This document shows positions 1-64,000 of a stretch of 64,000 nt of DNA, one piece after another. The position numbers were made by a program, and so were the translations under genes. Under the pieces are notes generated by a model. That model was not told where the DNA came from. It saw only the letters and a program-made list of their open reading frames with translations, and did not search any database. Source of the stretch: Clostridiales bacterium (lineage in GTDB: Bacteria; Bacillota; Clostridia; Lachnospirales; Lachnospiraceae); assembly GCA_023663185.1 (NCBI GenBank), contig JAMPHY010000005.1:124001-188000 (forward strand), given 5' to 3'. The first letter of the stretch is position 1. Each line of letters begins with the position of its first letter.

Positions 1-1235
1 TGGGGGGAACATTTGAACTATCACCCGAATTTTCTGAAAAAAATCCATATTTCAAAGTAATAAACGATGGTGAAGGTGGAATGACATTATATACGGAGCG
101 CCCTTTAACGCAGGAAATGATTGATTTAATCTTGAAAACGGACGGAATAAAAAGTTGTGATGCAGATACGCAAAGTAATGTTCAAGCAAACATCGAAATA
201 TTTGAAGGAAATGTTGCGTTAAAGGGCGAGATAAATGATTCCGTATATGCAAGGACTGTTTATTCAAGTGAAACCAATTCCTTTTTTACCTCGCAGAGAT
301 TGCAGTTGATTGAGGGGAGGCATATAACAAATGCCGAAAAGTATTCAGCCGTAATAAGTAAAGAATTAGCAGACAAAAACGGCTTGAAGATTGGAGACAG
401 TTTTTCCATAAAGGCAGATTTTGAAGTTAAAGTGAATATTATCGGATTTTATAAAATCCTTGCCCCCGACTCTGCATTTGAAAACATTGCCACCTACGAA
501 AAAATCGAAAATCAGATTTTTGTGGATTATTATACGCTGCAAAAGCTTTTTAAAGATACTCCCGTAGGCTTTTTGTCAGCAAAATTTTCGGTTGATGATC
601 CTGCAGACCTTGAAAAAATTACCAAAGAAGTAAAGGAAAATTCTGAAATTGATTGGCAGGCGTTTACGCTTACGACCGATAATAAAGAGTATCAACAAGC
701 TGCTGCACCGCTTGAAAAGCTACAATTTTTGGTTACATCAATTATTTTGGTCATTGCATTGGTCAGTGGAATAATTCTTGCTTTAATACTTACTATGTGG
801 GGAAGAAGCCGTGTCCATGAAACAGGAGTGCTGCTTTCTATTGGCATTTACAAAAGTAAAATTATCGGTCAATATTTGGTTGAGGTTTTGATGATTGCCA
901 TAATAGCTTTTGGAATATCATTTTTTACGAGTAATGCAGTTGCAAATCAACTGGCAAACGGACTTATTGAAAGTCCATCAAGTGAAGAAAATTCAAGCAC
1001 TGATAACAATGTGGTATGGAATATTAAAGACGATTATGGTCTTGATTTGGACGATGTTGATATCATAATAGCAGATGAAATCGAGGAAACCGAGAAAATC
1101 CATGTTTCAGTTGATATTTATGATATGTTTCGGCTATATTTGATTGGATTTGCAATAATCATGTTTTCGGTTCTTGTATCATCGGGTACGGTAATGCGTT
1201 TGAAGCCGAGAGAGATTCTATCAAAAATGAGTTAA
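1..1235 (+). CDS. ABC transporter permease, FtsX/MacB-like (5' end outside window)
   Basis: The reading frame is open from base 3, so the first ATG at 81 is internal and the true start lies upstream. About 410 residues are visible. They comprise a long extracytoplasmic MacB-type domain followed by three membrane segments: one beginning LVTSIILVIALVSGIILALI, one around VLMIAIIAFGISFF, and a last one near the C-terminus before LKPREILSKMS. That ending is typical of FtsX-like permeases. The ATPase gene starts 18 bp downstream, so the two should form one exporter, perhaps for a peptide, lipid or antimicrobial. The substrate cannot be read from the sequence. The membrane loop between the last two segments is unusually acidic (DLDDVDIIIADEIEETE). 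Confidence 0.9.
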   Translation, partial: GGTFELSPEFSEKNPYFKVINDGEGGMTLYTERPLTQEMIDLILKTDGIKSCDADTQSNVQANIEIFEGNVALKGEINDSVYARTVYSSETNSFFTSQRLQLIEGRHITNAEKYSAVISKELADKNGLKIGDSFSIKADFEVKVNIIGFYKILAPDSAFENIATYEKIENQIFVDYYTLQKLFKDTPVGFLSAKFSVDDPADLEKITKEVKENSEIDWQAFTLTTDNKEYQQAAAPLEKLQFLVTSIILVIALVSGIILALILTMWGRSRVHETGVLLSIGIYKSKIIGQYLVEVLMIAIIAFGISFFTSNAVANQLANGLIESPSSEENSSTDNNVVWNIKDDYGLDLDDVDIIIADEIEETEKIHVSVDIYDMFRLYLIGFAIIMFSVLVSSGTVMRLKPREILSKMS

Positions 1236-1253
1236 AGAAAGGAGTTTTCACTA

Positions 1254-1883
1254 GTGTCTGTATTTGAAATTAAAGATGTATCTTACTCTTATGACAGAAG
1301 TAAAAAGATATTGACAGCGATAAATGCTGTATTTGAAACGGGAAAGATGTATGCCATACTTGGAGAATCCGGCTCTGGAAAGACTACTTTGTTATCATTG
1401 CTTGGTGGGCTTGATGTTACGCAAAAAGGTGAAATTTTATTTGATGGTGAGAGTATTTTAGAGCATAAACTTGAATATCATAGACGCCATCGAGTCTCGC
1501 TTATATTCCAAAATTATAATCTCATTGATTATATGACACCTGTTGAAAATGTAAGATTGACAGCAAAACAGGATGTTATGCCGATGTTAAAAAGGCTTGG
1601 TCTGACCGAAGATGAAACAAAACGGAATGTGCTGAAACTTTCTGGTGGACAGCAACAGCGTGTAGCAATAGCGCGAACACTTGTGGCAGATGCCCCGATT
1701 ATTCTGGCAGATGAGCCGACAGGAAATTTGGATGAAGATACTGCTGCTGAAATTACAGGTATTTTGAAAGATTGCGCCCACAGAATGAATAAATGCGTTA
1801 TTGTTGTTACTCACTCTAAGGAGCTGGCGGAGCAGGCAGATACAGTTTTTTGCTTGAAGAAAGGTAAATTGCTTCGAGTATGA
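1254..1883 (+). CDS. ABC transporter ATP-binding protein, LolD/MacB type
   Basis: This 209-residue nucleotide-binding subunit should energise the permease just upstream. Walker A (GESGSGKTT), Q-loop region ([18 protein letters not shown]), ABC signature ([13 protein letters not shown]), Walker B ([12 protein letters not shown]) and the H-loop (VVTHS) are all present. The length is normal for the LolD/MacB/FtsE class. The start is GTG at 1254 with AAAGGAG 8-14 bases upstream. The phrase [16 protein letters not shown] is characteristic of peptide- and lipoprotein-type exporters. The short gap to the permease implies one operon. There is no nearby two-component system specific to this pair in the window, so regulation is unknown. 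Confidence 0.95.
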
Positions 1884-1972
1884 AATTTATTGCATTTTTA
1901 TTACGATAGAGGAAAATGGAAAATCTCAAAAAATGATATTGAATAAAGAGAGAAAAACACATATGATAATAG

Positions 1973-2329
1973 TATATATATAATGAAAATCTAAAAGTAA
2001 ATTATGGGGAAAAGTTAAGAAAACAATTTAAAGAAGAACAACTTTTTACTAAGGCAGGAAATGGAGAAATCACTTCTGATGACTTTTTATCTATGTTATG
2101 TTATGAGAATCCACAATTTCATATGAAGAATTATATAGAAAATTATTTGATATTAGAAAAAATAGGGAAAAGTCCTTCGGAGTGTCTCTTTGTAGACAAT
2201 AGCGTAAAAAATCTTGAGGTTGCTGATGATTTAGGGATTCAGACAATTTTGTATAACAGAGACAATGTAGATTATGATGGAATCATAATAAATTCTTTTG
2301 TGGAATTAAGCGGCAAGTTAGATTTATAA
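1973..2329 (+). pseudogene. HAD-family hydrolase remnant
   Basis: The frame is open from just after a stop at 1970 to 2329. It reads as the edge of a HAD hydrolase cap domain (YGEKLRKQF, then NPQFHMKNYIENYL) joined directly to the C-terminal part with motif IV (SECLFVDNSVKNLEVADDLGIQ). The N-terminal DxDxT nucleophile motif and the middle of the core are missing, and there is no credible start before the ATG at 2093. An internal deletion plus loss of the 5' end explains this best, so the gene should be inactive. It sits between the ABC exporter and an acetyltransferase. The family call rests on recognition of the motif IV region. Confidence 0.65.
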
Positions 2330-2354
2330 ATTCTGATATTAGGAGAGCCAACAT

Positions 2355-2873
2355 ATGAGAATAAGACCATATATAGAGGATAAAGATTACGAATACATAG
2401 AAAAATGGATTGATGATGAAAAAGTCCATGCTTTGTGGTGCGCTAATCTTATTTCGTACCCTGTTACAAAGGAAAATCTTCATAATTTTTTAGGAAAAAG
2501 TGCGATGGAGTGGACGGACAGTGCATATGTGGCAACGGAAAGCAATGGAAAAGTAGTAGGCTTTTTCTGTTATTCCATCAATATTGATGATAATTCAGGC
2601 TTTCTCAAATTTGTTATAGTTGACAGTAAAAAAAGAGGTGCGGGCTACGGTAAAGAAATGCTTAACTTAGCCTTGCAATATGCTTTTAACATAACGGGTG
2701 TGGATTTAGTCCGAATAAATGTATTTGAAGATAACATTGCAGCAAAACAATGCTATACGAAAATTGGTTTTGTAGTGGAAAGCATAACCAAAGGTGATTT
2801 TCAATACAAAGACGAGTTATGGAACAGGTGCCATATGGTAATTGAAAAAAGCAGTTTTCTTATCAAAGTCTGA
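2355..2873 (+). CDS. GNAT-family N-acetyltransferase
   Basis: This 172-residue protein has the GNAT layout. The acetyl-CoA pyrophosphate loop is seen in KKRGAGYGKEMLNLALQYAF (about residues 95-115) and the C-terminal beta strand region in VFEDNIAAKQCYTKIGFV (about 125-145). It should transfer an acetyl group to an amine, but the substrate (antibiotic, amino acid or ribosomal protein) cannot be told. The start at 2355 has AGGAGAG seven bases upstream. It stands alone, separated from the following operon by about 160 bp that carry the regulatory box at 2919. Confidence 0.85.
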   Translation: MRIRPYIEDKDYEYIEKWIDDEKVHALWCANLISYPVTKENLHNFLGKSAMEWTDSAYVATESNGKVVGFFCYSINIDDNSGFLKFVIVDSKKRGAGYGKEMLNLALQYAFNITGVDLVRINVFEDNIAAKQCYTKIGFVVESITKGDFQYKDELWNRCHMVIEKSSFLIKV

Positions 2874-2918
2874 AATAAAATCCATTATACATCAATTTCA
2901 TAAATTCTTCACATATAA

Positions 2919-2951
2919 TTTAAGTCTCGTTTAAGTTTCGCGTCCTATACT
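2919..2951 (+). promoter_or_regulatory. CiaR-type direct repeat plus -10 box for the VTC operon
   Basis: TTTAAG at 2919-2924 and again at 2930-2935 are separated by exactly five bases, followed ten bases later by TATACT (2946-2951). TTTAAG-N5-TTTAAG is the known box of the streptococcal regulator CiaR, where it replaces the -35 element. The operon encodes an OmpR-family regulator whose C-terminus resembles CiaR (WGFESN...VV..YISYLRKKL). Autoregulation is therefore a reasonable inference. Confidence 0.6.
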
Positions 2952-3036
2952 CTTCTCAAATAAAACGGAGCTATGTAGGCAGCGTTAATGCCTTACATAA
3001 ATAAATTCACAGACTGAATAAGAACGGAGGAAAACC

Positions 3037-3780
3037 ATGACATATCAGGCAGTATTTGAACGATACGAGATAAAGTACATTATTACAAGACAGCAGAAAG
3101 AGGCGGTGCTTGAAGCTATGGCGCCGCATATGCGGCTGGATAATTTCGGGCATACCGTAATCAGAAACATATATTTTGACACGGATAATTACCGGCTGGT
3201 GCGCAATTCTATAGAAAAGCCGATTTATAAAGAAAAGCTTCGTATCAGAAGCTATAAGCGCGTGGGACCGCAGGGAGAGGTGTTCATAGAGATTAAGAAA
3301 AAGTTTGACGACGTGGTATATAAGCGCCGTGAAGAACTTACATACGAAGAAGCGTCCAAGTGGCTTACAGAGGGGCGCTTCCCTAAAAAAACCCAGATAG
3401 GCGCGGAAATAGATTATTTCTTTGAATTTTACAGTACGTTATTGCCAAGAGTATTCTTATCATATGAGCGGGACGCTTTTTATTCTTTAGATAGAAGCGA
3501 TTTCAGAATAACATTTGACGAGAATGTTCTAGCAAGGAATGACGAGCTTTCTCTTGCCGCTGATATCGGGGGAGATAAGCTTGTAGATGATGACAAGGTG
3601 CTTATGGAAATAAAAACATCCGATTCGATACCGCTTTGGCTGGCGCAGACGCTTGCCAAGGAAAAAATATATAAGACGTCGTTTTCCAAATACGGCACCG
3701 CATATGAGAAAATTATAGCGCAAGACAAGAGCAGAAAGGAATTTAGAAATGTTAAAGAATATTTTCAGAGGGCTGTTTGA
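3037..3780 (+). CDS. VTC-domain polyphosphate polymerase
   Basis: This 247-residue protein is a VTC domain of the type that forms the catalytic tunnel of yeast Vtc4. Visible hallmarks are the opening FERYEIKYIIT, the basic strand EKLRIRSYKR, EVFIEIKKK, YKRRE, and the C-terminal VLMEIKTSD and FSKYGTAY. The Arg/Lys-rich beta strands bind polyphosphate and ATP, and the Glu residues hold metal. In bacteria such proteins usually sit next to a DUF4956 membrane protein, as here, where the two genes overlap by 32 bp. The start at 3037 has GGAGG seven bases upstream. Polyphosphate synthesis is known for the eukaryotic family; for this bacterial branch the product is inferred. Confidence 0.85.
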   Translation: MTYQAVFERYEIKYIITRQQKEAVLEAMAPHMRLDNFGHTVIRNIYFDTDNYRLVRNSIEKPIYKEKLRIRSYKRVGPQGEVFIEIKKKFDDVVYKRREELTYEEASKWLTEGRFPKKTQIGAEIDYFFEFYSTLLPRVFLSYERDAFYSLDRSDFRITFDENVLARNDELSLAADIGGDKLVDDDKVLMEIKTSDSIPLWLAQTLAKEKIYKTSFSKYGTAYEKIIAQDKSRKEFRNVKEYFQRAV

Positions 3781-4444
3781 TACAGGCAGCATGGAAGTTA
3801 TATCTGTATCTGAATTTATGATTTGTATTATTGCTTCACTTGTTATAGGATTTATAATAGCAGTTATGTATATGTATAAGTCTACATATTCCAAAAGTTT
3901 TATCGTTACGCTTGCCACGCTGCCTGCGGTAGTGTGCGTGGTAATCATGATGGTGAACGGCAATATAGGCGCGGGCGTTGCGGTTGCAGGGGCTTTCAGC
4001 CTGGTGCGGTTTCGTTCTGTTCCCGGTACGGCGAAAGAAATCGGAGTCATTTTCTTAGCGATGGGGGCGGGGCTTATTGCAGGCATGGGGTATATAGCGT
4101 ATGCGCTCCTTTTTGCAGTAGCTATCGGGCTTATCAATATGGTATATTCGCATATCGGATTTGGGGAAAAGCATTATGCCGACTTGGATAAGACCATGCA
4201 CATTACGATTCCAGAAGACTTGGATTATTATGATGTATTTGACGATATATTTGCCAAGTATACGAACAAGTGTGAGCTTATTAATGTGAAAAGCACTAAT
4301 ATGGGGAGCCTTTTCAAGCTTACTTATAATATCTCGTTTAAAGAAAAAAATACGGAAAAAGCGTTTATTGACGAGGTGCGCTGTAGGAATGGCAATTTGG
4401 AGATAATATTGTCCAATCGGGATAATTATGCGGTGGAGCTTTAA
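3749..4444 (+). CDS. DUF4956 membrane protein
   Basis: This 231-residue protein has an N-terminal membrane domain with about four hydrophobic segments (residues about 20-45, 50-72, 75-90 and 98-130) and a soluble C-terminal half. The signature GAGVAVAGAFSLVRFRSVPGTAKEIG, a small-residue loop with paired arginines, is typical of DUF4956. The family nearly always accompanies VTC-domain polymerases and is thought to form the membrane partner. The start overlaps the VTC gene by 32 bp, with AAAGGA upstream, so translation is probably coupled. A long palindromic repeat follows before the next operon gene. The biochemical role is not established. Confidence 0.85.
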   Translation: MLKNIFRGLFDTGSMEVISVSEFMICIIASLVIGFIIAVMYMYKSTYSKSFIVTLATLPAVVCVVIMMVNGNIGAGVAVAGAFSLVRFRSVPGTAKEIGVIFLAMGAGLIAGMGYIAYALLFAVAIGLINMVYSHIGFGEKHYADLDKTMHITIPEDLDYYDVFDDIFAKYTNKCELINVKSTNMGSLFKLTYNISFKEKNTEKAFIDEVRCRNGNLEIILSNRDNYAVEL

Positions 4445-4456
4445 TGATGGCTGAAT

Positions 4457-4676
4457 GCTGCATGAACTCATATGATTCCCCTTGAGGTACGCTTTCGCTC
4501 CTTGTAAAATCGCAGCGGTACTAAGTTCAAAAGTCACTTCGCGTCTTTTTCACTAAAGTACAAGACCACTTGCAGTGGTCTGCGTTTTACAAGGACCTCA
4601 AGAGGGTGCTATGCGCCAGTGGCGCATGTTTAGCACCGACCGGAACGGAGTGTAGAAGCATATGAGTTCATGCAGC
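4457..4676 (+). repeat. Intergenic palindromic repeat, family copy 1
   Basis: This is a 220-bp element whose ends are inverted repeats (GCTGCATGAACTCATATG against its complement at 4658-4676). Inside lie further nested stems and the family core GCGGTACTAAG near 4513. This copy carries an extra insert in the right arm with its own hairpin (GGTGCT at 4598 pairing with AGCACC at 4632). It lies inside the VTC operon between the DUF4956 and lipoprotein genes. Related copies are at 29026, 40726 (reversed) and 50022. No protein is encoded. Confidence 0.8.
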
Positions 4677-4735
4677 CCAAAGATTGTGAATAAGTAATAC
4701 TTAAATAAGTAGGAAATGAAGGAAGGGGAATAGAA

Positions 4736-6622
4736 GTGAAAAAATTTATATACTTTGTAAAGATTTTGTCACTTGCAATAGCAATATGTCTGTTTGCAAC
4801 GTCGTGTGGAAGTAATGCAGAAACAGTTTCGCAGGAAGTAAACTCGCAGGGGGCTGACTCGCAAGGAACTAACTCACAGAAAGAGGATTCGCAAGGAACA
4901 GATTCACAAAGTCTAAATGCGTCGGAGCTTTTTTCCAACCGTGATTTGTCATGGGAGTATGACGAATCGGAATGCGAAAAAGTAGAACTTGCCGACAATA
5001 ATTCTACATCTAACTCAAAGGGAGTAGAGATAGACGGCAATGTTGTTACGATAACAAAGGAAGGAATTTATATATTGAGCGGAACCCTTAGCGACGGCAT
5101 GATAATAGTCGATACGGATAAGACGCAGAAGATCCAGCTTGTGTTGAATGGAGTAAACATTAACAGCGCCGACTCAGCAGCGATATATGTAAAAAAGGCG
5201 GACAAAGTATTTATCACTCTGGCTGACGGCAGCGAAAATATACTCTCGAATGGCGGAAGTTTTACGGCGATAGACGATAATAATATTGATGCGGTCATTT
5301 TCTCTAAAGACGACCTTACTCTAAACGGCAAGGGAAGTTATAATATAGTTCTGAGCGCGGATAATAGTTTTTCCAAAGACGACATTACCATAGAGGGCAC
5401 GGGAAGCCTTACTATATCCTCGCCGGCGGGACATGGTATTGTGTCAAAAGACGAACTTGTAATAACAGGCGGGGCGTATTATATCAGCGCATTATCGCAT
5501 GGGCTTTCGGGTAAAGACATCGTGGCGATAGCAGATGGATATTTTGAAATAGATGCGGGGGAAGACGCCATACATTCTGTAAATAACGACGACTATTCTG
5601 TGGGAAATATATATATTGGCGACGGAGTATATGACCTAAGGGCAAAAAGCGATGGAATAAGCGCCATAAATGAGGTATGTATCGAAGGCGGCAGCATTAT
5701 TATAGCTGATTCGTATGAAGGTATCGAAGGCAGAATTATAAATATAAGCGACGGCGTTATAAGCCTTAATGCGTCAGACGACGGAATAAACGCTACCGAC
5801 AAGCGTGAAAATGCGGACGATAATGCAGACAAAATGCAGGGCGGTATGATGGGAGACGTGCAGAGCGACGCCAGCATAAATATATCAGGCGGCGTTACCA
5901 TGATTAACGCCGAGGGCGACGGTCTTGATTCCAACGGATATATTACAGTGACAGGCGGCGAAGTTTATGTGGCGGGTTCATCAGGCGGTCAGGACGGCGC
6001 GCTTGATTATGGCATAGACGCCAGCATAAGCGGCGGCATTGTTGTAGCCGCAGGACAGAGCAATATGGCGCAGAATTTTGGCAATAATTCGGCTCAGGGT
6101 TCAATACTTGTCAATACAAATACTCAGAACGCGGCAGGCAGCGATATTGTTCTGCTTGACAAAGACGGAAATACGCTTGTGGAATGGACGATAGGGAAAA
6201 GCTATAATTCTGTGGTGGTAAGCTGTAAGGAGATAGCTGATAAAGAGTCATATACGCTTATGACGGGCGATACGGCGACTGAGGTTACGATGGACGGTCT
6301 GATTTATGGCGGCGGGTTCGGAACTCCCGGTGGAATGGGTGGTCGCGGAGGCTTTGGCGGTCACGGCGGAATGGGCGGCTTTAATGGCGGTGAACGTCCG
6401 GAAGGATTTAGAGAATTTGACGGAAGCGAACTGCCGGAGGATTTTAGAGAATTTGACGGAGGCGAACCACCGGAGGACTTTAGAGAATTTGACGGAAGCG
6501 AACCGCCGGAGGACTTTAGAGAATTTGACGGAAGCGAACCGCCGGAGGACTTTAAAAGATTTGGCGAAGGCGAGCTGCCGGAAGGATTTGGACATTTTCC
6601 TCAAACTGAGAGTACAGAGTAG
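4736..6622 (+). CDS. Secreted lipoprotein with DUF4353-type beta-helix (carbohydrate-binding-like)
   Basis: This 628-residue surface lipoprotein starts with GTG at 4736 behind GAAGGGG. The signal peptide ends in a lipobox (FATSC, Cys24). A Ser/Gln-rich linker follows (repeated DSQGT/NSQ), then a long region of repeated Gly-Asp turns and short strands (residues about 70-430) that fits the right-handed beta-helix annotated as carbohydrate-binding DUF4353. A Gly/Phe-rich stretch (about 525-555) and four 12-residue acidic repeats ending in PEDF close the protein. It lies between the DUF4956 gene and the two-component system, 15 bp before the regulator, and is probably displayed on the cell surface as part of this module. 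Ligand and role are unknown. The acidic tail could bind cations. Confidence 0.8.
   Translation: MKKFIYFVKILSLAIAICLFATSCGSNAETVSQEVNSQGADSQGTNSQKEDSQGTDSQSLNASELFSNRDLSWEYDESECEKVELADNNSTSNSKGVEIDGNVVTITKEGIYILSGTLSDGMIIVDTDKTQKIQLVLNGVNINSADSAAIYVKKADKVFITLADGSENILSNGGSFTAIDDNNIDAVIFSKDDLTLNGKGSYNIVLSADNSFSKDDITIEGTGSLTISSPAGHGIVSKDELVITGGAYYISALSHGLSGKDIVAIADGYFEIDAGEDAIHSVNNDDYSVGNIYIGDGVYDLRAKSDGISAINEVCIEGGSIIIADSYEGIEGRIINISDGVISLNASDDGINATDKRENADDNADKMQGGMMGDVQSDASINISGGVTMINAEGDGLDSNGYITVTGGEVYVAGSSGGQDGALDYGIDASISGGIVVAAGQSNMAQNFGNNSAQGSILVNTNTQNAAGSDIVLLDKDGNTLVEWTIGKSYNSVVVSCKEIADKESYTLMTGDTATEVTMDGLIYGGGFGTPGGMGGRGGFGGHGGMGGFNGGERPEGFREFDGSELPEDFREFDGGEPPEDFREFDGSEPPEDFREFDGSEPPEDFKRFGEGELPEGFGHFPQTESTE
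6413..6556 (+). repeat. Four tandem 36-bp coding repeats
   Basis: Four consecutive 36-bp units, each starting GAATTTGACGGA, encode the acidic 12-residue repeat of the lipoprotein tail. Units 2-4 differ by only one or a few bases. The unit is a multiple of three, so slippage would change tail length without a frameshift. Confidence 0.9.
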
Positions 6623-6637
6623 AATGGAGGATTTAAT

Positions 6638-7327
6638 ATGAGACTGCTGCTTGCAGAAGACGAGGCATCGTTGTCCAAAGCGATTGTGACAATATTAAAA
6701 AAGAATAACTATACTGTCGATGCAGCGTTTGATGGCGTGGAAGCATTGGAGTATTTGGAAACGAATGAGTATGACGGAGTCATTTTAGACGTAATGATGC
6801 CCAGACTTGACGGAATCAGCGTACTTAAGCAGATACGAAAGTCGGGAAACAGTGTTCCCATAATGATGCTTACGGCAAAAGCAGAGGTTGACGATAAAGT
6901 AGAAGGGCTTGACGGCGGAGCGAATGATTATCTGACTAAACCGTTTGCGGTAAAAGAGCTTTTGGCGCGTATACGCGCTATGACAAGGAGCGGTTTAAAG
7001 ACGATGCAGCCGGATTCAAAATTACGCTTCGGCAATATCACACTTGACTGCGTAGCCTTTGAATTATCTTCACCGTATGGGAATTTCACGCTTGCGAATA
7101 AAGAATTTCAGATGTTAGAAATGCTTATGAGAAATCCGGAGCAAATAATTTCGGCGGAACAGTTTATGGACAAAATATGGGGCTTTGAGTCAAATGCTGA
7201 AAGCAATGTGGTGTGGACATATATATCATATCTGCGTAAAAAACTTGAAGCGTTAAAAGCTGACGTAAGGATAAAGGCACGGCGCAACGTCGGTTATTCA
7301 CTTGAGAACTTAGATAGTGTCAAGTGA
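6638..7327 (+). CDS. OmpR-family response regulator, CiaR-like
   Basis: This 229-residue regulator has a receiver domain (acidic pair E7-D8, phospho-acceptor D51 in VILDVMMP, switch Thr in MLTAK, Lys in YLTKPF) and a C-terminal winged helix (about 130-225). The winged-helix segment WGFESN...NVVWTYISYLRKKL closely recalls CiaR. It starts at 6638 behind GGAGG, 15 bp after the lipoprotein gene, and is followed by its kinase. The operon promoter carries a perfect TTTAAG-N5-TTTAAG box, so this regulator probably controls its own operon. Confidence 0.92.
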   Translation: MRLLLAEDEASLSKAIVTILKKNNYTVDAAFDGVEALEYLETNEYDGVILDVMMPRLDGISVLKQIRKSGNSVPIMMLTAKAEVDDKVEGLDGGANDYLTKPFAVKELLARIRAMTRSGLKTMQPDSKLRFGNITLDCVAFELSSPYGNFTLANKEFQMLEMLMRNPEQIISAEQFMDKIWGFESNAESNVVWTYISYLRKKLEALKADVRIKARRNVGYSLENLDSVK

Positions 7328-7396
7328 ATTATGGAAAATTGAGCAAGTAAAAAAACACAGGCGAGAAATGCAAATATATTAGGTAAAGGAAATTAG

Positions 7397-8782
7397 ATGA
7401 TTAAAAAATTAAGAATAAAGTTTATAATTTTATCAACAATTTCTTTGTTATTATTGCTTGCTATTATCGTAATATCCGGCAGTCTCTTAAACTATAGGGA
7501 ACTGGTAGAGAATGCCGACATGGTTATTACGAAAATAGCGGGGAATGAAGTGTTGCCTAAACCTATGATGCCGCCCGAAAAAAAAGTTTTTCCGGAAGAC
7601 GAAGGACTTGAGCGAAATGACAGACTTGAATTGAGTGAAAGGAGTGGCGAAAATGAAAAGTCTGACTGGAATGAAGGACTTGAATGGAATGCTGAGGCGG
7701 ACTGGAATGACTGGCGTGAAGGCTTTATGGGCGCAAGGAAGCTGTCTCCGGAAATAATGTACGAGGCAAGATTTTTTACTGCAGTTGTCTCAGCAGATAA
7801 CGATATCCTATTCGTAAATACCGAAAATATAGCAATGATAGACGATGAAGCGGCGGAGGATTATGCAGAACTGGCGTTAAATGGCAGGGCTGACAGGGGA
7901 TTTATAGGGGATTTTCGATATATAAAGGTTCATAACGCAAATGACACGTGCGTCGTTTTTTTAGACTGCGGCAGAAATTTGAGTACCTTTAGAAATTCGG
8001 TTTTAATCAATTGTATTATTTCATTTATGGGCTTACTGTTCATTTCGGTAATTATTGTGATTTTTTCTAAAAAAATAGTTTCACCTGTGGCGGAAAGTTA
8101 CGAAAAGCAGAAACAATTCATCTCGGTTGCCGGACACGAGATAAAGACGCCTATCACCATTATAGATGCCGATGCTGAAATTCTTTCAATGGATATAGGC
8201 GATGATAACGAATGGCTTCAGGATATATGCAAGCAGACAAGGCGCATGAGTGCATTGACAGAAGATTTGTTACAGTTGTCGCGTATGGACGAAAACAGAC
8301 AGCAGTTCACAATGATAGATTTTCCCATCTCAGATGTGGTAAGCGAAACTGTACAATCATTCCAGACTCTTGCTAAGAGTAAAGGAAGACATATAGATAC
8401 TAAAATAACGCCCATGCTTTCATATAATGGCGACGAAGAGGGCATGAGACATGTGGTAGGCATTATTTTAGACAATGCGATTAAATATACGAAGGAGAAC
8501 GAAGATGGAAGCAGCGACGACATAATTTTAAAACTGGAAAAGAAAAACCACAATATAGTTTTGTGTGTAAGCAATCGTGCGCAGAAAGTAAGCGACGAGC
8601 AGCTAAGACAGTTTTTTGACCGCTTCTACAGGACTGAGCAGTCAAGGGATTCCGAGAAAGGCGGATATGGTCTGGGGCTTGCTATCGCCAAATCCATTGT
8701 GGAGGCGCATAAAGGAAAAATAACCGCGTCCATGCCAGATACGGAAACCATTCAGATAACGGTGGTGCTGCCTAATAGATAG
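7397..8782 (+). CDS. Membrane sensor histidine kinase, CiaH-like
   Basis: This 461-residue kinase has two membrane segments (about residues 10-32 and 200-222) that enclose an extracytoplasmic sensor of about 170 residues. The start of the sensor is strikingly acidic and Trp-rich (DWNEGLEWN, DWNDW). The DHp helix has the phospho-accepting His at about 247 (AGHEIKTP), followed by N box (IILDNAIKY), and G boxes (GYGLGLAIAK). It starts at 7397 with AAAGGA upstream, 69 bp after its regulator. The acidic sensor may read a cation or a cationic peptide, which would fit a surface lipoprotein with acidic repeats in the same operon; this is inference. Confidence 0.92.
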   Translation: MIKKLRIKFIILSTISLLLLLAIIVISGSLLNYRELVENADMVITKIAGNEVLPKPMMPPEKKVFPEDEGLERNDRLELSERSGENEKSDWNEGLEWNAEADWNDWREGFMGARKLSPEIMYEARFFTAVVSADNDILFVNTENIAMIDDEAAEDYAELALNGRADRGFIGDFRYIKVHNANDTCVVFLDCGRNLSTFRNSVLINCIISFMGLLFISVIIVIFSKKIVSPVAESYEKQKQFISVAGHEIKTPITIIDADAEILSMDIGDDNEWLQDICKQTRRMSALTEDLLQLSRMDENRQQFTMIDFPISDVVSETVQSFQTLAKSKGRHIDTKITPMLSYNGDEEGMRHVVGIILDNAIKYTKENEDGSSDDIILKLEKKNHNIVLCVSNRAQKVSDEQLRQFFDRFYRTEQSRDSEKGGYGLGLAIAKSIVEAHKGKITASMPDTETIQITVVLPNR

Positions 8783-8812
8783 TGGCGTAGATAATCTGCA
8801 ATAATTTATATT

Positions 8813-8849
8813 TTACTATATGAAAATTTTTAAAAAAATGATATAGTAA
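8813..8849. promoter_or_regulatory. Inverted repeat between kinase and MATE genes
   Basis: TTACTATAT (8813-8821) and ATATAGTAA (8841-8849) form a perfect 9-bp inverted repeat around an A/T-rich loop, 45 bp before the MATE start. It lacks a clear run of T after the right arm. An operator or a weak terminator are both possible. Confidence 0.4.
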
Positions 8850-8893
8850 GAATTAAGTGAAATCTGGTTATACATAGAACGGAGCAATTATTA

Positions 8894-10246
8894 ATGAAGA
8901 GCAGATTTTATCCCCAGATGCTGCGTCTGGTAGTGCCGATTGTAATACAGAATTTATTAAGCGCCGCGGTCAGTTCCACAGACGTAGTTATGCTCAATTA
9001 TGTAGGGCAGTCGTCTATTTCGGCAGTATCTTTGGCGTCTAACTATGCCAGCGTTCTATTTATGATATATTACGGACTCGGTACGGGAGTTACCCTTCTT
9101 TGCGCGCAATACTGGGGTAAAAAGGATTTACAGGCGATACGGGCGGTTGAAGGAATCGCGCTTAGATTTTCGATTATAATATCTATGGTATTTTCCGCTT
9201 TCGCGCTGCTTGTACCGGAATTTATGATGAAGATTTTTACTCCCGATACAGAGCTTATACATATCGGCGCAGGATATTTAAGGGTAATGGCGATAACGTA
9301 TCTGTGCTGGGGGATTATCGAGATTTATCTTGCCGTGTTAAGAAGCGTAGGGCGGGTAACTGTCACGATGGTTTTAAATATCATGGCTTTTACCCTGAAT
9401 ATTTTCTTAAATGCGGTTTTTATCTTCGGGCTTTTTGGAGCGCCGCGTTTAGGGGCTACGGGAGTCGCGATTGCAACTGCCGCTTCGCGTGTAATAGAGC
9501 TTATCGGCTGTATTATTGTTTCACTGGCAATAAGTAAAGACTTGCGGCTTAATCCCGCTTATATGTTTATACGCAATAAGGTGTTGTTTAAAGATTTTGT
9601 CAAATTGTCGCTGCCTGCGCTTTTTAACGACTTATCATGGAGTGTCGCTTTCTCCATGTATTCCGTGATTTTAGGGCATCTTGGCTCTGATGCGGTAGCC
9701 GCTAATTCGCTGGTAGTGGTAGCGCGCAATTTCGGCACGGTGTTATGCTTTGGAACCGCAAGTGCAGGCGGGATTTTGCTTGGCAACGTGATGGGAGAGG
9801 GCGATATGGAACGCGCCAAAGAATATGCTTCCAAATTGATGAAGCTGACCGTGATTACAGGAGCCATCGGGGGAGTGCTGATTCTTGCGGCGACGCCTTT
9901 AATTCTGCACTTTGCCACGCTTTCGGAAACTGCGATGCACTATCTAAAATATATGCTGCTTATTAATAGCTATTATGTAATGGGCGCCGCCGTAAATACG
10001 ACTATTATCGCGGGGATACTGCGTGCAGGCGGAGATACGCGGTTCGGGCTTATCTGCGACAGCGTGGATATGTGGTGTTATGCGGTTCCGCTTGGGTTTC
10101 TGGCAGCATTCGTATTTAAGCTGCCCGTGCTTGTGGTGTATTTTCTTTTGTGTACGGACGAATTTGTCAAGTGGCCGTGGGTTATTAAGAGATACCGCAG
10201 CGGCGTATGGCTTAAGAATATTACAAGAGATGACCTTTTTGAATAA
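8894..10246 (+). CDS. MATE-family efflux transporter
   Basis: This 450-residue integral membrane protein has about twelve hydrophobic segments in two homologous halves, as in the MATE family. These proteins expel cationic drugs or metabolites using a sodium or proton gradient. The opening MLRLVVPIVIQNLLSAAVSSTDVVMLNYVGQ is the typical first MATE helix, and the second half repeats it at KLSLPALFNDLSW. The start at 8894 follows GGAGCAATT. It is followed, after 190 bp, by a major-facilitator exporter in the same direction; whether the two share a transcript is unclear because a hairpin lies between them. Substrate unknown. Confidence 0.93.
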   Translation: MKSRFYPQMLRLVVPIVIQNLLSAAVSSTDVVMLNYVGQSSISAVSLASNYASVLFMIYYGLGTGVTLLCAQYWGKKDLQAIRAVEGIALRFSIIISMVFSAFALLVPEFMMKIFTPDTELIHIGAGYLRVMAITYLCWGIIEIYLAVLRSVGRVTVTMVLNIMAFTLNIFLNAVFIFGLFGAPRLGATGVAIATAASRVIELIGCIIVSLAISKDLRLNPAYMFIRNKVLFKDFVKLSLPALFNDLSWSVAFSMYSVILGHLGSDAVAANSLVVVARNFGTVLCFGTASAGGILLGNVMGEGDMERAKEYASKLMKLTVITGAIGGVLILAATPLILHFATLSETAMHYLKYMLLINSYYVMGAAVNTTIIAGILRAGGDTRFGLICDSVDMWCYAVPLGFLAAFVFKLPVLVVYFLLCTDEFVKWPWVIKRYRSGVWLKNITRDDLFE

Positions 10247-10309
10247 AATAATTAAAGAAGGGCGGGGAAAACAATGTTGTGCCATATGATAATTGATTTG
10301 AGCGTATTA

Positions 10310-10350
10310 CTCTGTACAAGGTCTGATGTTTGGGCGAAGCCTGTACAGAG
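10310..10350. promoter_or_regulatory. Hairpin in the MATE-MFS intergenic region
   Basis: CTCTGTACA (10310-10318) and TGTACAGAG (10342-10350) are perfect inverted repeats, extended inward by AGG/CC pairing. No T-run follows. It lies about 90 bp before the MFS start and could be an operator or leader hairpin. Confidence 0.4.
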
Positions 10351-10437
10351 ATAAATACTTTTTCGTCCGCATTGGATTTTGTACTTATAGAAAGTATGCA
10401 ATTTGACAATATTTAAAGCTATAAGGAGAAAAATTCA

Positions 10438-11724
10438 ATGGATAAACAATTTAAAAAATATATTATATTCTGGCTCAGCCAGTCGGTATCGCAGCTTGGA
10501 AGTGCAATGACGAGCTTTGCCCTTATTTTATGGGTATATACGGTGAAGCATTCTGCATTTACGCTTTCCATGATGTCGTTTTGCAATTATGTTCCATATA
10601 TAATAGTAAGCCTGTTTGCAGGGACGTTCGTCGATACGCATAGTAAGAAAAAAATTATGCTGGTATCGGATTCTATCGCCGCAGTATGTACCGTAAGCAT
10701 TTTTATAATGTGGAGCGGCGGCAATCTGCAGATATGGCATATTTATGTGGTAAACGCAATTATCGGGTTTATGAACGCTTTTCAATCGCCGGCGTCAAGC
10801 GTGGCAATCGGAAAAATGGTGCCAAAAGAAAAGTTGGCAAATGTAAGCGGAATGAATTCTTTTTCGGGCAATATGATATCCGTTTTTACGCCCGTGATAG
10901 CTTCGTTCCTATTTGCCCTAAGCGGTCTTAATGCAGTATTGCTTATTGATATGATAAGCTTTGTTTTTGCCTTTTTAGTATTGCTTTTGGTTATTAAGAT
11001 TCCGGAAGATGAAGTAAAGCCCGAAAATAAGATATCTGCATTTGCCGGCTGTAAAGAAGGCTATCGCTTTCTTTTAGCGCATAAAGCTATACTTATGATT
11101 GTTGTGACGATGGCGTTAATAAACTTTCTCTCAAGACTGACTTATGAGAATATATTATCGCCGATGGTGCTTTCAAGAAGTGGAGACGACAGCGTTGCGC
11201 TTGGTATTGTAAACGCTGTTATGGGAATCGGCGGCATTTTAGGCGGCATAATTGTTTCAGCGGGAAAAATGTCAAAGGATAATATCAAGACGATATATTT
11301 TTCCGCAGCGCTTTCATTCCTGCTTGGCGATTTGCTTATGGGAGCGGGGAGAAACGTTGTGTTCTGGTCGATTGCGGGGCTGGCGGCAAGCCTGCCGATA
11401 CCGTTTATTAATGCGGCGCAGAACGTAATCCTCTATGGCACTGTGCCGGAGGATATGCAGGGAAGGATATTTGCAGTCAGGAACGCAATACAGTACAGCA
11501 CGATTCCGGCAGGTATTCTGCTTGGCGGCTTTCTGGCGGACTATGTATTTGAGCCTTATATGCAAAAGGAAAATGCGTTTACGTCGCTGTTGCATGGGAT
11601 AGTCGGAGAGGGCAGCGGAAGCGGCATGGCGGTAATGTTCCTCTGCACCGGAATACTGGGCAGTACGTTTTGCATTATCTGCTATCTGCGGCTTAGAAAA
11701 TACCGGGAAGAGATGATTTTGTAG
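10438..11724 (+). CDS. MFS transporter, macrolide-efflux (MefA-like) type
   Basis: This 428-residue protein opens with FKKYIIFWLSQSVSQLGSAM and FALILWVY, the first helix of the MFS_3 (MefA-like) exporters. The loop between helices 2 and 3 carries FVDTHSKKKIMLVSD, the MFS motif A. About twelve membrane segments follow, and the second half starts at about residue 215. These exporters commonly extrude macrolides or other small molecules, but the substrate here cannot be stated. The start at 10438 has AAGGAG ten bases upstream. It is the last gene before the rimP operon, and no terminator is obvious after it. Confidence 0.9.
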   Translation: MDKQFKKYIIFWLSQSVSQLGSAMTSFALILWVYTVKHSAFTLSMMSFCNYVPYIIVSLFAGTFVDTHSKKKIMLVSDSIAAVCTVSIFIMWSGGNLQIWHIYVVNAIIGFMNAFQSPASSVAIGKMVPKEKLANVSGMNSFSGNMISVFTPVIASFLFALSGLNAVLLIDMISFVFAFLVLLLVIKIPEDEVKPENKISAFAGCKEGYRFLLAHKAILMIVVTMALINFLSRLTYENILSPMVLSRSGDDSVALGIVNAVMGIGGILGGIIVSAGKMSKDNIKTIYFSAALSFLLGDLLMGAGRNVVFWSIAGLAASLPIPFINAAQNVILYGTVPEDMQGRIFAVRNAIQYSTIPAGILLGGFLADYVFEPYMQKENAFTSLLHGIVGEGSGSGMAVMFLCTGILGSTFCIICYLRLRKYREEMIL

Positions 11725-11761
11725 AACTGCCGCAATTTATGAATTTCTTAAAAATTAGGGC

Positions 11762-11790
11762 TTGCGTCTATGCGACTTTAGTGTTATAAT
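11762..11790 (+). promoter_or_regulatory. Promoter of the rimP-nusA-infB operon
   Basis: TTGCGT (11762-11767) and TATAAT (11785-11790) are separated by 17 bp, a good sigma-A promoter. The rimP start is about 78 bp downstream of the -10 box. Confidence 0.75.
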
Positions 11791-11823
11791 GCTTTAGTAA
11801 CAATGAAATTATTTGTAGAATCA

Positions 11824-11850
11824 AGAGTGGACTTGCGAGTCCACTCTTTT
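11824..11850 (+). terminator. Leader hairpin with T-run before rimP (possible attenuator)
   Basis: A perfect 10-bp stem (AGAGTGGACT with its complement) around the loop TGCG is followed by four T residues. It looks like an intrinsic terminator but lies downstream of the operon promoter and just before the rimP ribosome-binding site. It could attenuate the operon rather than end an upstream transcript. Confidence 0.7.
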
Positions 11851-11867
11851 ACATGAAAGGAAGAAAA

Positions 11868-12332
11868 ATGTCCAAAGGGAAGAACTACGATACCAGAACG
11901 GAAGAGCTTCTAACTCCGATAGTAGAGCGTTTCGGTGTGGAAATATACGACGTTGAATATGTGAAAGAAGGAAGCGACTGGTACTTAAGAGCCTATATTG
12001 ATAAGCCGGACGGAGTCAATATTAAAGATTGTGAGAATGTAAGCCGCGCCTTATCCGATGAACTGGATAAGGAAGATTTCATTGAAGACGCTTATATCCT
12101 TGAAGTCAGCAGTCCGGGGCTTGGAAGGGCGCTTAAGAAAGATAAGCACCTAGAAAAGAGTTTAGGCGAAGAAGTAGAAATAAAAACATATAAGCCCATT
12201 GATAAACAAAAGGAGTTTAAGGGCGTTTTGAAAGCTTATGATACGGATAGTATTACCGTTACCATAGAAAATGAAGAGAAAATATTTGCCAGAGAAGAGA
12301 TAGCGATAATTAGGCTGGCGTTGGATTTTTAA
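11868..12332 (+). CDS. rimP: Ribosome maturation factor RimP
   Basis: RimP is needed for maturation of the 30S subunit. The 154-residue protein has the N-terminal alpha/beta domain (VEIYDVEYVKEGSDWYLRAYIDKPDGVNIKDCE) and the conserved LEVSSPGLGR motif, then a C-terminal Sm-like beta barrel. I chose ATG at 11868 rather than 11853, because AAAGGAAG then lies at the right distance; the upstream start has no ribosome-binding site and would overlap the leader hairpin. It heads the rimP-nusA operon and is followed by nusA after 26 bp. Confidence 0.95.
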   Translation: MSKGKNYDTRTEELLTPIVERFGVEIYDVEYVKEGSDWYLRAYIDKPDGVNIKDCENVSRALSDELDKEDFIEDAYILEVSSPGLGRALKKDKHLEKSLGEEVEIKTYKPIDKQKEFKGVLKAYDTDSITVTIENEEKIFAREEIAIIRLALDF

Positions 12333-12358
12333 CAGAATAAAGGAGGAAGGATAAGGAA

Positions 12359-13567
12359 ATGAATAGCGAATTAATGGAAGCATTGGATATGCTGGAAAAG
12401 GAGAAGGAAATCAGTAAAGATACATTGTTTGATGCCATCGAAAATTCTTTGATTACTGCCTGCAAGAACCATTTTGGCAAAGCGGATAATATCAAAGTAG
12501 AAATCGACAGACAGACTTGTGATTTTCTATGCTACGCGGAAAAAGAGGTAGTTGAAGAAGTAGAGGACGACTGTGTGCAGATTTCACTTGAGGACGCTCA
12601 TGAGATTTCGAGTAAAGCGAAGCTTGGCGATATTATCCATGTGGAAATCAAGTCGAAAGAGTTCGGACGTATTGCGACGCAGAATGCAAAGAACGTTATT
12701 TTGCAGAAAATCCGTGAAGAAGAAAGAAGCGTTATTTATAATCAGTATTATGAGAAGGAAAAAGATGTAGTTACCGGTATAGTCCAGCGTTATATCGGAA
12801 GAAATATTTCCATTAATTTAGGAAAGGCTGACGGAATCTTAAATGAAAGCGAGCAGGTGCGCGGAGAAAATTTCAGACCTACGGAGAGAATAAAAGTATA
12901 TATTCTGGAAGTTAAGAATACGCCTAAAGGACCGAAGATTTTGGTAAGCCGTACACACCCCGAACTTGTCAAGAGATTGTTTGAGACAGAGGTAACGGAG
13001 ATTAAGGACGGAACAGTGGAAATAATGAGTATTGCCAGAGAAGCAGGAAGCAGAACGAAAATAGCTGTACGCTCTAATAATCCGAATGTCGATGCGGTAG
13101 GCGCATGCGTCGGAATGAACGGTGCAAGAGTTAATTCCATAGTCGAGGAGCTTCGCGGTGAGAAAATTGATATTGTAAACTGGGACGAAAATCCGGGTAA
13201 CTTTATTCAGAACGCTTTATCTCCCGCTAAGATAGTAGCCGTTTTTGCTGATCCCGATGAAAAGACGGCAAAAGTCGTGGTACCGGATTATCAGTTATCG
13301 CTTGCCATCGGTAAGGAAGGTCAGAATGCAAGACTGGCGGCAAGACTGACGGGATACAAGATTGATATCAAGAATGAGACTCAGGCTAAAGACGCGCCGG
13401 GCTTCCGTTATGAAGATTATGAATATGATGAAGAGGATTACGGCGAAGAATATAGCGAAGGCGGACTTGAAGCGGAGCTGTATGATGGAGAGTCCTATGA
13501 CGAAGAGACTTACGAAGAGGAAGTCTATGAAGAGGAAACCGAGGTAGAAGAAAATCTTGATGAATAA
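12359..13567 (+). CDS. nusA: Transcription termination/antitermination factor NusA
   Basis: NusA binds RNA polymerase and nascent RNA and modulates pausing, termination and antitermination. The 402-residue protein has the N-terminal polymerase-binding domain (1-125), an S1 domain (about 135-200; IVQRYIGRNISINLGKADGIL) and two KH domains (about 205-345; GACVGMNGARV and LAIGKEGQNARLAARLTG). The tail is very acidic and Tyr-rich (EDYEYDEEDYGEEY), taking the place of the C-terminal repeats of E. coli NusA. The start at 12359 lies behind AGGAGGAAGG. The 3' end overlaps ylxR by eight bases. Confidence 0.97.
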   Translation: MNSELMEALDMLEKEKEISKDTLFDAIENSLITACKNHFGKADNIKVEIDRQTCDFLCYAEKEVVEEVEDDCVQISLEDAHEISSKAKLGDIIHVEIKSKEFGRIATQNAKNVILQKIREEERSVIYNQYYEKEKDVVTGIVQRYIGRNISINLGKADGILNESEQVRGENFRPTERIKVYILEVKNTPKGPKILVSRTHPELVKRLFETEVTEIKDGTVEIMSIAREAGSRTKIAVRSNNPNVDAVGACVGMNGARVNSIVEELRGEKIDIVNWDENPGNFIQNALSPAKIVAVFADPDEKTAKVVVPDYQLSLAIGKEGQNARLAARLTGYKIDIKNETQAKDAPGFRYEDYEYDEEDYGEEYSEGGLEAELYDGESYDEETYEEEVYEEETEVEENLDE

Positions 13568-13835
13568 AAAGAAAACACCTATGCGGCAATGCGTGGGCTG
13601 TAAGGAAATGAAGGATAAAAAGGATATGATGAGGGTACTGCGGACTCTAGACGGAGCAGTTGTATTAGATACGACAGGCAGGAAAAACGGAAGGGGCGCA
13701 TATCTTTGCATGAATAAGGAATGCCTTGAGAAAGCAAGAAAAAACAGAGGCTTGGAACGTTCCTTCAAGATTAATATTCCGGACGAAATATATGAGGGCA
13801 TGGAAAGGGAGTTTGAAGAGAGTGTGCAAGGATAA
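13560..13835 (+). CDS. ylxR: YlxR (DUF448) RNA-binding protein
   Basis: This small 91-residue protein has the DUF448 pattern TPMRQCVGCKEMKDKKDMMRV near the N-terminus and GRGAYLCMNKECLEKA in the middle, with Cys residues and a basic surface typical of RNA-binding YlxR. In Bacillus the family has been linked to RNase P activity. ATG at 13560 overlaps the nusA stop, which implies translational coupling; a TTG one codon upstream is less likely. It sits between nusA and ylxQ, as in most Firmicutes. Confidence 0.93.
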   Translation: MNKKKTPMRQCVGCKEMKDKKDMMRVLRTLDGAVVLDTTGRKNGRGAYLCMNKECLEKARKNRGLERSFKINIPDEIYEGMEREFEESVQG

Positions 13836-14163
13836 CGATTTAACAAATAATAAAGTGTTATCCCTGCTTGGTCTCGCAACTCGGTCCAGAAATGTTGTAA
13901 GTGGAGAATTCGCAACAGAGAATGCAGTAAAGTCGGGGAAAGCATATTTAGTTATTGTATCAGAGGACGCTTCGGATAACACAAAGAAAAAGTTCCGTAA
14001 TATGTGTGAATTTTATAAAGTTCCTTATTACCTTTTTGGAACGATGGAAAAAAACGGACACTCAATGGGAAAACAAGATAGGTCTTCTCTGGCAGTTACA
14101 AACGCGGGATTTGCGGATTCGATACAGAAACATTTGAATGATTTGGATATAAGACGGAGGTAG
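13822..14163 (+). CDS. ylxQ: L7Ae/L30e-family ribosomal-like protein YlxQ
   Basis: The product is about 113 residues and belongs to the L7Ae/L30e/S12e/Gadd45 fold, which binds kink-turn RNA. Recognisable stretches are [39 protein letters not shown] and FYKVPYY, matching the YlxQ subgroup. The best start is GTG at 13822, overlapping the ylxR end by 14 bases. A longer frame reaches back to 13726, but those residues do not look like the family. It lies in its usual place between ylxR and infB. Confidence 0.9.
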
Positions 14164-14168
14164 TGAGC

Positions 14169-17075
14169 ATGGCAAAAATGAGAGTGCATGAGCTTGCAAA
14201 AGAGCTGGATAAACAGAGTAAAGATATCATTGCTTTTTTGCAGGATAAAGGATATGAGATAAAAGCGGCTCAAAGTTCGATAGAAGAAGACGCCATAGAA
14301 TTAGTACGCAAGGTGTTCGGCGGCAAGGCGGATAATGCCGTAAAGAAAGAGGAGGCTGCGGATAAAAATTCTGAGGCAAACGACGTAAAAGCAGAAAAAG
14401 CTGTAAAAACCGAGGCGGTTAAAAAAGCGGCGGATACGGTGGAAGCAGCGCAGCCTAAGTCTGAGCAAACAAAGCAAGAGCAGGCAAAAACTGAGCAAGT
14501 AAAATCAGAACAGCCCAAAACTGAACAGCCTAAACCTGAGCAGGCAAAGCCAGAACAGTCAAAATCAGAGCAGGCAAAGCCGGCATCGAATAACGGTCAG
14601 GATATTCATAAGAAAAAGAAGAAGATTATTTTTGTAAGTAATCCGCATAATTCCAATATGCCGGGAGGACGGCAGGGACAGTCAGGCGGCGGCAACAGAA
14701 GACCTAACGATAACCGTCAGGGCGCGCAGCAGGCTCCGCATAAGATTATCAGACCTACCCAGAAACCTATTCCGGTATCGGCGGAACCTTATGATGTGAG
14801 ACAGAAACAGCAGCAGGAGCGGCGTTTGGAGCAGAAACGTCAGGAAAACAGGGAAAAAGCAAATGTTCAGAATAAACCGGTCACACAGGAAAAAACATAT
14901 ACGGGCGGCGCGGAAAGAACAGCCAATAACGCCGGTAACAATGCTTCTAACGATAATAGAAGACCTAAGGCTCAGAATCGTCAGGGTTATAACAATAATC
15001 AGGGCAATAATAACGGCTCTTCATTTGCAGCAGGCGGCGGCAGGGGCTTTAACGGCGGCGAGCGTCCTCCAAGAAGCAATGGCGGGCAGGACAATAGATT
15101 TAAGAAAGGTTCGGGCAACAAGGACTTTGTGCCGGAGAGTCCCATCAAGGACACTGAGAAGCATAGGGACGAAGAGAAGCGCAGAATCGGTCAAGAGAAG
15201 GATAAGCGCTCGAAGAAAGATTTGATTTATGAAGACGACGAGATTATAAGCAAGAACTTCAATAAGCCCGGACGCTTTATTAAGCCGGAGAAAAAAGAAG
15301 AAATACCTGAGGAAGAGAAGATTAAGGTTATTACATTGCCTGAGACTCTTACTATCAAGGAACTTGCCGATAAGATGAAAATTCAGCCCTCAGCGATAAT
15401 TAAGAAGCTGTTTATGCAGGGACAGATTGTTACCGTAAATTCAGAGATTTCCTTTGAAGATGCGGAGAACATCGCGATTGAATATGAGATTATATGTGAA
15501 AAAGAAGTAAAGGTCAATGTAATCGAGGAGCTTCTTAAGGAAGAAGACGAAGACGAGAGCACGATGGTGTCAAGACCGCCGGTTATCTGCGTTATGGGGC
15601 ATGTAGACCACGGTAAGACTTCTTTGCTTGACGCAATTCGTAAGACCAACGTAACGGATAAGGAAGCGGGCGGCATTACACAGGCAATCGGCGCATATAC
15701 CGTTAATGTCAATAACCAGAAGATTACCTTCTTAGATACGCCGGGACATGAAGCGTTTACGGCTATGCGTATGCGCGGCGCTAATTCCACCGATATCGCA
15801 GTACTGGTGGTAGCGGCGGACGACGGAGTAATGCCACAGACGATAGAGGCAATTAATCACGCGAAGGCGGCGGGAATAGAAATTATCGTTGCCGTCAATA
15901 AAATTGATAAGCCGAATGCTAATATAGACAGGGTAAAACAGGAAATGACGGAGCATGAGCTTATTCCTGTGGATTGGGGCGGCTCTACGGAGTTTGTGCC
16001 TGTTTCCGCTAAATCGGGAGAAGGAATAAGCAATCTGCTTGAGACGATTCTTTTGACGGCTGATATTTTGGAGCTTAAGGCAAATCCCAACAGACGTGCA
16101 AGAGGTCTGGTTATCGAGGCGGAGCTTGATAAAGGACGCGGTCCTGTGGCAACCGTACTTGTGCAGAAAGGAACGCTGCATGTGGGCGATTTTATTTCCG
16201 CAGGAGCAAGCCACGGTAAAGTCAGGGCTATGATTGACGACAAGGGAAGAAGGGTAAAAGAGGCGCTTCCCTCCATGCCGGTTGAAATTCTCGGACTCTC
16301 GGACGTACCGAGCGCAGGAGAAGTATTTGTTGTCCATGAAAACGATAAAACTGCGAAATCTTATGCCGATACTTATATGTCACAGCATAAAGAAGAGATG
16401 CTTGCAGATACTAAGGTTAGAATGTCGTTAGACGATTTGTTCAATCAGATTCAGGAGGGTAATCTGAAAGAGCTTAATCTGATTGTCAAGGCTGACGTAC
16501 AGGGCAGCGTGGAAGCCTTAAAGCAGAGCTTGATGAAGCTTTCTAATGATGAAATAGTAGTTAAATGTATTCACGGTGGAGTCGGCGCTATCAATGAATC
16601 CGACGTTACGCTTGCTTCGGCGTCGTCTGCTATTATTATCGGCTTCAATGTCAGACCTGATGCGACGGCAAAGGCGATAGCAGACCGCGAGGGCGTGGAC
16701 GTCAGACTCTATAAGGTAATTTATCAGGCAATCGACGATATAGAGCTTGCCATGAAGGGTATGTTAGATCCTATATTCGAGGAAAAGATAATCGGTCATG
16801 CAGAGGTACGTCAGATATTTAAAGCTTCTGCAGTAGGAAATATTGCAGGTTCATATATATTGGACGGAGAACTGCAAAGAGGCTGCAAGGTTCGCATAAC
16901 CAGAGAGGGCGAGCAGATTTATGAAGGTGCACTGGCTTCATTAAAGAGATTTAAAGACGACGTAAAAGAGGTTAAAGCGGGCTTTGAGTGCGGACTTGTC
17001 TTTGAAGACTTTGATAAAATGCAAGAGCTGGATATCGTAGAAGCTTATATTATGGTTGAAGTGCCCAGAACTTAA
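14169..17075 (+). CDS. infB: Translation initiation factor IF-2
   Basis: IF-2 is the GTPase that delivers initiator tRNA to the ribosome. The protein is 968 residues. It has the N-terminal IF2_N helix bundle ([17 protein letters not shown]), a long low-complexity linker with EQAKPEQ-type repeats and Gly/Asn/Arg-rich stretches (about 60-370), a second IF2_N domain (about 395-445), the GTPase domain (G1 [10 protein letters not shown]3 DTPGHEAF, G4 NKID) and domains II-IV. ATG at 14169 is eight bases after GGAGG; the GTG at 14163 is too close to it. The gene is in its canonical place before rbfA. Confidence 0.98.
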
Positions 17076-17090
17076 ATTAGAGGTATATAT

Positions 17091-17447
17091 ATGCGTAAAA
17101 ATAGTGTAAAAAATATCCGCATCAACGGCGAAGTTCAGCGCGAGCTTGCGGAAATAATCCGCAGCGAAATAAAAGATCCGCGTATCGCACAACTGGTTTC
17201 GGTTGTTGCTGTGGAGGTGGCGCCTGATTTAAAGACCTGCAAGGCATGGATAAGCGTGCTTGGAGACGAGAAGGCACGCGAAGATACGCTTGCAGGCTTA
17301 AACAGTGCGGAAGGCTTTATCAGAAGCCAGCTTGCGCGCAGGGTAAATCTGCGTAATACTCCGCAGATACATTTTATCATGGACCAATCGATAGAATATG
17401 GCGTTTCCATGTCTAAGAAGATTGACGACGTGCAGCGTGGAAGATAA
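17091..17447 (+). CDS. rbfA: Ribosome-binding factor A
   Basis: RbfA is a KH-type factor that helps late 30S maturation. The 118-residue protein shows the N-terminal INGEVQRELAEIIRSEIKDPRI and the C-terminal LRNTPQIHFIMDQSIEYG, both diagnostic. The start at 17091 lies behind AGAGG, 15 bp after infB, and it belongs to the same operon. Confidence 0.97.
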   Translation: MRKNSVKNIRINGEVQRELAEIIRSEIKDPRIAQLVSVVAVEVAPDLKTCKAWISVLGDEKAREDTLAGLNSAEGFIRSQLARRVNLRNTPQIHFIMDQSIEYGVSMSKKIDDVQRGR

Positions 17448-17501
17448 AAAGTAAACTTTCATATTGAATTTGTATCTTGCGTGAAAGGGGAACGGCTTTA
17501 A

Positions 17502-18449
17502 GTGAAAATTATAGATGAATTAAAAAATGCCAAGACCATCGGAATCGGCGGGCACATAAGACCTGACGGAGACTGCGTAGGTTCTGTGATGGCATTGTAT
17601 CTTTATTTGAAAAAAGAGCTGCCAAACGTACAGACAGTTGTGTATCTCGAACAGCCGGCGGACATTTTTCAGTGTATTAAAGATGTGGATAAAATCTGCT
17701 CAGATTTTAATACGGATATAGTGTGCGACGTTTTTCTGGCGTTGGACTGCAATGCCGAGCGTCTTGGCAGGGCGGAGCCTATTTTTGAGAGGGCGCATAA
17801 AAGAATTAATATCGACCACCATATCAGCAATTTCGGCTGTGGCGACGTCAATATAATAGAGCCGGATAGAAGCTCTACATGCGAGCTGCTTTACGGTCTT
17901 TTAGAAGAAGATAAGATAGATGAAGAGATTGCCAAAGCTCTCTACATCGGCTTGATTCATGATACGGGAGTTTTTCATTATTCCAATACTTCGCCTGAAA
18001 CTTTTAGAATAGCGGCGAAGCTTATTGAGTATGGATTTGATTTTCCGAAACTGATAGACGAGACTTTTTATGAAAAGACTTATGTTCAGAGTCAGATTAT
18101 GGGCAGGGCGATTCTTGAGAGTATCAGGTTTCTTGAAGGAAGAGCTATAGTCAGCATGGTAGACAGGAAAATGATGGATTTCTATCAGGTTGAGCCCAAA
18201 GACCTTGATGGAATTGTCAACCAGTTGCGCATAGTCAAGGGCGTCGAGTGCGCAATTTTTATGTATGAGGTTAAGCCGATGGAATATAAGGTAAGCCTGC
18301 GTTCTAACGGCAGGGTGGACGTTGCGGCAATAGCCGTAAAATTCGGCGGCGGCGGGCATGTGCGCGCAGCAGGCTGTACTATGAACGGCACCTACCATGA
18401 CAATATTAATAATTTATCTCTACATATAGAAGAACAATTGGAATCGTGA
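17502..18449 (+). CDS. nrnA: DHH/DHHA1 phosphoesterase, NrnA type
   Basis: This 315-residue enzyme should degrade short oligoribonucleotides and dephosphorylate 3'-phosphoadenosine-5'-phosphate. The DHH domain shows GHIRPDGDCVGS (motif I), LALDCN (motif II) and the name-giving NIDHHISN (motif III). The DHHA1 domain ends with GGGGHVRAAG (about residues 282-291), which holds the substrate. The start is GTG at 17502 with AAAGGGG upstream. It lies between rbfA and truB, the usual order in Firmicutes. Confidence 0.94.
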   Translation: MKIIDELKNAKTIGIGGHIRPDGDCVGSVMALYLYLKKELPNVQTVVYLEQPADIFQCIKDVDKICSDFNTDIVCDVFLALDCNAERLGRAEPIFERAHKRINIDHHISNFGCGDVNIIEPDRSSTCELLYGLLEEDKIDEEIAKALYIGLIHDTGVFHYSNTSPETFRIAAKLIEYGFDFPKLIDETFYEKTYVQSQIMGRAILESIRFLEGRAIVSMVDRKMMDFYQVEPKDLDGIVNQLRIVKGVECAIFMYEVKPMEYKVSLRSNGRVDVAAIAVKFGGGGHVRAAGCTMNGTYHDNINNLSLHIEEQLES

Positions 18450-18508
18450 AGTCACTGGTAGGTTAAGAGCGGCTTAAGTGTATGGATTAAGGGAGAACAA
18501 CTGTATTA

Positions 18509-19408
18509 ATGTATCATGGAATAATAAACATATATAAGGAAGCAGGATATACTTCTCATGATGTGGTAGCAGTACTGCGGGGGATTCTTAAGCAGAAAAA
18601 GATAGGGCATATGGGAACGTTGGACCCTGATGCAGTCGGAGTGCTTCCGACAGGCTTAGGTGTAGGCACAAGATTAAACGATATGTTAAACGGTGGCAGC
18701 AAGGAGTATATAGCAGAGCTGTATCTGGGAGTAACTACGGATACACAGGATATGTCGGGCAATATTTTATCAAGGCAGGAAGCAGACTGTACGCCTGAAC
18801 AGATAAAAGAGGCGGTATATGGCTTTATAGGCGATAGCGAACAGATTCCGCCTATGTATTCCGCGATTAAAATAAATGGGAAAAAGCTCTATGAACTGGC
18901 AAGAAAAGGGCAGGAGGTAGAGCGCAAGGCAAGACATATCAGGATAGAAGAAATTGAAATTATCATTATACAAATGCCGGTGGTGCAGATACGAGTGGTT
19001 TGTTCTGCAGGAACCTATATTCGTACCCTGTGCGACGATATTGGTAAGAAGCTTGGCTGCGGGGCGGCAATGAAATCCCTTAAAAGAACAAGGGTGGGCA
19101 GCTTCTTAATAAAAGACGCCATTACTTTAGACGAGATAAAAGAGTTAGTCCAAAGCGGCGGGATAAATGAGCACATAATACCTGTGGACGCCATGTTTGA
19201 AGAACTTAAGAGAATAAATGTATTAGAAGCTTTTGATAAGCAGCTCCAGAACGGAAATAGGCTTAAGGCGGATATGATACATTGCAGCCCTATGTTTGAC
19301 AACGACGAAAGAGTGCGTATATACAGCGCGCAGGGAGTATTTTACGGCATATACCGTTATGAGCAGAAGACAGAGGAATTCTGTCCGGTAAAAATGTTTA
19401 TGACATAG
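18509..19408 (+). CDS. truB: tRNA pseudouridine-55 synthase TruB
   Basis: TruB converts U55 of the tRNA T-loop to pseudouridine. The 299-residue protein has the catalytic motif GTLDPDAVGVLP with Asp39, the GYTSHDVV segment, and PPMYSAIKINGKKLYELARKG, followed by a C-terminal PUA-like region. The start at 18509 follows GGGAGA. It lies between nrnA and ribF and should be co-transcribed with them. Confidence 0.97.
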   Translation: MYHGIINIYKEAGYTSHDVVAVLRGILKQKKIGHMGTLDPDAVGVLPTGLGVGTRLNDMLNGGSKEYIAELYLGVTTDTQDMSGNILSRQEADCTPEQIKEAVYGFIGDSEQIPPMYSAIKINGKKLYELARKGQEVERKARHIRIEEIEIIIIQMPVVQIRVVCSAGTYIRTLCDDIGKKLGCGAAMKSLKRTRVGSFLIKDAITLDEIKELVQSGGINEHIIPVDAMFEELKRINVLEAFDKQLQNGNRLKADMIHCSPMFDNDERVRIYSAQGVFYGIYRYEQKTEEFCPVKMFMT

Positions 19409-19460
19409 TTTGCAGATAAATGTTTGTGGTGCGGAACATGGAAACAATATGGAGGTCGCT

Positions 19461-20405
19461 ATGCAGATTATACATGGAACTACGGAATTTGAGCTGCCTC
19501 AGAAAAGTGCGGTTGCCATCGGCAAGTTCGACGGCATTCACTTAGGACATAGAAAACTGATAGATAATATGTTAGAGCAGAAAAAGAACGGCTGTTTAGC
19601 CGTGGTCTTTACCTTCGAGCCGTCTCCGGAGAAATTTTTCGGGGGTAAAGAAGCTAAAGAACTTATGACCATAGATGAGAAACGCATTGCATTTGAAAGG
19701 CTTGGAATTGATATCCTGATTGAGTTTCCGTTAAATAAGGAGACTGCGGCGACGCCGCCTGAGCGTTTCGTCACGAAATATCTTGTCGGAAAATTAAAAG
19801 CCTCGGTCATCGTGGCGGGTACGGACATTTCTTTTGGAAATAAAGGCGCGGGAAATGCCGGACTTCTGCGTGAAATGGCACAAAAGGAAGGTTTTTTTGC
19901 ACAAATAATAGATAAGGTGACATGGAATGGAGCAGAAATCAGCTCCACGCTTATAAGGGAAGCGGTGCGAAAAGGAGATATGGAAAAAGTCTCGTCTTTA
20001 CTTGGAACGCCCTATCGCATAAGTGGAGAAGTGATTAACGGAAGGCAGCTTGGCAGGCAGCTTGGAATGCCGACGGTAAACCAGCAGCCGCCCGCCGATA
20101 AGCTGCTGCCGCCAAACGGCGTATATTATTCGTATGTATGGCTGGATAATGCGTGTTATACGGCGATATCCAATGTAGGCTGTAAGCCCACTGTAAGCGA
20201 AGAAACGCTTATGGGGGTTGAAACATATATTTATGATTTTGACTGTGATATTTACGGCAGGGAAATTGAAGTGGAACTGCTTCGCTTTAAGAGGGCGGAA
20301 ATAAAGTTTACGTCCACGGAAGCGTTAAAAGAACAGATGCGTAGGGATATTGATGAGGGCAGGGCTTTTCATCATACTTTTAATCAAGGCACAAAGGAAG
20401 GGTAA
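19461..20405 (+). CDS. ribF: Bifunctional riboflavin kinase/FAD synthetase RibF
   Basis: RibF makes FMN from riboflavin and then FAD. The N-terminal nucleotidyltransferase domain shows GKFDGIHLGHRKLI, the family's variant of the HxGH motif, and ISSTLIREAV. The C-terminal riboflavin kinase domain shows GRQLGRQLGMPTVN and GVYYSYV. The protein is 314 residues, the usual length. I chose ATG at 19461, five bases after GGAGG; an earlier TTG at 19410 adds residues that do not fit the family. It is the last gene of the rimP operon as seen here. Confidence 0.96.
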   Translation: MQIIHGTTEFELPQKSAVAIGKFDGIHLGHRKLIDNMLEQKKNGCLAVVFTFEPSPEKFFGGKEAKELMTIDEKRIAFERLGIDILIEFPLNKETAATPPERFVTKYLVGKLKASVIVAGTDISFGNKGAGNAGLLREMAQKEGFFAQIIDKVTWNGAEISSTLIREAVRKGDMEKVSSLLGTPYRISGEVINGRQLGRQLGMPTVNQQPPADKLLPPNGVYYSYVWLDNACYTAISNVGCKPTVSEETLMGVETYIYDFDCDIYGREIEVELLRFKRAEIKFTSTEALKEQMRRDIDEGRAFHHTFNQGTKEG

Positions 20406-20414
20406 AAAGCGGAT

Positions 20415-22046
20415 ATGGGTTTAGAAATAGTGCTTTCTATGGCAGGCGGATTGGGATTGTTTCTATATGGTATGCGCGCTATGAGCGACAGTATAGAGAA
20501 GGTTGCCGGCGCGAGACTCAGGCAGATATTGGAACAGCTTACTACTAATCGCTTTACGGGGATTTTGGTAGGTATAATTTTTACCGCGGTAATTCAGTCA
20601 TCGTCGGCGTGTACGGTAATGGTAGTCAGCTTTGTTAATACGGGACTGATGAATCTGTATCAGGCGGCGGGGGTTATATTTGGCGCCAATATTGGTACGA
20701 CGGTCACTTCGCTGCTTGTATCTTTTAAATTGGAAAAGTTAGCCCCTGTTATACTGCTTGTGGGCGTTGTTCTCGTGATGTTTTTTAAGAAAAATAAAGT
20801 CAATAGATTCGGAGAGGTCATTGTTGCTTTTGGTATCTTATTTATGGGCTTAAGCGGCATGTCGGGCGCTATGGCGGGTATGAAGGACTCTCAGGCTGTG
20901 ATGGATTTATTTGCTTCGCTTCATCTGCCTATATTAGGCGTATTAATCGGCACCATTTTAACGTCTATTATTCAGAGTTCGTCCGTAACTGTCAGTATCA
21001 TGGTGCTTATGGCAAATCAAGGGCTTATCGGACTTGATATGTGTATGTTCATTATTCTGGGCTGTAATATCGGCGCATGTACTCCGGCGCTTCTTGCTTC
21101 GCTTGCCGGTAAAAAAGATGCTAAGAGGGCGGCGGCGATACATCTTATTTTCAATATAATCGGAACGATTGTTGTCTATATCCTGTTTAGATTTGGCGTA
21201 AGGTACTTTATTGAGGCTTTATCGTATGTGGCTAAGAATGACGCGGGGCGTATCGTAGCTTATGCGCATATTTCCATAAAACTGTTCCAAGTTATAGTGA
21301 TGGCGCCGTTTATCGGGGCGATAGTCAAATTAACCTATGTATTGGTTCCGGGCGACGATAGGAGTATCAGCTATCGTGAAAGTCATCAGCTTAAATATAT
21401 CGGTGAAAAAGTCGTATTCAATCCTGCGACTGCCGTAGTCGAGGTAATTAAAGAGCTTGACCGTATGGCATCTTTGGCAATAGAAAACCTTAACCGCGCC
21501 ATGAACGCATTAATTACTATGGACGAAGAAGAGATTGATGAGGTATACGAAGTGGAAGAAAATATTGATTTCTTAAGCCATGCAATCTCTAACTATATGG
21601 TAAAAATTAACCAGACGACGCTGCCGATAGAGGACTTAAAGAGCATAGGCGCTCTTTTCCATGTAGTCAATGACATTGAGCGTATCGGCGACCATGCGGA
21701 AAATATAGCGGAGGCAGCGAAGCGCAGACTTGAAACAGGCGTAATTTTCAGTAAAGAGGCGCAGATGGAGATAGGCGCCATGCTGGATATGGTGAATACC
21801 TTGCTTAGATTTTCACTGGAAATGTTTGTAAAAAGTTCAGATGAGCATAGTGAAGACGTTAATAATCTGGACGAGGCAATTAACGAAAAGACTAAGGAAT
21901 TGCAGCAGAAGCACCTTAACAGACTGACAAATAATGAGTGCTCTCCGGAGGCGGGGGTTCTGTTTTCGGATATTATATCGGGGCTTGAGAGAGTTGCAGA
22001 CCATGCGATGAATATAGCGTTTGCTACGGTGGCTATGGATACGTGA
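20415..22046 (+). CDS. Na/Pi cotransporter with C-terminal PhoU-like domain
   Basis: This 543-residue protein has two inverted Na/Pi-cotransport repeats with the QSSS motifs (VIQSSSACTVMVVSF, about residue 60, and IIQSSSVTVSIMV, about residue 188). They are followed by a soluble helical PhoU-like region (about 345-540, including HVVNDIERIGDHAENIAE and GLERVADHAMNIAFA). It should import phosphate with sodium or, in some members, regulate phosphate export. It starts ten bases after ribF, so it may be read from the same transcript. A VTC polyphosphate polymerase elsewhere in the window would also use phosphate, but the two are not linked. Confidence 0.93.
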   Translation: MGLEIVLSMAGGLGLFLYGMRAMSDSIEKVAGARLRQILEQLTTNRFTGILVGIIFTAVIQSSSACTVMVVSFVNTGLMNLYQAAGVIFGANIGTTVTSLLVSFKLEKLAPVILLVGVVLVMFFKKNKVNRFGEVIVAFGILFMGLSGMSGAMAGMKDSQAVMDLFASLHLPILGVLIGTILTSIIQSSSVTVSIMVLMANQGLIGLDMCMFIILGCNIGACTPALLASLAGKKDAKRAAAIHLIFNIIGTIVVYILFRFGVRYFIEALSYVAKNDAGRIVAYAHISIKLFQVIVMAPFIGAIVKLTYVLVPGDDRSISYRESHQLKYIGEKVVFNPATAVVEVIKELDRMASLAIENLNRAMNALITMDEEEIDEVYEVEENIDFLSHAISNYMVKINQTTLPIEDLKSIGALFHVVNDIERIGDHAENIAEAAKRRLETGVIFSKEAQMEIGAMLDMVNTLLRFSLEMFVKSSDEHSEDVNNLDEAINEKTKELQQKHLNRLTNNECSPEAGVLFSDIISGLERVADHAMNIAFATVAMDT

Positions 22047-22081
22047 TTGTAACATATATAGAAAATAATTAGCTGCACCCA

Positions 22082-22110
22082 TTGACATGTTATGTAAATA
22101 TTGCTATAAT
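22082..22110 (+). promoter_or_regulatory. Consensus sigma-A promoter for the NlpC/P60 gene
   Basis: TTGACA (22082-22087) and TATAAT (22105-22110) match consensus with a 17-bp spacer. The gene starts about 100 bp downstream, and the leader contains repeated GTAACA/TGTAAC-like motifs. Confidence 0.85.
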
Positions 22111-22167
22111 GACAATATATTCGTAACAAATATGTAACATTTGTAACTGAAATGTTATATTTCCTAA

Positions 22168-22189
22168 AAGCAGGCGATAATCGCCGCTT
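22168..22189 (+). promoter_or_regulatory. Leader hairpin before the NlpC/P60 gene
   Basis: GGCGAT-A-ATCGCC flanked by AAGC/GCTT forms a compact stem about 22 bp before the start codon. No T-run follows, so it is more likely an RNA structure affecting stability or translation than a terminator. Confidence 0.45.
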
Positions 22190-22211
22190 ATGAAAACAAA
22201 TGGGGTAGACT

Positions 22212-23396
22212 ATGAAGAAAAAACTTATATGTTTAATGATATCAGCAATATTATTGTGCCAGCCGGTTCAGGTAAATGCCGCAGAGACTAAACCTGATAC
22301 TAAGACTGTCAGCGGGAATACATTGGAAAGTGATACGCCGCAGGAGACTAAGTCTGATGAAAACAATGCAGATAAAGAAGCAGAAGCTAAGGAAAGTGAT
22401 GCGCAGGCTGAAGAGACTGCCTCAAACGAAACACAGCCTAAAGAAAGCGGCAATAGCGTAAGAGACGCATTGAGCGCTCCGGTAGGTATATCGTCAGTTG
22501 TAGAAACTAAGTCTAAAGAGGACTATGTAAAAGCTTATGAAGCGGCTAAAAATGCTAATTGGGGCTATACTAATCTGGGAATTGCCAATGTAAGCAATAA
22601 TCTTAATATTAGAGCAATACCTGCAGCCGACGGCAAGCTGGTAGGCAAACTGCCTAAAGACGCGGCATGTGAAGTGCTTGATTCAGACGGTGAATGGGCT
22701 CATATTAAATCCGGCAAAGTAGAAGGATACGTGAGCTGTGAATATCTTCTTACCGGATTAAATGCTAAGTGGAGAGCGGAAGAACTTGTTTCCACAATCG
22801 CTACGGTTACGGCGGACAGCCTTAGAGTGCGTGGGGAAGCAAGCACTGATGCAGATATAATTACCACGGTTCCTAAGGGTGAAGAACTTGAAGTAGTGGA
22901 ATCTTTAGGCGATTGGATAAAAGTATATCTTGATGATGAAATCGTATACGTTTTTGCGGAATTCGTTCAGGTGGATGCTAAATTAAATACCGCTATAACT
23001 ATGACGGAGCTTCTTTACGGACAGGGTGTATCGGACGTGCGCGTAGACTTATGCCAGTATGCGAAGCAGTTCCTCGGCAATCCTTATGTATGGGGCGGCA
23101 CAAGTCTTACAAACGGCGCGGATTGTTCAGGTTTTGTTTTAAGCGTATATAAGAAATACGGCGTTTCGCTTCCTCATTATTCAGGCTCGCAGGCAAACTG
23201 TGGAACCAGAATCAGCGTTTCAGAGGCAAAACCGGGAGATTTGGTGTTCTACGGAAGCGGACAGACCATCAATCATGTTGCCATTTACATAGGAAACGGT
23301 CAGGTAATCCATGCCAGCAGCCCGAAAACCGGCATTAAGATTTCCAATGTATATTATAGGACTCCGCTTAAAGCGGTGCGAATTCTGCGGGATTAA
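22212..23396 (+). CDS. Secreted cell-wall hydrolase, two SH3b domains plus NlpC/P60
   Basis: This 394-residue protein has a signal peptide (KKKLICLMISAILLC, cleavage near VNAAE), an acidic low-complexity linker (about 25-85), two bacterial SH3 domains (about 118-180 and 195-255) and a C-terminal NlpC/P60 peptidase. The catalytic triad is visible: Cys305 in NGADCSGF, His355 in INHVAIYIG and His367 in VIHAS. It should cleave peptidoglycan stem peptides, between D-Glu and diamino acid, during growth or separation. It has its own consensus promoter and a leader of about 100 bases. It is probably monocistronic with the acyltransferase 34 bp downstream. Confidence 0.94.
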   Translation: MKKKLICLMISAILLCQPVQVNAAETKPDTKTVSGNTLESDTPQETKSDENNADKEAEAKESDAQAEETASNETQPKESGNSVRDALSAPVGISSVVETKSKEDYVKAYEAAKNANWGYTNLGIANVSNNLNIRAIPAADGKLVGKLPKDAACEVLDSDGEWAHIKSGKVEGYVSCEYLLTGLNAKWRAEELVSTIATVTADSLRVRGEASTDADIITTVPKGEELEVVESLGDWIKVYLDDEIVYVFAEFVQVDAKLNTAITMTELLYGQGVSDVRVDLCQYAKQFLGNPYVWGGTSLTNGADCSGFVLSVYKKYGVSLPHYSGSQANCGTRISVSEAKPGDLVFYGSGQTINHVAIYIGNGQVIHASSPKTGIKISNVYYRTPLKAVRILRD

Positions 23397-23430
23397 GAAA
23401 TGAATAAATCCAAAAGAGAGTTGGATATAT

Positions 23431-24522
23431 ATGCTAACAGAAAATTTTACTAAAAATATTGCCGGCGAAATTGATAATAAAACCGGCAATAAAATTTACT
23501 GGATAGAATGTATTAAAGTATTTTCAACATTTTTAGTTGTAATGCAGCATAGTATTTCTGGTATGTGGGTATCTTTGTCTCCTGAAACAATAGAATGGAG
23601 AATAATAAACCTTATATTTCTCATTTCCAGATGTGGTGTGCCCGTTTTTTTTATGTGCAGCGGCATGGGAATGCTTGTAAAGGAGCGTTCCATAGAAAGT
23701 ATTTTCAAGAAAAATATATTTGGTCTTATAAAGATTTATGTTTTCTGGATGCTGATATACGGCGTAAAGGATGCTATTTCTCTTATTTATAATAGTTATG
23801 GAATAAGGATTATTTTGAACTCATTAATAAAAAGCATTATCTTCGGTCAGTATCACACATGGTTTATAATGACTCTGTTTGGTTTATATCTCATAACGCC
23901 GTTTCTTTATGAAATAGTAAATAAAGAAAAACTTATGAAATATTTTATAGCGTTATCTGTTCTATTTACGATAATTTTTCCCGCTATCTGTAAACTTGAT
24001 GGCTCAGGCCGCTTAAATACTGTTTTTGAAACATTTAATATGAGATTTGTTGTTGGCTATGTAATGTATTATGTTTTAGGATATTACATCGGGCATTCTT
24101 TTAATTTTTCTTACATAATGAACCGCAAAAAAGCTTTAACCACCACGATAATTCTATGTCTTGGCAGTATTTTTACTGCTTTTATGATAAGTTGTACGGT
24201 TTCTGTTAAAAGCGGAGAGCCGTTTCAAGATGTTTATGGAGAATTTGCCCCTTTAGGACTTGTAATGAATATTTCAATCTTAATGCTTTTTCAACTACTG
24301 ATAACTGCAAAAAAGCATGGAAAACTTATTTTTAAACTGGGGAGCTGCGGTGTAAGCATATATCTGATGCATCCCTTGCTTTTACCCATAGCTTCATTTT
24401 TTTCTGGCATAAGTAGAATATGGGGGGGTATTGCCGTATATATAGCCGCTCTTATTATCAGTCTTATACTTAACCAATTAAAAGGTCTGAAATTAAAAAA
24501 GTGTAGGATTAAGAAATTATAG
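23431..24522 (+). CDS. Membrane acyltransferase, acyltransferase-3 family
   Basis: This 363-residue membrane protein has about ten hydrophobic segments. The opening IYWIECIKVFSTFLVVMQHS contains the conserved catalytic-type His of acyltransferase-3 proteins (here in MQHS), and a middle segment shows FGQYHTWFIMTLFGLYLITPFLYE. Such enzymes O-acetylate or succinylate surface glycans or lipids. Its AT-rich composition differs a little from its housekeeping neighbours, which may mean transfer. It lies just downstream of the cell-wall hydrolase, so a surface polymer is a plausible substrate; this is inference. Confidence 0.85.
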   Translation: MLTENFTKNIAGEIDNKTGNKIYWIECIKVFSTFLVVMQHSISGMWVSLSPETIEWRIINLIFLISRCGVPVFFMCSGMGMLVKERSIESIFKKNIFGLIKIYVFWMLIYGVKDAISLIYNSYGIRIILNSLIKSIIFGQYHTWFIMTLFGLYLITPFLYEIVNKEKLMKYFIALSVLFTIIFPAICKLDGSGRLNTVFETFNMRFVVGYVMYYVLGYYIGHSFNFSYIMNRKKALTTTIILCLGSIFTAFMISCTVSVKSGEPFQDVYGEFAPLGLVMNISILMLFQLLITAKKHGKLIFKLGSCGVSIYLMHPLLLPIASFFSGISRIWGGIAVYIAALIISLILNQLKGLKLKKCRIKKL

Positions 24523-24551
24523 TTGCAAAGTAAGTTTTTATGTGGTAAAAT
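24523..24551 (+). promoter_or_regulatory. Promoter of rpsO
   Basis: TTGCAA (24523-24528), 17 bp, TAAAAT (24546-24551). It starts just after the acyltransferase stop and gives a leader of about 105 bases before rpsO. Confidence 0.7.
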
Positions 24552-24561
24552 ATCAGGGTAT

Positions 24562-24660
24562 GAATTTCAGCCGATACTCAGAGCAGGGTACTCCAGCCCA
24601 TTCTTAGTATCAGGCGGTAAGAGAGCAGTAGATTAATTACTGTTAAGAAAGAGAGGAGAA
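24562..24660 (+). promoter_or_regulatory. Structured rpsO leader, probable S15 autoregulatory RNA
   Basis: The leader contains paired segments such as CCGATACTCAG near 24572 with CTTAGTATC near 24603, and CAGTA/TACTG around 24636. Ribosomal protein S15 represses its own mRNA through leader structures in many bacteria. The location and potential folding support such a role here, but I could not match it to a named class. Confidence 0.45.
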
Positions 24661-24663
24661 AAC

Positions 24664-24930
24664 ATGATTTCAAAGGAAAAGAAAGCAACAATTATCAAAG
24701 AATATGGCAGGGCGGAAGGCGATACAGGTTCACCGGAGGTACAAATAGCGATACTGACTGCAAGGATTCAGGAATTAACAGAGCATCTTAAAGCTAATCC
24801 GAAGGACCATCATTCCAGAAGAGGACTTTTGAAAATGGTAGGTCAAAGACGCGGTATGCTTGCATATTTAAAGAATAAGGATATCGAGAGATATCGTGCG
24901 TTGATTGAGAAATTAGGGCTTAGAAAATAA
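24664..24930 (+). CDS. rpsO: Small subunit ribosomal protein S15
   Basis: S15 binds 16S rRNA and is a primary assembly protein of the 30S platform. The 88-residue sequence is canonical, including [37 protein letters not shown] and LGLRK at the end. It starts at 24664 behind GAGAGGAG. It is followed by a terminator and then pnp, the classic rpsO-pnp arrangement. Confidence 0.99.
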
Positions 24931-24937
24931 GAAATAC

Positions 24938-24983
24938 AAGGCGGTGCAAGGTTCATTATAAGCCTTTCCGCCTTTCATTTTTT
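24938..24983 (+). terminator. Intrinsic terminator between rpsO and pnp
   Basis: AAGGCGG (24938-24944) pairs with CCGCCTT (24968-24974), with a further AAGG/CCTT pairing inside, followed by TCA and six T residues. It should end most rpsO transcripts. Confidence 0.8.
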
Positions 24984-25036
24984 GTTATAAAACGTTTAAA
25001 TGGGTGAAAGACATATTTTAATAAGGAGAGAAGACT

Positions 25037-27127
25037 ATGTATAAGAGTTACACAATGGAACTTGCCGGACATACGCTTCGTGTGGATATCGGCAGAGTTG
25101 GCAAGCAGGCAAACGGCTGCGCTTTTATGCAGTACGGAGATACGACGGTATTATCTACCGCAACAGCGTCGGATAAGCCGAGAGATGGAATTGACTTTTT
25201 CCCCTGCAGTGTTGAGTATGAGGAAAAAATGTATGCAGTAGGCAAGATTCCGGGAGGATTTAACAAGAGGGAAGGAAAGGCGTCTGAGAATGCGATTTTG
25301 ACAAGCCGTGTTATTGACAGACCTATGCGTCCCCTATTCCCGAAGGATTACAGAAATGACGTTACTTTAAACAATATGGTTATGAGCGTTGATCCGGAAT
25401 GCCGTCCTGAGCTTGTAGCAATGCTTGGTACATCGATAGCGACATGTATTTCGGATATTCCGTTTGACGGACCTTGCGCAATGACGCAGGTTGGAATGGT
25501 TGACGGCGAATTTATCATCAATCCTTCACAGGAGCAATGGGCAAACGGCGATTTGCAGATGACGGTTGCTTCTACCGCGCAAAAGGTCATTATGATTGAA
25601 GCAGGCGCAAACGAGATTCCGGAAAATAGAATTATTGAAGCGATTTATAAAGCGCATGAAATTAACCAGACAATCATCACATTTATCAATCAGATAGTCG
25701 CAGAGGTTGGAAAGCCGAAGCATGCTTATGAGAGCTGTGCTATTCCCGATGAAATGTTTGAGGAGATTAAGAGAATCGTTACTCCCGAAGAGATGGAGAA
25801 GGCTGTTTTCACTGATGAAAAGCAGGTTCGCGAGGAGAACATCAGAAATATTACAGAGAAGTTGGAGGAGGCTTTTGCTGAAAACGAAGATTATCTTGCA
25901 GTCCTTTCCGAAGCTGTATATCAGTACCAGAAGAAGACTGTACGTAAGATGATTTTAAAAGACCACAAGCGTCCTGACGGTCGTGAACTTACACAGATTC
26001 GTCCGCTTGCCGCAGAAGTGGATATTATTCCCAGAGTGCATGGTTCTGCAATGTTTACCCGTGGACAGACACAGATTTGCAATGTATGTACGCTTGCGCC
26101 TTTGTCAGAAGTGCAGAAGGTAGACGGACTTGACGAAAACGTAACGGCAAAAAGATATATGCATCACTATAATTTCCCTTCATATTCCGTGGGTGAAACA
26201 AAAGTGAGCAGAGGTCCGGGACGTAGGGAAATCGGACATGGTGCGCTTGCAGAAAGAGCGCTTGTGCCGGTGCTTCCTTCCGAGGAAGAGTTCCCGTATG
26301 CAATCCGTACCGTATCCGAGACTTTTGAATCCAACGGTTCTACTTCAATGGCGTCTACATGCGCGTCATGTATGTCACTGATGGCAGCGGGAGTGCCTAT
26401 TAAGAAGATGGTTGCAGGTATTTCCTGCGGTCTGGTAACAGGTGAGACAGACGACGATTTTGTACTGCTTACCGATATACAGGGCTTGGAAGACTTCTTC
26501 GGCGATATGGACTTTAAAGTTACCGGTACGCATGACGGTATTACGGCTATCCAGATGGATATTAAGATTCATGGGCTTACAAGACCTATAGTAGAGGGTG
26601 CGATTGCAAGGTGCCGTGACGCAAGAGAGTATATTATGGCGAACTGCATGGTTCCTGCGATTGCAGAACCGAGAAAAGAAGTCGGCAAGTATGCGCCGAA
26701 GATTATATCTATTCAGATTGATCCTGAAAAGATTGGCGACGTTGTAGGTCAGCGTGGTAAGACAATCAATGAGATTATCGCGCGCACGGGCGTTAAGATT
26801 GATATTACTGACGATGGACAAGTATCCGTATGCGGAACCGATAAGTCAATGATGGATAAAGCGGTTGATATGATTAAGATAATAACAACCGATTTTGAAG
26901 CAGGTCAGATATTTAAGGGAACTGTCGTAAGCATTAAAGAGTTTGGCGCTTTCATAGAGTTTGCGCCCGGAAAAGAAGGCATGGTTCATATTTCCAAGAT
27001 TGCGAAGGAAAGAATCAATCATGTAGAAGATGTGTTGACGCTTGGCGATAAAGTTACGGTTGTCTGTCTTGGTAAAGACAAGATGGGACGCATTAGCTTC
27101 TCTATGAAAGACGTAGCGCAGGTTTAA
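25037..27127 (+). CDS. pnp: Polynucleotide phosphorylase
   Basis: PNPase is the 3'-5' phosphorolytic exoribonuclease of RNA turnover. The 696-residue protein has two RNase PH domains (about 1-225 and 300-530), a KH domain (about 550-610; IGDVVGQRGKTINEI) and an S1 domain (about 618-690; GTVVSIKEFGAFIEFAPGKEGMVHISKI). The catalytic core motif GTHDGITAIQMDIKI with its Asp residues is present. It starts at 25037 behind AAGGAGAG. It forms the conserved rpsO-pnp pair. Confidence 0.98.
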   Translation: MYKSYTMELAGHTLRVDIGRVGKQANGCAFMQYGDTTVLSTATASDKPRDGIDFFPCSVEYEEKMYAVGKIPGGFNKREGKASENAILTSRVIDRPMRPLFPKDYRNDVTLNNMVMSVDPECRPELVAMLGTSIATCISDIPFDGPCAMTQVGMVDGEFIINPSQEQWANGDLQMTVASTAQKVIMIEAGANEIPENRIIEAIYKAHEINQTIITFINQIVAEVGKPKHAYESCAIPDEMFEEIKRIVTPEEMEKAVFTDEKQVREENIRNITEKLEEAFAENEDYLAVLSEAVYQYQKKTVRKMILKDHKRPDGRELTQIRPLAAEVDIIPRVHGSAMFTRGQTQICNVCTLAPLSEVQKVDGLDENVTAKRYMHHYNFPSYSVGETKVSRGPGRREIGHGALAERALVPVLPSEEEFPYAIRTVSETFESNGSTSMASTCASCMSLMAAGVPIKKMVAGISCGLVTGETDDDFVLLTDIQGLEDFFGDMDFKVTGTHDGITAIQMDIKIHGLTRPIVEGAIARCRDAREYIMANCMVPAIAEPRKEVGKYAPKIISIQIDPEKIGDVVGQRGKTINEIIARTGVKIDITDDGQVSVCGTDKSMMDKAVDMIKIITTDFEAGQIFKGTVVSIKEFGAFIEFAPGKEGMVHISKIAKERINHVEDVLTLGDKVTVVCLGKDKMGRISFSMKDVAQV

Positions 27128-27196
27128 AATATAAAAATTTAAGACAGCGTAAAATATAAACTTAGAGTGATATAAAATTTAAAAGTTGTAAAATTT

Positions 27197-27228
27197 AAAA
27201 GCCGGAGACATATAACCCTCCGGCTTTT
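27197..27228 (+). terminator. Intrinsic terminator after pnp
   Basis: A perfect 11-bp stem, AAAAGCCGGAG (27197-27207) with CTCCGGCTTTT (27218-27228). It ends only about 20 bp before the next start codon, so any transcript entering the next gene from upstream must read through it. Confidence 0.85.
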
Positions 27229-27247
27229 GATAGGAAGGAAAGAATTA

Positions 27248-29002
27248 ATGAAGGAACTAGGGCAGAAGAAGTGGTTTTTGTGGCTGACAAAATACTGGTT
27301 CATATTTCCGATTGCAGGATTTCTGCTTTTTGAAGGTATAGTCTTTTTATGCTACGGTGAAAAAAGCTATATCGCTATACATGATAATCTGGATTTGTTT
27401 GTTGCGCAGTTCCAGATGATGAAAAATACTGACACATTTTGGAAGCATGGCGTAGATGTGCCTTTTCTTGCCGGAATCAGCAGGGACAATCTGCCGTCGG
27501 AGTTGTCGCTTTATACAATGCTCTATATGATATTTCCTTCTTTTACTGCATACATACTCGGTCTGTTGTTAAAGGTTGTTATTGCGGTAGCGTCATTCAG
27601 ACTGCTTGCAAAAGAACTTTATCCGGATAAGTATAACGCCTATAAGCCGATAGTGTATATGACGGGTTTTATATATGGAATTTTGAATGTATTTCCGGCG
27701 TTTGGTTTTGCTTTTGCCTCCATACCGCTTGCGGCATATCTGTTAATAAAGATATATAAAAAGCCGTCGATACGTCTTTATCTGGCGCTGCTTCTTTACC
27801 CGCTTGTATCATATTTTTCATATATGGGGATTTTTATTCTCGGTTATATTGTGATTGCTGTAATATGGCTTTCAATTAAGGATAAAAAGCCGGCGTGGTC
27901 GCTTATCGGGGCGTTTTTTGTGCTTACGCTTGGATTTGTCGTATGTGAATATCGCTTGTTTTCTCAGATGCTTTTAAGTGATGAAATGACCATTCGTAAG
28001 ACAATGGTAAGCGCGACACTATCATTCGGAGAGATTTTAAGAGAAATTTTTACAATCTGGAAAGAAGGAATGTTTCATGCAGACGGAGAGCATACTCTGC
28101 TCGTACTGCCTATATGTATGATATATTTTATCGGAAATAATGTATATTATATATGGAAAAAGCGTGTAAAAGATATATTTCATGATAGATTTAACTTTGT
28201 GATGCTTTTTATTGTGTTTAACTGCATTGTTGATGGACTGAATTATGCTGAACCGGTAAGAAATCTGGTTGATATGCTGCTTCCGCCGCTTAAAGGATTT
28301 CAGTTCGACAGGACGATATTTTTCAATCCGTTTCTATGGTATGCAGCGCTTTTCCTGATTTTGATTAGGTTGTATGACCTAGGCATTATACAGACGTGGA
28401 TTGCCAATCTCATTATATGTGTGGCGGCGCTTATTGTAATTTTGACGCCGAATATGTATAATGACATTTATAATACCTGTTATTACCGTGCATATGAATA
28501 TATTCATGGATATGAAGCGGATGCGCTAGATTACGAGCAGTTTTATGCCGTGGACTTGTTTAATGAGATTAAGGAAAAGATTGACTATGACGGAGAGTGG
28601 TCCGTGGCTTATGGTCTACACCCCGCGGTGCTTGAATATAACGGTATAGCTACGCTGGATGGATATCTGGGCTTCTATTCACAGGAATATAAAGAAGAAT
28701 TTAGAAAGATAATAGCGCCCGCGCTTGAGCGAATGGAAGCAACGAGGGCATATTATGACGACTGGGGTGCGCGCGCCTATCTGTATTCCGGTACGGACGC
28801 AAGTATAGTGGGCTTCGGTAAACATATATATGCCACGGACTATGACATATATATCGATACGGACGCCCTTAAGGCGCTGGGCGGAAAATATATTTTTTCC
28901 AGATTAGAAATAAATAACGCTGCAGAAGCGGGGATTGAGCTTGTGGATAATTATTCTTCCGTGGACGGAGGTTATGTGATATATTTATATAAGGTGAGAT
29001 AG
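27248..29002 (+). CDS. Large membrane protein, DUF6044-like
   Basis: This 584-residue protein has about ten membrane segments in the first 420 residues and a soluble C-terminal domain (about 435-584). The early motif YIAIHDNLDLFVAQFQMMKNT and ISRDNLPSELSLYTMLYMIFPSF recall the DUF6044/YfhO-like polytopic proteins associated with cell-surface glycan assembly. I did not recognise a catalytic motif. I chose ATG at 27248 (AGGAAGG upstream) over a TTG at 27227, which lies inside the terminator. A palindromic repeat and a radical SAM gene follow in the same direction. Confidence 0.7.
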   Translation: MKELGQKKWFLWLTKYWFIFPIAGFLLFEGIVFLCYGEKSYIAIHDNLDLFVAQFQMMKNTDTFWKHGVDVPFLAGISRDNLPSELSLYTMLYMIFPSFTAYILGLLLKVVIAVASFRLLAKELYPDKYNAYKPIVYMTGFIYGILNVFPAFGFAFASIPLAAYLLIKIYKKPSIRLYLALLLYPLVSYFSYMGIFILGYIVIAVIWLSIKDKKPAWSLIGAFFVLTLGFVVCEYRLFSQMLLSDEMTIRKTMVSATLSFGEILREIFTIWKEGMFHADGEHTLLVLPICMIYFIGNNVYYIWKKRVKDIFHDRFNFVMLFIVFNCIVDGLNYAEPVRNLVDMLLPPLKGFQFDRTIFFNPFLWYAALFLILIRLYDLGIIQTWIANLIICVAALIVILTPNMYNDIYNTCYYRAYEYIHGYEADALDYEQFYAVDLFNEIKEKIDYDGEWSVAYGLHPAVLEYNGIATLDGYLGFYSQEYKEEFRKIIAPALERMEATRAYYDDWGARAYLYSGTDASIVGFGKHIYATDYDIYIDTDALKALGGKYIFSRLEINNAAEAGIELVDNYSSVDGGYVIYLYKVR

Positions 29003-29025
29003 AGAGAATGTGTTATTAATATTAC

Positions 29026-29163
29026 GTTGTACAATATATACAAAACAACGTAGGGCACGCTTTCGCTGCGTTGTCGCCAGTAGCGGTACTAAGCTCGAAA
29101 GAACCTCGCTAAGTACCGACGGCGACATAGCACCCTGCTTATGTTTTGTATATATTGTACAAC
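29026..29163 (+). repeat. Intergenic palindromic repeat, family copy 2
   Basis: This 138-bp element has perfect 22-bp terminal inverted repeats beginning GTTGTACAATATATAC. The centre holds the family core GCGGTACTAAGCTCGAAAG and ACCTCGCTAAGTAC. The outer arms differ wholly in sequence from copies 1 and 3 but are fully self-complementary. Confidence 0.85.
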
Positions 29164-29210
29164 TCACGTTTTGAAATAAATTATTTTTATGATAGAGGAG
29201 AGTATTATAT

Positions 29211-30194
29211 ATGTCAATTAGGATACACAATTTTTTAGGAATTATCGGCTGGAACGCCAGAAAGTATCTGCCGATGCTTGCAAGTGAGAGTTATTTGAAA
29301 TTACAGTTTATAGCAAGAAGAAGGCAGCAGAAGAAGTATATAGAATATTTTTATGCGCAGGAAGAAACACCGCAGCCTATCGTGGTTAATCTTGAAACCG
29401 TGAACCGCTGCAACAGCACGTGCGAGTTTTGTACGGCAAATATACACGCAGAGAAACGTCCGTATATGAAGATGACTGATGAAATGTATTATTCCATTAT
29501 CGACCAGTTGAGCGAGTGGAACTATAAAGGACATCTGACCTTATATGGAAATAACGAGCCGTGGCTGGATAACAGGATTGTGGAATTTCATAAATATGCC
29601 AGAGAGAAGCTTCCCGAAGCGTTTATATTTATGTCAACCAATGGGCTGCTTTTGAATATCGATAGGGTTAAGTCGATTATACCATATGTGGACCAGCTTA
29701 TAATTAATAACTATTGTCTGGATATGAAGCTGCATAAGAATATTCAGGAAATATACGAGTATGTGAAGGCAAATCCAGATGAGTTTAAAGACGTTGACAT
29801 TCTCATACAGATTCGTTATTTGAAAGAGGTGCTTACTAACCGCGCGGGCAGCGCGCCGAATAAAAAGTCGAAGGGCAAGGTTATCAAAGAGACATGCCTT
29901 ATGCCTTATACGGATATGTGGATTATGCCGAATGGAAAACTCGGTATCTGTTGCTGTGATAATTTTGAAGTGACAAACCTTGCCGATTTGCATGAAGTTT
30001 CCTTAAAAGACGGTTGGAACAGTGCAGCTTATCAGAAGTTAAGGGACGGCGTAAAGGACGGCAGGCAGAATTATCCGTTCTGCAAAAACTGTGATTTTAT
30101 CGACGCCGGACTTAGAATGGACGCTGTGAGCGATGTGCTGAACCATAATGAAAAAATGCACGGGGCAAGACAGTCGGTGTTTAAGAAGAGATAG
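29211..30194 (+). CDS. Radical SAM protein with SPASM-like C-terminus
   Basis: This 327-residue protein has the radical SAM 4Fe-4S motif as CNSTCEFC (C-x3-C-x2-C, about residues 68-75) after NLETVNRCN. A C-terminal SPASM-like region contains ETCLMPYTDMWIMPNGKLGICCCD and YPFCKNCDF, which would bind auxiliary clusters. SPASM enzymes modify peptides, enzymes or sugars. No precursor peptide gene is visible nearby, so the substrate is unknown. The start at 29211 has GAGAGT upstream and follows the palindromic repeat. The FAD oxidoreductase gene converges from the other side. Confidence 0.85.
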   Translation: MSIRIHNFLGIIGWNARKYLPMLASESYLKLQFIARRRQQKKYIEYFYAQEETPQPIVVNLETVNRCNSTCEFCTANIHAEKRPYMKMTDEMYYSIIDQLSEWNYKGHLTLYGNNEPWLDNRIVEFHKYAREKLPEAFIFMSTNGLLLNIDRVKSIIPYVDQLIINNYCLDMKLHKNIQEIYEYVKANPDEFKDVDILIQIRYLKEVLTNRAGSAPNKKSKGKVIKETCLMPYTDMWIMPNGKLGICCCDNFEVTNLADLHEVSLKDGWNSAAYQKLRDGVKDGRQNYPFCKNCDFIDAGLRMDAVSDVLNHNEKMHGARQSVFKKR

Positions 30195-30195
30195 T

Positions 30196-30224
30196 AAAAG
30201 GCAGCCGCATATGGCTGCCTTAAT
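30196..30224. terminator. Bidirectional terminator between radical SAM and FAD oxidoreductase genes
   Basis: AAGGCAGCC (30198-30206) pairs with GGCTGCCTT (30213-30221) around CATATG-like loop bases, with A/T runs on both sides. It lies between convergent genes and can serve both. Confidence 0.8.
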
Positions 30225-30232
30225 TCTTAGCT

Positions 30233-31795
30233 TTATCTAGTTGTTTTTTCTTCGTGGTATTCTTTCTCGGTATTAACGTTCCAGATATTATCCTTATTGC
30301 TTACGCCGTTTATGATGTTTTTAACAGTTTCAAAGGACGTCATCATGGAGTGGTCGATATTGTTATAACGGTGCTGTCCGTTGCGTCCGACACAGTAGAG
30401 GTTGTCGATGGTTTTAAGGTAGTCAACCAATGTATCAATCTCGCTGTAGGTGTCGAAGTATGCCGGATATGCTTTTTTTACCCGCTCAACATGCGAATCC
30501 ATCACATCGTCAGGACTGTCGATAAGTCCCATGCTGACGATTTCATTTACGGCAAACTTGGTGAACTTATCATCGGGCATGGTCCAGTGTTCGTCCCCTT
30601 CGTTTACAAAGTATTCAAGCCCTATCCAGACTGTATTGTTGATATCCTTTATCATATAAGGAGACCAGTTATTATATATCTGGAAACGTCCGAGTTTAAC
30701 TGTGCGGTCATGGACATAAACCCAGCAGTCAGGGACTATGTTGTTTATAGTCTTGATTTTAGTCAAGTTCTTAAGGTTTAACTTAGGAAGCAGTATGCCT
30801 ACGGTCATATAATCGCGGTACGGAAGCCCTGCTGCTATTTTGGCGGGCTTGTCCGGAACATCATTTATGCCGGCAACCAAGTCCTTAAGCGGCATCGAAG
30901 AGATAAAAATGTCTCCGTCCACGGTAATTTTTTCGTCGTCTTTTTCATAGGTGAGCGAAGTAATATGATTGTTTTCGTCTTTGTGGAAACTTACCGCTTT
31001 ACTGTTCTTTAGTATTGTTCCGCCTAATTTGACGATTTCTTCCGCAGTTACGTCCCAAAGCTGACCGGGACCGAGTTTAGGATAGCTGAATTCTTCAATT
31101 AAAGACGTTTCAACCTTGCGGTTTTTCTTGCCGGGTAGTATCTTGCCGAATACGTCCTTAATAATTGCGGCTATCGACAGCCCCTTGACACGCTGAGCCC
31201 CCCAGTTGGGATCAATCTCGCGGGGGTGCCTGCCCCAGAGGTTCTCGGTATAGTGTTCAAAAAAGATGGAATATAACTTCCTGCCGAAACGATTAATATA
31301 GAAATCTTCCAAAGAGTTTTCCTTACGTTTATGAATCATTGAAGCAATATAACTGAAACCTGCCTGTATATCGGTCCAAAGTCCGAGATTGGTAAAGGTC
31401 TCAAGTTTAAGTGAAATCGGATAATCAAAAAATTTTTTATTATAATAGATGCGCGATACTCTATGGCGGCGCAGCATAACCCTGTCTTCTTTTTCCGGAT
31501 CGGGACCGCTTGGCGCAAGCGTCATTTTACGGTTTAAAACAATATCGTCATAGGTAGGAGAGCCTTGCAGCGGAAGCATATTGTTCCACCATTCATTGAC
31601 TTCCGGTACTCTGGAGAAAAAGCGGTGTCCGCCCATATCCATGCGATTGCCTTTATAATTTACGGTTTTGGAGATACCGCCCATAGCGTCGCTTTCTTCT
31701 AAAACCGTTACTTCATATTCTTTGCTTTGTTTCAGTAATTCGTAAGCGGCGGTCAGACCAGCGGGCCCTGCGCCTATAATATATACTTTTTTCAT
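30233..31795 (-). CDS. FAD-dependent oxidoreductase, protoporphyrinogen-oxidase/UDP-galactopyranose-mutase-like
   Basis: This 520-residue protein starts with the Rossmann FAD motif [20 protein letters not shown] and the following [12 protein letters not shown], then [15 protein letters not shown]. The middle carries [28 protein letters not shown], and the C-terminus [21 protein letters not shown] fits the second FAD-binding segment of this group. Such proteins are often found with glycan-assembly genes. I chose the Met at 31795, which directly precedes the Rossmann fold and has AGAAAGG upstream. The exact substrate is not known. It converges on the radical SAM gene. Confidence 0.85.
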
Positions 31796-31894
31796 AAAGT
31801 TTCCATGCCTTTCTATGCCAAACCATACTAATAAATATATTAACATGTTTGCAGAATATTGTACAGACGGTTTTAGGCGTTATTTTGTCTTGTG

Positions 31895-32428
31895 TTATTC
31901 AATTTTTATGGTAAATCCCTCATATATCCCCACCGGAACTTCTTCTCCAAAACTATACTGTTCTACGATATCATTTTCAAATCCATAAACTGTTATCATT
32001 TGTTTTTCCGGATCAACAATCCAATACTCCCGCACGCCAACAGTGCGGTATTTGAATAATTTGGTCATATAATCTCTCGGTTTAGTACTTGGTGAAACAA
32101 TTTCTATTATCCAGTCGGGCGCACCGTGGCAGCCTTTGTCATCTAGTTTAGATAAATCACAAATCACAGAAATATCAGGCTCTACATAATTTGTGTCGTC
32201 ATCATTCAAAAAAACAGCAAATGGAGCTGCCAAAGCCTCACATTTTCCATTGTTATTATCAATATAATTAGATATTGCCTGATGTAGTTTTCGGCTTATC
32301 CTTTGGTGATTCCAACTTGGCGGAGATATATAATAAATTTTTCCATCAATTAATTCTGCACGTTTTCCGTCCGGCAATGTATAAATGTCATCAATTGTAT
32401 ATATTTCTTCTTTTTTTAATGCATCCAT
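31895..32428 (-). CDS. Uma2-family (DUF820) PD-(D/E)xK-like protein
   Basis: This 177-residue protein has the DUF820/Uma2 pattern: TLPDGKRAELIDGKIYYISPPS, VEPDISVICD, APDWIIEIVSPST, and FKYRTVGVREYWIVDPE. The fold is restriction-endonuclease-like with Asp, Glu and Lys candidates in PDISV, IIEIV and the following K. The biological role of the family is unknown. I chose Met at 32428 with GGGGTG upstream. It has its own sigma-A promoter (32453-32481) and lies directly in the path of the sigma-28 promoter of the invertible segment in its present orientation, so it may be one of the two switched targets. Confidence 0.85.
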   Translation of the reverse strand: MDALKKEEIYTIDDIYTLPDGKRAELIDGKIYYISPPSWNHQRISRKLHQAISNYIDNNNGKCEALAAPFAVFLNDDDTNYVEPDISVICDLSKLDDKGCHGAPDWIIEIVSPSTKPRDYMTKLFKYRTVGVREYWIVDPEKQMITVYGFENDIVEQYSFGEEVPVGIYEGFTIKIE

Positions 32429-32452
32429 TTTAACACCCCGCTTCTGAAATTC

Positions 32453-32481
32453 ATTATAAACAATCTTTATAGAAAATACAA
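32453..32481 (-). promoter_or_regulatory. Sigma-A promoter for the Uma2 gene
   Basis: On the minus strand TTGTAT (32476-32481), 17 bp, TATAAT (32453-32458). The start codon is about 25 bp past the -10 box. An inverted repeat ACCATT/AATGGT lies just upstream. Confidence 0.7.
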
Positions 32482-32560
32482 CCATTCACATTTTAAATGG
32501 TAGACAGAAAAATTTTACGTATTAAAATTAATATTATATGGGAATAATATAAAAAGAATG

Positions 32561-32586
32561 CAACATTTGTATATGAAATGTTGCAT
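32561..32586. repeat. Left inverted repeat of the invertible switch
   Basis: This site is itself two 12-bp arms (AATGCAACATTT and complement, 32557-32587) around a 7-bp asymmetric spacer GTATATG (32569-32575). Its 26 central bases are identical to the reverse complement of 33380-33405. Arm-spacer-arm geometry with a 7-bp spacer is that of a tyrosine-recombinase core site. Confidence 0.9.
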
Positions 32587-32609
32587 TAATCACTTGCCTT
32601 ACACTACAT

Positions 32610-32636
32610 ATATCGGAGGCTATTTAAAATACTTTA
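32610..32636 (-). promoter_or_regulatory. Sigma-28 (FliA/SigD) promoter inside the invertible segment, facing left
   Basis: Read on the minus strand: TAAAGTAT (32629-32636), 11 bp, TCCGATAT (32610-32617). The FliA consensus is TAAAGTTT-N11-GCCGATAA and the Bacillus SigD -10 is GCCGATAT, so this has exact spacing and 7 of 8 matches in both boxes by the SigD form. In the present orientation transcription crosses the left repeat toward the Uma2 gene. After inversion it would read into csrA and flagellin. Confidence 0.8.
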
Positions 32637-32684
32637 TAGCAGAATTTGAAAAAATTAAAAAATTTTTTAAGTATTTTATTATTC

Positions 32685-33266
32685 TTACAGACACACTTCC
32701 AAATATACCTTATCCCTGTCGTCCTGCTCAATACATAAATATTGCTTTGTGATACGGTAGGAAGCATGGTTATATATATCTTGCAGCATTGCAGGCGGCA
32801 CGCCTTGTTTCCAAGCATGATAGCCGAAGGTCTTTCGTAGTGAGTGGCAGCTTACCCGTTCTTCAATTCCGGCATACTCAGCCGCTTCTCTAATAATACG
32901 GAATGCCTGCGAACGCGAGAGCGGGATTTCAGGTTTACGGATACTTGGGAAAAGATATTGCTCTTCGTCAGTATATTCTAAATCGCTTTGCAATATTTTC
33001 AATGCGCTTTTAACCGCGGCATTGACGGCAACAATTCGCTCTTTTCCTGTCTTTTGCTCAATTACATAAATATGGCTTCTAAAACAGCCGCCCTTCATAT
33101 TAAATACATCTTTCCACTTTAGATTCAAAAGGTCTCCGATTCTAAAAGCGGTGTTCAACCCTAGAATAATCATAGCATAGTTTCTGTAAACAGGTTTCTC
33201 TGTTAAAAAATATTCCTTGAATTTTTCCAGTTTTTCTTCATCTTTGATGGGACGAGTTGTACTCAT
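32685..33266 (-). CDS. Small tyrosine recombinase (FimB/FimE-like DNA invertase)
   Basis: This 193-residue protein is only the catalytic domain of a tyrosine recombinase, without the N-terminal core-binding domain of most phage integrases. The active-site set is complete: Arg42 (NTAFRIGDLL), a beta-hairpin Lys near residue 75 (EQKTGKERIV), His141 and Arg144 (CHSLRKTFGYH), His167 (IYNHAS) and nucleophile Tyr176 (TKQYLCI). Size and layout are those of FimB/FimE-type phase-variation invertases. The start at 33266 has AAAGGAG eight bases upstream. The gene lies between the two inverted repeats, so it should invert itself together with the sigma-28 promoter. No excisionase or other recombinase is nearby. 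Confidence 0.92.
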   Translation of the reverse strand: MSTTRPIKDEEKLEKFKEYFLTEKPVYRNYAMIILGLNTAFRIGDLLNLKWKDVFNMKGGCFRSHIYVIEQKTGKERIVAVNAAVKSALKILQSDLEYTDEEQYLFPSIRKPEIPLSRSQAFRIIREAAEYAGIEERVSCHSLRKTFGYHAWKQGVPPAMLQDIYNHASYRITKQYLCIEQDDRDKVYLEVCL

Positions 33267-33357
33267 AAAATTTCTCCTTTTTTTAAAATTTACTTTTTTG
33301 TACGGTCAGCGCAGTAAATGTGCAGACTTGCTGAATAGTTAATATGATTCATGTTTA

Positions 33358-33385
33358 ACTATACAACAATACGTTGTTTATGCAA
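33358..33385 (-). promoter_or_regulatory. Candidate promoter of the recombinase, overlapping the right repeat
   Basis: On the minus strand TTGCAT (33380-33385), 16 bp, TATAGT (33358-33363). The -35 box lies within an arm of the right recombinase site, so recombinase binding could repress its own gene. An AACAA-TACG-TTGTT palindrome lies in the spacer. Confidence 0.45.
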
Positions 33386-33405
33386 CATTTCATATACAAA
33401 TGTTG
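33380..33405. repeat. Right inverted repeat of the invertible switch
   Basis: Its 26 bases are the exact reverse complement of 32561-32586. Arms TGCAACATTT (33381-33390) and AAATGTTG surround the spacer CATATAC (33391-33397). One outer base differs from the left site (A for G), which weakens its outer arm by one pair. The csrA start codon is about 49 bp downstream. Confidence 0.9.
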
Positions 33406-33453
33406 TATAGCAGGGCGGCACTTTATAAAAAGAAAAAGCAGGGAGGTTTTAAG

Positions 33454-33735
33454 ATGTTAAGACTTACAGTTAGCGCAGAAGACTACTTGATGATTGGGGA
33501 AGACGTAAAAATTGTTTTCTTAGGCGGCAGCAAAAACCATTTGAGAATTATGATTGACGCACCCAAAGAACTTAATGTAGTTCGCAGCAAGGTTATCGAG
33601 AACAACACGACTAATCCGGAGGAGAAGGCAAAACTACCGCATTATCATGCAGTCCCTGATTTGCCGGAGAAGTATCGTAAGAAAAAAATTGTGGTAAACG
33701 ATTCCGTAAGAAAAGCGAAGGCAGCATCGTCATAA
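33454..33735 (+). CDS. csrA: CsrA-family post-transcriptional regulator with extended tail
   Basis: The first 50 residues of this 93-residue protein follow CsrA closely (MLRLTVSAEDYLMIGEDVKI, VFLGGSKNHLRIMIDAPKEL, NVVRSKVIE), including the APKE and R-x-x motif that form the RNA-binding edge. The usual basic residues just after the start (L-T-R-K) are replaced by LTVS, and about 40 extra residues follow (PHYHAVPDLPEKYRKKK). CsrA dimers bind GGA motifs and, in Bacillus, block translation of flagellin. I chose ATG at 33454 behind GGGAGG. It sits between the right recombination site and the flagellin gene, 135 bp upstream of the latter. No promoter is obvious between the repeat and the gene, so its expression may depend on the switch. 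Confidence 0.85.
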   Translation: MLRLTVSAEDYLMIGEDVKIVFLGGSKNHLRIMIDAPKELNVVRSKVIENNTTNPEEKAKLPHYHAVPDLPEKYRKKKIVVNDSVRKAKAASS

Positions 33736-33759
33736 ACGCCACAGCAGTAACGGTGATAA
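33733..33759 (+). promoter_or_regulatory. Weak sigma-28-like sequence before flagellin
   Basis: TAAA (33733-33736), 15 bp, GGTGATAA (33752-33759) matches four bases of the -35 and six of eight bases of the -10 consensus. It overlaps the csrA stop. If active it would give flagellin a promoter independent of the invertible segment. Confidence 0.3.
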
Positions 33760-33825
33760 CCCGGAGCAATCCTAGGGGCTTCGGGATTATTCATAAAAAC
33801 AAAAAGAAACTAAAAACAAAGCAAC

Positions 33826-33863
33826 GGTCGTAAACGGATTTACGGCTGGCAAACACAAGGAGG
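33826..33863 (+). promoter_or_regulatory. Candidate paired CsrA-binding sites in the flagellin leader
   Basis: A hairpin with a core stem CGTAAA/TTTACG (33829-33844) displays GGA in its four-base loop CGGA. A second GGA lies in the Shine-Dalgarno sequence ACAAGGAGG (33855-33863), which resembles the CsrA consensus ACARGGAUG. The two GGA motifs are 23 bases apart. A CsrA dimer could bridge them and block ribosome binding, as known for Bacillus hag. Confidence 0.55.
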
Positions 33864-33870
33864 TAACTTT

Positions 33871-35646
33871 ATGATAGTACAACACAACATTACAGCGATG
33901 AACGCCAACAGAATGCTTGGTATCACAACAAGCGCACAGGCAAAGTCCACAGAGAAATTGTCATCAGGTTATAAGATTAACCGTGCAGCAGATGACGCAG
34001 CAGGATTGGCAATCAGTGAGAAGATGAGACGTCAGGCAAGAGGTCTTACACAGGCAGCAGCTAACGCACAGGACGGTATCAGTGCAGTACAGACCGCAGA
34101 AGGCGCGCTGACAGAAGTTCATGACATGTTACAGAGAATGAACGAACTGGCTATTAAGGCAGGCAACGGCACAATGTCAGAATCTGACAGACAATCCGTT
34201 CAGGACGAAATCGACCAGCTCATCACAGAGATTGACCGTGTATCTGAGACAACTAAGTTCAATGAGACTTATTTGTTGAAAGGTTCGGGAGATAAGAGTG
34301 CGACTGTTAAGGCAGAAGCAAATGTTGGTGGTATTACACAGGAAGCGACTGTTATTGCCGCTAAGGGAAACATTTTTAGCGGAAAGATTAAAGCAGAGGA
34401 TGCGCTCGCATCAGGAACGGAAGATACAGCAACCGTGACTTACAAGGACGCTGATGGTAATACGAGAACCAAAGATGTTGTCTTTAAAGCTGGCGCAAGT
34501 GCGAAGGACACGGCTGCCAATATTGCAGAAGCGATTAATGATGATAAAGACCTGAAGGCAATATTCAAAGCTTATGCTGACGAGACGGGTAAGCTGACCG
34601 TAGAGTCTAAGTTAAGTGGCAACAAAACGGATAACAGCAAAAACTCTGTGACTGATATAGAGTTTAAAGCTAAAGATGGAAAGTTGACAACAGCTTTTGA
34701 CGGAGATACGACTAAAACTCCGGCAGTTGGTGAATCGGTAAAGATTTCTCTGACAGACAAAGATGGAACTATGAAATTGACATCTGGAAATTCTATCACG
34801 ATTGATGGCAAGACGTATACCTATGACAAGGATAAAGCGTCAACCACAGATGATGCCAATACGTTTAAGAGCATTGAAGATTTGCAGAACCTTCTGGGTA
34901 ATAATTATGAAGTAACAGTAAATGTAGACAGTAAGGTAACATACAAGACTGTACATCATAACAGTTCCGATGGTACGGGGGCAATTACAGACGCAAATGG
35001 TGGTCCGGTTTCAACGGAGAATAAAATTGAATCTGATGGAACACTGAAAGCAGCATCAAAAGCAACTGAAATAGAATCATTAGCACTGACAGATTTTGAC
35101 GGTGTGCCGGAAGCAGACGCAGCAGCGCCAAATAATGTAGCTGCAAGTGCTGGGGATGCGGTAACATACAAAAGTGCAGTTTCAATGGCAGGACTTTCGT
35201 TAAACATTGCCCGCAAAGCAACAGTTGATATGTCTGATGCATTGCATTTCAGCCTTCAGGTAGGTGCTGACACAACGGAAGAGAATAAGATTAACGTTGA
35301 TATCGAGTCCATGAGCGCGAAGAGCCTCGGCATTGATAATGTATCCGTAACAGGAAAAGACTCTACGAATGCAGACGAAGCTGTAAATACAGTTGCAGAC
35401 GCAATCGCTAAGGTTTCAAAACAGCGTTCAGCACTCGGCGCTATCCAGAACAGACTGGAGCACACAATCAACAACCTCAACAACGTTGTTGAGAACACCA
35501 CAAGCGCAGAAGCAGCAATCCGTGATACCGACATTGCTACTGAGATGGTTAAATATGCTAACAACAACATCTTACAGCAGGCTGGTACATCAATGCTGGC
35601 ACAGGCTAACCAGTCTAATCAGTTGGCACTGTCATTACTCGGTTAA
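33871..35646 (+). CDS. fliC: Flagellin, CBir1-like
   Basis: This 591-residue flagellin has conserved D0/D1 ends (MIVQHNITAMNANRMLGITT; KLSSGYKINRAADDAAGL; C-terminal TEMVKYANNNILQQAGTSML and NQLALSLLG). The central 150-480 region is variable, Thr/Asp/Lys-rich and probably forms the exposed domain. The N-terminal half strongly resembles the Lachnospiraceae flagellins known as CBir1 antigens, including the TLR5-contact stretch LQRMNELAI. The start at 33871 lies behind AAGGAGG. It follows csrA and the invertible switch, with two terminators after it. It is the only flagellar structural gene in the window. Confidence 0.98.
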   Translation: MIVQHNITAMNANRMLGITTSAQAKSTEKLSSGYKINRAADDAAGLAISEKMRRQARGLTQAAANAQDGISAVQTAEGALTEVHDMLQRMNELAIKAGNGTMSESDRQSVQDEIDQLITEIDRVSETTKFNETYLLKGSGDKSATVKAEANVGGITQEATVIAAKGNIFSGKIKAEDALASGTEDTATVTYKDADGNTRTKDVVFKAGASAKDTAANIAEAINDDKDLKAIFKAYADETGKLTVESKLSGNKTDNSKNSVTDIEFKAKDGKLTTAFDGDTTKTPAVGESVKISLTDKDGTMKLTSGNSITIDGKTYTYDKDKASTTDDANTFKSIEDLQNLLGNNYEVTVNVDSKVTYKTVHHNSSDGTGAITDANGGPVSTENKIESDGTLKAASKATEIESLALTDFDGVPEADAAAPNNVAASAGDAVTYKSAVSMAGLSLNIARKATVDMSDALHFSLQVGADTTEENKINVDIESMSAKSLGIDNVSVTGKDSTNADEAVNTVADAIAKVSKQRSALGAIQNRLEHTINNLNNVVENTTSAEAAIRDTDIATEMVKYANNNILQQAGTSMLAQANQSNQLALSLLG

Positions 35647-35728
35647 TGAGCTATTCCGCAGCCCACTCTGGTTAAGTAAGTTAGCGGAATATATCATAAA
35701 TTTGCAAAGTGTTGTAATTACCATGGGG

Positions 35729-35763
35729 CAGCCGTACTTCTTTCGGGGAGTGCGGCTGTTTCC
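35729..35763 (+). terminator. Intrinsic terminator after flagellin
   Basis: CAGCCGTACT (35729-35738) pairs with AGTGCGGCTG (35749-35758) with one G-T pair, followed by a short T-run. Confidence 0.8.
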
Positions 35764-35810
35764 GTATTTGTATTATTGTTTTTATGAATTGGAAATTGCT
35801 CTTCATTATT

Positions 35811-35857
35811 AAAAAGGTGTAAAGCCTTGATAATTTAATAGACTTTACACCCTGTTT
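35811..35857 (-). terminator. Terminator of the 49-aa minus-strand gene
   Basis: GGTGTAAAG (35816-35824) and CTTTACACC (35843-35851) are perfect inverted repeats. On the minus strand the stem is followed by five T residues, and on the plus strand by CTGTTTT, so it may act in both directions. Confidence 0.75.
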
Positions 35858-35866
35858 TATTGACTA

Positions 35867-36016
35867 TTAATCCGTTTTGTTTTTTAAGATGTTCATAACT
35901 TCTTCCTCAGAAGGCCTATGCGTTTCAATAAATAAAATAAACTCATTTATTTTTTCAGCGTTCCATCCTTCCTGCATCAGCTTTATAATAATATTAGATG
36001 CTTCAGTTGCCGTCAT
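35867..36016 (-). CDS. Small hypothetical protein, 49 aa
   Basis: A short gene reads MTATEASNIIIKLMQEGWNA, then EKINEFILFIETHRPSEEEV and a basic end. It has GAAGGTGATC just upstream of the ATG (on the minus strand) and a strong terminator directly after its stop, and these support it as real. The sequence predicts two or three helices with no membrane segment; an EGWxxEKIxEFI pattern recalls small helical regulators, but I do not recognise a family. It lies between flagellin and the ECF sigma gene, on the opposite strand. An inverted repeat at 36042-36091 may control it. Confidence 0.65.
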   Translation of the reverse strand: MTATEASNIIIKLMQEGWNAEKINEFILFIETHRPSEEEVMNILKNKTD

Positions 36017-36041
36017 ATATGATCACCTTCCTTCTATACTG

Positions 36042-36091
36042 TGACTTTATACTACTATACATTAAGTATATCACAATCAAGGTATAAAGTC
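36042..36091. promoter_or_regulatory. Inverted repeat upstream of the 49-aa gene
   Basis: GACTTTATAC (36042-36051) and GTATAAAGTC (36082-36091) are perfect 10-bp arms 30 bp apart. They lie in the likely promoter region of the minus-strand small gene and could bind a regulator or form a hairpin. Confidence 0.45.
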
Positions 36092-36152
36092 TATCCAATT
36101 ATCTACACACTAGGCATTAGAATAGAAAAATTTCAATTTTTTACTTTTATTT

Positions 36153-36180
36153 GAAACCTTTTTGCGATATGATTCGTATT
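36153..36180 (+). promoter_or_regulatory. ECF-type promoter before the sigma factor gene
   Basis: GAAACC (36153-36158), 16 bp, CGTATT (36175-36180). GAAAC with a CGT-type -10 at this spacing is typical of ECF sigma promoters. It suggests that the sigma factor at 36243 transcribes its own operon. Confidence 0.6.
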
Positions 36181-36242
36181 ATGAGTATAAGAGAAAGGAC
36201 AGGCGTGATTGCCGCATGAATTTTGGCAACGGATAAGGGTAT

Positions 36243-36731
36243 ATGACGAGACAAATATTTGAGACATATTTCAGAAACCGTTACTTGCTTGTATATCGCG
36301 TGGCGTTCATGTATATGAAGACTCACGCGGACGCCGAAGACGCGGTTCAGGAAGTATTTGTGAGATTATTAAAATATCAGCCGCAGTTTGAGAGCGAGGA
36401 GCATGAAAAAGCATGGTTCATACGCACCGCTATGAACATCTGCAAAGATATACTCAAAAACAAGTGGAACAGTTCAACTATCGGCATAGACAGGATACCT
36501 GAGAATGAGAGAAAATATTTCCATCTTTCGCAAGTGGAAGAGGACGAAACGCTCTGTGCCGTGATGGAGCTGCCGGAAAAATATAAAGATTGTCTGTATT
36601 TCTTTTATTATGAAGGTTACTCGGTCAAAGAGATTGCCAAACTTATGAAGATGCCGGAGAACACAGTCAAGACGAATTTAAAGCGCGGCAGGGATATGCT
36701 GAAAACGAAACTGGAAAAATGCGAAAAATGA
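36243..36731 (+). CDS. ECF-type RNA polymerase sigma factor
   Basis: This 162-residue protein has sigma region 2 (residues about 12-75; ADAEDAVQEVFVRLLKY) and region 4 (about 108-158; ELPEKYKDCLYFFYYEGYSVKEIAKLMKMPENTVKTNLKRGR), with no regions 1 or 3, as in ECF factors. It should direct polymerase to GAAAC-type promoters; one lies just upstream. ECF genes are usually followed by a membrane anti-sigma factor, but here the next two genes encode soluble proteins of unknown family. The start at 36243 has AAGGGT upstream. Confidence 0.92.
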   Translation: MTRQIFETYFRNRYLLVYRVAFMYMKTHADAEDAVQEVFVRLLKYQPQFESEEHEKAWFIRTAMNICKDILKNKWNSSTIGIDRIPENERKYFHLSQVEEDETLCAVMELPEKYKDCLYFFYYEGYSVKEIAKLMKMPENTVKTNLKRGRDMLKTKLEKCEK

Positions 36732-36764
36732 ATTTTAATGTTAAATAAGAATGGAGGCTTATTT

Positions 36765-37625
36765 ATGGAGATAAACAGGATTGAAGGTCAGACCTATCAT
36801 GAAAATACGGGAAGTGCAAAGGCAAAGCGCGAAAAGAAGGGCAGCTTTTATGAAAATCTGTCGGAAAATCTAAACGGCAGAAATTCACAAAAAACTAATG
36901 TAAATACAACCAATGCCGTAGCTGCGAATACGGCTATAAATGCAACTGCTGCGAATACAGCTTCCGCCGCTAGTGCAAGTGCAGCCGTGAATAAGGCATA
37001 CAGATACCATAATATTTCTTCTGCTGCCGGAAGAGCAGCGAGCGGACATATTATCGCAGATGGAGTATATGAGAGCGCAGCTAAGAATATTTCATATGAG
37101 GAAAGCGACTATGTTAAAGTCTGTATGGAGTCGGGATATACGCTTATGGCGCAAGTTGATATGAAATCAGGAAGCGTTTATGTGGAGCAGAAGATGGAAG
37201 ACGGAGCGGTGAAGGGATATAGTGTTGATATTGACAAAATTGATACTGATAAATTGAATGTCAATAAAACGAATACTAATAAGCTCAACGGAAATGGAGC
37301 TGAGCCGATTGTCAACGCAGCTTATGAGGCGTGGCAGAAGGCGGTATCAGCAGACGAAGATAAAGAAGACTCCGAGACAGAATTGAGCGTGGAAGAAGCA
37401 TTGCTGGGATTCTATGAGTTTATCGAAGACAGAATTAAAAACGGTCCGCCGAAATATCTGATAGGAGGTTCGGAGTTCTCCGTTGAAGAATGGGATAAAT
37501 TCTTAGAAAGCATAGACGGTCAGATTGACGATATTAAGGAAGAAGTGAAGAAGCTTATAGAGGAAATGAAAGCGCAGCAGCAAAAAGAGAAACAGGAAGA
37601 AACTCAAAGAGAGGAGCAGCAGTAA
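36765..37625 (+). CDS. Hypothetical protein downstream of ECF sigma
   Basis: This is a 286-residue soluble protein that I cannot assign. An N-terminal low-complexity region rich in Asn, Ala and Thr (about 35-80) is followed by a compact segment (YEESDYVKVCMESGYTLMAQ) and an Asp/Asn/Lys repeat (DIDKIDTDKLNVNKTNTNKL). A helical C-terminus ends in a Gln/Glu-rich coiled coil. ATG at 36765 follows GGAGG by seven bases; the ATG at 36738 has no such site. There is no signal peptide or membrane segment. It shares with the next protein a middle section on a strand that describes an exported or secretion-apparatus-type layout, but this is a guess. It is in an operon with the ECF factor. Confidence 0.75.
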   Translation: MEINRIEGQTYHENTGSAKAKREKKGSFYENLSENLNGRNSQKTNVNTTNAVAANTAINATAANTASAASASAAVNKAYRYHNISSAAGRAASGHIIADGVYESAAKNISYEESDYVKVCMESGYTLMAQVDMKSGSVYVEQKMEDGAVKGYSVDIDKIDTDKLNVNKTNTNKLNGNGAEPIVNAAYEAWQKAVSADEDKEDSETELSVEEALLGFYEFIEDRIKNGPPKYLIGGSEFSVEEWDKFLESIDGQIDDIKEEVKKLIEEMKAQQQKEKQEETQREEQQ

Positions 37626-37626
37626 T

Positions 37627-38727
37627 ATGTCAGTAATAGGAATCGCAAATAGGAATGCGGCAATTAATAATTTATATCAGAATACAAAGAAGTCTGATAA
37701 CAATACTGCGGGGAATTTTGGAGAAACCATGAATGCCGCGCAGTCTACAGATGGCAATGCCGTTGCTTCAAATGCTGATTCTTTTAAGAAAAGCACCCGC
37801 GGCATTGACGCAATCACAGCATATAATATGGAGACACGGCTTACAAGCGGGATTATCGGATTTGGCGGACTTGAAGACGGAACGGTCTATTCGGCATCAT
37901 ATGATGAAAGTTCCACTATGGGAAATTCCATTATAAATATCCGCATGGAATCAAGAAGCGGAGAAGTAAAAACATATAAAGTAAGCATTAATCAGGTTGA
38001 TTGTTCCAATGCTACGCAGTTAGAAATATTTGCCCTATGCTCGCATGCTGATAAGATGGGAATGACAGACAGCTTGGGCGAGTCAAATTCATATAGCAAC
38101 CTGCTTCATTATGCACAGAATAGTACATTCGGAAACCAAACAGCTAAAACAGCCGACGATTTTATGTCCGCTCAGAAGAACTGGAATGCAATGGTATCTG
38201 ATTCGCAGATTGATAAGATGGAGAAGGAAGGTAAGATTGATTCTTCTGTAGGGAAAAACCTGCAAAGCATATTTGAAACGATGGAAAAATTCAACGCCGA
38301 CAGTGGCAAGGTAGGAGTAAGCCGCACAAAACTCGAAGAGCAGGCGCTGCTTGAGCAGAAGAAAAAGTACGACAGAGTGCCCTATGGACATATGGCAAAA
38401 GACGGAGTGATAGAATACAACGGTGTTGTTTTTGTCTGCGACACGGAACATAACGCTATACATCTTGGCGACACAAGCAATCCGAAGGACTGTATCAGGG
38501 TGTCGCTTTCTAAAGGAGGAAGTCTGATTTTCAACAGGGATAATATCGGCGATTTGGCAAAGGCAATCGGCATGTTCTCACCAGAGGACGTCAACCTTAT
38601 CATGCGCGCCATCGCACAGGACGCGAAGATACAGCAGATGGAAAAAGAGATTGACGATATTACTTCCGGAATAGGCGAAGCCGGAGAAACCGAGACGGCG
38701 GATACGGAAGATGGTGAGAAGGAGTAA
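37627..38727 (+). CDS. Hypothetical protein, second gene after ECF sigma
   Basis: This is a 366-residue soluble protein without a recognised family. It begins MSVIGIANRNAAINNLYQNT, has a disordered N-terminal 60 residues, a strand-rich section (GLEDGTVYSASYDES, INIRMESRSGEVKTYKVSI), a helical middle and a compact region near the C-terminus (GVIEYNGVVFVCDTEHNAIHLGD, then a segment ending FSPEDVNLIMRAI). The end is acidic. It lacks a signal peptide and membrane segments. The start follows the previous stop by one base, with GAGGAG upstream, so the two are co-translated. The upstream partner has a similar strand-rich section (VKVCMESG..SGSVYVEQKMEDG), so they may be distant paralogues. Confidence 0.75.
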   Translation: MSVIGIANRNAAINNLYQNTKKSDNNTAGNFGETMNAAQSTDGNAVASNADSFKKSTRGIDAITAYNMETRLTSGIIGFGGLEDGTVYSASYDESSTMGNSIINIRMESRSGEVKTYKVSINQVDCSNATQLEIFALCSHADKMGMTDSLGESNSYSNLLHYAQNSTFGNQTAKTADDFMSAQKNWNAMVSDSQIDKMEKEGKIDSSVGKNLQSIFETMEKFNADSGKVGVSRTKLEEQALLEQKKKYDRVPYGHMAKDGVIEYNGVVFVCDTEHNAIHLGDTSNPKDCIRVSLSKGGSLIFNRDNIGDLAKAIGMFSPEDVNLIMRAIAQDAKIQQMEKEIDDITSGIGEAGETETADTEDGEKE

Positions 38728-38734
38728 ATAATAA

Positions 38735-38766
38735 GGGTGCCAAGCCTATCGCTAAGCGCCCTTTTA
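38735..38766 (+). terminator. Terminator of the ECF operon
   Basis: GGGTGC (38735-38740) pairs with GCGCCC (38756-38761) with one G-T pair, followed by TTTT. It closes the three-gene ECF unit. Confidence 0.7.
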
Positions 38767-38911
38767 TAATAAATTTAGATAAATTAGTAAAAATATAATG
38801 CAAAATCCCGAAATATAGATTATAATAGAACAATACAGTTGCAGATTTTTCCGGCGAATGTACTTAACCTAAACGTAACGTAGACTATATTTTTGAAGGG
38901 AAACATAGAGA

Positions 38912-40168
38912 ATGAGCGTTATCAGCAGCAAAGATGTTTATGAAATCATCATGAAGACGTTAAGCATCATTAACTCCAGAATCATGCAGCATGGAGAAGT
39001 TACAGGATATATCCTGTATAAGATGCTGGAATTTGAGCAACTTTACACCGAGCAGGAGTTGGTTGATTATACTATGCTGGGAATTCTGCATGATATTGGC
39101 TTGTATAAAGAGGATAATGTAAAGAATGTGAGCGATTTCGAGACTAAGAACTTATGGCCGCATTCTATTTACGGTTTCCTTTTCCTGAAATATCTTTCAC
39201 CGATGGACGATAAGGCGGAGATTGTGCTTTATCACCATTTGGACTATAACCGTTATGGCATGATTCAGAGCAAGTACAAGCATATAATCGAGATTTTAAA
39301 TCTTGCCGATAAGATGGATACCTTTCTTCATCTTAAGGAGGAGAAACTTGAGAGGGATTATTTCAACATATACAGGGATATAAAGTTCTCAGGGGCGGCG
39401 CTTGATTTATTTCATAGGGCAGAAGCAAGATATGGCATAACGGCTAATCTTGTAAATGGCAAATATAAAGAAGAGCTGACGGAGCTGCTTGCTAAAAGGG
39501 CGTTTTCGGAACAGTACAAGAGGGGCTTTCTGGAAATGTTAGTCTATACTATCGATTTTAGAAGCGAGCATACGGTAGTACATACTTTGGCGACTGTCAA
39601 CTTTGCGCAGCAATTAGGGCGGCTTATGCGCCTAAGCGGTAAAGACCAGCGCGATTTATACTATGGCGCGCTTTTGCATGATTTGGGGAAAATAGCGATT
39701 CCGCTTAATATACTCGAATCCACGGGAAGACTTTCGGACGAAGAGATGAAGGTCATGAAGGCGCATGTCAGAATTACTGAGATGATTTTGGAGGGCGTTG
39801 TAGATAACGATGTATTACAGATTGCTGCCAGACATCATGAGAAGCTTGACGGAAGCGGCTACCATAAAGGGCTTACGGGAGATATGCTTACGCTTCCCCA
39901 GCAGATAGTAGCGGTTGCTGATATACTAAGCGCGTTATATGGTAAGCGCAGCTATAAGGATTCTTTCAGCAGCGATCTTATTAAGAAAATCATGACAGAG
40001 GACGCCGAGAACAATAAGATAAATAAGACTGTGGTGGACATGCTGATGCGCAACTACGACAGCGTCATTGCGGAATTTGAAAAGGAAAAAGAAAGCACCA
40101 TCGGACTATATCTGAAAATAAAAGAGCAGTATGCGGTCATGATTGAAAAGTTTCAGAACTTCAACTGA
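38912..40168 (+). CDS. Tandem HD/HD-GYP phosphodiesterase-like protein
   Basis: This 418-residue protein has two HD domains. The N-terminal one keeps LHDIGLYKEDN and YHHLDYNRYG, and the C-terminal one is HD-GYP-like (HDLGKIAIPLNILE, then HHEKLDGSGYHKGLTGD). HD-GYP enzymes hydrolyse cyclic-di-GMP. The signature here is GYH instead of GYP, which is tolerated in some active proteins but not proven here. There is no membrane segment or receiver domain. The start at 38912 lies behind AAGGG. It is close to the flagellin locus and to a second HD-GYP protein at 41090, so it may tune motility through c-di-GMP; this is inference. Confidence 0.85.
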   Translation: MSVISSKDVYEIIMKTLSIINSRIMQHGEVTGYILYKMLEFEQLYTEQELVDYTMLGILHDIGLYKEDNVKNVSDFETKNLWPHSIYGFLFLKYLSPMDDKAEIVLYHHLDYNRYGMIQSKYKHIIEILNLADKMDTFLHLKEEKLERDYFNIYRDIKFSGAALDLFHRAEARYGITANLVNGKYKEELTELLAKRAFSEQYKRGFLEMLVYTIDFRSEHTVVHTLATVNFAQQLGRLMRLSGKDQRDLYYGALLHDLGKIAIPLNILESTGRLSDEEMKVMKAHVRITEMILEGVVDNDVLQIAARHHEKLDGSGYHKGLTGDMLTLPQQIVAVADILSALYGKRSYKDSFSSDLIKKIMTEDAENNKINKTVVDMLMRNYDSVIAEFEKEKESTIGLYLKIKEQYAVMIEKFQNFN

Positions 40169-40211
40169 TTATATATGCCATGTATATTCAGGCATTTTTA
40201 ACCGAGCGCAT

Positions 40212-40676
40212 TTATTGTGTATGTTCGCGCTGCACGGATTTAATAAACCTATTATACAGCCTGACGCTTACGGCGCCGATTAATGCGCCGGAAGTGTTTA
40301 AGATAACATCGTCTAATTCGCTGACCCCTGTGCCGAAGACATACTGCATGGTCTCGATACTTAGAGAAAAAAGCATACCAAGTAATGTGACAATCAGCAC
40401 ATTTTTAAATTTTCCGGTATATTGCAGATACATGCCAAACGGAATGAACCAGACGATATTTCCGACGAACAGATAAATAAAACGATACCAGTTCCTACTT
40501 CTTACAAATATCATGTAGCCTTTAAAAAGCGTCAGATTGACAGAGCCGCCGCTAAAGAGTCCGTTTAAACTGAAACTGCTTCTAAATACCGTGATTTTTA
40601 AGACGATTGCAATATATATTATAAATAAAATAAAAAGTAATTTCGATAAATTCTTCTTTTTCAATTTAATAACCAA
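40212..40676 (-). CDS. VanZ-like membrane protein
   Basis: This 154-residue protein has four membrane segments and the VanZ-family signature in its second half (SIETMQYVFGTGVSELDDVI, NTSGALIGA). VanZ-like proteins affect sensitivity to teicoplanin in some contexts, but most members have no known role. The start is at 40676 on the minus strand. It runs against its neighbours and is followed on its upstream side by a palindromic repeat. No vancomycin-resistance genes are nearby. Confidence 0.85.
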   Translation of the reverse strand: MVIKLKKKNLSKLLFILFIIYIAIVLKITVFRSSFSLNGLFSGGSVNLTLFKGYMIFVRSRNWYRFIYLFVGNIVWFIPFGMYLQYTGKFKNVLIVTLLGMLFSLSIETMQYVFGTGVSELDDVILNTSGALIGAVSVRLYNRFIKSVQREHTQ

Positions 40677-40725
40677 ACTCTTTCTATAATTTTCGATTTA
40701 TGCGTTGTTATTCACAGCCTATATA

Positions 40726-40859
40726 GCCATGAACACATATATTTCCGTGAGTGGTCCTTGTAAAACGCCGGTACTTAGCGAGGTTTTTTCGAGCTTAGTA
40801 CCGCTGCGTTTTGCATGGAGCGGAAGCGTGCCACTCAGGGAAATATATATGTTCATGGC
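40726..40859 (-). repeat. Intergenic palindromic repeat, family copy 4 (reverse orientation)
   Basis: The 134-bp element has outer arms GCCATGAACACATATATTTCC and their near-complement at the right end, with one wobble pair. The core, read on the minus strand, is GCGGTACTAAGCTCGAAAA and ACCTCGCTAAGTACC, as in the other copies. It lies upstream of the VanZ-like gene. Confidence 0.85.
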
Positions 40860-40978
40860 GTATCCAAGTACTGCTTTTCACATTATTATACTACTTTTCC
40901 GCTCATAGCATAATTAGACTCCTTCGTATAAATACAAGCATTTTTTACCAAAATCCCCATTAATCGCTGTGATTTTAC

Positions 40979-41008
40979 TTTACAGAGGCGCCTATATTGC
41001 ATTATAAT
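40979..41008 (+). promoter_or_regulatory. Promoter of the receiver-HD-GYP gene
   Basis: TTTACA (40979-40984), 18 bp, TATAAT (41003-41008). The spacer carries GGCGCC, a small palindrome. The 223 bases before the gene are otherwise A/T-rich without another recognisable feature. Confidence 0.6.
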
Positions 41009-41089
41009 ACAAATTGTCATATAAAAATATATTCAAATATAAAATTATAATATTATCATAAATATATTATCCGTGGACGGAGTAGACAG

Positions 41090-42157
41090 ATGAAAAATAT
41101 TATTCTTGTTGTAGATGATGATAAAACTAATTTAACATTGGCACAAAAAATTCTGGTGCCTGAATATCGTATTGCGGCGTGTAATTCCGGTGCCGCCGCG
41201 CTTAAGTATCTGGAAAATAATCACCCCGACCTTATACTATTAGATATAAATATGCCCGATATGGACGGGTTTGAAGTTATGGAGCAGTTGCGCCTTAAAG
41301 AAGAGACCGCGTCTATCCCTGTGATTTTTCTAACGGCGGATAACCTAGCTCAGACCGAGGTCAGATGTTTTCAGATGGGTGCGGTGGACTTTGTTACTAA
41401 GCCTTTCATGCCGGATATTCTGCTTAGCCGCGTCAGCAAGACGATAGAGCTTGAACGTTACAGACATAATTTGGAAGAAATGGTGAGAGAGCAGTCTGAA
41501 AAGATTACCGAGAACGCCAGACGTTTAAGTATGATTCAGGAGTCCGTCATAGTCGGAATGGCTAACCTGATTGAGAGCCGCGACGGAAGCACCGGCAAAC
41601 ATGTAAAGAATACCCAGCGGTATGTGAGAATGATTGCCGAAGAACTGCAAAAACGCGGGCTTTTTGCCGATGAACTTACAGACGATTTTATAGAAGACTT
41701 ATCTAAAGCCGCGCCGCTTCATGACGTGGGTAAGATTAAAGTGCCGGACGCAGTATTGCAGAAACCGGGCAAGCTGACGCCGGAAGAATTTGAAACGATG
41801 AAGCTGCACACTACATATAGCCGCAAGATTATACATATGATTATCGGCGATGTTGAAGATGAACATTATGTAAAAATCGTCGAAGATATTGCTATGTATC
41901 ATCATGAGCGCTGGGACGGAACCGGATATCCCACAGGACTTGCCGGAGACAGTATTCCGCTGGCGGCGCGGATTATGTCTGTGGCAGACGTATTTGACGC
42001 CTTGTACGAAGAGAGAGTCTATAAACCGCCGGTTCGTCCGATTGAAAGAATCATGCAGATTATGTCGGAAGGCAGGGGAACGCAGTTTGATCCTATTATA
42101 ATCGATGTGTTTGTGGAAATGCTGCCGATGTTAAAGAAAGTATTGAACATCGTTTAG
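41090..42157 (+). CDS. Response regulator with HD-GYP output (RpfG-like)
   Basis: This 355-residue protein has a receiver domain (D9-D10, phospho-acceptor in LILLDINMPDMDG, Lys in FVTKPF), a short helical linker and an HD-GYP phosphodiesterase domain (HDVGKIKVPDAVLQKPGKL; HHERWDGTGYPTGLAGD, canonical). It should cleave cyclic-di-GMP when phosphorylated. The likely kinase is the hybrid kinase that begins 43 bp downstream, since both are in the same direction. RpfG-type proteins link two-component signals to motility and biofilm behaviour. Confidence 0.95.
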   Translation: MKNIILVVDDDKTNLTLAQKILVPEYRIAACNSGAAALKYLENNHPDLILLDINMPDMDGFEVMEQLRLKEETASIPVIFLTADNLAQTEVRCFQMGAVDFVTKPFMPDILLSRVSKTIELERYRHNLEEMVREQSEKITENARRLSMIQESVIVGMANLIESRDGSTGKHVKNTQRYVRMIAEELQKRGLFADELTDDFIEDLSKAAPLHDVGKIKVPDAVLQKPGKLTPEEFETMKLHTTYSRKIIHMIIGDVEDEHYVKIVEDIAMYHHERWDGTGYPTGLAGDSIPLAARIMSVADVFDALYEERVYKPPVRPIERIMQIMSEGRGTQFDPIIIDVFVEMLPMLKKVLNIV

Positions 42158-42199
42158 ACTGCACGGATTTCATAATATGGGAAAGGGCGGTAATATACT

Positions 42200-45172
42200 T
42201 TGGAAAAGAATGTGACAAAAAATGAAAAAGCTAATAAAAAGTCGGAGCAGATTGTATTATGCGTATTTACTCTGTTTATGATTTCCATGTTCGTATCTTC
42301 ATTTTTGCTGAAATGGACTTTGATTGAAAAGGAAATTATTGTCGTAACCGTATGTGGCAGTTGGTTTGTACATATCAGGAAATGTTGGACTCATGAAACA
42401 CGTGCGAAATTTCTTGCCGTTATGACATGGGTGGATTTTACCGTATACGCATTGCGCGCCGAAAGTTTCACCTCGCTTCTTGCCACTATGTCGGCGTTAG
42501 TCGTGCTTCTTGGTATCTTCTTTATACCCCGTATTGTATATATGGGAGTGTTTTTCTCTACGATTATCATGCTTTATCATGCCCTTATAGCAAATACTAT
42601 AGTTATAGAGTCTTTTAACGATATTCTCAGGGTAGGACTGCACGTTATTTCATCGTATGCGGTTTCAGCCGTCACGCTGTTTATGATATTAGCGCAGAAG
42701 GAGACTAACGAGCAGTTGATTGAGAATATCCATGAATTAGAGATAGCCGAGCGCAGTAAAGACGATTTTATGGTAAATATCTCGCATGAAATCCGCACTC
42801 CGATTAACGCGGTATGCGGAATGAGCGAGGCGATTTTGCAAGAGGAACTTCCGCCAAGCGTAAGAGGCGATGTAATAGATATTCAGACTGCCGGCAGAAA
42901 CCTTTTATCTGCGGTAAGCAATATTCTGGATTTCTCGGAGCTGGAAAGCGGTCAGTTGGAGTTAGCGGAGGAAAGCTATAATATTACCTCGACGATTACA
43001 GATATTATCAATATGGCGCTGACGATGGAGAACGGTAAGCGCTTAGAGCTTATCGTTGACTGTGACGCTAATCTGCCAAGCAATCTGCTTGGAGACGAGC
43101 AGAAGCTTAGACGTATAGTGCTTAACCTGATGAGCAACGCCATTAAGTTTACTAAGGAGGGCGGAGTGGTTCTTCGCATAAGCAGTAGAAAAGAGGAGTA
43201 CGGAATCAATCTGATAGTCAGTATCAAAGACTCCGGCATAGGTATGGAGCTTGCCGATATGGAAAATATTTTTGCAAGCTTTAGTCAGGTCAATTCCAAG
43301 CGTAACAGGGAAGAAGGCGGAGTGGGCTTAGGACTTCCGATAGCGCGCGCCCTTGTTATGAACATGGGCGGCTTCATTACGGTAAACAGCACGCCGGGGG
43401 GCGGAAGCGAATTTCAATTTACCATACCGCAGAAGGTGTTAGATGAGACTCCGATAGTTTCCATTAAAAATAAAGGTCAGATACGCGCAATATGTTATAT
43501 CAATATGGATAAATACAACTTCTCCATTATCCGTGAAGGTTATGAGAGCTGTATACGTCATATAGCGGAGCAGCTTGGAATTATGCTTATCTCTTGTAAA
43601 AATCTGCTGGAATTAAAACGCCGCATTGAACGGGAGAATTTCACCCATGTATTTATAAGCTGGGAAGAGTATTGCGAGGATAGGAATTTCTTTGAAAATC
43701 TGGCAAAAGAGATTACGGTGATACTAATTCTCGAATACGGACACGAAACGCAGAGCGGCAGCAATATGCTGCGTATATATAAACCGTTTACGATATTATC
43801 CATAGCGTCGGTATTCAACGGACAAAGAATAGTACAGGGAACAGAGAATAAGACCACGCACGAGAAGCGTATTATAGCGCCTACGGCTAAGGTTTTGATT
43901 GTGGACGATAACGCCATGAATTTAAAAGTTATGGCGAGACTTCTTATGCCGTATCAGATTAAAGCATATATGGCAAGCAGCGGTATGGAAGCGCTTAATA
44001 AACTCGACGAAATGGAATTTGACTGTGTATTCTTAGACCATATGATGCCGGAAATGGACGGCGTAGAGACTTTGCATAAAATCCGTCAGAAACCCGGAAC
44101 ATATTTCCAGTCGCTTTCGGTTATCGCTTTTACGGCGAATGCAATCGGCGGCGCAAGGGAGATGTTTATTTCCGAGGGCTTCACTGATTTTATCGCTAAG
44201 CCAATAGAATTGAGCGTATTAGATAGAATGCTGCGCCGATACATTCCGGTGAAGAAACAGATTGTCATAACGAATGAGCAGGCGGAGGGCGATGTTAGCA
44301 GCGCAAGTGGAGGCGCCGCGTCTGTATTTAGTACAGATAAAACGTCCAATGATATAGTGAAGGCATATACGGCGGAAGAAGCTGAGAATAAGGCGCTTGA
44401 TGAACTGACGCAGGCAGGCGTAAACGTAAAGCAGGGAATTGCATATTGCGGTGACAAAGAAGGCTTCCGCGAGATTATAGGTATTTTCCATAAGGAAGGC
44501 GCTAAGCGCAAGGCTTCGTTAGAACAGTATTATAAAGAGCATGACTGGAAGAACTATGTAATTACTGCGCATACGCTAAAGAGCAATTCTAAGGGCATAG
44601 GAGCTGATGAATTGTCAACTCTGGCGATGAATTTGGAGATGGCGGGCAAAGAGAACCGTATTGACTATATACTTGAACATCACGATGAGCTGCTTGAGGC
44701 ACATGATAAGTTGATTAATATCCTTGCGGGCAATTCTTTCATATATCCGGAAGGTGATAGCGCTGAGGCGTCAGGGGAAGCTGCTACAGATGAAATTGTT
44801 GCAGGTGAAGCAGCCGCAGGCGAAACTGTCTCAGGAGAAAACACCGCAGATGAAATTGCTGGCGGTAAACCCTCGGCAGCAGGAGCCGGAAACGGCGCGC
44901 ATAAAGACAGCGCGGCGAAAGAGAGTGCAGAGGCTGTGGAGACGGCAAGTATAGCCAGTGAACAGTCCTTAGCGGAACTTACAGAAGCGCTTAGCAATAA
45001 ACTAATGAGCTTTGAGAGTGAGGGATTAAGCGATATACTGGATAAAATGTCAGAGTGCGAACATAACGGAGAGTCTCTTAAGGACATGACGGATAGAATA
45101 AGAAGTCTGACAGATGAATTTGATTTCATCGAGGCTTCGGAAATACTGGATTCATGGAAGGAGACTATGTGA
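42200..45172 (+). CDS. Hybrid histidine kinase with receiver and Hpt domains
   Basis: This 990-residue kinase has an N-terminal region of about six membrane segments (about 20-170), a DHp/ATPase core (His at about 196 in NISHEIRTP; N box LNLMSNAIKFT; G box GVGLGLPIAR), a degenerate receiver-like section (about 430-550), a true receiver (Asp at about 613 in CVFLDHMMPEMDG) and an Hpt domain (His at about 791 in TAHTLKSNSKGIG). A long Ala/Glu-rich linker (about 850-925) follows, then a helical tail. It starts with TTG at 42200 behind GGGCGG. It is flanked by the RpfG-like regulator and a second hybrid kinase, so all three may form one phosphorelay. Confidence 0.93.
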   Translation: MEKNVTKNEKANKKSEQIVLCVFTLFMISMFVSSFLLKWTLIEKEIIVVTVCGSWFVHIRKCWTHETRAKFLAVMTWVDFTVYALRAESFTSLLATMSALVVLLGIFFIPRIVYMGVFFSTIIMLYHALIANTIVIESFNDILRVGLHVISSYAVSAVTLFMILAQKETNEQLIENIHELEIAERSKDDFMVNISHEIRTPINAVCGMSEAILQEELPPSVRGDVIDIQTAGRNLLSAVSNILDFSELESGQLELAEESYNITSTITDIINMALTMENGKRLELIVDCDANLPSNLLGDEQKLRRIVLNLMSNAIKFTKEGGVVLRISSRKEEYGINLIVSIKDSGIGMELADMENIFASFSQVNSKRNREEGGVGLGLPIARALVMNMGGFITVNSTPGGGSEFQFTIPQKVLDETPIVSIKNKGQIRAICYINMDKYNFSIIREGYESCIRHIAEQLGIMLISCKNLLELKRRIERENFTHVFISWEEYCEDRNFFENLAKEITVILILEYGHETQSGSNMLRIYKPFTILSIASVFNGQRIVQGTENKTTHEKRIIAPTAKVLIVDDNAMNLKVMARLLMPYQIKAYMASSGMEALNKLDEMEFDCVFLDHMMPEMDGVETLHKIRQKPGTYFQSLSVIAFTANAIGGAREMFISEGFTDFIAKPIELSVLDRMLRRYIPVKKQIVITNEQAEGDVSSASGGAASVFSTDKTSNDIVKAYTAEEAENKALDELTQAGVNVKQGIAYCGDKEGFREIIGIFHKEGAKRKASLEQYYKEHDWKNYVITAHTLKSNSKGIGADELSTLAMNLEMAGKENRIDYILEHHDELLEAHDKLINILAGNSFIYPEGDSAEASGEAATDEIVAGEAAAGETVSGENTADEIAGGKPSAAGAGNGAHKDSAAKESAEAVETASIASEQSLAELTEALSNKLMSFESEGLSDILDKMSECEHNGESLKDMTDRIRSLTDEFDFIEASEILDSWKETM

Positions 45173-45173
45173 T

Positions 45174-47864
45174 ATGATAGAAAGAATACGGGGATTTATA
45201 CAATATCTTTTCAATAAAGACCTTGACCTTCAGGAGAGGTCGGCGCGCATGGTTTTCACACTTGCTTTTCTCGCTTCGATAATCGGAATGGGGCGCGTCA
45301 CGCTTGGCGCAGACCTTATCGTGCTGGTTGCGCTTGTGCCGATGTGCATTATTTCAGGGCTTGCACTAAGAATGGCGGTTAAAGAGCATAAAACAAGGAA
45401 GGCTTCATGGCTGCTTGTTATTTCGACAAATGTAATTCTGATGCCGTTAGTATATATTTTCAGCGGCGGTACGAACAGCGGCACGCCGGTATGGTTTGTG
45501 CTGGGGATAGTATATGTATTCATGCTGTTTAAAGGCAGGGAATTTGTTATTGCTTTGTCAATTTCCATAGCAGCATGTTTTATTACATATTTAATCAGTT
45601 ATCTCTACCCGAATATTCTTTCTCAGGCGCCTAACCGTTTTTATACATCTACGGATTCATATGTGACGATTGTATGTATAAGCTGCTTTATCGGTATCCT
45701 GCTTAAGCGTCAGATTAAGGCGTATGACAGCGAGAGAAAGTATATAGAAGAACAAAAGGAAGAAATAGAGCAGATTGCCCGCTCAAAAGACACCTTCTTT
45801 GCCAATATGAGCCATGAAATCAGAACGCCTATCAATACGATTATAGGCTTAAATGAAATGACGCTCAGAGAGGATATTTCCGACGAGATAGCGGAGAATG
45901 CCATAAATATTCAGAACGCGAGCAAGATGCTTCTAACCACCATTAATGATATACTTGATTTATCTAAGCTGGAATCAGGTAAAATGGAAATGGTTATGAC
46001 GCAGTATGAAGTAAGCTCCATATTCAGCGACTTGGTTAATCTGATATGGATTCGCGCGCAGCAGAAGGAATTGGAATTTAAGGTGGATATAGATCCGGAG
46101 ATACCCTCCATGCTGTATGGCGATGATGTGCGTCTTAAACAGGTAATTACCAATCTGTTGACTAATGCGGTCAAATATACTGAAACCGGCTCGGTAACGC
46201 TTTCCGCTAAGGGAGAGCGCGTACAACCCGACGTTATTCTGCTGCGTATATCAATAGAGGATACCGGTAAGGGTATGAGAAAGGAAAGCTTAGAGCATTT
46301 ATTTGATTCCTTTAAGCGTGTTGATGAAAGCGACAACCGCAACATAGAAGGAACCGGACTCGGACTGGCGATTTCCAGACAGCTCATAGAAATGATGGGC
46401 GGTAAGATTTCGGTTGACAGCGTATATCATAAAGGCTCTGTTTTTACGATAGAGTTAGAGCAGCATATAGTTAATCCGACGCCGATTGGCATTATTGATT
46501 TTGCGGCGCAGAAGAAGATTGAAAACCGCACGAAGTACAAACAGCGTTTTATTGCGCCCGACGCCAGAATATTGGTGGTTGATGATAATGATATGAACCG
46601 CATGGTCGCTATTAAACTTCTGCGCGGAACTAAAGTAAAGGTCGATACTGCCGGAAGCGGTAAAGAATGCCTGAAAAAGACGGCGGAGAATGCCTATCAT
46701 GTTATCCTGATGGACCATATGATGCCGGAGATGGACGGCGAGCAAACTTTAAAGGCTGTGCGCTCTCAGGCGAAGGGGTTCTGCCAGAAAACGCCGGTAA
46801 TAGCGCTGACAGCAAACGTGATGTCGAATGCAGACCAGATTTATCGGGATATGGGGTTCGACGGTTATCTTGCCAAGCCGGTCAATTCTGCGCTGCTTGA
46901 AAACAGCCTGCTTAAATACCTGCCTGAACAATTCATCGAATATATAGGCGGTGAAGATTCGGCTGATTCTAAGGAAATTGGCACGGTTAATCAGATTACA
47001 GGGACAAGAAAGCGTAAACTTGCAATTACTGCGGATTGTATCTGTGATTTACCTAAGGAGCTGCTTGAGAGATTTCAGATTAGACTTATGTATACATACG
47101 TACATACGAAGGAAGGACGTTTCTGCGACCTTTCGGAAGTGTCATGCGACAGCCTCTTAGAATATCTTCAAATAGAGGGAAATACCGCTCATTCTTCAAC
47201 TGCGCCTCCGTCTGAATACGAATACTTTTTTGCGGATACACTTGAAAAGGCGGAGCATGTGCTGCATATTACTGCGACAGTAAGCTTAAGCGGAGCCTAT
47301 CCGTATGCTTATCAGGCAAGTAAAAGCTTTGACAATGTTACGGTATTTGACTCTGAACATATCAGCAGCGGGCATGGAATGATGGTTTTATATGCGGCAG
47401 CTTTGGCAGAAGAGGGCAAGAGTGTTGAAGAAATCTGTAGAGAGTTAGATAAATTTAAGAGTCAGGTATGTTCTAACTTCCTTGTGCCGAGCACATTGAC
47501 ATTATACCGCAACGGAAAGCTAAGCGGAGCGGTTCATAAGCTCTGTGCGGCTCTAAATCTGCATCCTGTGCTCCATATGACGCAGAATAAGTTGAAACTC
47601 TGGAAAATGGAAGTAGGAAACGTGAAGCGTATGGACAGAAAATATGTTAAGTCACTGTTCCATAACAGCAAACAGATAGACACGCGCCTGCTGTTCCTTG
47701 TATATGCCGGCTGCAGTGTAAAGCAGTTAAATGAAATACTTGAAGAAGTGAAAAAATATGTCACCTTTGATAAAATTATTCTGCAAAAGGCTTCCGCTAC
47801 AGTATCAAGCAACTGTGGCATAGGAATTTTTGGACTTATGTTTATTAGGAAAAATGACGATTAA
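45174..47864 (+). CDS. Hybrid histidine kinase fused to a DegV-family lipid-binding domain
   Basis: This 896-residue protein has a six-segment membrane domain (about 20-180), a DHp/ATPase core (His at about 214 in FANMSHEIRTP; N box TNLLTNAVKYT; G box GTGLGLAISR), a receiver (Asp at about 515 in VILMDHMMPEMDG) and a full DegV-like C-terminal domain (about 600-896: KLAITADCICDLPKELLE, HSSTAPPSEYEYFF, VFDSEHISSGHGMMVLYAA, FLVPSTLTLYRNGKLSG). DegV proteins bind fatty acids and deliver them to fatty acid kinase. Its fusion to a hybrid kinase is unusual. The start is ATG at 45174 behind AAGGAG, one base after the previous stop. A lipid-sensing or lipid-gated role is inferred. Confidence 0.88.
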   Translation: MIERIRGFIQYLFNKDLDLQERSARMVFTLAFLASIIGMGRVTLGADLIVLVALVPMCIISGLALRMAVKEHKTRKASWLLVISTNVILMPLVYIFSGGTNSGTPVWFVLGIVYVFMLFKGREFVIALSISIAACFITYLISYLYPNILSQAPNRFYTSTDSYVTIVCISCFIGILLKRQIKAYDSERKYIEEQKEEIEQIARSKDTFFANMSHEIRTPINTIIGLNEMTLREDISDEIAENAINIQNASKMLLTTINDILDLSKLESGKMEMVMTQYEVSSIFSDLVNLIWIRAQQKELEFKVDIDPEIPSMLYGDDVRLKQVITNLLTNAVKYTETGSVTLSAKGERVQPDVILLRISIEDTGKGMRKESLEHLFDSFKRVDESDNRNIEGTGLGLAISRQLIEMMGGKISVDSVYHKGSVFTIELEQHIVNPTPIGIIDFAAQKKIENRTKYKQRFIAPDARILVVDDNDMNRMVAIKLLRGTKVKVDTAGSGKECLKKTAENAYHVILMDHMMPEMDGEQTLKAVRSQAKGFCQKTPVIALTANVMSNADQIYRDMGFDGYLAKPVNSALLENSLLKYLPEQFIEYIGGEDSADSKEIGTVNQITGTRKRKLAITADCICDLPKELLERFQIRLMYTYVHTKEGRFCDLSEVSCDSLLEYLQIEGNTAHSSTAPPSEYEYFFADTLEKAEHVLHITATVSLSGAYPYAYQASKSFDNVTVFDSEHISSGHGMMVLYAAALAEEGKSVEEICRELDKFKSQVCSNFLVPSTLTLYRNGKLSGAVHKLCAALNLHPVLHMTQNKLKLWKMEVGNVKRMDRKYVKSLFHNSKQIDTRLLFLVYAGCSVKQLNEILEEVKKYVTFDKIILQKASATVSSNCGIGIFGLMFIRKNDD

Positions 47865-47888
47865 TAATGCTGATTAGGAGGACTAGAA

Positions 47889-50009
47889 ATGGATTTTCTT
47901 CATAGCAAACCCAAAAGGGGCGCAAAATTACAACCACTAGATGAGATTGACGGATTTAAGGTAAGGCCCGGCTTTTATAATAGGGACGGGGCGGCGGCAG
48001 CGCCGAACGGCGTAAGCTTTACAATTCATTCTTTCGGGGCGACAAGTTGTACGCTGCTATTGTTCCACCCGCATGAAAACGAGCCGTATGCAAGACTTAG
48101 GTATCCGGAGTCGTACCATATTGGCAATACCTATTCCATGCTGGTATTTGGGCTTAATATTGAAGAATTTGAATATGCGTTTCAATTAGACGGACCGTAT
48201 GATGAGAGAAGAGGGCTACTTTTTAATAAAGACAACATTCTGCTTGATCCATACGCGCGGGCGGTGACTGGACAAAGAGAGTGGGGAGAGCGTCCCGCGG
48301 ACGGAAAAGACTATGTTTACCACGGCAGAGTCGTGGAAAATAACTACGATTGGGGAAATATAAGACAGCTTGAACACCCGATGGAAGATTTGATAATCTA
48401 TGAATTGCATGTGAGGGGCTTTACAAAAGACGCATCTTCCGGCGTATCGGCAAAAGGCACCTATGAAGGACTGCGCCAGAAAATTCCTTATCTCAAAGAC
48501 TTAGGAATCAATGCGGTTGAGCTAATGCCGATTTTTGAATTTGACGAGATGGAGAACGCTAGGGTTGTGGACGGGGAACAGCTCTATAACTATTGGGGAT
48601 ATAATACGGTATGCTTTTTTGCGCCTAATACCGGCTATTCTTCCGTGGTCGAGCATAATCATGAAGGCGACGAGCTTAAGCAGCTTATATATGAATTAAA
48701 AGAGAATGGAATCGAAGTTATTCTGGACGTGGTATTTAATCATACTGCGGAAGGGAATGAGGACGGACCGTGTTTCTCTTTTAAGGGGATTGACAATAAT
48801 ATTTATTATATGCTGACTCCCGATGGACATTATTATAATTTCAGCGGTTGTGGCAACGCGCTGAACAGCAACCACCCGATGACGAGAAGGTTTATTATGG
48901 ACTGCCTGCGCTATTGGGTTACGGAGTACCGCGTAGACGGTTTCAGATTTGATTTAGCCTCTATTTTGACGAGGGATAAAAACGGTATGCCTATGTCGTC
49001 GCCGCCCATTATAGAAGCGATTGCTGGAGACTCTATTTTAGGAAAAGTAAAACTTATCGCAGAAGCGTGGGACGCTTCGGGCTTATATCAGGTTGGGAAC
49101 TTCCCAGCATTTGAGAGATGGTCCGAATGGAATGGAAGATACCGTGATGATATGCGGCGTTTCTTAAAAGGCGATATCGGCATGGCGTCAACGGCAATCA
49201 CGAGGATTACCGGCTCACAGGATTTGTACGGACAGTCGCTGCGCGGTGCGGGTGCGTCGGTTAATTTCCTGACCTGCCATGACGGATTTACACTATATGA
49301 TTTGTACTCATATAATACCAAGCACAATGAAAAAAACGGCTGGGACAATTCAGACGGCGATAATAACGGTAACAGTTGGAACTGCGGCTGTGAAGGCGAT
49401 ACCGATGATGTAGAGATAGAGACGCTTCGCAGACGTATGGTAAAAAATGCGTTTACGACGCTTATGTGCAGCAGAGGACCGGCAATGTTCTACGCCGGCG
49501 ACGAGTTCTGCAATACCCAGTATGGAAATAATAACGCATACTGTCAGGACAATATAACTTCGTGGCTGGACTGGAACAGGCTGGATAAATATAAAGAGAT
49601 ACATGACTTTTTCCGCTTTATGATAGCCTTCCGTAAAAAGCATATTATCATAAGAAGGACGACAACGGTTTCGTCTCTGGGCTTCCCCGATATAAGTGTG
49701 CATAACGGCAACCCGTGGAATGACAGAACTGACAGCCACACCAGATTAATTGGCGTGATGTATGCCGGAAGAGATGAGAGCGGACAGGAAGACGATATTA
49801 TATTTTATGGAATGAATGCGTATTGGGAACCGCTTAATATGCTGCTTCCTGAACTTCCGGGTAGCATGTATTGGAAAGTCTGCGTCAACACTTATGTGGA
49901 ATATCAAGACGGAAAAGACATGGAGCAGTTTACGGAATTTAACGGCAATAGAAATCTTATGATTCCGCCGCGTACCGTGGTGGTGCTGGAAGCGGTGGTA
50001 AGAGAATAA
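47889..50009 (+). CDS. glgX: Glycogen debranching enzyme GlgX / isoamylase-type alpha-glucanase
   Basis: This 706-residue GH13 enzyme has an N-terminal CBM48-type domain and a catalytic barrel with all three catalytic residues. The nucleophile Asp is at about 354 (VDGFRFDLAS), the general acid Glu at about 390 (LIAEAWD) and the third Asp at about 463 (LTCHDGFT). It should hydrolyse alpha-1,6 branches in glycogen or amylopectin. The start at 47889 lies behind AGGAGG. It follows the DegV-fused kinase by 25 bp, so both could be transcribed together, but no other glycogen gene is in the window. Confidence 0.95.
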   Translation: MDFLHSKPKRGAKLQPLDEIDGFKVRPGFYNRDGAAAAPNGVSFTIHSFGATSCTLLLFHPHENEPYARLRYPESYHIGNTYSMLVFGLNIEEFEYAFQLDGPYDERRGLLFNKDNILLDPYARAVTGQREWGERPADGKDYVYHGRVVENNYDWGNIRQLEHPMEDLIIYELHVRGFTKDASSGVSAKGTYEGLRQKIPYLKDLGINAVELMPIFEFDEMENARVVDGEQLYNYWGYNTVCFFAPNTGYSSVVEHNHEGDELKQLIYELKENGIEVILDVVFNHTAEGNEDGPCFSFKGIDNNIYYMLTPDGHYYNFSGCGNALNSNHPMTRRFIMDCLRYWVTEYRVDGFRFDLASILTRDKNGMPMSSPPIIEAIAGDSILGKVKLIAEAWDASGLYQVGNFPAFERWSEWNGRYRDDMRRFLKGDIGMASTAITRITGSQDLYGQSLRGAGASVNFLTCHDGFTLYDLYSYNTKHNEKNGWDNSDGDNNGNSWNCGCEGDTDDVEIETLRRRMVKNAFTTLMCSRGPAMFYAGDEFCNTQYGNNNAYCQDNITSWLDWNRLDKYKEIHDFFRFMIAFRKKHIIIRRTTTVSSLGFPDISVHNGNPWNDRTDSHTRLIGVMYAGRDESGQEDDIIFYGMNAYWEPLNMLLPELPGSMYWKVCVNTYVEYQDGKDMEQFTEFNGNRNLMIPPRTVVVLEAVVRE

Positions 50010-50021
50010 CGATTTGAATGT

Positions 50022-50175
50022 GGCATGAACTCATATGATGTCCCTTGAGGCACGCTCTCGCTCCGTGTAAAATCGTAGCGGTACTAAGCTCGAAAAGACC
50101 TCGCTGAAGTACAAGACCACTTTCAGTGGTCTGCGTTTTACAAGGACCTCAAGCGACATCATATGAGTTCATGCC
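50022..50175 (+). repeat. Intergenic palindromic repeat, family copy 3
   Basis: The 154-bp element has 20-bp outer arms beginning GGCATGAACTCATATGATG and their complement at the right end, plus nested pairs such as CCTTGAGG/CCTCAAG and ACCACTTTCAGTGGT-type hairpins. It shares most of its sequence with copy 1 and the core GCGGTACTAAGCTCGAAAA with all copies. It lies right after glgX and may also act as its terminator. Confidence 0.85.
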
Positions 50176-50212
50176 TTTCAACAACTGTGAACAATAACAT
50201 GGTATGCGCATA

Positions 50213-50482
50213 TCACCTGCTTGTCTGGCAATACTCGCGCATATTGATAAAATTGTAATAGGGAAGAGCATTTTTCGTATATCCACTTGTATAAATATGA
50301 ATATCCTGCTGCTGATCCTTCTCACATGCCTCATCTAACACCTCGGAAAAAAGCCTTCTTGCGAAGTTAGACGGGTTCTGCTTGGACTGGTGATTTTTAT
50401 CATCGGAAGCGTACTTCCTTAAGCGCGGTATCACCTCAACCGCCTGAACTTTAAAAACTGTCTCATATCCATATGCTTTAAC
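50213..50482 (-). pseudogene. Possible hypothetical gene fragment
   Basis: The minus-strand frame reads KAYGYETVFKVQAVEVIPRL and then a compact alpha/beta-like stretch (NPSNFARRLFSEVLDEACEK, IHIYTSGYTKNALPYYNF). Codon use looks coding. However, the only well-placed ATG (50474 region) next to a strong AAGGAGGG is in another frame and stops after 13 codons. A one-base indel near the start would explain this. Otherwise the first in-frame GTG is at 50434. I do not recognise a family. Confidence 0.4.
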
Positions 50483-50582
50483 AATCCCTCCTTGGATTTA
50501 CATTTAGTAGTTCTACTTTATATATCGGCAAAAATGTGGATTATTATAGGGGGGTTGTGGGGGATTTATAATAAAAATGCAG

Positions 50583-50611
50583 TTGATAATATAGATAAAA
50601 ATAGATATAAT
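50583..50611 (+). promoter_or_regulatory. Promoter of the AbrB-PIN pair
   Basis: TTGATA (50583-50588), 17 bp, TATAAT (50606-50611), about 44 bp before the antitoxin start. Confidence 0.7.
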
Positions 50612-50654
50612 AAAAGTAAGGAAAGTAAGGAATGCGTTGAAAGGAGATTATTTT

Positions 50655-50912
50655 ATGGAACTTGCAAAGGTTACATCAAAAGGTCAGATTACAATACCAA
50701 TAGAGATTAGAAAAAAACTAGGTATTAAAGAGGGCAGCAAGGTGCTTTTTTTGGAGGAAGCAGGGCGAATTTATTTGGCAAATTCTTCTATGGAAGCATT
50801 GCGAGAGGCTCAAGCTGCATTTGCAGGAGAGGCAGAGAGGATTGGACTTAAAACGGAAGAAGATGTTGTGGCGTTGGTTAAAGAATTACGGAAAGAAAGA
50901 ACGGTGAAATAA
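50655..50912 (+). CDS. AbrB/MazE-family antitoxin
   Basis: This 85-residue protein has an N-terminal swapped-hairpin SpoVT/AbrB domain (AKVTSKGQITIPIEIRKKLGI, KEGSKVLFLEE) that binds DNA as a dimer, and a helical tail that should neutralise a toxin. ATG at 50655 follows AAAGGAG. The next gene starts directly after the stop and encodes a PIN-domain protein, a common toxin-antitoxin pairing. It probably represses its own promoter at 50583. Confidence 0.9.
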   Translation: MELAKVTSKGQITIPIEIRKKLGIKEGSKVLFLEEAGRIYLANSSMEALREAQAAFAGEAERIGLKTEEDVVALVKELRKERTVK

Positions 50913-51122
50913 TTGCGAATAATGGTTGATACAAATGTACTGATTTCATTACTGGTATTTTCCAGTAAAACAATGAATCAGATGATGGAGTGCATTTTTA
51001 CAGAACATCAGTTAGTTCTGTCTTCATATATTGTAGAAGAATTAAAAGACGTTGTTAGAAGAAAATTTCCTAATAAGATTGGTATTGTAGATACGTTGCA
51101 AAATATTTGCAAAAGTGAATAA
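50913..51122 (+). pseudogene. PIN-domain toxin, truncated
   Basis: Only 69 residues are present, against about 130-140 for PIN toxins of this type. The first catalytic Asp (VDTNVLISLL) and the middle Glu (IVEELKDVVRR) remain, but the C-terminal half with the other acidic residues is lost after KIGIVDTLQNICKSE. A terminator hairpin begins 13 bp later. The start is TTG at 50913, next to the antitoxin stop, or ATG at 50922. The RNase activity is probably lost. Confidence 0.7.
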
Positions 51123-51134
51123 AAATGACCTTAG

Positions 51135-51166
51135 AGCCATTGTAGAAAAATCTACAGTGGCTTTTT
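51135..51166 (+). terminator. Terminator after the PIN fragment
   Basis: AGCCATTGTAGA (51135-51146) pairs with TCTACAGTGGCT (51151-51162) with one G-T pair, followed by four or more T residues. Confidence 0.85.
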
Positions 51167-51293
51167 ATGCTTACGCTTATTACATTCAAGCGTCCGTTCA
51201 TATCGCAAACGAAACCCTAATAATATTTGTGTCGATATATATAATGGGATTTGCTATTTGATTTTATATATTTGCATAAGGCAGGTGGTGAAA

Positions 51294-52010
51294 ATGCTGT
51301 CAATAGCAGTATGTGATGATGAAGCTATAGAGTGTTGCAATATAGCGGGAAAAATTAAAGAAATATTGAAAGAAATGAAAATACCCTGCATGATACGGCA
51401 GTTTTACAGCGGAGAGAAATTAATACATTCGTCAGATAAATTTGACATTATTTTTCTTGACATTATTATGCGTAATTTAGACGGAATGAAAACGGCGCAG
51501 CTTTTTCGCCAAAAGGCATTTGATAAAATACTTATCTTCATATCTTCCAGCAGGGAATATGTGTTTGAAGCTTATGATGTAGAGGCTTTTCAGTATTTAT
51601 TAAAACCGATTGACGAGAAGAAATTAAAAAGAGCGCTGCAAAAGGCTGTCCTTAAAATAGAAAATCATGCGCAGGAATTTATTATTGTCAGTAAAGAGAG
51701 ACAAAAGAAGAAATTATTTTTAGACGATATTTATTATTTTGAGATAAAAGGAAGAGTGATTGACATTCACGGAACAGACGGGGTTATTACATATTATGAA
51801 CAGATTGGTGTGCTAGAAAAGAATTTACAGGGCAAAGGTTTTTTCAGGTGTCACAAAAGCTATCTTATAAATTTGCAATACGTTGATGCGTATAACAAGC
51901 AGGAAGCAATTTTGGGTAATGGGGAAAGGATTGTGATTGCCAAAAGAAGATATGAGGAATTTTGTAAAGAAATTTTAGAGTATATGCGAAAGAATGGGGG
52001 GATTTTATGA
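51294..52010 (+). CDS. LytTR-family response regulator (AgrA-like)
   Basis: This 238-residue regulator has a receiver domain (D9-D10, Asp56 in IIFLDIIMRNLDG, Lys in YLLKPI) and a LytTR DNA-binding domain (about 135-235; IYYFEIKGRVIDIH, FFRCHKSYLINLQYV). It should bind paired promoter repeats when phosphorylated. ATG at 51294 follows GGTGG. The kinase gene overlaps its end by four bases. The pair resembles AgrA/AgrC, but I see no AgrB or AgrD peptide gene beside it. Confidence 0.93.
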   Translation: MLSIAVCDDEAIECCNIAGKIKEILKEMKIPCMIRQFYSGEKLIHSSDKFDIIFLDIIMRNLDGMKTAQLFRQKAFDKILIFISSSREYVFEAYDVEAFQYLLKPIDEKKLKRALQKAVLKIENHAQEFIIVSKERQKKKLFLDDIYYFEIKGRVIDIHGTDGVITYYEQIGVLEKNLQGKGFFRCHKSYLINLQYVDAYNKQEAILGNGERIVIAKRRYEEFCKEILEYMRKNGGIL

Positions 52011-53368
52011 AACAACTCTCAGACTATATAGATATTTTAATCGTAACGCCATTCTATCTGTGGTATCTATGGACAGCGGATAAATTCTGTAAAAAGTTAT
52101 TAGGGGCTTTAAAAAGTCGGGAATGGCTGTTTTTAGTTTTATCCTTTTGCGGCTGGCTGTCCTGCAATATTATTGCACGTTTTTATTCCATTCCGTATAT
52201 TTTTTCTGCGTTATTTAACCATATATTTTTTATGGGCTTGGTGCTTTTACTGTTCCAATCAGACAGGGAAAAGAGGTTTCTGGCGGCGTCTATACTGATT
52301 TTGACGGTAAGGCTGATATCGGATTTTGGCGCCTCTTTTTTATCATGTCTGCAATTATTTTTCCAGCACACAGTAAAAAATATTCCCGAACCGCTTTTAG
52401 CAGATTGGGAAAATGGTCTAATCAGCGGCGTTGGCTATTGTTTTGCTATATTGGCAGTATATTGGCTTTCGCAGCATCTTGCGTCCGTTTTTTACGGCAG
52501 GAGAGGGAAATGGTATGTAATGATAGCAGTTCCTTTACTGGCAATCATTGTAGTGTATGATGTGGCGAGCTGGGGAGCGACGGGCGGTATTATGGTTAGG
52601 AGCGGGGGCAGCATGGGATTGTATTATGACCAGATTTTCAGCCATAGTGAATTTATGGTTTTGTCGCTTTTATCTATGGCGGCAGCAGGATTTTATGTGT
52701 TTGGAATGAACAAGATTTATTTGGAGCAGGAAAAAAACAGCCAGTATCATTCGCAGATTGCGGTCTATAAAATGCTGACAGAGCAGTACAGGCAGTCAGA
52801 GCGGCTGCGGCACGACATGAAAAACCATATTATCGCCTTGTCAGCCTTATCTAAAAATAAAGAATGGGAAAAGGTAGATAGTTATCTGAAAAATATGGAG
52901 AGTATTGTTATAGACATTGGCGGCGATGTGACAGGGAATAAGGCGGTGGACGCGCTCCTTTACCAGAAGCGGAAACGGGCGGAAGAAGAAAATATTAAAT
53001 GGGAATGTGATGTGCAGATACCAAAGGGATTATGTATAAATGAATTTGATTTATGCGTATTGTTTGGAAACCTACTGGATAATGCGCTTAATGCGTGTGA
53101 AAGAATGCAGCAGAATGAACCTCGTTTTATTAATATTCAGGCAAAAACAGTAAAGAAATGTTTGCTGTTTGAAGTCAAGAACAGCATGGATATAACAGAA
53201 AAATATGCAGATGGATATGCAGATAAAGAGAATTTGCAGGAGCATGGAATCGGTCTTTTGAATGTATATGATGTGGTGAAAAAGTATAACGGGGTAGTGA
53301 ATACGGAAGCTGAAAAAGGTATTTTTATAATATCTATTCTAATGCCATTTTCTGAGACTGCTTTCTGA
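52007..53368 (+). CDS. GHKL sensor histidine kinase (AgrC-like)
   Basis: This 453-residue kinase has six or seven membrane segments (about 1-230) and a cytoplasmic GHKL kinase domain. The phospho-accepting His is at about 269 (LRHDMKNHIIALSAL), with N box NLLDNALNACERM and G box EHGIGLLNVYDVVKKYNG. It overlaps the LytTR regulator gene (ATGA), so the two are co-translated. The signal is probably a peptide, but no precursor is visible. The last 59 bases of the gene belong to a 371-bp direct repeat that recurs at 57599. Confidence 0.92.
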   Translation: MKQLSDYIDILIVTPFYLWYLWTADKFCKKLLGALKSREWLFLVLSFCGWLSCNIIARFYSIPYIFSALFNHIFFMGLVLLLFQSDREKRFLAASILILTVRLISDFGASFLSCLQLFFQHTVKNIPEPLLADWENGLISGVGYCFAILAVYWLSQHLASVFYGRRGKWYVMIAVPLLAIIVVYDVASWGATGGIMVRSGGSMGLYYDQIFSHSEFMVLSLLSMAAAGFYVFGMNKIYLEQEKNSQYHSQIAVYKMLTEQYRQSERLRHDMKNHIIALSALSKNKEWEKVDSYLKNMESIVIDIGGDVTGNKAVDALLYQKRKRAEEENIKWECDVQIPKGLCINEFDLCVLFGNLLDNALNACERMQQNEPRFINIQAKTVKKCLLFEVKNSMDITEKYADGYADKENLQEHGIGLLNVYDVVKKYNGVVNTEAEKGIFIISILMPFSETAF

Positions 53369-53680
53369 TATCGTTTTCTAACGTAGCTTCTGATACCGCA
53401 TATGACACGAAAAAGGCTGTTTGAAACAAGAACCTAATACCGTATGTTTATGCTGTCGAAAGAATGGTTGAAGGCTTTTGGCTTTCTGGAAAACTCTTGG
53501 ATTTCTTGAAAAATTTTTCAAGAAAAGTGATTGAAAAAGGAGATGGTGCGATGAATACAAAAACAATGGAAGGGCTTATAGGCGCAAGGACAAATATGGA
53601 CCTGTTGAATACTCCCATGCGTGTGTATAAGGAAGCAAGATTGAAAGGCGATACGGCGACAATGGAGCGTGCTATGGGGT
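53310..53680 (+). repeat. 371-bp direct repeat, copy A
   Basis: This copy and 57599-57969 have equal length, no gaps and only scattered substitutions. It begins in the 3' end of the GHKL kinase and ends inside the gene that is intact at 57840. Beyond 53680 the sequence turns abruptly into a relaxase remnant. Confidence 0.9.
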
Positions 53681-53682
53681 GA
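53551..53682 (+). pseudogene. Truncated copy of the coiled-coil protein gene at 57840
   Basis: It encodes MNTKTMEGLIGARTNMDLLN and further residues identical or nearly so to the intact gene, then stops after RAMG at the end of the repeat. It keeps the upstream 24-bp palindrome (53502-53525) and the AAGGAGAT ribosome-binding site. The junction shows where the mobile sequence joined. Confidence 0.85.
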
Positions 53683-53683
53683 G

Positions 53684-54170
53684 TGCGTTGTTGTGATCTA
53701 CCATAATAAGAGCAAGACCAATTACCACATTCACATGATCTTTGCAGACAGGAAACTACTGGAAGAGACTATTACAAGAGTTGCGGAGCGGAGAATGTAT
53801 TATGATGAACAGGACAGGCACAGCCGGACGAAGAAAGCTGTATGTGACAGTGAAGGCAGGCTAAGAGAGGGCTGCATCGTGATTGAGAAGGGCGAAATTT
53901 ATGAGAAAACAATTTTTGCGGGTAAAGTAGGATATTTTAAGGAAAAAGTTTTTCAAGAAGAGGCAAAGTAGCTATTTACGGAAATCAATAATGGTTTTAT
54001 AAAAAATAAATCTCATCGACTATAGGTATTTGACAGGCATAACGTCTACCTGCCAACAAAAAAGATTGAAAAGAATAATCCCAGAGAAGAACAGATCAGG
54101 GCAGATAATGCAGTTTGGCAGGAGTAGAACTGTGCGACGGATGCGGCATTCAGGAGAAAGATGTTTTAAC
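53684..54170 (+). pseudogene. MobA/MobL relaxase remnant
   Basis: Two stretches recall MobA/MobL plasmid-mobilisation relaxases: NYHIHMIFADRKLLEETITR with YDEQDRHSRTKKAVCDSEG (53700-53860), and, in another frame and past stops, VYLPTKKIEKNNPREEQIRA (about 54034-54093). Both ends and the catalytic N-terminus are missing. It marks a decayed conjugative or mobilisable element. The rest of 54170-54366 shows no recognisable feature. Confidence 0.7.
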
Positions 54171-54366
54171 GGTTAAACACAAGCGTATATTAGAAGAAAT
54201 ATGAGATTCCATACATAAAAAAGGCAACCGACCAGAATTGCTGGTGTAAAAAAAAGTTGGAAAATTTGCCAAGAATTGTTATACTGTTTTATAAATAGTT
54301 TATCTTTAAAAAGTATTTACTCAGTTTGGATTTTAACGATCGGAATCATATAGCGAGAATAAGATT

Positions 54367-55011
54367 ATGTATAAACAAGATTCATTTTTCGATGAATTGG
54401 AGCCGGAGCATTTTGAAAAAGATGGAGATTATATTGATAGCTTACAGGAAGCATATGAAGTGCTTGGTGCAGATATAATAGAAGAGATATATAGAAACTC
54501 CTTGAGTGTGCTTGAGTATGAGCGTACCTTCAGAGATTATTATTTGAAAATGGACAGACTCATTATTCAGTGAAATGAAGTAAAGAGAAGTCTGGAGCAA
54601 ATTACTGAAGTTAAGACGAACAAACAGGTGTATCCTTATATTTGGGCTTTCGCAGTTAATACAGAAGCATGTGAACAGCTATATTCTGCGTGTGCTGATG
54701 AAAAATCCACATTTGAGGATTTGAAAAAAATCAGTTTGGAAGATTATGATACGGCAGTTTTGCTTGTTAAATTCCTGAGATGGTGTCAGTTTGACTTAGA
54801 AAATGAATTTGAGGAATATTCTTTAATGGTAGTTGATAAAGCTGTTAATCTTGGAAACGAATTTGAAAAAAGGGCGGGAGAAGATTATAAGGATAAGTTA
54901 GACCTTTTTTTCGCAAGAGAATTTAAAGATGTATATATAGAATATACAAAAGATACTTTAAATGGAATTATTCAGCGAATTAATGGATATATGGATGCAA
55001 TGAGTACATAG
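54367..55011 (+). pseudogene. Hypothetical protein gene broken by one in-frame TGA
   Basis: Two open stretches (54367-54573 and 54574-55011) lie in the same frame and are separated by one TGA at 54571. The joined protein would be about 214 residues: an acidic helical N-terminal part (FFDELEPEHFEKDGDYIDSL), then after the stop NEVKRSLEQITEV and a longer helical region (YPYIWAFAVNTEACEQLYSA; SLEDYDTAVLLVKFLRWCQF). No family is recognised and there is no membrane segment. A nonsense mutation is the simplest reading. It lies between the relaxase remnant and the AlbA-type gene. Confidence 0.6.
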
Positions 55012-55083
55012 AGAAAGTTTTTATGCAGAACGCTGAACATGGGAATATCATATTGTTGAAACTGGCAGGAACGGAGAAATCTT

Positions 55084-56616
55084 ATGGAGTTGGAAATTGG
55101 TATTGAGGATATATTGAAGAAAGAGAAAATTGAATCTGACCGTATTGAATTTAAAGAGGGCTGGAATCCGGATGATATTTATCGCAGCATCTGTGCATTT
55201 GCTAATGACTATAATAATGAGGGCGGGGGATATATTATAGTTGGAGTTCAGGAAACAGAAGGAATGGCTGTAAGACCCGTAAAGGGCATTCCGGAAAACA
55301 AGTTAGATGAAATACAGAGAGAAATGCTGGGCTATAATAATAAAATATCCCCAACGTATTTCCCCAAAGTTGTTCCCGTGCAGGTAGACGAAAAGTGGAT
55401 ATTGGTGATAATTGCAAGGACTGGACAGCAAAGACCATATAAGGTGCCGGAGTATGTTACAAGCAGGAAAGATAAGAAATATGGTTATTATATTCGTTAT
55501 TTGACAAATTCGGTAAAGGCAAATGCTGAACAGGAGCGAGAACTTATTGGCATGTCAGATCAGACACCTTTTGACTGTAGAGCCAATCATAGGGCTACAT
55601 TTGACGATATTTCACCGATATTGTTGGAGGATCATTTGCGTAAAACGGGCAGTAAGTTGGCAAGGCAGGTGAGGGAACGTGGAGTGGAAGCAATTTTGGA
55701 GGAGATGCAGTTGTTAGAAGGACCACCGGAATTAAGGTATATTCAAAATGTTGCGCTCATGATGTTCTGTGAACATCCGGAAAAGTTTTTTCGGTATACT
55801 TATGTCCAAATGACTTTATTTCCAGAGGGCAGTGTGGAAAAGCCAAGTGTAAGTGAAGATTTTCCCAATATTACGGGTTCGGTGCCACAGATGATACAGG
55901 CGACAATGGAACGTTTTAGGAATAATTTCATTCGTGACAAAGTTATAAAGGTGTCAGGGCAAATGGAGTCAGTAAGGATTGCGAATTATCCATATGAAGC
56001 AATTGAAGAAGCTGTAGTGAATGCGTTTTATCACAGGGATTATATGTCTTGTGAACCTGTAACAATAGAAATTGAGCCGGATTGTATCAACATTATCAGT
56101 TTTCCAGGAATAGATCGTTCTATACCACAGAAGACAATCACGGAGGGTAGGAGATTTATCTCCAGATACTATCGAAATAGGCGTCTTGGGGAGTTCTTAA
56201 AGGAATTAGATTTGTCGGAGGGGCATTCTACAGGAATTCCGACGATACAGGATGAATTGGAAAAGAATGGTTCTCCCAGAGCAGAATTCTTTACAGATGA
56301 GGATCGGCGTGCTACGAGAATTCGGATTCCTATTCATCCGGCATTTTTGGCAGACAATGATATAGATGCTGAAGCGACGGAAAAAGCGACGGAAAAAGCG
56401 ACGAAAAAAGCGACGGAAAAAACGCGGAAACAATATGCTGATATAAGAAAACTGATGTCAGATGGTAAATGGCATAAAACATCAGAAGTTGCAGAATGGC
56501 TTAAACTTCGAGAGACAAGAACAAAGCAGTTATTGAAAGAAATGGTTGCTTTGGGGGATTTGGAAGATGATGGAAAGACCAAAGGAAGAATGTATAAAAT
56601 AATTCGTCGCAAATAA
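55084..56616 (+). CDS. AlbA_2/Schlafen-type ATP-binding protein
   Basis: This 510-residue protein has an N-terminal AlbA_2 (divergent AAA-4) domain (residues about 15-150; DRIEFKEGWN, YNNEGGGYIIVGVQE), a middle region, and a C-terminal RecG-like HATPase domain (EAIEEAVVNAFYHRDY, IEIEPDCINIISFPG). It ends in a winged-helix segment (WHKTSEVAEWLKLRETRTKQ). A Lys/Glu/Ala/Thr repeat (ATEKATEKATKKATEK) links the last two parts. Such proteins are found in mobile and defence regions and are thought to bind nucleic acid. The start at 55084 lies in an accessory segment between repeats, which fits transfer. Confidence 0.85.
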   Translation: MELEIGIEDILKKEKIESDRIEFKEGWNPDDIYRSICAFANDYNNEGGGYIIVGVQETEGMAVRPVKGIPENKLDEIQREMLGYNNKISPTYFPKVVPVQVDEKWILVIIARTGQQRPYKVPEYVTSRKDKKYGYYIRYLTNSVKANAEQERELIGMSDQTPFDCRANHRATFDDISPILLEDHLRKTGSKLARQVRERGVEAILEEMQLLEGPPELRYIQNVALMMFCEHPEKFFRYTYVQMTLFPEGSVEKPSVSEDFPNITGSVPQMIQATMERFRNNFIRDKVIKVSGQMESVRIANYPYEAIEEAVVNAFYHRDYMSCEPVTIEIEPDCINIISFPGIDRSIPQKTITEGRRFISRYYRNRRLGEFLKELDLSEGHSTGIPTIQDELEKNGSPRAEFFTDEDRRATRIRIPIHPAFLADNDIDAEATEKATEKATKKATEKTRKQYADIRKLMSDGKWHKTSEVAEWLKLRETRTKQLLKEMVALGDLEDDGKTKGRMYKIIRRK

Positions 56617-56639
56617 AAGCGACGAAAAAAGCGTCAAAA

Positions 56640-57340
56640 GAGACTAGCTATGAAAAGTCAAGCCTAAATTAGCAAGAAATTTCTTTTTTCTATTGGTGGT
56701 AAAGAAAGGTAACTTGATCTGTGCAATCGTATGGGGTACCTGAATAGACAGGGCAGTGTCGGGAGTACCGACAGACTTCTGTGTAAGAAACCTTAATTCT
56801 TTTGTCTGCTCTTTTGTGAAGTGTTCGTAGGAGGATTTCACGAGCAGACTGAAAAGATGAGTCATATGCATGGAAGCGACTGCTTCTACTGTCGGAGCTT
56901 CGCATAAGAGAGCATGGACAGTATTCTGATACAGACTGGATTTGAAGAAGTACTGTAGTTCCAGAAAGATCTGATCCACATAAGAAGTCAGCTGTTTTTT
57001 TAATCTTGTCCGTCTTGTTTTTTCGGATTTTATCCCTGCACATGATAGACGTCTAGATGGGGTTCAACACACATACGTTCTAGTTACAAGCAACAAGGTA
57101 TCTTACAAGGTTGTCGCCGTAGTGTGCCGTCGATTTAAGACCGATGATGATGCTGTCGTCCTCAAGTGATAGATCGCAGAGACGGGAATGCAGCAATTTG
57201 AAGCCATCAGAGTCATTCGTGAATTTAAATAGCTTCATGAGTTCTACGCCATCAGAAGATATGGCTGATGCAAAGTGGTTGAGTTTGGCATTGTCAATGC
57301 CTGCGTAAATCATGAGGTTGTACATCCCTTTCATAAAGTC
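56640..57340 (-). pseudogene. IS110-family transposase remnant
   Basis: On the minus strand, MIYAGIDNAKLNHFASAISS and IGLKSTAHYGDNLVRYLVA (57080-57334) are the N-terminal DEDD domain of IS110 transposases. Further down, KNKTDKIKK, then LELQYFFKSSLYQNTVHALL, form the linker and start of the second half (56690-57043), but in a different frame. The C-terminal Ser-containing domain is lost. The insertion sequence is thus frameshifted and truncated. Bases 57341-57598 hold no gene that I recognise. Confidence 0.8.
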
Positions 57341-57598
57341 TGATACTGTGATATCTACCAGCGATTATCATCGTAGACTTGATTGAAATAAGAACTCAGG
57401 AACGTATGCTCCAGTTCATTCAGCAGATAAACAATTAGATAAATGTAGCGGCAATATACTCCAGTCAAGTAGTCAAGCTACAGGTAAAAATCAATTGTCC
57501 ACAGTATCTGAGTTGTATTAAACCACAATATCAAAAAAGGGAATATGGTGTTTGTGCTTCTATAAACATCATATGAGGATAAGATAAGAAATATGCTA

Positions 57599-57969
57599 CT
57601 GAAAAAGGTATTTTTCTAATATCTATTCTAATGCCATTTTCTGAGACTGCTTTCTAATGCCGTTTTCTGACGCCGCTTCTGATACCGCATATGACACGAA
57701 AAGGGCTGTTTGAGACAAGAACCTAATACCGTATATTTATGCTGTCGAAAGAATGGTTGAAGGCTTTTGGCTTTCTGGAAAACTCTTGGATTTCTTGAAA
57801 AATTTTTCAAGAAAAGTGATTGAAAAAGGAGATGGTGCGATGAATACAAAAACAATGGAAGGGCTTATAGGCGCAAGGACAAATATGAACCTGCTGAATA
57901 CTCCCATGCGTGTTTACAAGGAAGCGAGATTGAAAGGCGATACGGCGATGATGGAGCGTGCTATGGGGT
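57599..57969 (+). repeat. 371-bp direct repeat, copy B
   Basis: Matches 53310-53680 without gaps. It starts with the last codons of the GHKL kinase (TEKGIF.ISILMPFSETAF) without the rest of that gene, so this copy's left end is a junction. It ends 129 bases into the intact coiled-coil gene. Confidence 0.9.
57791..57814. promoter_or_regulatory. 24-bp perfect palindrome before the coiled-coil gene
   Basis: TTTCTTGAAAAA and its exact complement abut without a loop; an identical palindrome is at 53502-53525. The coding start is 26 bp downstream. It may be an operator for a dimeric regulator or an RNA hairpin. Confidence 0.6.
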
Positions 57970-58391
57970 ACGTCGGTGAATTTTCTGATAAAACGCAGGA
58001 ATATAAGGTAGAAACTGACGAAGGTATGAAAAAAGACGCAGAGGAGACGCGCAAGATTGCAAAGGAGCAGCGTGAAGAGGCTATCCGGAAGCGCAGGGAA
58101 GAACGTGAGAAATTGGAAGAGAAAATTGAGGAGAAAATTGAAGAGAGCAGAAATAAAGACAATGATATTGAAACTAAAGAGGCGGAAGGCTGCCTGTTGG
58201 AGATTAGTGAGGAAGGAAAGGCTTTGTTGAAGGATAACACAGACTCAGGCAGTACGGATTCTGCTGTGGTTTCGGTTGAGACAAATGCAGGTGATGTAAA
58301 GGAAGCTGTAACATATACGAATACGGGAGAGATAGTTTCAGCAAAGAGGGACGCGGGTATTTTTTGGAAACCAGTTGACATTAAATCTTAA
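57840..58391 (+). CDS. Hypothetical coiled-coil protein
   Basis: This 183-residue soluble protein begins MNTKTMEGLIGARTNMNLLN and has a short helical N-terminal domain with AMGYVGEFSDKTQEYK. A long charged coiled coil follows (about 65-120; REEAIRKRREEREKLEEKI) and then an acidic, Thr/Ser-rich C-terminal part. No family is recognised and no signal peptide or membrane segment is seen. ATG at 57840 follows AAGGAGAT. In copy A the same gene follows the GHKL kinase directly, which suggests the ancestral order was regulator, kinase, this gene. Its stop overlaps the promoter of the polyferredoxin gene. Confidence 0.8.
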   Translation: MNTKTMEGLIGARTNMNLLNTPMRVYKEARLKGDTAMMERAMGYVGEFSDKTQEYKVETDEGMKKDAEETRKIAKEQREEAIRKRREEREKLEEKIEEKIEESRNKDNDIETKEAEGCLLEISEEGKALLKDNTDSGSTDSAVVSVETNAGDVKEAVTYTNTGEIVSAKRDAGIFWKPVDIKS

Positions 58392-58417
58392 ACACTGTAT
58401 AATGTATCAGACTGATA
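58375..58417 (+). promoter_or_regulatory. Consensus promoter with palindromic operator before the polyferredoxin gene
   Basis: TTGACA (58375-58380), 17 bp, TATAAT (58398-58403) is a perfect sigma-A promoter. TATCAG-A-CTGATA (58405-58417) lies directly after the -10 box, at the likely start of transcription. The PadR-family regulator in this operon is the natural candidate to bind it. Confidence 0.7.
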
Positions 58418-58445
58418 TATTCAAGCAGATTACGGAGGTTAAACT

Positions 58446-59198
58446 ATGGCGAGACAACGAATTAGAAAACTGTTGCTAATGACTTCGCTGCTTCTGTTTC
58501 CTGTCACGTTATACTACTTCAGCCCTGCTTTAATCATAAATGCAGGGCTAAATGGCATAATCAATGGAAGTTTTATTGTATTTGTTTTAATGTTTTTGCT
58601 GTCTATACCTTTTGGCAGATTGTTTTGCGCCTATTTTTGCCCGGCAGGAGGGTTACAGGAATGTGCTTTTGCAGTTAATGAAAAGAAACCAAAGCAAGGG
58701 TGGCGAAATTATATTAAATTTGCGATATGGGGTATTTGGTTAATCATAGTCGGTTTGTGTTACTTTCATGGCAGGGAAATTATAGCAATAGATTTTTTCT
58801 ATGAAACAGAAAACGGCATATCTGTTTCTTCCGTACAAAGTTACATTATCTATTATGGAATTATCTGCCTGATATTTATTCCTTCTATTTTGTTTGGGAA
58901 ACGTACATTTTGCCATTACTTTTGTTGGATGGCTCCATTTATGATATTTGGAATAAAACTTCGCAGGATTTTACATCTGCCGGGAATACATATTAAAGCG
59001 AACCAAAAGGGAAAGTGTGTATCTTGTGGGAAATGCAATAATGCCTGCCCTATGGGTATTGATGTAATTGGTGAAATAGAACATGGGAAAATTATCAGTC
59101 AGGAATGTATTCAATGTGGCGCATGTATTGATAATTGTCCTAAAAATGTCTTAATTTTTGGAGTGATTAACAGAAAGGAAAACGGTAATGGCAAATGA
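58446..59198 (+). CDS. Membrane polyferredoxin (4Fe-4S binding, NapH/YccM-like)
   Basis: This 250-residue protein has four to five membrane segments (about 8-30, 38-57, 92-112, 130-152) with FCAYFCPAGGLQE and FCHYFCWMAPF motifs in the loops. Two classic 4Fe-4S ferredoxin motifs follow near the C-terminus (CVSCGKCNNACPMGIDV and CIQCGACIDNCPKNVL). It should transfer electrons through the membrane to an unknown acceptor. It overlaps the PadR gene by 11 bases and has a consensus promoter with a palindrome, so it is likely induced by a signal read by PadR. Confidence 0.9.
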   Translation: MARQRIRKLLLMTSLLLFPVTLYYFSPALIINAGLNGIINGSFIVFVLMFLLSIPFGRLFCAYFCPAGGLQECAFAVNEKKPKQGWRNYIKFAIWGIWLIIVGLCYFHGREIIAIDFFYETENGISVSSVQSYIIYYGIICLIFIPSILFGKRTFCHYFCWMAPFMIFGIKLRRILHLPGIHIKANQKGKCVSCGKCNNACPMGIDVIGEIEHGKIISQECIQCGACIDNCPKNVLIFGVINRKENGNGK

Positions 59199-59742
59199 AA
59201 AGAAAATTGATTGCGTGATTTTAGGTTTGCTAAATCACGAAGAATTAACGGGATATGAAATTAAGAAGCGAATAGATACCACTCTTAAATATTTTTGGAG
59301 TGCAAGCTATGGCAGCATTTATCCCGCGTTAGATGATCTTGTTAATCGTGGTCTGGCTACGAAAAGAGAAGATACAAAAAGCAAACGGAATAAGTTGATA
59401 TATACTATAACAGAAAATGGACGTGATTATTTAAAAAAATGGCTTTCAATGCCTGTTGAAAAAGATGAACTGCGTTACGAAACATTATTAAAATTATTTT
59501 TTGGAAGTGAGAAAGGTGAAGAACAGGCACTCATTCATATCGAAGCGTTTGAAAAGAAAATTGAAGAAGAACTGCCATATCTTTTACATGCAGAAACAAT
59601 TTTAAATAAAGTCTTGAATGAGGATACTGCACACAAATATTATCTGCTTACGGTAGAGTTTGGGATAAAAACCTATCAGACATATTTGGAATGGTGTAAG
59701 GAAGCAAAAAAACTTTTGACTGGGGAAAATTTTGGGAATTGA
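59188..59742 (+). CDS. PadR-family transcriptional regulator
   Basis: This 184-residue regulator has the N-terminal PadR winged helix (CVILGLLNHEELTGYEIKKRI, WSASYGSIYPALDDLVNRGL) and a C-terminal Vir_act_alpha_C helical region for dimerisation (about 95-175). PadR proteins repress nearby operons and respond to small molecules. The start overlaps the polyferredoxin gene by 11 bases. It probably represses the promoter at 58375. A long hairpin with T-run (59761-59826) follows. Confidence 0.93.
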   Translation: MANEKKIDCVILGLLNHEELTGYEIKKRIDTTLKYFWSASYGSIYPALDDLVNRGLATKREDTKSKRNKLIYTITENGRDYLKKWLSMPVEKDELRYETLLKLFFGSEKGEEQALIHIEAFEKKIEEELPYLLHAETILNKVLNEDTAHKYYLLTVEFGIKTYQTYLEWCKEAKKLLTGENFGN

Positions 59743-59764
59743 GGTTAAATTAAAAAATTAAGGG

Positions 59765-59820
59765 TTGACAAGTGACTACCAACGGTATATGATTGATTCA
59801 TAAAGGTAGTCAAATGTCAC
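59765..59820 (+). promoter_or_regulatory. Promoter and BlaI-type operator of the BlaI-M56 operon
   Basis: TTGACA (59765-59770), 17 bp, TATGAT (59788-59793). GTGACTACC (59772-59780) in the spacer and GGTAGTC (59805-59811) after the -10 form an inverted repeat that brackets the promoter, as BlaI-family operators do. Outer pairing (AGGGT with ACCCT then T-run, to 59826) means the same DNA can also form a terminator for padR. Confidence 0.7.
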
Positions 59821-59892
59821 CCTTTTTGTATATTGGAAAATGCATGGTGCGTCAAGGGGATAGACTGATTAATAAACGAAGGAGATATAACT

Positions 59893-60267
59893 ATGGTTAA
59901 ATTATCAGAATCGGAATGGAAGGTTATTAGTTTATTGTGGGAAAAAGCACCCTGCACAATGATGCAGATTACCAATCATTTTAAGGAAACTACGGGGTGG
60001 AGCAAGCATACTGTTATGACGTTTCTGCGCCGCATGGAAGAGAAGGGAGCTGTCCATTACGAAGACGGCGGGCGCGCTAAGTTATATTATCCCGATATTG
60101 AGAAGGACGAAGCCGTCCTGCAGGAAACGGAAGAATTTCTGGATAAAGTATTCGGTGGGCGCATGGGGCTGATGCTGAACACTATGGTGGAGAAAAAAGC
60201 CCTCTCGAAAGAAGAAATAGAAGAACTTTACGAAATATTAAAAAGAGCGGAGGAAAACAGTATATGA
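59893..60267 (+). CDS. BlaI/MecI-family repressor
   Basis: This 124-residue protein has the BlaI winged helix (SESEWKVISLLWEKAPCTMM, WSKHTVMTFLRRMEEKGAVHYE) and a helical dimerisation tail (about 75-124). Family members are cleaved or inactivated when the paired membrane metalloprotease senses a signal. ATG at 59893 lies behind AAGGAGATAT. The next gene overlaps the stop (ATGA) and encodes an M56 protease, completing the classical BlaI/BlaR1-like pair. No beta-lactamase is in the window. Confidence 0.94.
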   Translation: MVKLSESEWKVISLLWEKAPCTMMQITNHFKETTGWSKHTVMTFLRRMEEKGAVHYEDGGRAKLYYPDIEKDEAVLQETEEFLDKVFGGRMGLMLNTMVEKKALSKEEIEELYEILKRAEENSI

Positions 60268-62069
60268 GAGATATGATAATTACTTCATCACTTTTGATTA
60301 TAGCAATTCTTTTTATCAGATACATAGTAAAAGGAAAAATCCACCCGCTGCTGCAATATTCGCTATGGCTGTTAGTGGTATTGAAACTTCTTATCCCCAT
60401 ACCGTTATGGAGCAGCCATGTCAGTGTGTTAAATCTTTTGCCGCAGGATATAGAGCAGGAAAACGGTTTTGACAACGCGGTGAACATATTGCAGGATATG
60501 ACAGGTATCGGGAATGCGAGTAAAACTAACGAGGCAGGGGAAAATAATGCAGACGTCGCCATAGGCGCAGAAATGATGTCTGCTATTCCGGATAAGGCTC
60601 TTTCAGGCAACATGGAAGGAACTGGCTTTTCATGGTCTGCGTTTTTTGCGGCGGTATGGTTTATTGGCATGATAATTACGGGCGGCTATATGCTTTTCTA
60701 TCAGATAAAATGGCAGCGTTTTCTGCGTAATAACAGAAAGCCGTTAAGCGCTGAAAATAGCGGAATTGCAAATGATTTAGGTATTACGCTGCCAATATAT
60801 ACAGTGGAAGGGCTGCCATCTCCCTGCTTAATCGGGAGAAACATCTATCTGACTGCTGAGATGGCGGAGGATAAGAAACAGCTTGAGCATATTCTTGCTC
60901 ATGAATATTGTCACTACAGACAGTTGGACTCTTTGTGGGTTATCATAAGGTGCGTGCTGACCGCGGTATACTGGTTTAATCCGCTTGTATGGACGGCGGC
61001 GTATCTCTCTAAACAGGATAGCGAGTTAGCGTGCGACGCTGCGGTAATTCGTATGCTGGGAGAAGATGAAAGGATTTCTTATGGCAAGACTCTTATAAAT
61101 TTAAGTTCGGGAGATTATTTTAAGGACAACAGAATTGGCGTGGCGTCTATGATGAGTGGTGGTGAAAAGCATATGAGGGAGAGAATTTTTAAAATTGCCC
61201 GCAGACCGAGATATATTGCGGCGGCAGCAGGCGTTGTTATTATTATGGCGGCAACGTTGATTGCAGTTACTTTTTCGGGGACAAGGGCTGAAGCTGAGCA
61301 ACAGGCGGAAATAGAGAAAGAGCAGGAAGCTGTCGAAGCCGCACAGCAGGCCGTGATAGAGAAAAAACAGGAAGCCGCGAAAGAAGAAATAGGGGTGAAA
61401 GTTCAGAATGAACAACAAGTAGAGGTGGAAGTGAAAGTTCAAGCTGAACAACAAACAGAATTAGAAGCAGTCAAAGAAGAACAGGAAGCACTTGCAGCGG
61501 TGTTGCAGGCGGAGATAGATAAAAAGCAAGAGGCAGCAGTCGAAGCCGCGAAGGAAGAAGCGGAAGCGAAAGCGAGGGAACAGGCGCAGCTACAAGCAGA
61601 ATTGAAAGCAGCTAAAGCAGAACAAGAGGCGCTTGTGGCAGAAATACAGAGCAAGTTAGACACAACGAACTATATAAATCCATGTCCTTCTTATACCAGA
61701 ATTTCAGATGGATTCGGTAAAAGAGTTAATCCGATGACAAATGAAGAAATTGTTCACAATGGAATAGATTTAGCAGCGGATAAAGACGCTGATATATTGG
61801 CGGCGGCAGACGGAACAGTGTACGAGGCAGGCTATAATGCCGATGATGGAAATTATGTAATAATACATCATGGGGCAGGAAATTATACTCATTATAATCA
61901 TTGCGCTGAAATTCTGGTGGAAGAAGGCGAGAGCGTAATCGGCGGGCAAAAAATTGCTGCCGTAGGAAGTACCGGACGCTCCACAGGCAACCATCTTTGC
62001 TTTAAGGTAGAAATTGATGGAGAATACGTTGACCCCGGCTTAATATTCTCGCGCGATGGGAATTCTTAA
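60264..62069 (+). CDS. M56 (BlaR1-like) membrane metalloprotease fused to an M23 peptidase domain
   Basis: This 601-residue protein has three N-terminal membrane segments around an M56 protease (His213, Glu214, His217 in AHEYCHYRQLD; NPLVWTAAYLSKQDSELACDAAV), a fourth segment near 310-335, a charged coiled coil (about 340-465; EKEQEAVEAAQQAVIEKKQE) and an M23 domain (about 470-595). In M23, the HxxxD metal motif is present (His498, Asp502 in HNGIDLA), but the HxH motif reads HLC (His577, Cys579). Cys could still bind zinc. BlaR1 senses beta-lactam; here a peptidoglycan-binding sensor is plausible. It overlaps the BlaI gene and should be its partner. Confidence 0.9.
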   Translation: MRDMIITSSLLIIAILFIRYIVKGKIHPLLQYSLWLLVVLKLLIPIPLWSSHVSVLNLLPQDIEQENGFDNAVNILQDMTGIGNASKTNEAGENNADVAIGAEMMSAIPDKALSGNMEGTGFSWSAFFAAVWFIGMIITGGYMLFYQIKWQRFLRNNRKPLSAENSGIANDLGITLPIYTVEGLPSPCLIGRNIYLTAEMAEDKKQLEHILAHEYCHYRQLDSLWVIIRCVLTAVYWFNPLVWTAAYLSKQDSELACDAAVIRMLGEDERISYGKTLINLSSGDYFKDNRIGVASMMSGGEKHMRERIFKIARRPRYIAAAAGVVIIMAATLIAVTFSGTRAEAEQQAEIEKEQEAVEAAQQAVIEKKQEAAKEEIGVKVQNEQQVEVEVKVQAEQQTELEAVKEEQEALAAVLQAEIDKKQEAAVEAAKEEAEAKAREQAQLQAELKAAKAEQEALVAEIQSKLDTTNYINPCPSYTRISDGFGKRVNPMTNEEIVHNGIDLAADKDADILAAADGTVYEAGYNADDGNYVIIHHGAGNYTHYNHCAEILVEEGESVIGGQKIAAVGSTGRSTGNHLCFKVEIDGEYVDPGLIFSRDGNS

Positions 62070-62185
62070 CAAAGCGTTAATAGACTCTTTCTTTCTGAAA
62101 TTTTTTGTGCTATAATGTATGCGTAAGCAACGTGGCACTGCTGTTATATTTAGGGGAAATCACGGATAGAAGGTAGTTGAGATAA

Positions 62186-62854
62186 ATGAAATATAAGAAA
62201 ATTAATGAAGCGACAGTCCAATGTATCATTTCAGAAGAGGACATGGAAGAATACGGTTTGACGCTTGCCGACATTTTTGAACGTAATGAAAAAGGAGAAG
62301 GCTTCTTGCGCGACGTGGTAGAGAGGGCGCATGATGAAGTCGGATACAGGCTGCGGGGCGATAATATTGCCATGCAGATTACGCCGATGCGCGATGAGGG
62401 GCTTGTAATTACTTTTTCTGATGCAAGCATAGCGGGTTTTCAGAATATGTTAGAACATCTTAAAGAGGTTCTTGCCGGTTTTAGTCAGGACGCTATGCAC
62501 GAGGCGGCGATACCGATTCAGGATAAAGAGGCGAAACACGGGAAAATCTCAGATGAAAACTGTCGCGCTTTTGTATTTGCTTCCATGAATAATTTATTGC
62601 GGTATTGTGCATCGATTCCGCCGGAATTATCAGTCAGAAGCAGTCTGTATAAACTGGAAGGAACTTATTATCTTGTAGTTGAGAAGATGAGGCTTTCCAG
62701 AAATAATTACAATAGAATAAGCGTTCAGGCAGTTGAATTTTCCAATATAATTATTCCTTCACAGGAGACGTTGACATACTTAGACGAACATGGAGAGTGC
62801 CTGATTAGAAATAAAGCGGTCAGCCGCTTGAGAAAAATATGTTTATCGAATTAG
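62186..62854 (+). CDS. mecA: Adaptor protein MecA
   Basis: MecA delivers substrates such as ComK to the ClpC-ClpP protease. The 222-residue protein has the N-terminal substrate-binding part (MKYKKINEATVQCIISEEDM, then EYGLTLADIFERNEKGEGFLRDV) and a C-terminal ClpC-binding domain (about 120-215; FVFASMNNLLRYCASIP, FSNIIIPSQETLTYLDEHGE). The length is typical. The start at 62186 lies behind GAAGG. The following esterase gene overlaps its end by 16 bases, so the two are translationally coupled. It is unrelated to the methicillin-resistance mecA gene. Confidence 0.9.
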   Translation: MKYKKINEATVQCIISEEDMEEYGLTLADIFERNEKGEGFLRDVVERAHDEVGYRLRGDNIAMQITPMRDEGLVITFSDASIAGFQNMLEHLKEVLAGFSQDAMHEAAIPIQDKEAKHGKISDENCRAFVFASMNNLLRYCASIPPELSVRSSLYKLEGTYYLVVEKMRLSRNNYNRISVQAVEFSNIIIPSQETLTYLDEHGECLIRNKAVSRLRKICLSN

Positions 62855-63498
62855 GACAATATAGGCTTACCTGTTATCCGCCAGAGAATAAAGATGTGCA
62901 AAACGCCGTTTATATACATACAGATGCGCAGGACGCAGAGGAGATATTTAAACTGACTGACAGGAATTTTGCCCTTATTGCCATAGATGGAATTGATTGG
63001 AACAGAGATTTAACCCCTTGGCAGCATGAGAAAGTGTTTGCGAAGGGGGAAGATTTTGCCGGAAAAGCTGATGATTATCTTGCCGTATTAACGGAAAAAC
63101 TTATTCCTGCCGCAGAGCAGGAATTTGCCTTGAATATAGATAAGAGGTATTTGGTGGGATACTCCCTTAGCGGATTATTTGCAGTATATGCGATTTACCA
63201 TACCGCTATATTTGATGGTATAGGTTCGATATCAGGCTCATTATGGTATGACGGTTTTACTGATTATGTGAAAAGTCATACTGTCAAACGTAATCCCGAT
63301 AAAATGTATTTTTCATTAGGGGACAAAGAGGCTTCGTCTGCACGTGGAATAATGCAGACTGTTTTAGTGCGCACAGAGCAGCTTGAGGAAAAATATAGAA
63401 ACGATGGTATTAAGACTATTTTGGAAATGAATGAGGGGAAGCATTTTACGAATGTGCATGAGAGAATTGTAAAGGGGATAAAGTGGTTATTATCATAA
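62839..63498 (+). CDS. Alpha/beta-hydrolase, esterase-D-like
   Basis: This 219-residue protein has a nucleophile elbow GYSLSGLFA (Ser at about residue 111), with an acidic residue and a late His (KHFTNVHERIVKGIKWLL) that complete a Ser-His-Asp triad. It matches the putative-esterase (IroE/EstD-like) fold. Many such enzymes act on siderophores or acyl sugars, but the substrate is not evident here. The start at 62839 overlaps mecA by 16 bases. The 40 bp before the helicase gene hold no other feature. Confidence 0.8.
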   Translation: MFIELGQYRLTCYPPENKDVQNAVYIHTDAQDAEEIFKLTDRNFALIAIDGIDWNRDLTPWQHEKVFAKGEDFAGKADDYLAVLTEKLIPAAEQEFALNIDKRYLVGYSLSGLFAVYAIYHTAIFDGIGSISGSLWYDGFTDYVKSHTVKRNPDKMYFSLGDKEASSARGIMQTVLVRTEQLEEKYRNDGIKTILEMNEGKHFTNVHERIVKGIKWLLS

Positions 63499-63538
63499 AA
63501 ATATTTAATATTAATGAAAAAGAGGTAGACAGTAGAAC

Positions 63539-64000
63539 ATGGCAGATTTTAAGAACACAGAAGTTAAATTGAATCAGGAAAAAGAAGTAAGCAAAACAGA
63601 AAAACAAGACGCCGATAACGCGGATACAGCGGTAAAATATCGCGATTCGGGGATTGATGAGAGAATTATTCGTGCGGTTGAAGAATTGGGATTTGAGAAT
63701 ATGACGCCGATTCAGCAGGAGGCGATTCCATTATTTTCATCGGGTAAAGACGTAATAGGGCAGGCGCAGACGGGAACAGGCAAGACGGCGGCGTTTGGCA
63801 TTCCTATTCTTGAAAAAATCAATCCGGACAACAGAGGATTGCAGGCGATTATCTTATGTCCGACAAGGGAGCTTGCTATGCAGGCGGCGGACGAGTTGCG
63901 CAAGTTTTCCAAATATATGAGTGGAATTAAGGTGCTTGCGGTTTATGGCGGACAGGATATTAACAAACAGATTAGAGGTTTAAAAGGCGGCGTGCAGATT
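63539..64000 (+). CDS. DEAD-box RNA helicase (3' end outside window)
   Basis: The first 154 residues of a DEAD-box helicase are visible. The Q motif (GFENMTPIQQEAIP), motif I (AQTGTGKTAAFGIP) and motif Ia (PTRELAMQ) are intact, preceded by a charged extension of about 35 residues. DEAD-box proteins unwind short RNA helices in ribosome assembly and mRNA decay. ATG at 63539 follows AAGAGG. The frame runs open to the end of the window. Confidence 0.95.
   Translation, partial: MADFKNTEVKLNQEKEVSKTEKQDADNADTAVKYRDSGIDERIIRAVEELGFENMTPIQQEAIPLFSSGKDVIGQAQTGTGKTAAFGIPILEKINPDNRGLQAIILCPTRELAMQAADELRKFSKYMSGIKVLAVYGGQDINKQIRGLKGGVQI

Follow-up and report, generated by a model that had tools for sequence, protein, structure and literature searches.

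In the gut, flagellin is both an important target of immunity and a receptor for phages. The closest described arrangement to the one reported here is the Hin/fljBA switch of Salmonella, in which Hin is a serine recombinase and FljA acts post-transcriptionally. The excerpts of PMC9368917 and PMC2784873 used here place the recombinase gene inside the inverted segment and have the segment promoter drive an operon of flagellin and regulator in one orientation. In one Hin orientation FljB is expressed and fliC is suppressed by FljA, a suppression that the cited portion of PMC9368917 states as transcriptional. Other switches rely on a tyrosine recombinase and inverted repeats, among them the RecV switches of C. 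difficile (flg and cwpV). According to an excerpt of PMC2784873, recV is not near cwpV, the cwpV promoter lies outside the inverted DNA and a terminator has been proposed in the OFF transcript; the same excerpt places the promoter of E. coli fimS between the inverted repeats and the fim recombinases beside the segment. In Clostridia, inverton group 139 with invertase group 35 has a tyrosine-type recombinase near inverted repeats, and its orientation shifts in culture (PMC11892184, in part). The text of PMC11892184 has no word starting with "flagell". Among the literature matches listed, subscription papers being outside their scope, there was no description of a self-encoded flagellin switch in Lachnospiraceae.

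The locus described here lies in the window, a stretch of 64,000 nucleotides from a Lachnospiraceae genome (GCA_023663185.1, contig JAMPHY010000005.1, positions 124,001 to 188,000). It comprises a tyrosine recombinase gene bounded by two inverted sites, followed by a csrA-family gene, which begins 46 nt after the proximal site, and a flagellin gene (Table 1). We conclude that it is very probably a promoter switch that works by DNA inversion, encodes its own recombinase and controls an alternative flagellin.

Table 1 Features of the switch locus (positions in the window).
Feature	Position	Strand	Basis
Hairpin with T-rich tail, distal site and outer flank, terminator-like	32541..32591	-	Folding
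csrA-distal recombination site, 10-bp arms, 7-bp spacer GTATATG	32558..32586	.	Repeat and pattern search
Sigma28-type promoter-like sequence TAAAGTATTTTAAATAGCCTCCGATAT, directed outward at the distal end of the segment (sequenced orientation OFF)	32610..32636	-	Motif, conserved in related loci
Tyrosine recombinase, 193 aa, inside the invertible segment	32685..33266	-	Pfam Phage_integrase, catalytic residues, model
csrA-proximal recombination site, spacer CATATAC, inverted	33380..33408	.	Repeat and pattern search
csrA paralogue, switch-linked subfamily, first gene of presumed switched operon	33454..33735	+	PF02599
Hairpin with CGGA loop in the switched flagellin leader, possible CsrA-type site	33825..33848	+	Folding
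Flagellin, 591 aa, second gene of presumed switched operon	33871..35646	+	Domain match

Tyrosine recombinases share the catalytic motif R, K, H-x-x-R, H, Y, and the FimB and FimE recombinases are about 200 aa long. The sole Pfam match of the 193-aa protein is Phage_integrase (PF00589; E 4e-29, 102 bits against a cut-off of 27.1). Residues R42, K72, H141, R144 and H167 are present in 83 of 83 aligned recombinases and Y176 in 81 of 83; the alignment left out L106, L116, L168 and L170. The AlphaFold model has a mean pLDDT of 90 and its closest match in the PDB is XerA (5hxy, E 3e-7), the best matches being XerA and the Tn1549, integron, Xer-like and lambda integrases. The protein is predicted to catalyze the strand exchange. 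A sequence-only reading of the same DNA had called it a FimB-like tyrosine recombinase. The Phage_integrase match bears out the second part of this name; the FimB label was dropped because the scores fall below the cut-offs of the NCBIfam models of tyrosine-type DNA invertases (PRK09871, 49.7 bits against 222; PRK09870, 41.1 against 221). The top NCBIfam score, 92.5 bits for XerA, also lies under its cut-off of 220. Judging by its length, the recombinase presumably lacks the usual N-terminal DNA-binding domain, like FimB and FimE. Its gene lies between the two sites and hence inside the invertible DNA, unlike in the RecV system, as the sequence-only reading had observed.

That reading had also reported two identical inverted 26-bp sequences, each with arms around an asymmetric 7-bp spacer, and both repeats (32561–32586 and the complement of 33380–33405) and spacers (GTATATG at 32569–32575, CATATAC at 33391–33397) were recovered exactly. 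The csrA-distal site reads TGCAACATTT-GTATATG-AAATGTTGCA (32559–32585) and the inverted csrA-proximal site reads TGCAACATTT-CATATAC-AAATGTTGTA (33381–33407), with the consensus TGCAACATTT-N7-AAATGTTG(C/T)A common to both and arms that are 94% complementary over 32 nt. A search of the window with the site pattern, allowing up to 3 mismatches, returned 3 matches, the two sites and a degenerate one at 22133–22159, compared with a mean of 0.01 in shuffled sequences. The degenerate copy, TGTAACATTTGTAACTGAAATGTTATA, stands alone, with no partner found within the window. Across the whole genome, when up to 2 mismatches are allowed, the arms pattern occurs at 7 places, corresponding to three pairs and the degenerate copy, and the backward-read control pattern at 3.

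The assembly (3.83 Mb, 54 contigs) contains three copies of the recombinase with 100, 91 and 69% identity, together with four more distant integrases. Each of the three copies sits within an inverted pair of its own; the arms of the pairs are nearly identical, and their spacers are GTATATG, GTATGAA and GTATATA. All three stand immediately before a csrA-like gene followed by a flagellin gene. The genome has four CsrA matches, one adjoining fliW, and eight flagellin-N matches, the weakest of which was taken for FlgL; three flagellins stand behind switches. Within the genus, the recombinase occurs in 40 of 77 genomes (E 1e-40) and the csrA paralogue in 38 of 77 (E 1e-10), and all 38 are among the 40. 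In the other two, G034 and G040, the sole such recombinase lies at sugar loci (L107 and L105, respectively). In a draw across the family (397 genomes, 334 genera), the recombinase was found in 30 genomes from 28 genera and the csrA paralogue (E 1e-8) in 22 genomes from 20 genera. A genome may carry up to three csrA-linked switches.

The csrA-linked loci first scored numbered 74, including two that come from human faecal records catalogued as phage, and the addition of L302–L305 brought the total to 78; L127 coincides with L154, and L301 with L168, and each place was counted once. A flagellin N-domain is encoded downstream of csrA in 71 of the 74 loci, the misses being L060 (a run of N), L155 (cut by the contig end) and L209. 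A scan of further genome contigs gave 5 loci, 3 of which are contigs of G036, G054 and G042. The viral contig scan gave 65 loci, and within that scan a csrA match was found in none of them. The genus of G384, with 1 genome, and that of G390, with 16, yielded no new csrA-linked locus.

Several loci deviate from the common layout. The two phage-filed faecal contigs, L209 (MT837633.1) and L210 (MT837916.1), have csrA adjoining the recombinase and look like fragments of bacterial chromosomes; L210 also has a flagellin and none was matched in L209. In L145, from a single-contig genome (G455), the recombinase stands directly before a flagellin without csrA (about 3977–4762), with one site-like sequence between the two genes and no second site found nearby. 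In L208 (G036:C92) a C-terminal csrA fragment (about 6512–6601) precedes a flagellin whose ends are 99–100% identical to those of the window flagellin; 12 kb of sequence had no recombinase match, and this may be the remnant of a switch locus. Two or three tandem csrA-flagellin units occur beside one recombinase in L206 (G072), L207 (G069) and L088 (G065). Relatives of the recombinase were also seen, by eye, among apparent surface-polysaccharide or sugar genes (L105, L107, L108, L109, L110, L148, L152 and L160). In L105 and L107–L109 the element separates a pair of divergent operons, and a sigmaA-like promoter adjoins the distal site, again by eye; the arrangement looks like an either/or switch.

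Tyrosine recombinases require identical spacers in the two partner sites, and paired spacers are thus what strand exchange would leave by keeping the two sites matched. The spacers were compared in sites located by their arms alone. Of 67 loci with a recombinase that were tried, 59 had both sites at 13 or more of the 18 arm bases, and 56 had spacers of equal length, 49 of these of length 7. The two spacers are identical in 48 of the 49 seven-base pairs and in 55 of the 56 pairs over lengths 6–8. The mean match within a pair is 6.98 of 7 compared with 3.54 between loci, and the within-pair value was reached by none of 10,000 partner shuffles; 24 different seven-base spacers occur among these sites. 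When pairs were picked by complementarity of the whole site, which took in 63 of the 74 loci, 57 of 63 spacer pairs were identical, a count that is partly circular because the spacer is included and in which a few sites are mis-centred.

The presence of three copies in the genome, and of relatives at other kinds of loci, might suggest a small mobile element, namely a tyrosine-recombinase transposon bounded by terminal inverted repeats and with no regulatory role. However, all three copies precede csrA and flagellin rather than being scattered, inverted sites with asymmetric matching spacers predict inversion and not excision, and the promoter-like sequence described below keeps a constant spacing from one of the two sites. 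Because all 38 genomes of the genus with the csrA paralogue carry the recombinase, a mobile element was rejected as the main explanation, and we regard it as highly improbable.

The motif TAAA-N15-nCCGATAT, or a variant of it, lies just inside the csrA-distal site and also upstream of the unswitched flagellin of the same genome. The sigma28 consensus is TAAA N15 CCGATAT, and in Butyrivibrio TAAA N16-17 MCGATAa (PMC3720852, in part); the motif is therefore a putative sigma28-type promoter. It was searched for in a relaxed form, which also has scattered matches elsewhere, including within recombinase genes, and was scored only when within 60 nt of a site. Ten of the 74 csrA-linked loci had no scorable site pair. 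In the remaining 64 the motif is distal and faces away from csrA in 60, is proximal and faces csrA in one (L100), is missing in three with a good pair (L149, L158 and L168), and is at both ends in none. The end of the motif lies about 16–27 nt from the distal site in 59 of the 60 OFF loci. L302, from a further genus, is ON, and L303, L304 and L305 are OFF. Taken over the 78 csrA-linked loci, promoter direction gives 63 OFF, 2 ON (L100 and L302) and 13 unscored or motif-free.

The site pair of L302 is almost perfect, with 22 of 23 bases matching. L100 has a degenerate outer arm on the csrA side, and in the tree it groups with OFF loci of its own genus (L088, L091, L098 and L101–L103). Opposite orientations therefore occur between related species, a comparison that the sequence-only reading had proposed as a check; the same fixed orientation in all relatives, which would have spoken against inversion, is not what was found because L100 and L302 carry the opposite one. 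From this we infer that the segment also flips within a strain. The earlier proposal that the element flips and controls flanking genes thus gains support from L100 and L302 in its first part, and in its second is narrowed to the csrA-flagellin side.

The recombinase gene is turned towards csrA in L162, L163, L166 and L210, and in these loci the promoter still faces the distal site; the first three form one clade (support 100/96). Although the recombinase lies inside the segment in most related loci, L221 (G439) and L226 (G347) are exceptions, with promoter-only segments of about 124 and 253 bp before csrA-flagellin. Together these loci suggest that the putative promoter, rather than the recombinase, is the conserved cargo of the segment. 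A related recombinase is present on a different contig of the same genome in both G439 and G347.

Since the promoter points distally in nearly all scored loci, it might instead serve a gene on that side, and the sequenced state would then be the active one. In the window, a Uma2-domain gene (31895–32428, minus strand) does lie downstream in the sense direction. However, among the 55 loci with enough distal sequence and an ORF, the ORF closest to the distal site is not a conserved one, with 24 singletons and no cluster larger than 13. Moreover, 38 of these 55 ORFs are on the other strand and would be read antisense. The distal site is on average the more terminator-like of the two, and csrA-flagellin, found in 71 of 74 loci, is the constant partner because the distal neighbours are not conserved. 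A distal target is thus very unlikely, and control of the csrA-flagellin side is the preferred reading.

The hairpins formed by the sites and their flanks were compared in 62 loci, with L100 among those left out. The mean stem length is 16.3 pairs at the distal site and 9.9 at the proximal site, and a tail with 6 or more T among its first 10 nt follows the distal stem in 27 of 62 loci and the proximal stem in 2 of 62. Paired tests gave p of 8e-10 or less, values that are too small because the loci are related. Individual copies vary. In the window the distal stem has 14 pairs and the proximal 15, so that the proximal is no weaker, and T content after the stem is 7 of 10 against 3 of 10. In the C11 copy the proximal stem has 16 pairs and the distal 15, with 4 T after each, and neither measure shows the predicted difference. 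In L302 the flank that lies inside the segment next to csrA is complementary to the flank outside the distal site, and after in-silico inversion the distal stem grows from 13 to 16 pairs, as expected. The same operation on L100 changes the distal stem from 11 to 5 pairs and the proximal from 7 to 10, contrary to expectation, and on the window copy shortens both stems, from 14 to 11 and from 15 to 12. On average, then, the distal site is the more terminator-like, and it may act as a terminator that blocks the promoter in the OFF orientation.

The OFF to ON ratio of 63:2 by promoter direction is far from even. It may result from biased recombination, as with FimE, or from selection in the gut, and some OFF loci may be locked or switch only rarely. 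In the extreme case the element would be a relict that inverted in the past, with most copies now unable to flip and csrA-flagellin silenced for good. Besides the OFF bias, damaged recombinase genes in L068, L106 and L168 and imperfect outer arms on the csrA side in many loci agree with such a relict. It is opposed by spacers that match within pairs and differ between loci, by the retention of the catalytic residues and by the ON state of L302 with intact sites. The csrA gene is under strong purifying selection, with dN/dS over the first 60 codons below 0.1 in 11 of 12 pairs and the twelfth without an estimate, which indicates that the mostly OFF loci are still under selection. Furthermore, contig G001:C39 (L205) ends on the last base of its own proximal site, as expected if both orientations were present in the sample, and gives a hint of mixed orientation. 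We consider a general loss of flipping improbable, though less so than the two alternatives above, and retain a functional switch as the preferred reading. Enrichment of contig ends was also considered as proof of mixed orientation and was rejected; a contig end is no more than 400 nt away in 7 of 66 loci, a weak signal confounded by repeated flagellins.

By its sequence, the switch-linked CsrA is a diverged paralogue. It matches PF02599 with 59.9 bits (cut-off 27) and scores under the NCBIfam equivalog cut-offs (TIGR00202, 31.2 bits against 70.1; PRK01712, 37.7 against 73). The switch-linked proteins of the genus have a common start, MLR[LM][TS], and a similar tail. The Arg/Lys pair at positions 6–7 of canonical CsrA is absent in 52 of 52 switch-linked sequences of the genus; given this absence and the NCBIfam scores, RNA binding by the switch-linked protein is not assured. 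R44 is kept in 52 of 52, and position 4 is L in 36 and M in 16. The CsrA family is marked by Arg44 and Leu4 (PMC7652899, in part), and Arg44 is critical for RNA binding (excerpts of PMC7652899 and PMC7366521).

The unswitched flagellin, G000:C3:80651 (leader in L173, about 16486), has the same putative sigma28-type promoter, and its leader folds into GGA-loop hairpins of the CsrA-binding kind. Their loops are AGGA and AAGGAG, the latter at the ribosome-binding site, and the z value of the leader is -5.2. The switched flagellin leader has one hairpin, with a CGGA loop, and a z value of -2.1. CsrA represses flagellin translation in B. subtilis (PMC7652899, in part). Together with the hairpins of the resident leader, this makes it plausible that the paralogue silences the resident flagellin. 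Alternatives are autoregulation and interference with canonical CsrA.

The following mechanism is proposed. The recombinase encoded between the inverted sites would exchange strands at the matching 7-bp spacers and turn the segment of roughly 0.85 kb around. A promoter recognized by the flagellar sigma factor would lie at one end of the segment. In the OFF orientation, as sequenced, the promoter would face the distal site, a hairpin with a T-rich tail, and point away from csrA-flagellin, which would thus be left without such a promoter. After inversion (ON), transcription from it would cross the proximal site, whose hairpin is in most loci weaker and lacks a T tract, and continue into csrA and flagellin. 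The co-expressed CsrA paralogue might then repress translation of the other flagellin or flagellins, as FljA does for FliC in Salmonella; this FljA-like role is proposed by analogy and less surely than the switch itself. A wider proposal, that the Hin-FljB-FljA logic arose here by convergence, with several cassettes per genome that each select an alternative flagellin, a CsrA paralogue that stops translation of the resident, CsrA-controlled flagellin so that a single inversion would exchange the filament, and a recombinase family that also toggles divergent surface-polysaccharide operons, is offered tentatively, as somewhat less than an even chance.

If the proposed switch is correct, the classic Salmonella layout arose again from an unrelated recombinase in commensal Lachnospiraceae, and an RNA-binding regulator is likely to be its second arm. 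At about 0.85 kb the segment is a compact and testable part, and its sequence signature could allow the flagellin phase state to be read in metagenomic data. With the OFF state so dominant among assembled genomes, one may ask whether host or phage pressure keeps these flagellins silent.

Membership in the known switch families was considered and rejected for two of them, for Hin on the recombinase family (Phage_integrase) and for FimB on the invertase model scores and the position of the recombinase gene inside the segment. The locus shares a tyrosine recombinase and inverted repeats with the RecV switches and, with cwpV, a proposed terminator in the OFF direction; unlike at cwpV, both recombinase gene and promoter-like sequence are inside the inverted DNA. 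The position of the promoter between the repeats is that of fimS, whereas the fim recombinases are encoded beside their segment. Group 139 likewise has a tyrosine-type recombinase near its repeats, and in two examples the 206 and 228 bp between the repeats (PMC11892184, in part) are too short for an internal recombinase. The likeness to Hin/fljBA is the closest, with the recombinase gene inside the segment and a promoter-like sequence that in one of two orientations would drive an operon of flagellin and regulator. In contrast to the Salmonella switch, the recombinase is of the tyrosine and not the serine type, the regulator gene, which encodes a CsrA paralogue, precedes the flagellin gene, and a genome may hold several such switches. 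The locus is thus best read as the Hin/fljBA layout built from an unrelated recombinase, with a CsrA-family protein in place of FljA.
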